From Okeania sp. KiyG1 (GTDB lineage: Bacteria; Cyanobacteriota; Cyanobacteriia; Cyanobacteriales; Microcoleaceae), in assembly GCF_014132355.1 (NCBI RefSeq), contig NZ_BLZO01000100.1:1-35818 (forward strand): a stretch of 35,818 nt of DNA, in the 5' to 3' direction. Both the position numbers and the translations under genes were made by a program. The notes beneath the pieces are model-generated. The model made no database searches and was not told the origin of the DNA. It saw only the letters and a program-made list of their open reading frames with translations. Below, in pieces: positions 1 through 35,818 of the stretch (position 1 is its first letter; each line of letters opens with the position of its first letter).

Positions 1-357
1 TCTCCATTGTTACCTGTTTTTATTTCAGCCCAATTGTTAGACCGTCAATAGGTTTAGGCTAAATGTTATTATTATTGCTTGTATTTATGTTCTGTTACAT
101 AAATTATAGGGACAGCTAGTTACTCGAACCATATATAGTCCTTGTTAAGAGACTACATATACTAATTCAAAACTATAGTGCCACACTATATATAGTGTTT
201 TAACTAACAGAATATACTTGTTGGGAATTAAGCTAAAAAAGTGGCTAAAATTCTGATGAATTAAAAGACATAGTATTTGTCTACTTCAATAAATGAACGG
301 CTTATATAGCACTTCTCTAATTTTATGAGATACAGTTTTAGATCCCCCCTAACCCCC
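1..357. other. AT-rich intergenic stretch at left edge
   Basis: No convincing gene is seen here. The stretch holds a perfect 16-bp palindrome, ACACTATATATAGTGT, at 183-198. At 341-357 a C-rich patch of the form CCCCCCTAACCCCCC leads into the mobile element that follows. A minus-strand reading frame across 261-593 is low in complexity and lies mostly over the repeat element, so it is not called. Confidence 0.5.
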
Positions 358-569
358 CTTGATAAGCTATCCCTTATAAGGAACTCCTGAAACCCTGTAG
401 ATGGGGGATGGGGAGATGGGGAGATGGGGAGATGGGGGGATGATCCGGAAAAATCCTGTCTGCAGTTCTCAAAAAAATGTATTTTCAATACACTTTTCTC
501 CATAACATAACTTGTTTTTTTGTCAAGTATTATGTTAAGAAAGATGTTTATAAAGCATAGCTTGATAAG
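358..569. mobile_element. Miniature inverted-repeat element, family A, copy 1, with 9-bp target duplication
   Basis: The core (367-560) begins CTATCCCTTATAAGG and ends in the imperfect inverse TATAAAGCATAG. It is flanked by an exact 9-bp direct repeat, CTTGATAAG, at 358-366 and 561-569. A second copy lies inverted at 12084-12273, sharing both ends and internal blocks such as AATACACTTTTCT and the ATGTTAAGAAAGATG near one end. There is no coding capacity. A GATGGGG-type tandem heptamer (about 400-437) lies inside this copy. Ends, target duplication and a second copy together support a non-autonomous transposon (MITE). The partner transposase family is unknown; 9-bp duplications fit several families, including IS4-like ones. 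Confidence 0.8.
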
Positions 570-740
570 GGGGAACCAAAAGGGGGGACGCATGAAAGCT
601 CCCCATTTTTAAGGGGATAATGGGGGATCGTAAATGTACTTCATCTTTATGAGAAATGGTATATTCTCAGGTTTTGAGCAGTATCAGTTCTGATTTCCCA
701 ACAAGTCTAATGTAAATTTTTCTTATAGACTTCAGACTTG

Positions 741-1592
741 ATGAACCATGTACCTGTTCTCAGTGCCGAATTAATCCAAGGTTTGACAATATCTCCAAGA
801 GGTCTTTACTTGGATGCCACAGTAGGATTTGGTGGCCATACTCAGTCAATTCTAGCTACGGCCCCAGATGTTAAAGTAGTAGCTATTGACCAAGATCAAC
901 AAGCGATCGCCTATTGTAAAACTTTACTGGCCTCTGAAAACTCCAATATTCAATTTTGGCATGGAAATTTTGCAGAGTATGAGCCAAAAAATCTTAAATT
1001 TGATGGTATAATAGCAGACTTGGGTGTAAGCTCGGTGCAATTGGATACCCCAGAACGAGGCTTCAGTTTCCGGCATCAAGCTAAATTAGATATGCGGATG
1101 AACCAACAGCAATCTCTGACCGCAGCCGAAATAGTTAATTATTGGGAAGAAGCCAAATTAGCAGATATTTTTTATACCTATGGAGAAGAACGTTTGTCAC
1201 GACGTATTGCTAGAAAAATAGTAGAACATCGTCCTTTTGAAACAACAACCGAATTGGCAGAAGCGATCGCCCATTGTGTACCTCGCAAATACCGTTATGG
1301 TAGAATACATCCCGCTACTCGTGTTTTTCAGGCTCTAAGAATACAAGTAAATCAAGAACTTACTGCCCTAGAAACATTTCTAGACAATGCCCCTAACTGG
1401 CTCAAACCAGGAGGTAGAATTGGAATTATTAGTTTTCATAGTTTAGAGGATCGTTTAGTTAAACATAGCTTCAGAAATTCATCTGTTTTGCAAGTATTGA
1501 CAAAAAAGCCCATTCAAGCCAAAGATAATGAAATAACATTAAACCCACGGGCACGTTCTGCTAAACTTAGATTGGCAGAAAAAATCGGTTAA
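741..1592 (+). CDS. rsmH: 16S rRNA (cytosine1402-N4)-methyltransferase RsmH
   Basis: RsmH (formerly MraW) uses S-adenosylmethionine to methylate N4 of C1402 in the 16S rRNA decoding centre. The SAM-binding segment [16 protein letters not shown] is near the N-terminus, followed by AIDQDQQAI, the family block [20 protein letters not shown], and the C-terminal [17 protein letters not shown] and [10 protein letters not shown] motifs. At 283 residues the length is slightly under the usual ~300. I prefer the ATG at 741 to the TTG at 738 because MNHVPVLS matches how family members begin. It is a stand-alone gene here, without the dcw neighbours (ftsL, ftsI) found beside it in many bacteria; isolation of this gene is common in cyanobacteria. 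Two HIP1 sites (GCGATCGC) lie inside the gene. Confidence 0.95.
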
Positions 1593-1903
1593 TTAAGTAT
1601 AAAAATCAATAAGTAATTAACAAGAAAAACTTATAATTAAATTTATTATTGAATAATATTTAATATTAGTAAATGAAACATTTATGGGAATAATCTATAT
1701 CTAGAACTAAGTATAAAATATACTCAAAATGAGTTTTTCTTGGAAGTTTATGGCCAGAGAAAAAATGAACCCCAAATTCATAAAATTTAACTCAAGGCTA
1801 TTTATCCTAAATATATTAAGTATATAAATTAATAAATTAGGAAACTCTCAAGGCCAACCGGAGAGTATAAAATTTGAAAAATTGTCTGGGAGTAAGGCAT
1901 AGC
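1593..1903. other. AT-rich spacer
   Basis: About 310 bases, very AT-rich, with no gene, repeat family or clear terminator visible. It presumably holds the promoter of the downstream response-regulator phosphatase. The only start signal seen is the GGGAG at 1888-1892, ahead of the ATG at 1904. Confidence 0.4.
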
Positions 1904-3568
1904 ATGAGTCGGGGAGAGGGGAAATTAAAATTGATGGTAGTCGATGACGAACCAGACAACCTAGATTTGTTGTACAGGACGTTTCGGCGAGACTTTAAAG
2001 TATACAAAGCAGATAGTGCTTTCAGTGCCATGAAAGTTTTGGAAAATGAAGGAGAAATGGCACTGATTATCTCTGACCAAAGAATGCCAGAAATGAATGG
2101 TACAGAGTTTTTAGGCACAACATTAGAAAAATATCCAAATACAGTTAGGATTCTACTTACAGGCTATACAGATGTAGAAGACTTAGTAGAAGCAATTAAC
2201 TCAGGAAAAGTATTCAAGTATATCACAAAGCCTTGGAATCCAGAAGAACTCAAGGCTGTAGTACAACAAGCTTCAGAAACCTACAAAATTGTCAGCCAAA
2301 GCACCAAAGCTCTAACTCGTGCTTTGCGACGAGAGTCTATGTTAAACGAAGTAATGAGTGCCATTAGAGAATCATTGGATTACTCTAGTATGTTATCGAC
2401 AATCATTCAAACAGTGGGACAGACTTTTGACGCAACAGCAGGTAAGTTATGGCCAGTAGAAGGCGATCGCTTAATGTCTGAACCTTTTTCTTATCAAAAC
2501 CCTGAAATTACCGAAAATAACTTCCCTTTCACACCAGAACAATTTTTGGAAGTAGCAATAAGTCGTCAAACCCAATTAGAAGAAAGTTCAGGTAAAAGCA
2601 TCTCTAAATTAATAATCCCCCTGATTTATCAACAAGACTTACTAGCAGTTTTAGCTCTTTATCAACAAGATAGCAGTAAATTTTGGTCTTCAGAAGATAT
2701 AGAATTGATAGAAAGTGTCCTAGAGCAAGGAGCATTAGCATTATCTCAGGCTAAACTATATCAACGCACCAGAGAACTTGCAGAACAAATGCGTAATGAG
2801 CTAGAGGTAGCTCGTCAGATACAGAGCAACCTATTACCTCAAAGTTGGCCAGAATTTGACACATTAAGGATACAAGCTTGCTGCTATCCTGCCAGAGAAG
2901 TAGGAGGAGATTTCTTTGAAGTTTATACCCATTCTCAAGGTGACATCTGGTTAGCAGTGGGAGATGTTTCTGGTAAGGGAGTGCCTGCCGCTTTATTCAT
3001 GGCAAGTGCTATGTCTGTGATGCGACGAGAACTTTCTCAAGAAAATCCCCCAGACCCTTACGAAATAATGCAAAATCTTAATATTGGTCTCTGTGACGAC
3101 CTGATTAGTAACAATTGTTTCATTACAATGGTTTTGGCTCGTTATACACCAGAAACTCGATTATTAGCTTACGCTAATGCTGGTCATGTATATCCCTTGG
3201 TTTGGTCTCAAACTAAACTGCTAAGTGCAGAAAATCAGGACTCTAATCAAGTGCAACCAAATTTTCTCAAGGAACGTGGTATTCCCCTCGGAATATTGCC
3301 AAAATGGAAAGGAAAAGCAGGTACTATAGACTTAAATTCAGGAGATGTATTTCTACTGACCAGTGATGGCATAACTGAAGCTACAGTAGTTCAAGAGGCT
3401 ACTGATAGTGGGAAACAAACTCGTGTAATGCTGCAGCAAGAAGGTTTATGGCAACTTTTAAAACAGCACAAAAGCCAAATAGACCTAAATAGTTTATTAG
3501 CTTATATCCGAGCTAATAATCAAGTTCAAGAAGATGACCAAACTATACTATCTCTGGAGGTTCTGTGA
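1904..3568 (+). CDS. Response regulator - GAF - PP2C (SpoIIE-type) serine phosphatase
   Basis: A cytosolic signalling protein of 554 residues. The receiver domain (about 6-125) has the acidic pair in MVVDDEPDNL, phospho-acceptor Asp58 in SDQRMPEMNG, and Lys109 in YITKPW. A GAF-like domain follows (about 135-290), then a helical linker with QMRNELEVARQIQSNLLP, typical of the lead-in to SpoIIE/RsbU phosphatases. The PP2C domain (about 315-553) shows metal-binding blocks GGDFFEVY, GDVSGKGVPAALFMA and SDGITEA, and ends with EDDQTILSL. The likely role is phosphorylation-controlled dephosphorylation of an anti-sigma antagonist. I chose the ATG at 1904, with GGGAG upstream; an in-frame TTG at 1874 would add 10 unlikely residues. 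The anti-sigma kinase gene starts 4 bases after the stop, so the two are probably co-transcribed. No antagonist gene (STAS domain) is nearby. Confidence 0.9.
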   Translation: MSRGEGKLKLMVVDDEPDNLDLLYRTFRRDFKVYKADSAFSAMKVLENEGEMALIISDQRMPEMNGTEFLGTTLEKYPNTVRILLTGYTDVEDLVEAINSGKVFKYITKPWNPEELKAVVQQASETYKIVSQSTKALTRALRRESMLNEVMSAIRESLDYSSMLSTIIQTVGQTFDATAGKLWPVEGDRLMSEPFSYQNPEITENNFPFTPEQFLEVAISRQTQLEESSGKSISKLIIPLIYQQDLLAVLALYQQDSSKFWSSEDIELIESVLEQGALALSQAKLYQRTRELAEQMRNELEVARQIQSNLLPQSWPEFDTLRIQACCYPAREVGGDFFEVYTHSQGDIWLAVGDVSGKGVPAALFMASAMSVMRRELSQENPPDPYEIMQNLNIGLCDDLISNNCFITMVLARYTPETRLLAYANAGHVYPLVWSQTKLLSAENQDSNQVQPNFLKERGIPLGILPKWKGKAGTIDLNSGDVFLLTSDGITEATVVQEATDSGKQTRVMLQQEGLWQLLKQHKSQIDLNSLLAYIRANNQVQEDDQTILSLEVL

Positions 3569-3572
3569 ATTT

Positions 3573-3998
3573 ATGAAAACCGAGCTTCAGGTGCCAAGCG
3601 ACTTACGTTTTTTGACGATTGTCGAACAATGGTTATTGAGCAGTTTAGAAGTAGAGCTAGGAGAACATATTGATTGGCCTCGTCAATCCAACCGTTTACG
3701 CTTGGTACTGGCAGAAGCTTACTCCAATGTGATTCGTCATGCTCATAAAGACCAACCTAACTTACCAGTATTAATACGCTTAGAAGCCAAAGACGGTGGT
3801 ATTGCTTTGGAAATTTGGGACTATGGTAAAGGTTATAGTATGGGAGAGTATGACCCACCAACACCAGAAGCTAAACAAGAAAGTGGTTATGGATGGTTGA
3901 TTATGAATAGATTAATGGATCGTGTAGATTATACATTGCAGATAGATGGTAGAAACTGCCTAAAATTACAGGCAAATATACCAGAAAAAGTACAATAA
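3573..3998 (+). CDS. RsbW-type anti-sigma regulatory factor (HATPase_c_2 serine kinase)
   Basis: 141 residues with a GHKL/HATPase fold: N box in LVLAEAYSNVIRHAH, G1 box in WDYGKGYS, and G2 box in GYGWLIMNRLMDRVDY. Family members bind a sigma factor or phosphorylate a STAS-domain antagonist. Here it is the natural partner of the PP2C phosphatase just upstream, forming two arms of a partner-switching module. The start is set by a strong Shine-Dalgarno (GGAGG at 3556-3560) ahead of the ATG at 3573; an earlier in-frame start at 3534 overlaps the upstream gene and is less likely. Which sigma factor or antagonist it controls cannot be read from this window. Confidence 0.88.
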   Translation: MKTELQVPSDLRFLTIVEQWLLSSLEVELGEHIDWPRQSNRLRLVLAEAYSNVIRHAHKDQPNLPVLIRLEAKDGGIALEIWDYGKGYSMGEYDPPTPEAKQESGYGWLIMNRLMDRVDYTLQIDGRNCLKLQANIPEKVQ

Positions 3999-4072
3999 AG
4001 TACTTGTTTAACTATTAATTATTTTATATTTTAATCAAGATAAAAATATTGCTGATGAAAGTTAAGATTAAC

Positions 4073-4098
4073 GTAAGCATTTCTTGCGGAATGCTTAC
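4073..4098. other. Perfect hairpin downstream of the PP2C/anti-sigma pair
   Basis: GTAAGCATT and AATGCTTAC form a perfect 9-bp stem around an 8-base loop. AGTTAA upstream and TTAACT downstream could extend it with mismatches. It lies 75 bases after the anti-sigma gene. No T-tract follows, so a simple intrinsic terminator is doubtful; an mRNA 3'-end stabilising hairpin or a repeat remnant is possible. Confidence 0.4.
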
Positions 4099-4212
4099 AC
4101 ATTAACTACTTTCCCTGGATTAGATTTATCGGAATTACAAGCTAAATAATGCAACGAAATAGACGGAAGTTGTCAGGCTTTCTCTTTGATAAAGATAAAT
4201 TTGTGGAGATTG

Positions 4213-4566
4213 GTCATTTCAGTTATCAGTTATCAGTTAGCCTCCTCCGGAGGAACTGCGTTAACAGTTATCAGTACCTCTCTGTGCCTGTTTGCGCAGT
4301 ATGACAAAGGTCAAGTAAAGTGAATTGAAATATTGAACTTGATTTTCTCTTGGTCTCATGGATATGGCTCCGAAACCCGCTCTTATCAGAGCCACTCCGA
4401 ATTGCGCCATCCCACCCTACGGGAAGCTCCGAAGATCGACCGCTGTCTTGGTTGATTGGATATGGCGAGGAGACCTCGCCATCCCTCAACCGCTTTTTCA
4501 TCCCCTTGTAGAGCGGTAGCTCGCGGCTCCGCCAAGGGGAGGATTGAGACCTGATTTTTTGGTCAA
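4213..4566 (+). repeat. Composite dispersed repeat, family G, copy 1
   Basis: It starts with GTCATTTCAG and tandem TTATCAG heptamers and runs through TAAAGTGAATTGAAATATTG. It then passes two modules that each begin TCTTGGT and carry GGATATGG. It ends in a CATCCCCTTGTAGAGCGG...CCAAGGGGAGG hairpin and TTTTTTGGTCAA. The same outer frame occurs inverted at 8949-9198 and, with the middle missing, at 16532-16690; a fragment is at 5654-5766. No open reading frame in it looks real. The middle modules appear to be independent insertions, since copy 3 lacks them. Confidence 0.7.
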
Positions 4567-4883
4567 AATACCTCTATAAAATTAAATCTGTTATCAATAT
4601 TTATTGATTTATTGACTTTAATTATTGTAAATTTTGATTTTTTTCCTCTTTTTGATACATTTATCCTTAACTTTGTGTCCTATTTCCTCTTCCCTGTTCC
4701 ATAAGTGTGACAATATTTTATCTAATTGGTATTACACAACTGAAAAAAGATTGTGATAACTATTATATATACGATCTATCTGATAAGTTTTGTTAAGTTT
4801 AGTTGCATCTAACTATACTCTACCGCAAGATCAAAATAAGGTTTATTTAGATATAATTAAAATATATATATTAGGCTTGTTAT

Positions 4884-5309
4884 ATGAATATGTTTTTTCC
4901 TTTAGCTCCTCGTTATCGTCTAGATGATGAATCTCCTTGGCTAGAAAGAATTGATCCCACTCGTAATTATTGGATTCATATCAATGGAGAAAAAACACTA
5001 ACGGCAGCAATTCCTGGTTTTACAGTGTCTTCTACAGATGAATTTAAACAAAATATATTTCAATTTCGCGACCTAGAACCAGGGGCACATATAAAAATTG
5101 AGAGAGCTTCCGAAACTTGTTATATTTACTGTATTAGTCAAAACTGCTATGCAGTCGAATGCTATTTTAATAAATCCCTAGTATGGCATCTATTTGACAA
5201 AGAAACTTTAGAAAGTTTATTAATGACAAGTCATCCAGACTGGAAGTGTGCTTCTAATAATATAGAACTAGGACAAAAAATGTTAGCTTGTTCAATGCAA
5301 GTATCATAA
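4884..5309 (+). CDS. Conserved-looking hypothetical protein, 141 aa
   Basis: I do not recognise the family. The protein starts MNMFFPLAPRYRLDDESPWL and has a balanced composition with alternating hydrophobic and charged residues. Tryptophans (WLERI, YWIHI, VWHLF, DWKC) and several cysteines suggest a compact, folded, soluble domain. There is no signal peptide, membrane helix or catalytic motif that I can name. A second ATG two codons in (4890) is an alternative start. An AT-rich region of about 300 bases precedes it and repeat-filled DNA follows, so it appears to be a single-gene unit. I call it real because its length and composition are gene-like, unlike the surrounding repeats. Confidence 0.7.
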   Translation: MNMFFPLAPRYRLDDESPWLERIDPTRNYWIHINGEKTLTAAIPGFTVSSTDEFKQNIFQFRDLEPGAHIKIERASETCYIYCISQNCYAVECYFNKSLVWHLFDKETLESLLMTSHPDWKCASNNIELGQKMLACSMQVS

Positions 5310-5479
5310 ACCTTAGACTTGTCGCTTTATAACTTAAAAAATCCCCAAAAACCTTGTTCTATAAGGATTGTAGCTATTGCCGACTAAAATACCTTGGAAT
5401 GATTGCTCTGTCTAGGTTGGAGCGATTTTTTCCCTCTATTTAGCGACAACTCTCTTGTACATAAATATAGTCTTATGCA

Positions 5480-5620
5480 CAGGACTTACGCAAAATACTA
5501 GGTAATACACCATCTGTAGGGGCGATTTCCGTTTGTCATGCTCCTAATTACGCGAATCGCCGGGCGAATGCTAGAGGGCGAATGCCATTCGCTAGATATA
5601 GAGGTTCTGCGTAAGTCCTG
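5480..5620. mobile_element. MITE-like element with CAGGACTTACGCA ends, copy 1
   Basis: It is bounded by CAGGACTTACGCA (5480-5492) and its exact inverse TGCGTAAGTCCTG (5608-5620). The 141-bp body has no coding capacity and carries short GC-richer modules (GGGCGAATGC twice). A second, shorter element with the same ends lies at 5956-6069. Shared perfect 13-bp terminal inverted repeats at two nearby places support a mobilised miniature element. No clear target duplication is seen. Confidence 0.72.
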
Positions 5621-5653
5621 ATGTAGTTAAATATAGGTAGTTAAATATAGTTT

Positions 5654-5766
5654 GTCGATTGGATATCGCGAGGGACCTCGCCATCCCTCGACCGCTTTTT
5701 CATCCCCTTGTAGAGCGGTAGCTCGCGGCTCCGCCAAGGGGAGGCTATTGACCTGATTTTTTGGTC
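5654..5766 (+). repeat. Family G repeat fragment (copy 4)
   Basis: Matches the right half of the repeat at 4213-4566: GTCGATTGGATAT, then CCTCGCCATCCCTCGACCGC, the CATCCCCTTGTAGAGCGG...CCAAGGGGAGG hairpin, and TTTTTTGGTCAA. It has no coding potential. The left half with the TTATCAG heptamers is absent. Confidence 0.65.
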
Positions 5767-5955
5767 AAAAAAGAGGAGAATAAAAAGTAGCTCCCTTTTG
5801 TCTTTGACCATGGGATAGAGGAGCCAGTGCGCCCTTGCAGGTCTCCTGACTTAAAGCAACTGGCGTAGTGTTGTAGTGCCTCCTTTGGAGGAGCTTGACC
5901 TTTGTCATGCTACGCAAACACTAACACCCAGTCAGGGTAACACCTACAAAATAAA
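5767..5955. other. GC-richer non-coding patch between two MITE-like elements
   Basis: Contains inverted and echoing segments (GCCTCCTTTGGAGGAG, CAACTGGCGTAGTGTTG) and looks like decayed repeat or mobile-element DNA. I see no gene, tRNA or named RNA. The patch sits between the two CAGGACTTACGCA elements and could once have belonged to one of them or to the IS200/IS605-like remnant downstream. Confidence 0.3.
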
Positions 5956-6069
5956 CAGGACTTACGCACATACACTAAATTCAGTGAGGGCGAATGCCAT
6001 TTGCTAACGCAAAGCTCCGAATTGCGCCCCTACATATGGTGTTTTCAAGGTTGATTTGCGTAAGTCCTG
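5956..6069. mobile_element. MITE-like element with CAGGACTTACGCA ends, copy 2
   Basis: The ends CAGGACTTACGCA (5956-5968) and TGCGTAAGTCCTG (6057-6069) are identical to those of the element 336 bases upstream. The body is only 114 bp and differs in sequence apart from a GGGCGAATGCCATT module. It has no coding capacity. Conserved ends with divergent interiors are what a miniature element family tends to show. Confidence 0.72.
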
Positions 6070-6164
6070 ATCAAGATATGTCTTATTTGACTATATTTTT
6101 ATGAACTATCTGCTATATAACCGGTACATAACCGGATTCTATATTACAAATCTAGCTAGTATTA

Positions 6165-6480
6165 TTGACACTCCACGGACTAAAGTCGCGTGGATTCTTC
6201 AGAGGAGCTTTCTATCGGGTTCAAACCACGATTTTCACATTGCTCGTTTACGAAGTATGCCTTCAGGCAAAACAACCACATTGCCAGTACCGTACCGTAG
6301 TACGTATACAGCAGCAGTCCACTAGGCGGTGCCAATTGCCACTACTCTCTCCGGCTAAAAAGCCATTGAGGCTACTTTTAAGTTATTAATTGATAATAAC
6401 ACATTTTTTTGACTACGGGTTAAAACCCGTCGAGTCGCTTCCATCCACCGCTTAAAAGACAGTGGTTTCCCACTTACCGA
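6165..6480 (-). mobile_element. IS200/IS605-type element remnant (end hairpin, no transposase)
   Basis: Read on the minus strand, this stretch ends in a hairpin (CCACG/CGTGG with inner GACT/AGTC, 6173-6193) followed by GTGTCAA. From memory of cyanobacterial IS200/IS605 elements, a tnpB right end looks like this. A second stem, ACGGGTT-AA-AACCCGT with outer GACT/AGTC (6411-6436), is near the other side. No TnpA or TnpB reading frame remains; the open frames at 6101-6389 show no transposase motif. If the assignment is right, the hairpin side would correspond to the omega-RNA 3' region. The remnant stops about 7 bases before queG and may include its promoter. Confidence 0.4.
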
Positions 6481-6486
6481 ATTTTT

Positions 6487-7416
<930 letters not shown>

Positions 7417-7462
7417 AGTCAAAGTCAAAGTTATCCACTTCCATAGATTAGGTTTATTGATT

Positions 7463-7546
7463 TATAGTAGTCGCAGGAAAGGTGAGGACATATCAAAAGC
7501 ATAAAACTGAGACAACGCCAGATTTTTCCTTCTGCTTTCTGCTATA
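7463..7546. repeat. Short dispersed repeat, family H, copy 1
   Basis: It runs from TATAGTAGTCGCAGGAAA to CTTTCTGCTATA with imperfect inverted ends, and has an internal AAAACTGAGACAA and CCAGATTTTTCC. A longer copy is at 14003-14106, and an inverted relative with tandem GAAGCAA units is at 28968-29127. It is non-coding. Being 84 bp with inverted ends and three copies, it could be another miniature element. Confidence 0.6.
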
Positions 7547-7562
7547 CATTATCGAGTCATAG

Positions 7563-7826
7563 TTAGGGTTTGCGCTCATAAAGTCTGTTGGTAGGGGTAG
7601 GAGACAGGAGACAGGAGACAACTCACTCCTAACCCCTCCGGTGGAGGAGAAATGGAAATTAATTAGGAGGTAGTCGTAAAAATTTTCCCAAGATTGTTCT
7701 GCCATAATCATCCCAAAATACTAGCTTTTTGAGCTTGAGCGACCGAAAAGCTTGCACTTTTTTCGATCCTTTAAAGGCACTTACCAATATCAGTCAATGC
7801 TTTGATATTAGATCGGTAAGCCCTAA
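7563..7826. mobile_element. MITE-like element, family D, copy 1 (TTAGGGTTTGC ends)
   Basis: Starts TTAGGGTTTGC and ends in a partial inverse, GTAAGCCCTAA. Landmarks shared with copies at 20500-20720 and 23486-23890 are AGGAGACAGGAGACAGGAGA heptamers, a GGAGGTAGGAG-like block, TGACTTTTTGAGC-like sequence, and TGTCAATGCTTTTAGAT just before the right end. There is no coding capacity. A minus-strand frame at 7493-7711 lies across this and the preceding repeat and is not a gene. Confidence 0.65.
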
Positions 7827-7856
7827 TTATTAATTATTAATTATTAATTATTAATT
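7825..7856. repeat. Short tandem heptamer repeat (TTAATTA)
   Basis: About four and a half units of TTAATTA. The same heptamer recurs near 14515, 15885, 19831, 20058 and 29568. Tandem heptanucleotide repeats are well known in filamentous cyanobacteria. Confidence 0.8.
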
Positions 7857-7914
7857 GTTTACAAACAGTCTCTAATGATAGAATCAGAAAGCAATTAGTA
7901 ATTGTTATATAATA

Positions 7915-8540
7915 ATGATAAAAACTGTTATTTTTGATTTTGATGGTACATTAGCAGATACTTTCGATCTAATTTTTGCAATTACAAATGATTTATCAGT
8001 TGAATTTGGATATAAACAAGCTAAGAAGGAAGAAATTCTAGAAATCGAAAAATTAAGCCCTCTACAAGTTATTAATCAGTCAGGAATATCTATTTTTAAA
8101 GTGCCTTTTTTATTAAGAAGAATTAGAGCAGAGTTTCAAAAAGAAATTAACAATGTCAGTTTGTTTTATGGTATTAACGAAGTTTTATTAGCATTGAAAC
8201 AGCATGGTTATAAACTGGGAATAATTACTTCTAATAGTTACAAAAATGTCGAGTTTGTCTTGGAAAAATATGATTTATTAATATTTGATTTTTAATTTCA
8301 GGCGCGACTCTTTTGGCAAAGATAAGATTATTAAAAATATCTAAAACCGAGAATATTCAACCAGAAGAGATCGTTTATATCGGAGATGAAGCTAGAGATA
8401 TTAGTGCTTCCAAAAAAGCTAAAGTAAAAGTAATAGCCGTGACTTGGGGATTTAATTCTAGAGAAGTATTATCGGATTATCAGCCAGATGCTTTAGTCGA
8501 TAAACCAGAAGAATTAATGGCAGTAATTAATAACTTTTGA
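7915..8540 (+). pseudogene. Frameshifted HAD-family hydrolase (phosphoglycolate-phosphatase-like)
   Basis: The first part (7915-8295, ATG start) has HAD motif I, DFDGTLADT, and motif II, GIITSNS, then stops after LLIFDF. From about 8292, in the -1 frame, the protein resumes (LISGATL...) and continues to 8540 with a motif IV IGDEARDISASKKA and the end DKPEELMAVINNF. A single-base change in the T5 run at 8289-8293 would restore one frame. The stretch around 8312-8335 reads closer to family consensus (FGKDKIIKN) in a third frame, so a compensating second indel is also possible. All catalytic motifs survive across the two pieces, which suggests recent loss, a sequencing error or, less likely, programmed frameshifting. 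The substrate of the intact enzyme cannot be told. Confidence 0.75.
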
Positions 8541-8682
8541 ATCAAGTAAAAACATAGATGAATAGTTAAAATTTTAAGCTTACTTAATTTACTTCAATAT
8601 CTAGTAGTCTTATGCCAAATATAGCCCATTTTTGCTAAATTTGCTTCAGAGTAGAGAGTAGGCTTCTACTGAATAATACCAT

Positions 8683-8945
8683 TAGACATCTCCAGAAAAG
8701 AGGGAGTAGGGAGTAGGGAGTAGGGAGTAGGGGGAAAGAATTGATAATTTCTGTGGGATAATTGATTTGATTTTTTATTATTGGAGATGTCTATTTTGAA
8801 AAAGAATGTGTTTGAATAATAAATGTGATAGAACTGCGTTCCGCTCACGCGACCGTGCATACTTTGCAAGAGATGTCCCTTTGACAAAAAAGATAATTTA
8901 TGCTCTAAAAACTGGCATTAAAGCCATTAATTATGTACGTTGGCC
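8683..8945. repeat. Dispersed repeat, family F, copy 1, with a GGGAGTA heptamer
   Basis: AGACATCTCC at 8683 and GGAGATGTCT at 8784 form an inverted repeat around a tandem GGGAGTA heptamer (8699-8732). From 8794 follows TTTTGAAAAAGAATGTGTTT, then a GTTCCGCTCACGC module, ATACTTTGCA, and CCCTTTGACAAAAAAGA. The same block order recurs at 15622 onward (interrupted by other insertions) and at 27345-27450. No real gene is visible; frames here read only through the repeats. Confidence 0.55.
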
Positions 8946-8948
8946 TAC

Positions 8949-9198
8949 TGACCAAAAAATAGGGTCTCAAGCCTCCCCTTGGCTGCACCACGAGCTACCG
9001 CTCTACAAGGGGATGAAAAAGCGGTCGTAGCGGAGCTTCCCGTAGGGTGGGATGGTGAGGTCCCCTCGCCATATCCATGAGACCAAGAGAAAATCAAGTT
9101 CAATATTTCAATTCACTTTACTTTCCTAGGTCATGCTGCGCAAACAGGCAGAGAGAGGTACTGATAACTGATAACTGATAACTGATAACTGAAATGAC
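8949..9198 (-). repeat. Composite dispersed repeat, family G, copy 2 (inverted)
   Basis: Reverse-complement match to 4213-4566, from TTGACC-side hairpin (CTCCCCTTGG...CTACAAGGGGATG) through CCATATCCATGAGACCAAGA to four tandem TGATAAC heptamers and CTGAAATGAC. It carries only one of the two TCTTGGT modules seen in copy 1. It is non-coding. Confidence 0.7.
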
Positions 9199-9260
9199 GA
9201 CTCCCCTAGACACTGCTAGCCCACAGGTTTTATTATATTGGCCATAGCATACTACTGTAA

Positions 9261-9448
9261 TATCATGTCCGGATAATAGCGATTTGGAAAAAACTTTCTC
9301 CTCTTCTTCCCTCTTTATTTGCTCCTGACTCCTGTGCGGGCGTTAGCGGCAGCTCTGCGTTAGAAAATGCCATTCGCCCCTACTGAGGACTGACTCCTCC
9401 TTTATTATTTATAACTATTATTATTTATAACTATTTAACCGGACATGA
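9261..9448. mobile_element. MITE-like element, family B, copy 1 (TATCATGTCCGG ends)
   Basis: Begins TATCATGTCCGGATAATAGC and ends TATTTAACCGGACATGA. A second copy at 23674-23800 shares both ends and the TTTATAACT block just inside the right end, but has a shorter middle. This copy contains a GC-rich GTTAGCGGCAGCTCTGCG module. The flanks are compatible with a TA target. It has no coding capacity. Confidence 0.75.
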
Positions 9449-9483
9449 GATAAGAACCGCAACATTGATTGGTATTCATTCTG

Positions 9484-9505
9484 GCACTCCCTGACAGAAG
9501 AGTGC
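9484..9505. other. Small hairpin upstream of the REC-GGDEF-EAL gene
   Basis: GCACTC and GAGTGC form a 6-bp stem with a 10-base loop, followed by GGGTC. It lies about 225 bases before the start codon at 9730, after the last repeat element. It may be part of a long 5' leader. No terminator T-tract or known riboswitch consensus is seen. Confidence 0.25.
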
Positions 9506-9729
9506 GGGTCTTCTAGCAACTTTAAGATCAAAATTTAATCAAGTAATGTCACAAAAGATAAGTCAAGCATAAATCAAGAAAAACTATAGATATAGATGAC
9601 TGTATTGGATGTCATCATCATCCTATTAGACATAAATTTTCTACCTCCTTTTTGTAGCATAATTTTTGATAATTAGTATGTATAATGATATGTACAATTA
9701 AGCTATCCAACTTCTGCTGGTAAAATGCT

Positions 9730-11574
9730 ATGGATATTACTCAAAATTCTGTGACAACTCCCACATCTCCCACAAAAATTTTAATTATTGAAGATGAACT
9801 TATTGTCGCGGAAAATATTGCTAGAAACCTTCGTAAATTAGGATATGAAGTAGTTGGAATTGTAGACTCTGGCGAAGAAGCAATTCAAACTGCAACAAAA
9901 GAAAATCCTAATTTAGTACTAATGGATATTATGCTTCAAGGAGATTTGGATGGCATTGAAGCTGCTGGGCATATTCGTTCTCAATTAAAAATACCTGTTG
10001 TTTATATGACTGCTTATGCAGATGATGATACGTTAGGGCGGGCAAAGTTAACCGAACCTTATGGATATCTAGTTAAGCCATTTAAACCTCAATCATTAAA
10101 AACTACAATTGAGATTGCCCTTCAGAAATATCAAGGGGAACAAGCTATAGAGTCACAGTACATTAAGCAAATTGAAACTGTAAAATCTCAACTTAATAAA
10201 TTAACTAATCAAGAAAATCCAAGTCTTTTAAGTAATCGGCTTTTATTATCAGATAAATTCGCTCAAATTATTAGTAATGCCGCAAATTCAAAAACACAAT
10301 CTTCTGAAAAAGAACAAGATTTTGTACAAAGTATTTCTGTGATTTATTTAGGTATAAATCGCTTCAAGCGCATTGATGATTTAGGATATGATTGGAGCGA
10401 TCTATTGATTAGAAATATAACTGAAAGAATTAATAAGTTTATTAGTAAAAATAGCGTGATAGCTCGCTTAAATACAGATGAATTCGTGATTATTCTAGAA
10501 TCACTTCATCAGAAGGTAGAAATTACAGGTATAATTCAAAAAATTCTACAGCAATTTGTCGAACCTTATGTGTTAAAGCAACAAAAGTTTTTGATTAGTG
10601 CTAATGCTGGAATTGCTCTTTATCCTATTGATGGAAAACAACTGGGGCAATTACTTTTAAAAGCTAGAAAAGCGATGGAATATGCCAGAAGAAAGGGCAA
10701 TAATCAATATTATTTTGATAATGAAGTAGGTAAAGATCAAAGTAGCCAGACTTTGCAGTTAGAGAATGATTTACATTCGGCACTATCAAGTAAACAATTT
10801 AAGATTTACTACCAAGCAATAATTAATTTAAAAACAGGCAAAATTGTAGGTGCTGAAGCTCTACTGCGCTGGCAAAAATCTGATGGCTCTATAATATTAC
10901 CAAGACAATTTTTACCCCTAGCAGAAGAAACAGGATTAATTGAACCTATAGGTGAATTTGTGTTGAAGACTGCTTGTGAAAATGTTAAAGCTTTGCAAGA
11001 TATTGGGTTAGGAAAAATACGAGTAGGAGTCAACATATCTGCTCGCCAGTTAAATCAATTAGATTTACGTCACAAATTAGTTAAAGTTCTTTTAAATAGC
11101 GGTCTAGCTCCTAATTACGTCGAGTTAGATTTTAATGAAAGTATTTTGATTACAAATGAAATTAAGGCTATACGGAGTTTACATGGTTTAAAAAGTTTAG
11201 GTATTCAAATTTCTATAGATGATTTCGGTACAGGTTATTCTTCCTTAAGTTATCTGCAAAAGTTCCCTATTGATAGTATAAAAATCAATCAAAATTTTAT
11301 TAGTAAAATAAACAGTAATCCTACTAACCAAGTTATTGTCTCAGCAATTATTTTGATGGCTCACAAATTAAAGATACGAGTTATTGCTGAAGGAGTTGAG
11401 ACTGAAGAAGAGTTGGCTTTTTTAGTGAAAAATCAGTGTGATGAACTTCAAGGTTATGTATTTCATCGTCCCTTACCTCTGGTAGAATTTGCATCCTTAG
11501 CAGAGTCTTTAGCTAGTTGTCCTCAAATGATTAATGATTGGATACAGGGAAAAGGAAAAAGAAAAGGAAAATGA
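9730..11574 (+). CDS. Response regulator with degenerate GGDEF and EAL domains
   Basis: 614 residues, cytosolic. The receiver domain (about 15-135) has the acidic pair in IIEDELIV, phospho-acceptor Asp66 in LVLMDIML, and Lys116 in YLVKPF. The GGDEF domain (about 180-330) reads NTDEF in place of GGDEF (near residue 250), so cyclase activity is unlikely. The EAL domain (about 350-600) keeps EALLRW, NISARQL, DDFGTGYSSL, EGVETEEE and QGYVFHRPLP. The usual LEITES segment reads ELDFNES and the usual KID reads KIN. The protein is probably a phosphorylation-controlled c-di-GMP phosphodiesterase or binder. No histidine kinase gene is adjacent. Its C-terminus is a short basic tail of GKGKRKGK type. The start at 9730 is the first ATG; no strong ribosome-binding site precedes it. 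Confidence 0.9.
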   Translation: MDITQNSVTTPTSPTKILIIEDELIVAENIARNLRKLGYEVVGIVDSGEEAIQTATKENPNLVLMDIMLQGDLDGIEAAGHIRSQLKIPVVYMTAYADDDTLGRAKLTEPYGYLVKPFKPQSLKTTIEIALQKYQGEQAIESQYIKQIETVKSQLNKLTNQENPSLLSNRLLLSDKFAQIISNAANSKTQSSEKEQDFVQSISVIYLGINRFKRIDDLGYDWSDLLIRNITERINKFISKNSVIARLNTDEFVIILESLHQKVEITGIIQKILQQFVEPYVLKQQKFLISANAGIALYPIDGKQLGQLLLKARKAMEYARRKGNNQYYFDNEVGKDQSSQTLQLENDLHSALSSKQFKIYYQAIINLKTGKIVGAEALLRWQKSDGSIILPRQFLPLAEETGLIEPIGEFVLKTACENVKALQDIGLGKIRVGVNISARQLNQLDLRHKLVKVLLNSGLAPNYVELDFNESILITNEIKAIRSLHGLKSLGIQISIDDFGTGYSSLSYLQKFPIDSIKINQNFISKINSNPTNQVIVSAIILMAHKLKIRVIAEGVETEEELAFLVKNQCDELQGYVFHRPLPLVEFASLAESLASCPQMINDWIQGKGKRKGK

Positions 11575-11587
11575 AATAATGTATCTA

Positions 11588-11878
11588 TTAGTTATTAGTT
11601 TTATCTTTTGAAATAGGGATTATCTCCCAGTTATGTGCTTCTAGAATGGGTGCAATATCTATAACTGCTCGCTGCCGTAAAGCAATAGCTTGTTTAATCT
11701 GACAAAGTCCTTCTAACTGAGTTTTATCCATAGAAGTAGCTCTACTAATAGTTTCATTATTTTTGCAATATAAATATCCAGTAGCTTGATTACCAATACC
11801 TCGAAGTTTAAGATGGTACAGTTTTATATCTCGATAAAGAAAGTGATTTGGAGTAACAATAATTTGCATTTTGCTCAT
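11588..11878 (-). CDS. Small hypothetical protein, 96 aa
   Basis: Family not recognised. The protein (MSKMQIIVTPNHFLYRDIKL at the start) has plausible folded-domain composition, no signal peptide and no membrane helix. It ends 11 bases from the convergent REC-GGDEF-EAL gene. An alternative start at the second methionine (11869) is possible. No repeat family overlaps it, which favours a real gene over a chance frame, but nothing else in the sequence reveals a role. Confidence 0.5.
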   Translation of the reverse strand: MSKMQIIVTPNHFLYRDIKLYHLKLRGIGNQATGYLYCKNNETISRATSMDKTQLEGLCQIKQAIALRQRAVIDIAPILEAHNWEIIPISKDKTNN

Positions 11879-11968
11879 TAACCATAGAAGTTATACTTTA
11901 GTTATTCTAGAAAATCTCAAATAAATAAACATGGGTAGAGTTTGAGGATTTTTATTTTAAGGAGAGGT

Positions 11969-12294
11969 AATTTCAGTTATCAGTTATCAGTTAGCCTCCT
12001 GTGGTCGGAGCTACGCTAACAGTTATCAGTACCTCTGCAATAAGGAGGCTTGAAATACGGAATATGCTCTTTTTTTTATCCCCTTAATAAAGCTATGCTT
12101 TATAAACATCTTTCTTAACATAGAACGCGGACATTAGTGAGAAGTTATGTGTAAGTCATTTGAGAGAATTTTTCCTCAGAAAAGTGTATTGAAAAATATG
12201 TTTTTTGAATATTCTTACTCCCCATCCTCTCATCAAGGTTTCAGGAGTTCCTTATAAGGGATAGTTAATAAAGGGAGCCTTTAGACCACAATTT
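11969..12294 (-). repeat. Repeat unit containing a nested family A element (filled site)
   Basis: Read on the minus strand it starts AATTGTGGTCTAAAGG, is interrupted at TTAA by the element at 12084-12273, resumes AAGGGGATAAAAAAAAG, and continues with CCGTATTTCAAGCCTCCTTA and tandem TGATAAC heptamers. An uninterrupted version lies at 26771-26890 (AAAGCCTCCCCTTTTAAGG). Comparison of the two gives a filled and an empty site for the inserted element. It is non-coding. Confidence 0.75.
12084..12273 (-). mobile_element. Miniature inverted-repeat element, family A, copy 2, with 9-bp target duplication
   Basis: The core (12093-12264) begins CTATGCTTTATAAACATC and ends CTTATAAGGGATAG, the inverse orientation of the copy at 358-569. 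Exact 9-bp direct repeats TTAATAAAG flank it at 12084-12092 and 12265-12273. It sits inside another repeat whose uninterrupted form is at 26771-26890. Two copies with two different exact 9-bp duplications make transposition the only simple explanation. Confidence 0.82.
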
Positions 12295-12429
12295 TTTGGT
12301 AGTTATTAATTGTTGAAAATTGACTTAAGCTCTGGCTAAATATTCAATCAAGTTAGTTATTTTTTTGTCAACTTAATCTAACTAAATATCAAGTTTTTTT
12401 GTGATTTAAAGTAGAACGAATTTGTTGTA

Positions 12430-13767
12430 TCAAATTTTCTTTGTCTTTTTATTATTCAATACTTGCATTTGCAATTCAGAAATATCTGTATTTTTTTCCT
12501 CAAACTTTTCTTTATAGTTATTGACTATATTTATATCTCGATCCAGATTTTCTTGAGAAATATCAGTAACTTTGCTAAATTCTGTAACATCAGACGAATT
12601 TACTTCCGATCGCTCCAAGTCTGGTTGTTGAACTAATTTTTCTAACTCATCTAATGTTGCTTCAGAACGTTGATTATTTTCTACTAGAGACTTAGCAATT
12701 TGCTTACCAGTTTCAGCTAAGTTGTTAAGTTCAGAAATTTTCATCATTAAGTTATTAGCTACTAAATTCATTTGACTACCTGCTTGTGAAGTTTCATTCA
12801 CCAATTTTCCAATCTCATTAGTAATATGACTAAAACCACTAAGTTCAGAACCTGAATGACTAGCAACAATAGCAGCTTGTATTGCCAAATGTTTTGCTTG
12901 CTTACTAACTATTTCAATTTGATGGGATGCAGAGTTAATTAGTTTTAGTTCATTGGTAAACAAGTGGCCAATATTGACAATTTCGTCCATCTTTTTGTTA
13001 ATTTTTTGTACTCCTTCAAATGTTGCATAAAATGCTTTTTTTCCTTCCTGAGAAATAAAAGCAGTAATTTCCTTCAATCTGTGGTTCAGGTCATTAATTT
13101 GTTCCGATTGACTAATTATGTCATTTTGCTGTATTTCTAATAACTTGTGTCTAATTAAAATTTCTTGTTTTTGCGATCGTAATGCTGTGGTATTTTGTTG
13201 GAGTTTTTGCTGTTTATATTTGAGCTGAATCAAATAATTTTTAGCATAACTTTTGTGGCGAGATAATTCATCATTTACTTCTTTAAGTAGATGGGATTGA
13301 GCCAAGATTAAAGTTTGAAAATTCAGTAAAAAATAAGTAGAAAAGCCAAGATTGTTTTTGTTTAAAAATTGAATTACGAGGGGGTCATAAACATTTTCTT
13401 CAGAACGATTTAGTGCTATTTGTACAGCTAAATTAATTTTTTCTTCAGCAAGTAATACCAAACAGTTATCTAAATATTTAGTTGGAGTTGCTTTTAAAAA
13501 ATATTGAATAGGACGTTTGATAAATAGTTCTCTTCCATAAGGAGAACTCATTTGTTCGTGAAAGTAGCGTCGAGAAATCATGCCAAAAAACTTTTCATCA
13601 GAAGCAACTATAACTCCAGGTAAGTCAGGTTGTTCATTAAAGTGATATTCAACTAATTCTAGGGAAGTCATCGGACTTACTTGAAAATCAGTCAGTGGTA
13701 ATTCTGTGAGGGTAGATTCAGAATTTAGCTTTAGTAGATTAATAATAGATTCTAGAGTGTTTGCCAT
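12430..13767 (-). CDS. Soluble CBS-like / methyl-accepting-chemotaxis-like signalling protein
   Basis: 445 residues, no membrane helix. The N-terminal ~140 residues resemble a CBS-domain pair (PGVIVASDEKFFGMISRRYF, then a second half with YDPLVIQF). Residues about 150-240 are a long Gln/Lys-rich coiled coil. The C-terminal part (about 240-390) resembles the cytoplasmic helical hairpin of chemoreceptors; SGFSHITNEIGKLVNETSQA aligns with the conserved tip (G-F--V--EI--L---S). The last ~50 residues are acidic and low in complexity. It may be a cytosolic receptor-like coupler for a CheA-type kinase or phototaxis system. No che genes are nearby. The tip is degenerate relative to true MCPs, so signalling through CheA/CheW is an inference. 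The start follows no strong Shine-Dalgarno. Confidence 0.75.
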   Translation of the reverse strand: MANTLESIINLLKLNSESTLTELPLTDFQVSPMTSLELVEYHFNEQPDLPGVIVASDEKFFGMISRRYFHEQMSSPYGRELFIKRPIQYFLKATPTKYLDNCLVLLAEEKINLAVQIALNRSEENVYDPLVIQFLNKNNLGFSTYFLLNFQTLILAQSHLLKEVNDELSRHKSYAKNYLIQLKYKQQKLQQNTTALRSQKQEILIRHKLLEIQQNDIISQSEQINDLNHRLKEITAFISQEGKKAFYATFEGVQKINKKMDEIVNIGHLFTNELKLINSASHQIEIVSKQAKHLAIQAAIVASHSGSELSGFSHITNEIGKLVNETSQAGSQMNLVANNLMMKISELNNLAETGKQIAKSLVENNQRSEATLDELEKLVQQPDLERSEVNSSDVTEFSKVTDISQENLDRDINIVNNYKEKFEEKNTDISELQMQVLNNKKTKKI

Positions 13768-13854
13768 GATAAAAATCCATTTAATTTATGAAATAGCTTC
13801 GGAAAAATCTAGAGTAGTTTAATTATTATAATTTAGGTTCATTTATTGTATAAA

Positions 13855-14003
13855 TAGCAATCTTATTTAAGTTGTAATATTTTGGTGGTAGTTACTCCTC
13901 AGGTAGGAGACCCATCGGTAGGGCGACGTACAGAATTTACTCATGTTTTCAGTTCAAATTAACTATTATAAAAATTGTCACAAACCTTTGCGAGGATTGC
14001 TAT
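13855..14003. mobile_element. MITE-like repeat with ATAGCAATC ends, family E, copy 1
   Basis: Begins ATAGCAATCTTATTTAAG and ends GAGGATTGCTAT, a 9-bp inverted end with a mismatch-free ATAGCAATC. Internal blocks GTTGTAATATTTTG and TTTTCAGTTCAAATTAACTA recur in the copy at 15393-15540. There is no coding capacity. It directly abuts the next repeat (14003-14106). Confidence 0.6.
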
Positions 14004-14106
14004 ATAGTAGTCGAAGGAAAAGTTAGGATATATCAAAATCTTAAAATTTAGACAAAGCCAGATTTTTCGCTCTTTCTGCCCTTTTTCCTTACTTCCTTCT
14101 GCTATA
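14003..14106. repeat. Short dispersed repeat, family H, copy 2
   Basis: Same layout as 7463-7546: TATAGTAGTCGAAGGAAA at the left, GCCAGATTTTTC in the middle and TTCTGCTATA at the right, here 104 bp. It is non-coding. Confidence 0.6.
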
Positions 14107-14298
14107 ACTGCTATGTGTTGTAGTTGAAAACGATCGAACTAAGTAGTCAAGCAATATTAATTGTATACTTGATGGTCAGCTTAAATAGGTAAGAAAAAAT
14201 ACAGCATATTCGGTTATATATGAAGTAAAGATATGAACAATTCTATGTTCCCAGTAGAGGTATCTTACCCACTATGGGTGTACCTCACCCCTGTTCAT
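14107..14298. other. Spacer without identifiable gene
   Basis: AT-rich DNA between repeats. A small inverted echo, GAGGTATCTTACCCACTATGG, followed by GTACCTC-like sequence, is present around 14257-14289. I see no gene. Confidence 0.3.
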
Positions 14299-14555
14299 TA
14301 ATTGATAATTGATAATGGATAATTGATAATTACCTCTGGTTAAAACCGCTCTTGATTGAATATAAGGAAATATTATTTCTTCTCTTGGTCGATTGGATAT
14401 GGCGAGGAGACCGCTCTTATCAGAGCCGCTCCGCTTTTAGCGCAGCTTTGCGATAGCAAACGCCATCCCTCGACCGCTTTTTCCCCTTAAAAGGGGAGGC
14501 TTTAAACTAGAATTATTTAATTATTAATTATTAATTATTCGGTAAAACCTGCTGT
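14299..14555. repeat. Repeat unit with TGATAAT/TTAATTA heptamers, filled by a 99-bp unit
   Basis: The outer unit runs from ATTGATAATTGATAATGG through TTGAATATAAGGAAATATTA to CCCTTAAAAGGGGAGGCTTT, AGAATTATTTAATTATTAAT and TTATTCGGTAAA. A matching copy at 29449-29597 lacks 99 bases found here at 14381-14479. It is non-coding. Confidence 0.72.
14381..14479 (+). mobile_element. 99-bp mobile unit, copy 1
   Basis: Runs from TCTCTTGGTCGATTGGATAT to CCATCCCTCGACCGCTT. It is identical over 99 bases to 15736-15834 in inverted orientation. It is exactly absent from the otherwise matching repeat at 29449-29597. The ends carry an imperfect subterminal inverted repeat (GGTCGATTGGATATGG versus GGTCGAGGGATGG). 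GC-rich relative to its surroundings, it has small internal stems such as CGCTCTTATCAGAGC. Related units with other middles occur inside the family G repeats. Confidence 0.75.
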
Positions 14556-14784
14556 ATGTTTAGATTGATATCTTGTGCACAAAAGTATATTAGAGATAGG
14601 CGTGAGAATTAAACATAAAATCAATTCTTATCCATAAATTATCAATTATTTCTCCCATATCCGATGCTCTCTGTTTCCTCTTTTGGAGGAGATGTATATT
14701 TTTTATGCGCTACTCCCTACTCCCTACTCCCTACTTCCTACTGACAAATGTTAAATTAATTTTGCACAGATACTTATCTACATT

Positions 14785-15392
14785 ATGAACTATCTAGCTC
14801 ATTTATTTTTAGCTAAAAATACTCCGGAATCACAAATAGGAAATTTATTAGGTGATTTTGTCAAAGGGTATCTAGAACAATATGAAACTATTTATAGCCA
14901 TGAAATTATTCAAGGAATCAAAACTCATCGTCAAGTTGATTGCTTTACTGATACTCATCCAATATATTTGAGAAGTAAAAATCGTATTAGTAATAGTCAT
15001 AGACGTTTAGCAGGAATAATTATTGATATTTGTTACGACCATTTTTTAGCTAATCACTGGAATTTATTTGCTCATGAAAACTTAGATATATTTGTGCAAA
15101 AAATATATATTATTTTGCAGAAAAATCAGGAAATTTTACCAGAGAGATTACAAAAATATTACCGAAAATCATATCTGATAATTGGCTTAGTTCCTACAAA
15201 AGTTTATCAGGGATTAACTTGACTTTTGTCCGTTTATCTAAACGTTTGAAGAGAGAAAATAATCTTGCTACTGCGGGAAATGAGCTGATTAAAAATTATA
15301 CTGAAATTGAGTCAGATTTTTTGATTTTTTTCCAGAAGTTATTAATTATGTAAAAAATTGTCTAATATCAAATCTGGTTGAACAGCCTCACT

Positions 15393-15409
<17 letters not shown>
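14785..15409 (+). pseudogene. Frameshifted AcpH-like acyl-carrier-protein phosphodiesterase
   Basis: The intact frame (14785-15222) starts MNYLAHLFLA and carries GNLLGDFVKGY, HRQVDCFTDTHP and the metal-binding-style DICYDHFLANHW of the ACP phosphodiesterase (HD-like) family. At about 15162 one base appears to be missing: the +2 frame then continues as PKIISDNWLSSYKSLSG and LSKRLKRENNLATAG. A second indel in the T7 run near 15330 moves the frame again to FFPEVINYVKN, reaching a stop at 15409 inside the next repeat. With two single-base corrections the protein would be of normal length (about 200 residues). It is either a recent pseudogene or has two sequencing errors. The gene lies between inverted 99-bp repeats. 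Confidence 0.75.
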
Positions 15410-15540
<131 letters not shown>

Positions 15541-15621
15541 AATTGAACTTGTTATCTATATTTTTAAAACTGGGTTTAAGACTACTACTATTCAGTTATA
15601 AGTTAATTGTTTCTAATACAA

Positions 15622-15980
15622 TTTTGAAAAAGAATGTGTTCAAATAATCAGCGCGATATAACTCAGTTCCGCTAACGCAACCAAAATACTTTACCGAATA
15701 ATTAAGGTTTAAAACCTCTCCTTTAAAGGAGAAACAAGCGGTCGAGGGATGGCGTTTGCTATCGCAAAGCTGCGCTAAAAGCGGAGCGGCTCTGATAAGA
15801 GCGGTCTCCTCGCCATATCCAATCGACCAAGAGAGAAAAAATTTTCCTTTGAGTCAATCCTTTTCTTTTCAAGGATAGGTAATAATTAATAATTAATAAT
15901 TAATAATTAATAATGAATAATGAATAATTAATTATTAATTGTTGAAAGGAGATATCCCTTTGACAAAAAAGAAAATTTCC
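15622..15980. repeat. Family F repeat, copy 2, interrupted by the 99-bp unit and heptamers
   Basis: The family F start (TTTTGAAAAAGAATGTGTTC) is at 15622 and its later block (ATCCCTTTGACAAAAAAGA) at about 15953. Between them lie a CTCTCCTTTAAAGGAGA palindrome, the inverted 99-bp unit, and a run of TTAATAA heptamers (15882-15950). This is a nested structure when compared with the shorter copy at 27345-27450. Confidence 0.55.
15736..15834 (-). mobile_element. 99-bp mobile unit, copy 2 (inverted)
   Basis: Reverse complement of 14381-14479 with no difference over 99 bases. The flanks differ entirely from those of copy 1, so identity stops at the unit boundaries. It forms an inverted pair with copy 1 on either side of the AcpH pseudogene, 1.26 kb apart. 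Confidence 0.75.
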
Positions 15981-16100
15981 GACGTGACATACTCCCACAC
16001 TATAGCACCAGCTTAGTGTAAGCTCTCTCGTTTCCCTGCCCTGCCATTGCATCGGGCAAGCGCGTGCTTTAAGGACGTCTGGGCCCTACCGCCCTATTTT
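15981..16100 (-). mobile_element. Possible second IS200/IS605-type end remnant
   Basis: TGACATACTCCCACACTATA resembles the conserved tip of IS200/IS605 element ends (TGACATACTCCC plus a hairpin), as I remember them from cyanobacteria. Here the hairpin is altered (CACACTATAG...CTTAGTGT). GC-rich sequence follows with GCCCTGCCATTGCATCGGGC. No transposase frame is present. Weakly supported. Confidence 0.3.
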
Positions 16101-16335
16101 TTAGCTAATTCATTGTCGTCAGAGAATATTTATAACCCTATATTTTTTTGATATCCTGTGCTTCCCACCCTCCCCACATTCCCCTCCTGGGAGGGGTTAG
16201 GGTGGGTCCCCACACTCCCCACCCCCTGCTTTTTTCTCTGGTGACAATAAATTGACCCTGGGGCTTAGGGGTGGGTTGACTCCTAATAAATAGCCTAGTC
16301 ATTTGTAGCAAACATTTATCAAATTGGCATAACTC
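16101..16335. repeat. Dispersed repeat, family J, copy 1
   Basis: Block order: GCTAATTCATTGTCGTCAGA, GAATATTTATA, a C-rich palindromic patch (CTCCTGGGAGGGG), GTGACAATAAATTGACCCTG, TAGGGGTGGGTTGACTCCTA, and TAGCAAACATTTATCAAATT. The same blocks occur at 27541-27860 but in a different order, suggesting two overlapping or rearranged copies there. A minus-strand frame at 16138-16464 is a by-product of this repeat. Confidence 0.55.
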
Positions 16336-16531
16336 CAGTTGATAGGAAAAATTGAACCGGAACCCAACTAATACCCATTGAAATTCTATATTTCCTGGGA
16401 TAGTTTTCCCATCTCTAGTTCCTTGGCCACCTATTGAGGGGATACAATTTAAATACCGAATCACTTACTGATAACTGATTCAAAAATTCTCCTTTTATTT
16501 ATCTTTTCTGTAGTGGGTTTAATACCCCACC

Positions 16532-16690
16532 GTCATTTCAGTTATCAGTTATCAGTTATCAGTTATCAGTACCTATCTCTGCCAGAAGTAAAGTGAATTG
16601 AAATATTGAATTTGATTTTTTTTCATCCCCTTGTAAAGCGGTAGCTCGCGGCGCAACCAAGGGGAGGCTATTGACCTTATTTTTGGTCAA
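16532..16690 (+). repeat. Composite dispersed repeat, family G, copy 3 (short form)
   Basis: Matches the two outer thirds of 4213-4566: GTCATTTCAG with TTATCAG heptamers, TAAAGTGAATTGAAATATTG, then directly the CATCCCCTTGTAAAGCGG...CCAAGGGGAGG hairpin and TTTTGGTCAA. The TCTTGGT/GGATATGG modules of copies 1 and 2 are absent, so this is the simplest form of the family in the window. Confidence 0.7.
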
Positions 16691-16793
16691 AGGGGGTGGT
16701 GAAAATTGTTTGGAGTTATAAGACACGAAGTGGCCGGTCATTGACTATCCATAAGCAATTTTGCCTTCTGCCTTCTTCAATAATAGTTTATAT

Positions 16794-17798
16794 TCAAGTG
16801 TCACTAACATTATTTGTTACTATCTCTATAGGCTGTATATCTTTAGATAAAGGTTTAATCTTATCTGGACTAAAATTTAGACTAGAAAACAAAGGTAAAA
16901 TTTCCTTACTAAAAGCCTCGGCAGCTTTGGAGCGGTAACGATTAGGATTATAAATAACCGATAATACTCTATTAACAACTATCTGATCTATTTTAGCCGT
17001 AGTCAAAACTCCAATTTGTAACTCCTTCTCAATAGCTGAAACAGAAACAAAAGCTACCCCCAAACCAGATTGAACAGCATTCTTAATTGCCTCAATTGAA
17101 TTTAATTCCATCTCCACTTTCAGACGACGAGTATCAATACCACTACGAGATAATACCTGGTCAATGACCTTACGAATAGTAGATTGAGAGTCTAGAGTAA
17201 TAAAATTTAAGTGATACAAATCATCTTTTTGAATAGTTTCCTTTTCTGCCAAAGAATGAGAAACAGGCAAAATTAAAGCCAACTCATCCTCAGCATAAGG
17301 TATAACCTCCAAAGACTCCTGTAACTCTGGAGGAACTTCACCCCCAACAATAGCTAAATCTATTTGTCCATTAGCCACACTCCAAGCAGTACGACGAGTA
17401 GAATGAACGTGTAACTGCACAGCCACATCAGGATATTTTTGCCTAAACATCCCTATCATTCGGGGTAGTAAATAAGTACCAGTAGTTTGAGAAGCACCCA
17501 CAATTAAAGTACCACCCTGAAGGTTTTGTAAATCCTCAATAGCTCGGCAAGTCTCTTGACACAAAGATAATATCTTCTCACCGTAAGTAAGTAGCAAATG
17601 ACCAGCTTCAGTTAATTGTGCCCGGCGGCCACCCCGGTCGAATAAAGGTACATTCAACTGTCGCTCTAAATTTTGTACCTGCAAACTAACCGCTGGTTGA
17701 GAAACAAACAAACTATCGGCAGCTCGTTTAAAACTACCTTCAGCAGCGATCGCCTTGAGAATGCGTAATTGGTCTAGGGTGAAAGGAAGCTCAGACAT
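16794..17798 (-). CDS. rbcR: LysR-family transcriptional regulator, RbcR type
   Basis: 334 residues. The N-terminal winged helix-turn-helix (about 1-66) reads [20 protein letters not shown] and [20 protein letters not shown], a LysR signature, followed by [15 protein letters not shown]. The effector-binding domain (about 93-300) shows [19 protein letters not shown] and [10 protein letters not shown]. This is the cyanobacterial/plastid RbcR (Ycf30) type, which regulates RuBisCO operon genes in response to carbon-metabolite levels. It is read opposite to the NnrU-family gene 890 bases away, a neighbour I associate with rbcR in other cyanobacteria. No rbcLS is in the window. The C-terminal ~30 residues are less conserved. 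Assignment to RbcR rather than a paralogue (NdhR/CmpR) rests on the N-terminus and the neighbour. Confidence 0.8.
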
Positions 17799-18010
17799 AT
17801 TGTTTTGTTAAAGGAAAAAAAAATTGAGGGAGTTAACGCCCAAAGGGTTAGCAAATGGGCCAATTGCTTAATGGTATTTGATTTGACTCGGTAGGTCTTT
17901 CCAGAGCAAGTAGAGAGTAGAGAGTGGAAAAGTTTTAACAAGTTTGAATTTACAGTGTTTTAGCGAAGCTCAAATCCCCTACTTCCCCTCCACGGTCGGG
18001 GTTAGGGGTT

Positions 18011-18109
18011 GGTTAACTTCTGACTGTGGTGAAGTGTGTCTTACATTCTGAGGGGACCTCAGAATTACACACTCGCTTCTGACTTCTGACTTCTGACTTC
18101 GTTAACTCC
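18011..18109. repeat. Hairpin-bearing repeat framed by GTTAACTTCTG and CGTTAA
   Basis: GTTAACTTCTG opens the unit. A strong stem follows (ATTCTGAG-gggac-CTCAGAAT, extended by GTGT/ACAC and GAAG/CTTC, 18031-18079), then CTTCTGA heptamers and CGTTAA. The same frame at 27872-27957 encloses a different hairpin. Non-coding; the loop lacks a T-tract, so it is not an obvious terminator. Confidence 0.55.
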
Positions 18110-18217
18110 ATACCCCACATCTTCTGTTGTTATTTAATCAAGCTCTGATTGTCCTGTTTAGATTACAGCACTTTTGAGGAAGCGTGAGGTACAGTTATAA
18201 AACTATTTATTTCTCTA

Positions 18218-18258
18218 TCCCCTGTTCCCTGTTCCCTGTTCCCTGTTCCCTGTTCCCT
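18218..18258. repeat. Short tandem heptamer repeat (CTGTTCC)
   Basis: Five tandem units of CTGTTCC/CCCTGTT type. Length-variable loci of this kind are common in filamentous cyanobacteria. Confidence 0.8.
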
Positions 18259-18397
18259 AAAGCAATAAACTTTGTACCTCATCAACTAGATAACTGCTAT
18301 AAACTGAATCAGGGACAAAAGTCCTTAAGACAGAGGTTGAGAGTTGAAGACCTTTAATTTCCAAATTCCTCAGCTAGGGAATAAATAATTTATTAGG

Positions 18398-18546
18398 GGC
18401 GTTGCTGAATTGAAGTATGAATGCGCGATTGTTTGGTTCTGGTCAAGCCCCCTAAATCCCCCAAGTTTGGGGGACTTTTAGAGTTTTATTCCCCCCAAAA
18501 TTGGCTTGCTCGGGGGGCTTGCATCATACCCAGAATCAGCAACGCC
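18398..18546. mobile_element. MITE-like element, family C, copy 1 (149 bp)
   Basis: It opens GGCGTTGCTGAATTGAAGTA and closes CAGAATCAGCAACGCC. Inside is a C/G-rich nested palindrome (CCCCCTAAATCCCCCAAG... and GAGTTTTATTCCCCCC). The flanks share AATAATTTATT (18384-18394 and 18547-18557), a likely target duplication with later changes. The copy at 21155-21303 is also 149 bp. The element lies within a longer open frame leading into the NnrU gene, which is why that frame appears extended. Confidence 0.8.
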
Positions 18547-18685
18547 AATAATTTATTGGAAAAATCAAATTCCACACTCACCGCATTTCCTTCCCCATTT
18601 CAGGGGTTGGCATTACGTCCCTTCAGCATACTGCTGGACGATTACTCCAAAAGTTAACTTTTATTATCAATTTCCCATAGTGCTC

Positions 18686-19399
18686 ATGTCTCATGATTGG
18701 TTAACCCCTAGCCATTTAATTATGTTGGGGTTACTGCTAAGTTTTGCGATCGCTCATAGTGGTTTAGCGGCCCTCCGGCCGTGGGCCGAAACCAAAATTG
18801 GTCCTAGACCCTATCGCATTTTATTTGCTTTAGTCAGTTTGCCACTAGCAGTAGTCCTAGTTATTTACTTTTTCAACCACCGTTATGATGGGCTGCAGTT
18901 GTGGCAACTGCAAGGTGTCCCAATAATTAAGCCTATAGTTTGGATACTATCAGCAATTTCATTTATCTTTCTCTATCCCTCTACATTCAATCTTTTAGAA
19001 ATTGCTGCAATTCAAAAACCCCAAGTCCATCTCTATGAAACAGGGATCATTCGGATTACCCGCCATCCGCAAATGGTAGGCCAAGTAATTTGGTGTATTG
19101 CCCATACTCTTTGGTTAGGGACAAGTTTTACCCTTGTGACATCTTTTGGCCTCATACTCCATCATTTGTTCGGTGTATGGCATGGGGATCGACGACTTCA
19201 ACAGCGTTTTGGTGAATCTTTTGAAAAGTTAAAATTTCGCACATCTGTTATGCCTTTTGTCGCTATTATTCAAGGACGTCAAACTCTACAGTTACAGGAG
19301 TTTCTCCGATGGGCATATCTAGGAGTAGCTATTTTTATTTTCTTACTTTGGCAAGCTCATCCACTACTCATCCGTGCAACTGGGAGCGTAGACTGGTAG
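18686..19399 (+). CDS. NnrU family integral membrane protein
   Basis: 237 residues with about six hydrophobic membrane segments (for example LIMLGLLLSFAIAHSG, ILFALVSLPLAVVLVIYFF, LGVAIFIFLLW). The family block TGIIRITRHPQMVGQVIWC lies mid-protein, with a histidine-rich HPQ and later LHHLFGVWHGDRRLQQRFG. NnrU/isoprenylcysteine-methyltransferase-like proteins include Z-ISO, the 15-cis-zeta-carotene isomerase. In cyanobacteria some may act in carotenoid or nitrite/NO-linked metabolism; which applies here is open. I chose the ATG at 18686 (MSHDWLTPSHLI) because the 60 residues added by the 18506 start are read from the upstream repeat and are low in plausibility. The thioredoxin gene follows after 48 bases. 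Confidence 0.85.
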   Translation: MSHDWLTPSHLIMLGLLLSFAIAHSGLAALRPWAETKIGPRPYRILFALVSLPLAVVLVIYFFNHRYDGLQLWQLQGVPIIKPIVWILSAISFIFLYPSTFNLLEIAAIQKPQVHLYETGIIRITRHPQMVGQVIWCIAHTLWLGTSFTLVTSFGLILHHLFGVWHGDRRLQQRFGESFEKLKFRTSVMPFVAIIQGRQTLQLQEFLRWAYLGVAIFIFLLWQAHPLLIRATGSVDW

Positions 19400-19447
19400 C
19401 ATGATCCCATGGATATAAAAATTTAATTAATGTCACATAGAGAAGCC

Positions 19448-19819
19448 ATGCTTTTGTCAATTAACGAAAAAACTTTTAAAAAAGAGGTGTTAGATGCCTC
19501 TAACCCGGTTTTAGTAAATTTTTGGGCACCGTGGTGTGGCCTGTGTCATATGATTGTCCCCCAATTAATTCAATTTCAATCTGAGTGGAATGGCCACTTA
19601 AAGCTGGTGGGAGTTAATGCTGACGAAAGTTTAAAGCTTGCTAGTAAATATCAACTCAGAACTTTGCCTACCTTGATTTTATTTGAAAATGGCCAAATAG
19701 TGAATCGAGTGGATCATTTTCAGGTACGGGAAGATTTTCTACGGACATTGGATGCTTTTATGACCAGTTACCAAAAAACTCGTCTAACTCGACTTTTGGA
19801 ACCTCAGTTAATGGGATGA
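19448..19819 (+). CDS. Thioredoxin with WCGLC active site (cyanobacterial TrxC-like)
   Basis: 123 residues with the thioredoxin fold: NPVLVNFWAPWCGLCHMIVP places the redox cysteines at 30 and 33, and the cis-Pro loop is LRTLPTLILFENG. The canonical active site is WCGPC; replacing Pro by Leu alters redox potential and pKa in studied thioredoxins. I recall WCGLC as typical of a TrxC class found in cyanobacteria. Start at ATG 19448, with GAGAAG just upstream; the ATG at 19430 would add six residues. It lies 48 bases after the NnrU-family gene on the same strand and may be co-transcribed with it. The C-terminal ~20 residues form a basic extension beyond the fold. Confidence 0.88.
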   Translation: MLLSINEKTFKKEVLDASNPVLVNFWAPWCGLCHMIVPQLIQFQSEWNGHLKLVGVNADESLKLASKYQLRTLPTLILFENGQIVNRVDHFQVREDFLRTLDAFMTSYQKTRLTRLLEPQLMG

Positions 19820-19830
19820 AGAGGGTGTTG

Positions 19831-19868
19831 GGTAATAATTAATAATTAATAATTAATAATTAATAATT
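19831..19868. repeat. Short tandem heptamer repeat (AATAATT)
   Basis: Five units of the AATAATT heptamer. A second tract of the same sequence lies at 20058-20092, on the other side of the 97-bp palindrome. Confidence 0.8.
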
Positions 19869-19950
19869 GAAAATTCCTTGCACCAGTCTCTTAATACCTA
19901 GCATTTTTGGAGTTTGAGTTTAGCGAAGATAAAACGCTAATTGTACTGTT

Positions 19951-20047
19951 GCTGAGTCTTAAATAAAGAGGTTAAAACTAGAATTGAAGGGAATAATAAT
20001 TTCCTTTGGAGCTAGTTTTAGCCTCTTTCAGTTTTTAAGTATTCAGC
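19951..20047. repeat. 97-bp imperfect palindrome, terminator-like or MITE-like
   Basis: GCTGAGTCTTAAATAAAGAG pairs with the inverse of CTCTTTCAG...TTAAGTATTCAGC, and the inner arms GTTAAAACTAG/CTAGTTTTAGC are nearly perfect. Even the centre (GGGAATAATAATTTCC) is self-complementary. As RNA it would form one long hairpin. It lies 130 bases after the thioredoxin gene and has AATAATT heptamers on both sides. It is either a transcription end signal or a small palindromic element. There is no second copy in this window. Confidence 0.55.
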
Positions 20048-20306
20048 TATTATTCAACAATTAATAATTAATAATTAATAATTAATAATTGAACTACAAT
20101 CTGCTGTATAGCACTTAGTTCAGTCATCAGCTTTTTAATTTTTATCTCACTGTTTAATTTGAGAGAGTTGGTTATTGTATTTTATCAGTATAAAAATATA
20201 TCCATTATGATTCAAAATAATCAAAATTTCAGCAAATTATTAGTCATAATCTTGGTTAAATTATCAATATTTTCCAGTTTGAATATTCCTGAAGTAGCAA
20301 TATTTT

Positions 20307-20483
20307 ATGAAATTGGTATTAGAGATTAAAAATAATCAATTCAAAAAACTACACAAATTATTAATTGAACCCATCGCAGATATTCTACCCACTAATGCCG
20401 AAGCATCAGTAATATTCATACCTCAAAAAGAGTTATTTTTAGTTCCCTTTGTTGCCTTAATGGATGAGGGAGAAAAATACTGA
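20307..20483 (+). pseudogene. CHAT-domain gene fragment
   Basis: A 58-codon open frame starting at an ATG reads LHKLLIEPIADILPTNAEAS followed by VIFIPQKELFLVPFVALMD. This is the conserved core entry of CHAT (caspase HetF-associated with TPR) peptidase-like domains. The rest of the domain, including the catalytic His and Cys, is missing. The frame stops at TGA (20481), where repeat DNA begins (CTGACTTCTG and family D). No further 5' coding match is visible upstream. I read it as a relic of a larger TPR-CHAT gene removed by repeat insertion or deletion. Confidence 0.6.
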
Positions 20484-20499
20484 CTGAGTTCTGACTTCT

Positions 20500-20720
20500 G
20501 GGTGAGGGTAGGAGGACCAAGTCATTCCTCAGAAGTCAGGAGAGATGGGAATTATAGAGGAGGTAGGAGGAAGAATAGTCCCTTGATTTTTCTGCGCAAC
20601 TATGCGCCTAAAATGCTAATTTTTTGAACCATTACGACCTAAAAGCTTGGACTTTTTTCAACTAAAAAATGCTAAAACCTTTATATGTCAATGCTTTTAG
20701 ATTTAATCAGCAAACCCTAA
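20500..20720. mobile_element. MITE-like element, family D, copy 2 (left end degraded)
   Basis: Shares GGAGGTAGGAGGAAGAAT, TTTTTCTGCGCAACTATGCG, AATTTTTTGAACC and TGTCAATGCTTTTAGATTTA with the copies at 7563-7826 and 23486-23890, and ends ATCAGCAAACCCTAA. The left TTAGGG end is not recognisable. It borders the CHAT fragment and is non-coding. Confidence 0.62.
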
Positions 20721-20765
20721 CTATCTAATTATACCGATGCTACCAGATTTGATATAAATTGGGCC

Positions 20766-20817
20766 AAAACGCTACATATATCAATTTAATATAGTAAAAC
20801 TCTACATATAGCGTTGA
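20766..20817 (+). promoter_or_regulatory. Paired direct repeats upstream of the small-protein gene array
   Basis: AAAACGCTACATATA (20766-20780) and AAAACTCTACATATA (20796-20810) are 15-bp direct repeats with one mismatch and start 30 bp apart, close to three helical turns. ACGCTA in the first and TAGCGT after the second also form an inverted pair. They lie about 140-185 bases before the first gene of the array. Spacing and position suggest tandem binding sites for a regulator. This is inferred from sequence only. Confidence 0.4.
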
Positions 20818-20950
20818 GAAACATTAAATGTAAATATTTGTAAATAATTAGTTTTTGTAGCAACAGTTACAGAATTATTAGTTAATATAAATAAGTAAGG
20901 GAAAAAACTTCCTAAACATGAGTTAAATAATCAGGGGAGAAAATCTAAAT

Positions 20951-21145
20951 ATGTTCACTGAACCTCAAGCACGCTCTTTAATGGTACGTCACCACCACCT
21001 AGTAAAAAATCGTCAACAGTCAATGCTAAACAGAGTAGCTGTAGAAGTGGGCTTAGAAAATAGTAACTATTGGAGCCACATTCAAGGAAAAGTACAGCCT
21101 AGCTTTAGGAAAAATTATGAGCGCGGTAATGCTTCGATGAGCTAA
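20951..21145 (+). CDS. Small basic protein of tandem array, member 1 (64 aa)
   Basis: A divergent paralogue of the three genes that follow. It shares QARSLMVRHHHLVKNRQQSM, then a LNR-A-EVG segment, YWSHIQGK, PSF and the C-terminal NASMS. The N-terminal half is rich in Arg, His, Asn and Gln and could form an amphipathic basic helix; the second half holds invariant Tyr-Trp and Ile-Gln-Gly-Lys. There is no signal peptide or membrane helix. AGGGGAGA (20933-20940) is a good ribosome-binding site. I do not recognise the family. A 149-bp mobile element separates this gene from member 2. Confidence 0.8.
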   Translation: MFTEPQARSLMVRHHHLVKNRQQSMLNRVAVEVGLENSNYWSHIQGKVQPSFRKNYERGNASMS

Positions 21146-21154
21146 TTTATTTTC

Positions 21155-21303
21155 GGCGTTGCTGAATTGAAGTATGAATGCGCGATTGTTTGCTTCTGCT
21201 CAAGCCCCCTAAATCCCCCAAAATTGGGGGACTTTTAGAGTTTTACTCCCCCCAAAATTGGGGGGTTAGGGGTGGCAAAATCATACCCAGAATCAGCAAC
21301 GCC
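21155..21303. mobile_element. MITE-like element, family C, copy 2 (149 bp), exact 8-bp target duplication
   Basis: The ends are GGCGTTGCTGAATTGAAGTA and CAGAATCAGCAACGCC. TTATTTTC lies directly on both sides (21147-21154 and 21304-21311), an exact 8-bp target duplication. Same length and layout as the copy at 18398-18546, including the C/G-rich nested palindrome. It was inserted between members 1 and 2 of the small-protein array, just after the stop codon of member 1. Confidence 0.85.
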
Positions 21304-21373
21304 TTATTTTCTTTCTTGCCATCTTCATTAATCTTTAACAAACAACAATTAATCAAACAGGAGAATGAAAAAT

Positions 21374-21568
21374 ATGCCAGTAGAAAATCAAGCTCGTGCT
21401 TTAATGATGCGTCATCACAACCTAGTGAAAAACCGTCAACAGTCAATGCTCAACCGCACCGCCACAGAAGTCGGTGTAGAAGCAGATGATTACTGGGGAA
21501 ATATTCAAGGAAAACCATATCCTAGTTTTGTTACTACTTATGACCGTAGTCATGCTTCCATGAGTTAA
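21374..21568 (+). CDS. Small basic protein of tandem array, member 2 (64 aa)
   Basis: Begins MPVENQARALMMRHHNLVKN, followed by RQQSMLNRTATEVGVEAD, YWGNIQGKP, PSF and SHASMS. The start is decided by the ribosome-binding site: AGGAG (21360-21364) touches the ATG at 21365 but is 9 bases from the ATG at 21374, giving 64 residues like member 1. It is one of three near-identical genes repeated with a period of exactly 233 bp. The protein is small, basic, probably cytosolic and of unknown function. Confidence 0.82.
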   Translation: MPVENQARALMMRHHNLVKNRQQSMLNRTATEVGVEADDYWGNIQGKPYPSFVTTYDRSHASMS

Positions 21569-21606
21569 AGTGAAAATCAAAACTTAGCAACAGGAGAATG
21601 AAAAAT

Positions 21607-21801
21607 ATGTCAGTAGAAAATCAAGCACGCTCTTTAATGAACCGTCATCACAACCTAGTGAAAAACCGTCAACAGTCAATGCTCAACCGCGTCGCCACAG
21701 AAGTGGGCGTGGAAGCAGATGATTACTGGGGAAATATTCAAGGAAAACCACATCCTAGTTTTGTCACTACTTATGACCGTAGTCATGCTTCCATGAGTTA
21801 G
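21607..21801 (+). CDS. Small basic protein of tandem array, member 3 (64 aa)
   Basis: Near-identical to member 2, with LMNRHHN in place of LMMRHHN and NRVATEVG in place of NRTATEVG. The same AGGAGAATGAAAAATATG start region supports the second ATG. The intergenic stretch of 38 bases is also copied, so the unit of duplication is gene plus leader. Synonymous changes are few, pointing to recent duplication or gene conversion. Confidence 0.82.
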   Translation: MSVENQARSLMNRHHNLVKNRQQSMLNRVATEVGVEADDYWGNIQGKPHPSFVTTYDRSHASMS

Positions 21802-21839
21802 AGTGAAAATCAAAACTTAGCCACAGGAGAATGAAAAAT

Positions 21840-22034
21840 ATGTCAGTAGAAAATCAAGCTCGTGCTTTAATGATGCGTCATCATAACCTGATTAAAAATC
21901 GTCAACAGTCAATGCTGAACCGCACCGCAACAGAAGTGGGTGTGGAAGCAGATAATTACTGGGGAAATATTCAAGGAAAACCACATCCTAGTTTTGTCAT
22001 TACTTATGACCGTAGTCATGCTTCCATGAGTTAG
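21840..22034 (+). CDS. Small basic protein of tandem array, member 4 (64 aa)
   Basis: The last array copy, with HNLIKNRQ, EADNYWGN and SFVITYD as its distinguishing residues; otherwise like members 2 and 3. The start again follows AGGAG at 9 bases. It is followed 46 bases later by a hairpin-plus-T-tract terminator, so the cluster reads as one transcription unit. The invariant positions across all four members (RHH, KNRQQSMLNR, EVG, YW, IQGK, PSF, ASMS) imply selection on the protein. Confidence 0.82.
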   Translation: MSVENQARALMMRHHNLIKNRQQSMLNRTATEVGVEADNYWGNIQGKPHPSFVITYDRSHASMS

Positions 22035-22080
22035 AAATATCTCCTCAAAATCAAAAACTGAATAATGTCGTTTACCTAAA

Positions 22081-22136
22081 AGTCGCAGTTTTCCTACCTG
22101 AGATATCCATCAAAGGAAGTTGCGACTGATTTTTTG
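22081..22136 (+). terminator. Rho-independent terminator after the small-protein array
   Basis: AGTCGCA (22081-22087) pairs with TGCGACT (22121-22127), extended by TTCCT/AGGAA. The descending arm is followed by GATTTTTTG. The stem-loop position just after the last array gene and before argJ fits an intrinsic terminator. Confidence 0.7.
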
Positions 22137-22240
22137 ATCTTCAAATGAAAATATAGATTTTTGATGAAGTTTAATCCGTAATACCCCCCAAATCATTTAT
22201 AATTTCCAGTCAGCACAATTATCAAATAAAGGAAAGCAAA

Positions 22241-23482
22241 ATGTCAGACTGGCAAGTAATTACTGGTGGGGTAACAGCTCCTAAAGGATATCGAGCAACA
22301 GGAGTTACTGCGGGGTTTAAACCCTCCGGGGCACCAGACTTGGCCTTGATTTTGTCAGATGTAGACTCGATCGCAGCTGGAGTCTTCACGACAAATCAAG
22401 TACGAGCTGCTTGTGTGGACTACTGTCGGCAACAGCTAGAAGCTAAACCAAGTGCTAGGGCAATTTTGTGTAATTCTGGACAAGCAAATGCTGGTACTGG
22501 AAGTTTAGGTTTGCAGGATGCTGTGGAAAGTGCGGAAGTATTGGCTAAAGCACTCAATATTTCTCCAGAGTCAATATTACTAGCTTCTACAGGAGTTATT
22601 GGCAAACGAATTAAAATGGATGCTCTCAAAGCAGCAATTCCCGAGTTAGTCTCTACAGTTTCTACGGAAGGGGGAGAAGCGGCAGCTAAAGCTATTGTCA
22701 CTACAGACTTAGCCACAAAATCAATTGCTCTGGAAACTAAAATGGGCGATCGCCCGGTGCGTATTGGTGGCATTGCTAAAGGTTCTGGCATGATCCATCC
22801 GAATATGGCAACGATGCTGTCATTTGTAACTTGTGATGCAGCAGTTTCTCCTCCATTATGGCAAGAGATGTTAACAAGAGCAGTTAATCGTAGTTTTAAT
22901 CAAATTACTGTTGATGGGGATACGAGTACCAATGATACAGTAATTGCTTTGGCAAATGGTCAATCTCGCACCTCTGCTATTACTAATGTGGGGGCGGAGG
23001 CGGAAAAGTTGGAAGCGATGTTGACAGAGGTTTGTGTCTATTTGGCGAAGGCGGTAGCTCGTGATGGAGAAGGAGCAACTTGTCTGATGGAAGTTCAGGT
23101 TACAGGAACATCTGATGAAGCATCTGCTAATCAAATTGCTAAGACTATTGCAGGATCTTCTCTGGTAAAATCAGCTATTTTTGGTCGCGACCCCAATTGG
23201 GGAAGAATTGCCGGAGCTGCTGGTCGCGCTGGAGTTAAGTTTGAGCAGGAGCAGTTACAGATAAAGTTGGGAGACTTTTTGATGATGGAAAACGGTCAAC
23301 CTTTAGATTTTGACCGAGCTGCTGCTAGCGAGTATTTGAAGCAGAGAGCAGCGGGAGAATATTTGAAGGATGATACTGTGTTAATTTCTGTCAAAGTTGG
23401 GGATGGTGTTGGTAGTGGGAAAGCTTGGGGATGTGACCTGAGTTATGATTATGTGAAAATTAACGCTGAGTACACTACCTAA
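22241..23482 (+). CDS. argJ: Bifunctional ornithine acetyltransferase / N-acetylglutamate synthase ArgJ
   Basis: ArgJ transfers the acetyl group from N-acetylornithine to glutamate in the cyclic arginine pathway; bifunctional forms also use acetyl-CoA. The 413-residue protein has the self-cleavage site in KGSGMIHPNMATML, where Thr191 becomes the catalytic N-terminal nucleophile of the beta chain. Other family blocks are AILCNSGQANAGTG, LLASTGVIGKRI, VDGDTSTNDT, VARDGEGATCLMEV, FGRDPNWGRIAGAAGRAG and the C-terminal WGCDLSYDYVKINAEY. All key residues are present and the length is normal. A good ribosome-binding site (AAAGGAAAG) precedes the ATG. It is a single-gene unit between the array terminator and a mobile element. 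Confidence 0.96.
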   Translation: MSDWQVITGGVTAPKGYRATGVTAGFKPSGAPDLALILSDVDSIAAGVFTTNQVRAACVDYCRQQLEAKPSARAILCNSGQANAGTGSLGLQDAVESAEVLAKALNISPESILLASTGVIGKRIKMDALKAAIPELVSTVSTEGGEAAAKAIVTTDLATKSIALETKMGDRPVRIGGIAKGSGMIHPNMATMLSFVTCDAAVSPPLWQEMLTRAVNRSFNQITVDGDTSTNDTVIALANGQSRTSAITNVGAEAEKLEAMLTEVCVYLAKAVARDGEGATCLMEVQVTGTSDEASANQIAKTIAGSSLVKSAIFGRDPNWGRIAGAAGRAGVKFEQEQLQIKLGDFLMMENGQPLDFDRAAASEYLKQRAAGEYLKDDTVLISVKVGDGVGSGKAWGCDLSYDYVKINAEYTT

Positions 23483-23485
23483 TAA

Positions 23486-23890
23486 TTAGGGTTTGCTGAA
23501 AAAGTCTTTTTGCCGGGGTAGGAGACAGGAGACAGGAGACAACCCACCCCTAACCCCTCCCAGGAGGGGAAGACAGGAGAAACGGGAATGAGTGAGGAGG
23601 TAGGAGTAAGAATTGTAAGAATGATTTTTCTGCCCAACTATGCGCCTAAAATATTGACTTTTTGAGCGTTTTATATCATGTCCGGATAATAGCGTGATAA
23701 AAAAACTTTCTCTTTCTTCTTCTTTCTACCCTCCTGACTCCTGTCTCCTGACTCCTGACTCCTTCGTCGTTTATTTATAACTGTTCAACCGGACATGATA
23801 TTAGACGTGATACCAGGCACTTTTTAAAGGCCCCAAGAAGGCACTTATCTTTATCTGTCAATGCTTTTAGATTTAATCAGCAAGCCCTAA
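23486..23890. mobile_element. MITE-like element, family D, copy 3, containing a nested family B element
   Basis: The ends are TTAGGGTTTGCTGAAAAAGT and ATCAGCAAGCCCTAA, the clearest inverted pair in this family. AGGAGACAGGAGACAGGAGA heptamers and CCAACTATGCGCCTAAAAT match copy 2. The family B element at 23674-23800 interrupts it after TTTTTGAGCG. Copies at 7563 and 20500 lack that insert, giving empty sites. It is non-coding and starts 4 bases after argJ. Confidence 0.75.
23674..23800. mobile_element. MITE-like element, family B, copy 2, nested in family D
   Basis: TATCATGTCCGG and CCGGACATGATA are perfect 12-bp inverted ends. GGATAATAGCG at the left and TTTATAACT near the right match the copy at 9261-9448. 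The middle is mostly CTCCTGA heptamers. The flanks (TTTTA before, TTAG after) are compatible with a TA target duplication. Confidence 0.78.
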
Positions 23891-23979
23891 TTAATATTAT
23901 TGCTGAAAAAATATTAGGGGGATGCGATGGCTTTTTCAGTTATTTTTGAGAAGCGATCGCATCCTAATTTTATCTATTC

Positions 23980-24552
23980 CTAGCTAATTTTTTTTGCTGC
24001 TAAGTTGGGAGCTTGAGAAAAATAATTAATCAAGTTTTGAATGTTATTAATATTATTAGTCCAAATTCCAATTTCTTCATGGCAGTTATCAGCATTGCCT
24101 GGTTTTGAACAGAGAATATTGGCACTTGTCACCACAGCAAATTTATCATCGCAAACCCAAATTTTGGCATGAGTGCCTATTAGTTTCAGTTGAAAATGTT
24201 CGGGGTATAATTGCTTAAGTTTTTGTAATTCACTCATAGCATCGTATTTCCAAATATTGGCAGGATTTAATTGCCAACAACCATTACCAGGAATAATAAT
24301 ATTACCAATATCTTGTTGCCATCCCCAATTAATCTGTATTTTAACTTTGCGGTTAAGGGTATTTTTAAATTCTTGAATCAGATTATTATCGAGGCTATAA
24401 CGAGTTAGCCAAGGGCAAACAATAATAATTTTTTCTTGTGCTTGGCGGAGGGTTTTTAGGAGTAAATAACGATGTTGATGTTTGCCTTGGATGAGTTCTT
24501 GACAGTTAAAAGGGTCGATATTTTCCCAGTGGGAATTAGTGGTTATAAACAT
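23980..24552 (-). CDS. PLD-like domain protein with one HKD motif
   Basis: 190 residues. The C-terminal half has the phospholipase-D-type motif H-x-K-x4-D in GTHAKIWVCDDKFAVVTSAN (His128, Lys130, Asp135), including the usual Ser/Asn after it. KIIIVCPWLT near residue 41 fits the first strand of the fold. With a single HKD it would need to dimerise to form an active site, as in small PLD nucleases. Members act on phosphodiesters, often nucleic acid. No signal peptide or membrane segment is seen, so a cytosolic nuclease is more likely than a lipase. A Shine-Dalgarno (AGGA) sits 9 bases before the ATG. It is divergent from the STAND NTPase gene across a 146-bp region. Similar domains often form the tail of longer defence proteins; this one is free-standing. 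Confidence 0.72.
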   Translation of the reverse strand: MFITTNSHWENIDPFNCQELIQGKHQHRYLLLKTLRQAQEKIIIVCPWLTRYSLDNNLIQEFKNTLNRKVKIQINWGWQQDIGNIIIPGNGCWQLNPANIWKYDAMSELQKLKQLYPEHFQLKLIGTHAKIWVCDDKFAVVTSANILCSKPGNADNCHEEIGIWTNNINNIQNLINYFSQAPNLAAKKIS

Positions 24553-24698
24553 TTGGATATTTCCTATTTATTTAAGTTATGAAACTATTCTGCTGACAAT
24601 TTCATTATTTGTCGGTAAGATAAGTTAAGAAGTTTAGTAACCTGACTAGGTACGAAAAAGTAAGGTTCAACTAAAAAGTAAGTTTTATAAGTTAAAGA

Positions 24699-26807
24699 AT
24701 GATGGATGAGCAAGAAGCATTGGAAATTGTTAATGAGGTGATTTTTCAAAAGGAACGAAGAAAACTAAAATATATTGAAGAGCTTATTTTGACTGGTGCT
24801 TTTCAAAAGCATACTTATGGAAAAATTGCTGAAAATAATGGCTATGATGAGCAGCATATTAAGAATGAAGGTGCTGCTTTTTGGCGTTTATTATCAGAAA
24901 TATTGGGAGAAAAGGTTAGTAAGAATAATTTTTTGGGAGCATTGGAAAGACGAAAATCTTGCTCTGGAAAGTCACCTATCTCGCTTTCTTCAAACAACTC
25001 TTTACCCCCAGAATTAACTACAGAAATAAATATTCCCAAAAAACCAGATTTTGTAGGGCGAGAGGAAGCGATCGCTCACCTTAATACTCTTATTACTAGC
25101 CGAGGTGCAAAAATTATTGGTATTTATGGTAAGGGAGGTATTGGAAAAACAACTCTTGCTCGTGAATATTTGCAAATTCAAAGACTCAAAATTTTAGAAT
25201 TTAATGTGGGAATGGATGCTCAAAATATTTTGTCTGTAAAAAGTTGGGTAAAACGTCAAATCAACCAACAATTTAAACAGCAAGCTGAAGAAAAATTCAT
25301 TGATATGCTGGAGCAACTCAAATATTTACTCCAGAATGAAAAAGGAAAAGTAGGGATATTAATTGATAATTTAGAAACTGCTCTTGATGAAAAGGGAAAA
25401 TTCAAACAGGAGCATCGTGATTATATTGAATTAATCACAAGAGTTTTAAATCATCCCACTGTTAATGCCATAACATTAATTACTTGTCGCGAACAAATTA
25501 ATGAGGCAAAATTAAGTTTTGTAAAATCATATCCACTGCCAGAATTAAGTGAGTTAGCATGGCAAGAATTTTTCAGCATATTTGAAATTAATATAAATAC
25601 TCTTGCTTTAGGTGAAATTCACAAAGCTTATGGCGGAAATGCTTTAGCAATGAAAGTTATTACCCATCCAATAGAAACATATTATGGTGGTAGCTTAGAG
25701 GATTATTGGCTGGATAATAAACAATTTTTATTAAAGGGGCAAATTAAGGATTTAATTGCTAGTCAGTTTGACCGTTTATTTGAACATGACCGTCATGCTT
25801 ATAATCTTCTTTGTCGTTTAGGAGTTTATCCTTATCGAGAGATTCCTAGAGTACAAAAAATTGGTCTTCGTTGTTTACTTTGGGATGTCAAAGAATCAGA
25901 AACTATGCAGGTAATTGAATCTTTACAAAGACGATATTTAATAGAGTTTGAAGCGGGAGAATATTGGCTACATCCAGTTATTAGAGCAGAATCTCTGGCA
26001 AGATTAGATGCTCTGGATAATACTCTTCTTTTGATGAAAGAAGAAATTGATAAATTATTGGTAAGAGATGAGAAATTCCAGCATTTTTTAGAATGGCTAA
26101 GAGAAGTTACTCTTCTAAACTCAGATTATACACCAGTAGATTTGAGAGCTTTTTATCTTTGTCTTGAATATGTGTACAGTTTCAGAATTTTCTATCAAGA
26201 AGAATATTTGGAACTAGCCAGTTTTTTTGGTATCCCTTCTATAGAAGAAATTGGAGAAGTATTCTTTGACTTTATTACTTCTACTGATGTTAGTAAGATT
26301 GATGAAAAAATGAAAGTAGCTTATGAAATACATGAATATCTACTATACGACCTGTTAATTGATAAAAGGTTATACGATCTACTCAGACTTGGTAGGTGTT
26401 CGAGCTTCGATCCTAAAAATTATTTAGCAAGTGAAATTGATGATTTAACTGGAGATGGACAGTATATTGATTTAGAGTTAAAACAAGCATTACAGAAATT
26501 AAAATCCGAATTGCCAGACCCAAATCAAAAAGAAGAATTGTTTGATGCTTGGTGGGAAACTAATAGTAAAAATTGGGCGGAAAAGCTCAGAAAAGTAATG
26601 ATTGAATATTGTGATATTGGTCACGACTGGCAATTTAGTTGGCATGATTGCTTGCTTTTAGAGGAATATTATCATGCAAATGTTTTACTTTTATATTGCC
26701 TCTACTATTGTGATTATCATTTAACTAATTCTGTGCGAAATAAAATTGAAGATGAATTACTTTTACCGAGAAATTGTGGTCTAAAGCCTCCCCTTTTAAG
26801 GGGATAA
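24699..26807 (+). CDS. STAND NTPase (NB-ARC-like) with N-terminal vWA-MoxR-associated HTH domain
   Basis: 702 residues as read. An N-terminal helical domain (about 1-85; IAENNGYDEQHIKNEGAAFW) resembles the HTH of the vMAP/NB-ARC family common in cyanobacteria. The STAND core has Walker A, GKGGIGKTT (144-152), Walker B, GILIDN (219-224), an LITCRE sensor block, and a winged-helix region with YLIEFEAGEYWLHPVIR. The C-terminal 250 residues are helical and acidic and resemble no repeat I can name. Such proteins act as ATP-driven switches, several in antiphage defence. The last ~11 residues (LKPPLLRG end) are encoded by the repeat at 26771-26890, so the natural C-terminus was probably lost or altered. 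Two start ATGs (24699, 24702) are adjacent. Direct repeats AAAAAGTAAG lie upstream at 24655 and 24673. Confidence 0.82.
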   Translation: MMDEQEALEIVNEVIFQKERRKLKYIEELILTGAFQKHTYGKIAENNGYDEQHIKNEGAAFWRLLSEILGEKVSKNNFLGALERRKSCSGKSPISLSSNNSLPPELTTEINIPKKPDFVGREEAIAHLNTLITSRGAKIIGIYGKGGIGKTTLAREYLQIQRLKILEFNVGMDAQNILSVKSWVKRQINQQFKQQAEEKFIDMLEQLKYLLQNEKGKVGILIDNLETALDEKGKFKQEHRDYIELITRVLNHPTVNAITLITCREQINEAKLSFVKSYPLPELSELAWQEFFSIFEININTLALGEIHKAYGGNALAMKVITHPIETYYGGSLEDYWLDNKQFLLKGQIKDLIASQFDRLFEHDRHAYNLLCRLGVYPYREIPRVQKIGLRCLLWDVKESETMQVIESLQRRYLIEFEAGEYWLHPVIRAESLARLDALDNTLLLMKEEIDKLLVRDEKFQHFLEWLREVTLLNSDYTPVDLRAFYLCLEYVYSFRIFYQEEYLELASFFGIPSIEEIGEVFFDFITSTDVSKIDEKMKVAYEIHEYLLYDLLIDKRLYDLLRLGRCSSFDPKNYLASEIDDLTGDGQYIDLELKQALQKLKSELPDPNQKEELFDAWWETNSKNWAEKLRKVMIEYCDIGHDWQFSWHDCLLLEEYYHANVLLLYCLYYCDYHLTNSVRNKIEDELLLPRNCGLKPPLLRG

Positions 26808-26890
26808 AAAAAAGATAATTCCGTATTTCAAGCCTCCTTATTGCAGGAGGTACTGATAACTGATAACTGATAACTGATAACTGAAATGAC
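26771..26890 (+). repeat. Uninterrupted repeat (empty-site version of 11969-12294)
   Basis: AATTGTGGTCTAAAGCCTCC runs into CCTTTTAAGGGGATAAAAAA, CCGTATTTCAAGCCTCCTTA and four TGATAAC heptamers. It is continuous here, whereas the 12-kb copy has a family A element at the CCTTTTAAGG centre. It overlaps and supplies the last codons and the stop of the STAND gene. Confidence 0.72.
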
Positions 26891-27113
26891 CCATAGCTGA
26901 AATCGAAAAAAGGAAAGAGCAAAAATGACTGATAAAACCCAAGCCACAGACACAACTATTGCAACAAAAAAAATATGCTTAAAATTACTGCGAAAAATCC
27001 CAATATAAACAGGAATAAAACAATATTATACAGCCTCAAAACAAGTACAAAATATTGTCATGTAATTCTCAAAAACCGTCATTCCTATTTAATTAATATC
27101 AAATAAAGCTACT
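26891..27113. other. Spacer without identifiable gene
   Basis: AGGAAAGAGCAAAAATG at about 26910-26926 offers a start, but the frame closes after 27 codons at an A9 run. No recognisable protein is seen in any frame. It could be the opening of a lost gene. Confidence 0.3.
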
Positions 27114-27344
27114 TTATTCTATCAAAATAGAAGCATCACGCCGAAGAATAGTAATAACTGGTTCTATTGGAAAAGAAAAATTATTAGGAGATAATCTCAG
27201 AAATAATCGATCTCCAGAAAGGCCCTTAAAAGTATAAGTATCTTGTTCGCCCCAAACCTAATCCTGTCTTGTATCAGACTGCCAAAAGTCAGAACGGTCA
27301 TAAGTTCCCTGATTTAAAAGTTTATCAAAATAATACCATGCATG
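27114..27344 (-). pseudogene. C-terminal gene remnant (PPC-like or related beta-domain)
   Basis: Read on the minus strand from 27344: HAWYYFDKLLNQGTYDRSDF, WQSDTRQD, a TAG stop, then VWGEQDTYTFKGLSGDRLFL, RLSPNNFSFPIEPVITILRR, DASILIE and TAA at 27114. The alternation around D-TYTF-G--GDRLFLRLSP resembles bacterial pre-peptidase C-terminal (PPC) beta domains, though I am not certain. The upstream part is cut off where family F repeat DNA begins, and the internal stop shows that it is dead. Confidence 0.5.
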
Positions 27345-27450
27345 AAAAAAGAATGTTACGAATAATAAGCATGAGAAAAATACTTTACAGCAAGTCTTCC
27401 TTTGACAAAAAATAGAATTTACTAGCTCAAAACTGGTATTGAAGTTATTC
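27345..27450. repeat. Dispersed repeat, family F, copy 3 (short form)
   Basis: GAAAAAAGAATGTTACGAAT, AATACTTTAC, CTTCCTTTGACAAAAAATAG and CTCAAAACTGGTATTGAAG correspond to the blocks at 8794-8930, without the GC-rich GTTCCGCTCACGC module. It borders the truncated 5' side of the gene remnant. Confidence 0.5.
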
Positions 27451-27459
27451 CCATACGAC

Positions 27460-27871
27460 TCCTGACTCCTGAGTTCCCCTCCCCTCCACGGTCGGGGTTA
27501 GGGGTGGGTTGGGAGGGGTTAGGGGTGGGTTGGGAGGGGTTCGGGGTGGGTTGACTCCTAAGAAATAGCCTAACTATTTGTAGCAAACATTTATCAAATT
27601 GGTATAACATGGGTCTAAAACCCCGCCTTTTAAGGCGCAATATTTTTGGAGAGTTGCTCAAATCCCCTACTTCCCCTCCCCTCCTGAGAGCAGGGCTAAT
27701 TCATTGTAGTCAGAGAATATTTATATGGATATGAAATACAAAAAATTGTGCAAATAGCAAATAGATATAAGAATCTCCCCATCCCCCCATCCCCCCATCT
27801 CCCCATCTCCCCATCAATTTTTCTCTAGTGACAATAAATAGACCCTGCCTCCTGGGAGGGGCGAGGGGTGG
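27460..27871. repeat. Dispersed repeat, family J, rearranged copy, with GGGTTGGGAGGGGTTA units
   Basis: Three near-identical 24-bp units around GGGGTGGGTTGGGAGGGGTT (about 27489-27550) are followed by TTGACTCCTAAGAAATAGCC and TAGCAAACATTTATCAAATT. Then come GCTAATTCATTGTAGTCAGA (from 27697) and GTGACAATAAATAGACCCTG. Relative to 16101-16335 the block order is permuted. CCCCATC heptamers lie at 27778-27815. A minus-strand frame at 27422-27661 is an artefact of the tandem units. Confidence 0.5.
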
Positions 27872-27957
27872 GTTAACTTCTGTACGGGTGGTTCGCGTTT
27901 GCGGAGCATTCCGTAGGAAACCACCCCTACTGACTTCTGACTTCTGACTTCGTTAAG
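27872..27957. repeat. Hairpin-bearing repeat framed by GTTAACTTCTG and CGTTAA, copy 2
   Basis: Same frame as 18011-18109 (GTTAACTTCTG ... CTTCTGA heptamers ... CGTTAA) but with a different internal stem, GGGTGGTT/AACCACCC (27886-27926), around a GTTTGCGGAGCATTCCG module. The frame is conserved while the hairpin differs. Confidence 0.55.
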
Positions 27958-28244
27958 ATTAGCTCTATTTCTAGGTAAGAATAGCCGATGCAAAACGGGA
28001 AGGTTACAGGAAAGTTCGCTTATAATATTGGAGTAAAACTTAAGATACCTTTGAATAGATAGTAATTCATATATTAATATTTTTTAACTCTTGAAACAAA
28101 ATGAAAAAATATTAATTCATGGAAATTATCTGTTTTGAAAAAAGGGAAATAATATAGTTAATTAACTATGTTTGATATGATTTATGTTCAATCATAAAAA
28201 ATATTTATGAAATTTGTAATTAAATTATATTAACGAGAATTATT

Positions 28245-28964
28245 ATGAATCAAAAATTAAATCTGGTGTTATTTTTCCTAGCATTAACAATAATAGCACC
28301 TTTGCATCTACCAAGAGTAATAGCACAAACTATTCAAGTACAAAATAATTCTAATAAGAATTGGGAAAAAGCTTTTGAAGATTTATTTAATCAAGATGAA
28401 GACCCACCAGTAGTTAGAAAAGATGGTGGTACTAGAGGTCCTGGCTTATGTTTAGTTTCTCCTGGTCTCGTAGAGGTCAAAGGACAAATTCGGGACTATA
28501 GCACTATTTGGAATACTCGCCCTATATTTATTTGGCAAGGAAAATTAAACAGAATTGAGATTCGTCCTTCTAATAACGAGGAGTTTTTGTGGACTTTTGA
28601 TATTCAAGATGATGAAGAAATAGTTGATTATACTGGAGAAGAATTAAAACCTGGTAATACTTATCGTTGGAGAATATTTGATAGTACAGATTCTATTGCT
28701 GGTATGCAACAAAGAACTTTTAGAATTATTGATGTAGAAAAACATGAAGCTATTACTCAAGATTTAGCCAAACTTGATCAAGATTTAAACAAACAAGGAG
28801 CTACAAAAGAAGCGATCGCTTTTGCTAGATTTCAATTTTTTGCTGAACGTCATTTATGGTCTGACGCTTTATCAGAAGTATTTAAAGTTAAGGAAGCTTC
28901 TATAGAATTGCAAGCTTTTCGTAGCAATATTTTGCAGCGTTTGTGTGAAGGGGAGCAAAATTAA
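28245..28964 (+). CDS. DUF928 family secreted protein
   Basis: 239 residues. The N-terminal signal peptide (about 1-27) has a hydrophobic core, LVLFFLALTIIAPL, and a VIA|Q cleavage site, so the protein is exported. The DUF928 domain includes the start block RGPGLCLVSPG, then TRPIFIWQGKLNRIEIR, YTGEELKPGNTYRWRIFD and a helical C-terminal third (FARFQFFAERHLWSDALSEV). The function is unknown. In cyanobacteria DUF928 genes tend to lie near TPR-CHAT or CHASE2 genes; a CHAT fragment occurs elsewhere in this window at 20307. GAGAATTATT precedes the ATG as a weak ribosome-binding site. It is a single gene flanked by repeats. Confidence 0.82.
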   Translation: MNQKLNLVLFFLALTIIAPLHLPRVIAQTIQVQNNSNKNWEKAFEDLFNQDEDPPVVRKDGGTRGPGLCLVSPGLVEVKGQIRDYSTIWNTRPIFIWQGKLNRIEIRPSNNEEFLWTFDIQDDEEIVDYTGEELKPGNTYRWRIFDSTDSIAGMQQRTFRIIDVEKHEAITQDLAKLDQDLNKQGATKEAIAFARFQFFAERHLWSDALSEVFKVKEASIELQAFRSNILQRLCEGEQN

Positions 28965-28967
28965 ATC

Positions 28968-29127
28968 TATTGAAGAAGGAAGAAGCAAGAAGCAAGAAGC
29001 AAGAAGCAAGAAGCAAGAAGGAAAAATCTTGTTTTGTCTGAGTTTTAAGCTTCACTCCCCTACTCCCCCACTCCCTCACTCCCCCACTCCCCTACTCCCC
29101 ACTCCCCTACTCCCAACTATATAATAA
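28968..29127. repeat. Heptamer tracts (GAAGCAA; CTCCCCTA) in a family H-like element
   Basis: Five GAAGCAA units (about 28979-29019) run into GGAAAAATCTTGTTTTGTCT and GAGTTTTAAGCTTCAC, the inverse of the 7463-7546 body. About nine ACTCCCC-type units follow, to 29113. It ends with CTATATAATA. It is non-coding. Confidence 0.6.
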
Positions 29128-29172
29128 GTATTCAAGCAGATTTGATATAAACCAAAGAATTTAATTTAAACC

Positions 29173-29448
29173 ATGAACCTAATTTTATATAGTAAACCAG
29201 GCTGCCATCTTTGCGAAGGACTTCAAGAAAAACTCGAAGAAATACTGAAAGACCCTGAAAACCCCTGTAAATTCGACTTAGAGATTAGAGACATTACCAC
29301 CCGGGATGATTGGTTTGCGGCTTATCAATATGAAGTACCCGTGCTTTCCGTCTGTGAAGCAGATACCACAACTGAACAATTCATACCACGTCCCTCTCCC
29401 AGAGTGTCAGTGAGAAAATTGCAGCAAATTTTACAAAAATATTTTTAA
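29173..29448 (+). CDS. Glutaredoxin family protein with CHLC motif
   Basis: 91 residues. LILYSKPGCHLCEGLQEKLE gives a redox CxxC at Cys11 and Cys14, with a cis-Pro loop in YEVPVLSV. The His-Leu filling is typical of the glutaredoxin-like DUF836 group rather than classical CPYC glutaredoxins. RPSPRVSVRKLQQILQKYF at the end is family-like. It is followed at 227 bases by murE on the same strand, a neighbour pair I recall from other cyanobacteria. The physiological substrate is unknown; it is likely a cytosolic thiol-disulfide or glutathione-linked protein. No strong Shine-Dalgarno is visible. Confidence 0.85.
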   Translation: MNLILYSKPGCHLCEGLQEKLEEILKDPENPCKFDLEIRDITTRDDWFAAYQYEVPVLSVCEADTTTEQFIPRPSPRVSVRKLQQILQKYF

Positions 29449-29597
29449 TTAATTGATAATGGATAATTGATAATTACAAGAAGGTTAAAACTGTTACGGA
29501 ATTGAATATAAGGAAATATTATTTCTTTTTTTTCCCCTTAAAAGGGTCGGCTTTAAACCAGAATTATTTAATTATTAATTATTAATTATTCGGTAAA
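29449..29597. repeat. Repeat unit lacking the 99-bp insertion (empty-site version of 14299-14555)
   Basis: ATTGATAATGGATAATTGAT, TTGAATATAAGGAAATATTA, CCCCTTAAAAGGGTCGGCTT and AATTATTTAATTATTAATTA, then TTATTCGGTAAA, match the repeat at 14.3 kb block for block. Where that copy has the 99-bp unit, this one has a plain T-run. It lies between the glutaredoxin-like gene and murE and is non-coding. Confidence 0.72.
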
Positions 29598-29674
29598 CTT
29601 GTGGTATTGATAACCAAAAAATCCTGTTGGTAAAAAGTCCTAAATATTAGCAAAAAACTATAGGAATTCCTAAC

Positions 29675-31168
29675 ATGAAATTGAAAGAATTATTAGCAAA
29701 AGTTCCCAGTATTTCCCTTGCCAATAATCATCCTGCATTAGAGACAGAAATCAAAGGTTTAACCACAAATTCCCATGCTTGCAAGACAGGGGATTTATTT
29801 TTAGGAATGCCAGGTACTCGTGTCGATGGAGGAGAATTTTGGGAAAGCGCGATCGCAAATGGTGCAGTGGCAGCTCTAGTATCTCAACAAGCAGCTCAAA
29901 AACATCAAGCCAAAAATGAATGTGTGATTCCAGTTGCTGACATGACTCAAACTTGTCCGGAAGTTGCTACAGCATTCTATGACTATCCAGGGCAAAAAAT
30001 GAAGATGGTAGGTATTACTGGCACCAACGGTAAAACAACCACCACCCACTTAGTGGAATTTCTCCTCAATAACGCTCAATTACCAACTGCTTTATTCGGC
30101 ACTCTCTACTCTCGTTGGCCTGGTTTTGAGGAAACAGCAGCTTACACCACACCTTTTCCAGTGGAATTGCAAAAACAACTGGCGCAAGCAGTAGCAGCAG
30201 GTAGCAAATATGGAGTTATGGAAGTTAGTTCCCACTCTCTACATCAAAAACGTGTTTGGGGTTGTAGTTTTGAGGTGGCAGTATTTACCAATTTGACTCA
30301 AGATCATCTCGACTATCACAAAGATATGGATGATTACTTTGAGGCAAAAGCGTTGTTGTTTAGCTCAGACTATCTCAAGGGTCGCGCTATAGTTAACGCT
30401 GATGACCCCTACGGTAAAAAGTTAATCGCCAGAATGAAACCGGAGCAAGTTTGGAGCTATAGCACGAGCAACACTTCCGCCGATTTTTGGGCTTCAGACT
30501 TGGAATATCAACCCACTGGAGTTAAAGGAATTCTGCATACTCCCCAAGGTGAAATTCCTTTTAGTTTGCCATTGGTAGGGCAATATAATTTATCTAATAT
30601 GTTGGCAGCAGTGGGAACAGCTTTACATTTGGGTTTAGATTTAGCAATGGTCGTTGCTCAGTTATCAGAATTTCCTGGCGTTCCTGGTCGGATGGAAAAG
30701 GTACAAGTTAGTAACGAGCAAAATGTCAGCGTCATAGTTGACTATGCTCATACTCCCGATAGTTTAGAGAATTTATTAAAGGCAGCACGACCTTTTATTC
30801 CCGGTCGGATGATTTGTGTCTTTGGTTGTGGAGGCGATCGCGACCGCACTAAGAGGCCCAAAATGGGTAAAATAGCTGCCGAATTATCAGATTTAGCTGT
30901 GGTGACATCTGATAACCCCCGCACTGAAGACCCGGAAAAAATATTACAGGATATTTTAGAGGGAATATCTCCAGAAATTAAGCCTTTAGTCATAGGCGAT
31001 CGCTCCCAAGCTATTCTTACTGCCATTATGGAAGCAAAACCTGGAGATGGGGTATTAATAGCAGGAAAAGGTCACGAAGATTATCAAATTTTGGGAACAG
31101 AAAAAATCCATTTTGATGACCGGGAGCAAGCAAGGGATGCTTTGAATGATAAGTATGGTTTGAGTTAA
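29675..31168 (+). CDS. murE: UDP-MurNAc-L-alanyl-D-glutamate--meso-diaminopimelate ligase MurE
   Basis: MurE adds the third peptide residue to UDP-MurNAc-dipeptide during peptidoglycan precursor synthesis in the cytosol, using ATP. The 497-residue protein has an N-terminal uridine-binding domain with GLTTNSHACKTGDLFLGMPG, the P-loop GITGTNGKTTTTHLVE (Lys120), a central ligase segment with EVSSHSLHQKRVWGC and FTNLTQDHLDYHKDM, and the C-terminal DNPRTEDP motif that signals specificity for meso-diaminopimelate. The end, GKGHEDYQILGTEKIHFDDR, is typical. Length and motifs are normal. AGGA lies 13 bases before the ATG. It is the last intact housekeeping gene before the C/G-rich repeat array. Confidence 0.96.
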   Translation: MKLKELLAKVPSISLANNHPALETEIKGLTTNSHACKTGDLFLGMPGTRVDGGEFWESAIANGAVAALVSQQAAQKHQAKNECVIPVADMTQTCPEVATAFYDYPGQKMKMVGITGTNGKTTTTHLVEFLLNNAQLPTALFGTLYSRWPGFEETAAYTTPFPVELQKQLAQAVAAGSKYGVMEVSSHSLHQKRVWGCSFEVAVFTNLTQDHLDYHKDMDDYFEAKALLFSSDYLKGRAIVNADDPYGKKLIARMKPEQVWSYSTSNTSADFWASDLEYQPTGVKGILHTPQGEIPFSLPLVGQYNLSNMLAAVGTALHLGLDLAMVVAQLSEFPGVPGRMEKVQVSNEQNVSVIVDYAHTPDSLENLLKAARPFIPGRMICVFGCGGDRDRTKRPKMGKIAAELSDLAVVTSDNPRTEDPEKILQDILEGISPEIKPLVIGDRSQAILTAIMEAKPGDGVLIAGKGHEDYQILGTEKIHFDDREQARDALNDKYGLS

Positions 31169-31232
31169 AATTAAAGTATATCTGGGTTGGGTTTTCGCTT
31201 CGCTTAGAGGTTGTCTGAGATGTCTCATTTGC

Positions 31233-31945
31233 TACATCAAAGCCCCCTAAATCCCCCAATTTTGGGGGCTTTGATGTAGCAAATTGACTCTTGTCCCCCC
31301 CAGAATTGGGGGGCTAGGGGGGCAAAATTTGGTTGTGGTCTACGCCCCCTAAATCCCCCAAAATTGGGGGACTTTGAGAGTTTTATTCCCCCCAGAATTG
31401 GGGGGCTAGGGGGGCAAAATTCAGTGCCCCCTAAATCCCCCAAAATTGGGGGACTTTGAGAGTTTTATTCCCCCCAGAATTGGGGGGTTAGGGGGGCAAA
31501 ATTCAGTGCCCCTAAATCCCCCAAAATTGGGGGACTTTGAGAGTTTTATTCCCCCCAGAATTGGGGGGTTAGGGGGGCAAAATTCAGTGCCCCCTAAATC
31601 CCCCAAAATTGGGAGACTTTGAGAGTTTTATTCCCCCCAGAATTGGGGGGCTAGGGGGGCAAAATTCAGTGCCCCCTAAATCCCCCAAAATTGGGGGACT
31701 TTGAGAGTTTTATTCCCCCCAGAATTGGGAGGCTAGGGGGGCAAAATTCAGTGCCCCCTAAATCCCCCAAAATTGGGGGACTTTGAGAGTTTTATTCCCC
31801 CCAGAATTGGGGGGCTAGGGGGGCAAAATTCAGTGCCCCCTAAATCCCCCAAAATTGGGGGACTTTGAGAGTTTTATTCCCCCCAGAATTGGGGGGCTAG
31901 GGGGGCAAAATCATACCCAGAATCAGCAACCTTGTACAATTTGAT
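31233..31945. repeat. Tandem array of C/G-rich palindromic ~82-bp units (expanded family C)
   Basis: Seven units start at 31343, 31426, 31508, 31589, 31671, 31753 and 31835 (period 81-83 bp), preceded by one divergent unit from 31233. Each has CCCCCAAAATTGGGGG and CCCCCCAGAATTGGGGGG, with CCCCCTAAA and CTAGGGGGG as outer arms, joined by ACTTTGAGAGTTTTATT. The array ends in ATCATACCCAGAATCAGCAA, the right end of family C, whose other copies (18398, 21155) have one unit. Open frames in it are artefacts. It is not a CRISPR array: there are no unique spacers. Confidence 0.85.
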
Positions 31946-31981
31946 CTAATATTAATAAATTCATTTTATCCGGATATGATA

Positions 31982-34900
31982 TTACTGGCTTCGTTTGGAG
32001 CCAATATCACCAATTGTTATACTTGTTTGAGAATTGCCAGAAACATTAATGTGGCTAATATTATCACCATCAGCACTATTAACATCACGTCCCACTGAAA
32101 TACTCTCCCGAACTTCTGACTTAACCTCCTCCCACCCACCATCCGGTAAACCTTTACCCCCACACAATAACGCTACCGGAAAATCTTCTGTCTGAGAAAA
32201 ATCAAAAATAGGAGTTTGTTTTCTCCCTAATTTTTGAGCGCTTTCAGGAACGGTTTTTCCCGCATAATTCATTAAATTGGAAACCGTGACAAATTTATCT
32301 CCTGGTTTATTGCCACCACCATGTAATGCTTCCAGAAAATGGTCTGTGTAGATACTCATTTTTCCATCGGAGCGTATCCATGATGACTCCTCTCCTGTGG
32401 ATGAGGTGAATACTGCTCGCCCTGTTCCTTTTCTTAATTCATCTATTAAGTTTTTCGGGAGGGCGGTTTGACTGAAGTTTTCGGGTAATTCTAGTTCCTC
32501 TGTTTCTTTAGCAGTTGCCATTCCTTGGGCGTGACAACTATCTATAATTACTAATAGTTTTTGGGCGGATATTTGCTGGAGGGCGTTGTTAAAGTCTGTT
32601 GCTGGTAATGCTGTTTTTTGTAGTCTTACCGGACTGGTGTCGTGGGGGATTAAATAATAGTTTTGGGTTGATTTATCTAGCCAACCATGACCGGAATAAT
32701 AGACTAATATTGTTGCTTCTGGGTCGTTTTTTGCTTGTTGTTGGAGCCAGTTTAAATTGTCTAAAATGTTTTGTTTTGTTGCTTGTTCATTGCAGAGGAA
32801 GCGGAGATAATTTTCATTGTCAATGTAACCACATAAGTCAGGTTTTATGAGGAATGATTTGATGGCTTGAACGTCTTTGACTGTGACGGGAAGTGACCAG
32901 TTGGGATATTTGCAGTCGCCGACTCCTATTAGTAGAGCGTAGTTGTGAGAAAGTGTTTTAGACATAGATATTTTGGGAGTTTGTTTGTAGTATTGAAGGC
33001 GTTGTTGGATTGTTTGAATAATCTTGATAGTTTCAGATAGCAATTGTTTTACGAAACTATCATTTTGTAGTTTTTTTGTCAACTCAACAATTGTATTTCC
33101 GGAACCTATTTTACCCACAGCTTCTGTTGCAGTTATACGCACATAAGAGTCTGAGTCTTCTAGGAGTGGAATTAATCGAGGAATGGCAGTTTCCGAGCCT
33201 ATTTTACCCAGAGCTTCTGCTGCACTCCTACGCATATCATATTCTGAGTCTTTTAGAAGTGAAATTAATCCCGGAATTGCAGTTTTTGAACCTATTTTAC
33301 CTAGAGCTTCTGCTGCACTCTTACACAAATCAGAGTCTGAGTCTTCTAGGAATGGAATTAATTCCGGAATGGCTGTTTCGGAACCTATTTCACTCAGAGC
33401 TTTTACTGCACTACTACGCACATCATATTCTGAATCTTCTAGAAGTGAAATTAATCCCGGAATGGCTGTTTCAGAACCTATTTTACCCAGAGCTTCTGCT
33501 GCACTCCTACGCACACCATAGTCTGAGTCTTCTAGAAGTGGCATTAAGACCGGAATCACAGTTTCGGAACCAATTTTACCCAGAGTGTTTGCTGCAATCC
33601 TACGCACACCATAGTCTGAGTCTTCTAGAAGTGAAATTAATCCCGGAATGGCTGTTTCAGAACCTATTTTACTCAGAGCTTTTACTACACTAATACGCAC
33701 ATAAAAGCTTGAGTTTCCTAGAAGTGAAATTAATCCCGGAATGGCTGTTTCAGAACCTATTTTAACCAGAGCTTTTACTGCACTACTACGCACATCATAT
33801 TCTGAATCTTCTAGAAGTGAAATTAATCCCGGAATGGCTGTTTCAGAACCTATTTTACCCAGAGCTTCTGCTGCACTCCTACGCACATCATATTCTGAAT
33901 CTTCTAGAAGTGAAATTAATCCCGGAATGGCTGTTTCAGAACCTATTTTAACCAGAGCTTCTGCTGCGCTCCTACCCAGATCATATTCTGAATCTTCTGG
34001 AAGTAAAATTAATTCTGGAATGGCTGTTTCGGAACCTATTTTACGCAGAACTTCTGCTGCACTCCTACGCACATAAGAGTACGAGTTTCCTAGAAGTAAA
34101 ATTAATTCCGGAACAGCTGTTTCAGAACCTATTTTACCCAGAGCTTTTACTGCACTCCTACGCACATCATAGTCTAAGTTTTCTAGAAGTAAAATTAATT
34201 CCGGAACAGCTGTTTCAGAACCTATTTTACCCAGAGCTTCTACTGCACTCCTACGCACATAAGAGTACGAGTTTCCTAGAAGTGGCATTAATCCCGGAAC
34301 AGCTGTTTCAGAACCTATTTTACCCAGAGCTTCTACTGCACTCCTACGCACATCAGAGTCTGAGTCTTCTAGAAGTGGCATTAATCCCGGAACAGCTGTT
34401 TCAGAACCTATTTTACCCAGAGCTTCTACTGCACTCCTACGCACATCAGAGTCTGAGTCTTCTAGAAGTGGCATTAATCCCGGAACAGCTGTTTCAGAAC
34501 CTATTTTACCCAGAATTTCTACTGCACTCCTACGCACATCAGAGTCTGAGTCTTCTAGAAGTGGAATTAATCCTGGAACAGCTGTTTCGGAACCTATTTT
34601 ACGCAGAGCTTCTGCTGCATTCCTACGTACATATGTATCTGAGTTTTCTAGAAATTTAACCAACCCCGGAACAGCACTATCCGAATTCGTTAACCCTGCC
34701 AACTCAACCTTCACCCCCACAGGCAACTCCCACCGCTCAACCTCCACAAACACCCGCTCCTGAAACCTCCTTTGCACCTCTCCCACCAACCTCGCCCCCA
34801 AAAACCAATCTACCTCCAACGCCAACCTTACCACCCGCACTGCTAACCCCTCATCCTCCAACAACCCCAACATCAACGCCACAACTTCCGTCCACTTCAA

Positions 34901-35818
34901 ATAATTCAAATAATCCCACTGCAACTCATAGTCACTCAAACCAGACAACTGCCACAACAACCTTTCCGCCGCATAATACTCCTGCAACAACTGATGGCGA
35001 AACGAAATCTGACTATCATCTCCCACCTGAATCAAATGATGCTCCAATAAATCCTCCAACCAACACATCGCACGGTCATCAGGAGCTTCTACTTTCCCCC
35101 GCAAAAACTCCGTCAACACCTCCTCAGCTTTTTGTCGAGAAATAGCAACCATAATCTCAGTTTTCGACTCCCCATTCGTCATCACCCACGCCAACTCCTG
35201 CAATAACCTATCCCACCAACGTCGAGAACTTTCATCAACGGGAACATCTTGCTTGAGGCGACTCCTATAACTCTCAGTAAAACTCCGAAACACCAATCCC
35301 AGATTGCTTGGTATTACTTTATTATAGCCAAACACCGAACACAACATCAACAAAAACATCGGAGTTTCTCCCAACTCCCGCAACCTCCCCTGCAACTGCT
35401 GCCATAATTTTTCTCCCTGCTCAGGCAAATAAGCACTGATAAACTCCCGCATTTGAGATTCAGTCAGAGGTTGCATTTCCCACCTTTTCTCTATCCCCAA
35501 ATCTCCCCCCAGACTCAAATCTCGCGTCGTAAACACCATGGCAGTTTGGGGGTAGTCTTGCCGAAACGTTCTCACCTGTTGTCGTGCCGCTTCCGATGCC
35601 ATTTCGTTAAACCCATCGAACAGGAGCAAAAATTCACCTTGACGGAGCCAAGTTTCTAGAGTTGCTGTATCTATATTTATGGTGGGGTGGTGTTTGTGGA
35701 TAAATGCTTGAATTCTGGAAAGTATGGAAGATTGACTGTAGCGGAGTTCGATGAGGATGGGAATTTTTCGATCCCCCCCTGCCCCCCTTGGAAAGGTTTT
35801 ATCCCCCCAACCCCCTTG
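31982..35818 (-). CDS. NACHT - HEAT repeat - caspase-like (C14) protein, N-terminus beyond window
   Basis: The frame is open to the window edge, giving at least 1278 residues; a TTG at 35629 is an unlikely start because DRKIPILIELRYS and LRQGEFLLLFDGFNEM (NACHT Walker B region) lie across it. The Walker A part lies outside. After the NACHT core (TAMVFTTRDL, MREFISAYLP) come about 17 HEAT repeats of 31 residues (SETA-PGL--LLEDSD-DVRRS pattern) encoded by 34690 down to about 33096. The C-terminal peptidase C14 domain (about 32955-32500) has catalytic His in YYSGHGW (near 32690) and Cys in IDSCHAQG (near 32535). A final Ser/Asn/Gly-rich tail (ISVGRDVNSADGDNISHINV) follows. It is probably an NLR-like sensor triggering proteolysis. 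An in-frame Gly-rich patch near 35770-35815 looks repeat-derived. Confidence 0.88.
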   Translation of the reverse strand, partial: QGGWGDKTFPRGAGGDRKIPILIELRYSQSSILSRIQAFIHKHHPTINIDTATLETWLRQGEFLLLFDGFNEMASEAARQQVRTFRQDYPQTAMVFTTRDLSLGGDLGIEKRWEMQPLTESQMREFISAYLPEQGEKLWQQLQGRLRELGETPMFLLMLCSVFGYNKVIPSNLGLVFRSFTESYRSRLKQDVPVDESSRRWWDRLLQELAWVMTNGESKTEIMVAISRQKAEEVLTEFLRGKVEAPDDRAMCWLEDLLEHHLIQVGDDSQISFRHQLLQEYYAAERLLWQLSGLSDYELQWDYLNYLKWTEVVALMLGLLEDEGLAVRVVRLALEVDWFLGARLVGEVQRRFQERVFVEVERWELPVGVKVELAGLTNSDSAVPGLVKFLENSDTYVRRNAAEALRKIGSETAVPGLIPLLEDSDSDVRRSAVEILGKIGSETAVPGLMPLLEDSDSDVRRSAVEALGKIGSETAVPGLMPLLEDSDSDVRRSAVEALGKIGSETAVPGLMPLLGNSYSYVRRSAVEALGKIGSETAVPELILLLENLDYDVRRSAVKALGKIGSETAVPELILLLGNSYSYVRRSAAEVLRKIGSETAIPELILLPEDSEYDLGRSAAEALVKIGSETAIPGLISLLEDSEYDVRRSAAEALGKIGSETAIPGLISLLEDSEYDVRSSAVKALVKIGSETAIPGLISLLGNSSFYVRISVVKALSKIGSETAIPGLISLLEDSDYGVRRIAANTLGKIGSETVIPVLMPLLEDSDYGVRRSAAEALGKIGSETAIPGLISLLEDSEYDVRSSAVKALSEIGSETAIPELIPFLEDSDSDLCKSAAEALGKIGSKTAIPGLISLLKDSEYDMRRSAAEALGKIGSETAIPRLIPLLEDSDSYVRITATEAVGKIGSGNTIVELTKKLQNDSFVKQLLSETIKIIQTIQQRLQYYKQTPKISMSKTLSHNYALLIGVGDCKYPNWSLPVTVKDVQAIKSFLIKPDLCGYIDNENYLRFLCNEQATKQNILDNLNWLQQQAKNDPEATILVYYSGHGWLDKSTQNYYLIPHDTSPVRLQKTALPATDFNNALQQISAQKLLVIIDSCHAQGMATAKETEELELPENFSQTALPKNLIDELRKGTGRAVFTSSTGEESSWIRSDGKMSIYTDHFLEALHGGGNKPGDKFVTVSNLMNYAGKTVPESAQKLGRKQTPIFDFSQTEDFPVALLCGGKGLPDGGWEEVKSEVRESISVGRDVNSADGDNISHINVSGNSQTSITIGDIGSKRSQ
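33096..34690 (-). repeat. Coding tandem repeat: HEAT units with 93-bp period
   Basis: About 17 in-frame units of 93 bp within the NACHT-HEAT-caspase gene. Neighbouring units around 34280-34560 are almost identical in DNA, while outer units differ more. The first and last units are the most divergent, as expected if unequal exchange or gene conversion acts mainly on the middle. Periodic open frames on the opposite strand are shadows. Confidence 0.85.

Follow-up and report, generated by a model that had tools for sequence, protein, structure and literature searches.

Four tandem gifA genes in Okeania sp. KiyG1

The window that we analysed, the whole stretch of 35,818 nucleotides from contig NZ_BLZO01000100.1 of Okeania sp. 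KiyG1, carries four consecutive genes that each encode a protein of 64 residues:

20951..21145, + strand: gifA copy 1 (IF7, older divergent type; NF052599, 112.2 bits)
21374..21568, + strand: gifA copy 2 (IF7, second type; NF052599, 118.3 bits)
21607..21801, + strand: gifA copy 3 (IF7, second type; NF052599, 118 bits)
21840..22034, + strand: gifA copy 4 (IF7, second type; NF052599, 121 bits)

A first-pass annotation, made from the letters of the sequence, had described four tandem genes for an unrecognised basic protein. The genes are real: four plus-strand open reading frames begin at 20951, 21374, 21607 and 21840. The reported period of 233 bp is exact for the starts of copies 2 to 4, and 423 bp separate the start of copy 1 from that of copy 2. 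Likeness to the unit of copy 2 is 94% for copy 3, 87% for copy 4 and 63% for copy 1, and the motifs listed as invariant (RHH, KNRQQSMLNR, EVG, YW, IQGK, PSF and ASMS) were each found in all four copies. The description of the leader was only partly accurate: AGGAG precedes copies 2 to 4, at 10 nt from the ATG and not 9, and copy 1 has AGGGGAG. Copies 2 to 4 also have an extra in-frame ATG three codons 5' of the assigned start; because this upstream ATG is missing from the copy-2 leaders shown for all eight relatives, the later ATG, which had been called the true start, is the likely one. The word basic suits copy 1 (9 K/R against 4 D/E, counted by eye) but hardly copy 3 (7 against 6, likewise). 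Since relatives keep both the frames and the unit, a chance repeat is ruled out. A genome search with E up to 10 returned no IF7-like match beyond the four window copies.

All four proteins match, over their full length and with 112.2 to 121 bits, the NCBIfam equivalog model NF052599 (glutamine synthetase inactivating factor IF7A, gifA), whose cut-off is 70 bits. They thus belong to a known family, IF7/gifA, and a match to a characterised family is what had been named beforehand as refuting their unrecognised status. A Pfam search of the four copies gave nothing above cut-off, which may explain the earlier impression that the protein could not be placed. For copy 1, a Pfam IL17R_fnIII match of 15 bits (cut-off 29.7) and two distant sub-cut-off NCBIfam matches were taken as chance; PDB chains gave no match to IF7, and phage records gave none either. 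Cyanobacterial glutamine synthetase (GS) is bound and, under plentiful ammonium, completely inactivated by the small proteins IF7 and IF17, of which IF17 is the longer (excerpts of PMC6316151 and PMC7760959).

A small regulatory protein in several copies was therefore right in outline. The more specific proposal of a small nucleic-acid-binding protein or a RiPP peptide precursor has next to no chance of being correct: its small size and several arginines are all that speak for it, against a full-length IF7A equivalog match in four of four copies, a promoter layout (below) that is that of nitrogen control, and three tested flanking ORFs that correspond to thioredoxin, NnrU and ArgJ. Nothing was found in support of nucleic-acid binding, the known action of IF7 being to bind an enzyme, nor of a peptide precursor, RiPP models being covered as far as they are part of Pfam and NCBIfam.

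Protein features and the glutamine synthetase target

R8, R21 and R28, which we take to be the essential arginines of IF7, are invariant in 17 aligned IF7 sequences, namely the four window copies and those of 13 out of 17 loci (L007, L008, L011 and L019 left out). The predicted structure (mean pLDDT 72.7, pTM 0.42) has a single confident helix, N-terminal and spanning residues 3-33, on which all three arginines lie; its C-terminal half is uncertain. As for the target, the genome holds one full-length type I glutamine synthetase, GlnA, of 473 residues and collinear with the 473-residue PDB chain 3ng0_A, together with one partial glutamine synthetase match on a different contig from it. E419, N456 and R459 of GlnA, presumably the C-terminal GS residues that bind the inactivating factors, are identical in 3ng0_A (read off the alignment); the literature searched yielded no paper naming GS N456 and R459. 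Three arginines of IF7 are described as essential for GS binding, and the factor-binding residues of GS as not conserved among strains (PMC6316151, excerpt).

In Nostoc, gifA stands tail-to-tail with glnA (PMC11288750, excerpt), whereas here glnA lies on a contig other than that of the array. Because of this separate location, a Nostoc-style role of the array as antisense to glnA was considered unlikely.

Promoter layout and putative terminator

The following elements flank the array:

20857..20870, + strand: putative NtcA-binding box, perfect GTA-N8-TAC, 12 nt before the -10-like TAATAT
20883..20888, + strand: -10-like element TAATAT, with its TAN3T spacing kept in relatives
22081..22135, + strand: putative terminator, hairpin AGTCGCA...TGCGACT then a T-run (fold and conservation)
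22241..23482, + strand: argJ, downstream neighbour outside the array (Pfam ArgJ, 491.2 bits)

The geometry from box to TAATAT is that of an NtcA-repressed promoter, with the NtcA site at a repressing position as far as sequence can tell. Within the window alone GTAN8TAC is not above chance (5 found against 5.24 expected), so that the evidence is its conserved place. Of 21 arrays, counting that of the window, 20 have the box on their 5' side; in 17 of them the distance from its start to the first ATG is 81 to 99 nt. The other positions differ: L054 has a matching box at -449, behind an insertion; in L057 the loss of most of copy 1 has brought the box nearer to the array, close to the remnant of that copy; and the box of L068 is at -306, measured from the first whole copy. 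L069 showed no GTAN8TAC within 350 nt and no stricter-pattern box within 600 nt. The stricter pattern matched 18 promoters, and in 17 of these (counted by eye) TAN3T follows the box at exactly 12 nt; L064 and L065 have the box without the flanking base that this pattern requires. In published gifA promoters the box is centred at -30.5 in Synechocystis and at -28.5 in Anabaena (PMC6316151, excerpt), and the window box would be centred at about -31.5 if TAATAT is the -10 element. About 27 nt upstream of the box, at 20829-20845, lies a stretch like GTAAATATTTGTAA, similar in many arrays (by eye), which is perhaps a second, weaker NtcA site. In the leader of L054, an insertion of roughly 350 nt parts the promoter from copy 1.

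At the other end, the terminator noted earlier after the last copy was borne out as a putative one: the hairpin folds at -19.3 kcal/mol (z -2.97), and 7 of 9 arrays inspected have the same stem with a T-run no more than 140 nt beyond their last copy. In L053 stem and T-run were not seen within 140 nt, and for L060 the view ends in a possible first arm. A strict promoter and terminator scan detected neither this promoter nor this terminator. Of 20 stretches examined, 13, from more than one genus, have an ArgJ match 3' of the array; the other seven show no ArgJ, and some of them end soon after the array.

We consider it very probable that the locus is a tandem gifA operon, with four IF7 copies that are repressed by NtcA and inactivate GlnA after the arrival of ammonium. 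This reading is based on family membership, promoter layout, conservation and the presence of the target gene; repression by NtcA, binding to GS, a single transcript and a benefit of dosage are inferred or carried over from work on other cyanobacteria. When nitrogen is scarce, active NtcA would sit on the promoter-overlapping box and keep the operon off, whereas on arrival of ammonium NtcA would be released and the gifA genes could be transcribed. IF7 would then bind GlnA, with contact arginines that the model places on one N-terminal helix, and would inactivate it in proportion to the amount of IF7. Several copies probably increase the yield of IF7, and the high dosage suggested earlier is plausible for several gifA copies. 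With spacers of 38 nt between copies 2 to 4, separate promoters would have little space there.

A hairpin element between copies 1 and 2

The spacer between copies 1 and 2 has a different structure:

21147..21154, + strand: left target-site duplicate TTATTTTC (spacer comparison with relatives)
21155..21303, + strand: 149-bp hairpin element of the MITE kind, with ends GGCGTTGCTGA and TCAGCAACGCC (inverted repeat, fold, genome matches)
21304..21311, + strand: right target-site duplicate TTATTTTC (spacer comparison with relatives)

It measures 228 nt here against 71-77 nt in seven of eight relatives; in the eighth, L057, it is 127 nt long and carries a different insert. The lengths add up, since 228 = 71 + 149 + 8, the extra 157 nt being the element and the 8-bp target duplicate. 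The genome has at least 61 matches to the element (itself and partial ones counted; 40 of 340 candidates scored). On this comparison of spacers, the 149-bp hairpin element has evidently inserted between copies 1 and 2. The region 21146-21315 folds at -73.4 kcal/mol (z -6.86), and a single operon is uncertain in this genome because so strongly folded an element could split the transcript between these two copies. A second copy of the element, 89% identical, lies at 18398-18546, and a tandem array of its core with a period of about 82 bp occupies 31240-31930, ending in an apparent right end of the element.

Two types of copy with different histories

A tree of 30 coding sequences from nine genomes divides copy 1 from the later copies, with 100/100 support for either side. 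The tree and the identity counts cover the copies of the window and of L053-L060, that is, 9 of 21 arrays, and exclude the remnant of copy 1 in L057 and a partial, N-cut copy in L059. The copy-1 clade holds eight genomes from at least three groups, and the split therefore predates the separation of these genera. Within a genome, copy 1 shares 68-77% DNA identity with the later copies (69.8-73.4% for the copies here). A single origin of copies 2 to 4 was not rejected (AU p 0.199). Judged by tree and identities, copy 1 is an older, distinct paralogue, and copies 2 to 4 are of a type that varies in number between genomes.

Concerted evolution had been suggested for these genes, but in this genome it finds no support: copies 2 to 4 share 91.1-93.2% identity with each other and on average 92.7% with the second-type copies of five other genomes, so no recent homogenisation is seen here. 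Across six of the nine genomes (all but L058, L059 and L060), second-type copies are 96.1% identical within genomes (12 pairs) against 92.7% between them (79 pairs), and in some other genomes they reach 96-99.5%. The within-genome excess thus stems from genomes other than this one, and some lineages would recently have amplified or homogenised their copies. Values of dN/dS are 0.11-0.31 in 13 pairs, with 0.15-0.31 among the copies of this genome, and both types are under purifying selection.

Such an old split raises the possibility of divided roles, with copy 1 acting as a basal GS inhibitor and copies 2 to 4 differing from it in strength, timing or target. The two groups at 100/100, their 68-77% identity within genomes, the purifying selection on both types and the unlike C-terminal halves (HIQGKVQPSFRKNYER against NIQGKPHPSFVTTYDR, copy 3, in the window) are consistent with this, but both types keep all three arginines, and L057 has lost most of copy 1 and has only the second type whole. 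Copy 1 could therefore be lost there. We regard divided roles as unlikely.

Copy number across relatives

The IF7A model matches in 56 of 62 genomes of the bacterial family, and 31 of these 62 have at least three matches (partial and IF17-type ones counted). A class-wide draw gave matches in 154 of 242 genomes, and outside the family no genome has more than four. Two genomes of genus g8, each assembled as a single contig, have six copies in a row (1 of the 12 lacks the first residues in its match), which makes assembly artefacts an unlikely source of such arrays.

Within the genus the second type numbers 1 to 4 copies in six genomes, and there are decayed copies, one with an internal TGA in G003 and the remnant of copy 1 in L057. 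Both observations could be expected if copy number were neutral, with unequal crossing-over making duplicates come and go without any benefit of dosage. The frames of this genome's copies are intact, though, with dN/dS values as given above, and half of the family genomes have three or more model matches, which argues against neutrality; we hold it to be somewhat unlikely.

IF17 and the glutamine riboswitch

DUF4278 (PF14105), the N-terminal part of IF17, has no match in the genome (92.36% complete, 198 contigs), and the four 64-residue window proteins are without a Pfam DUF4278 match. At gathering scores Rfam gave no match in the window, and the glutamine riboswitch RF01739 gave none in the genome, with 150 of 1271 first-look candidates scored. 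Therefore no IF17 was found, an absence limited by the 92.36% completeness and the 198 contigs. DUF4278 is present in 51 of the 62 family genomes. The idea that extra gifA copies replace a missing IF17 was not supported, because the genomes richest in IF7-model matches, the two g8 genomes with seven each, also carry two DUF4278 matches each.

We can hypothesise a GS brake of two parts tuned by dosage, in which an ancient IF7 is joined by an amplifiable second type of different strength in a lineage without IF17, where copy number would set the depth of GS shut-off and the hairpin insertion would partly uncouple the two parts in this genome. This is speculative, and we rate it as improbable.

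Comparison with known systems

The window proteins resemble IF7A (gifA) of Anabaena/Nostoc sp. PCC 7120 and IF7 of Synechocystis sp. PCC 6803 in their full-length match to the IF7A model, and the NtcA box at the repressor position is common to the window array and the gifA genes of both strains. Synechocystis IF7 has 65 aa (PMC7760959, excerpt) against 64 residues in the window copies, and PCC 7120 and PCC 6803 have one IF7-type gene each (PMC6316151, excerpt) against four here. Limnospira indica PCC 8005, like the window, has several gifA genes in series, four potential ones numbered consecutively from _60802 to _60805, together with two potential gifB genes, one behind a glutamine riboswitch (PMC8400943, excerpt); neither gifB nor the riboswitch was found here. 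The C-terminal part of IF17 (gifB) resembles IF7 (PMC6316151, excerpt), but the window proteins, unlike IF17, lack the DUF4278 part at the N-terminus, and the search for a glutamine riboswitch gave no match.

The finding is thus largely ordinary: the protein family is well characterised, and its multi-copy arrangement is common in this bacterial family and has in part been published. What looked like an unknown family is accounted for, and the locus is linked to nitrogen control in a group of filamentous cyanobacteria. The new details are the distinct older copy 1, the second type of variable number and the 149-bp hairpin insertion. The useful parts are the two-type structure, which the gifA arrays compared here show as an old first copy beside a second type of variable number, and the copy-number series, a natural one for asking whether inhibitor dosage tunes glutamine synthetase.

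Shortened IF7-like matches in relatives

At least 20 of 29 genomes of genus g9 and 3 of 3 of genus g7 have, shortly after a full-length gifA, a shortened IF7-like match that covers profile positions 1 to about 38, one of them with an in-frame stop. The three that we read, all in relatives (L072:2055-2192, L071:2072-2209 and L063:2274-2408), are 45-46 aa long with DRK at the C-terminus, retain R8, R21 and R28, and score 67-69.8, just below the IF7A cut-off of 70. Because these forms equal little beyond the predicted helix, it is conceivable that they act as a minimal inhibitor or as a competitor.
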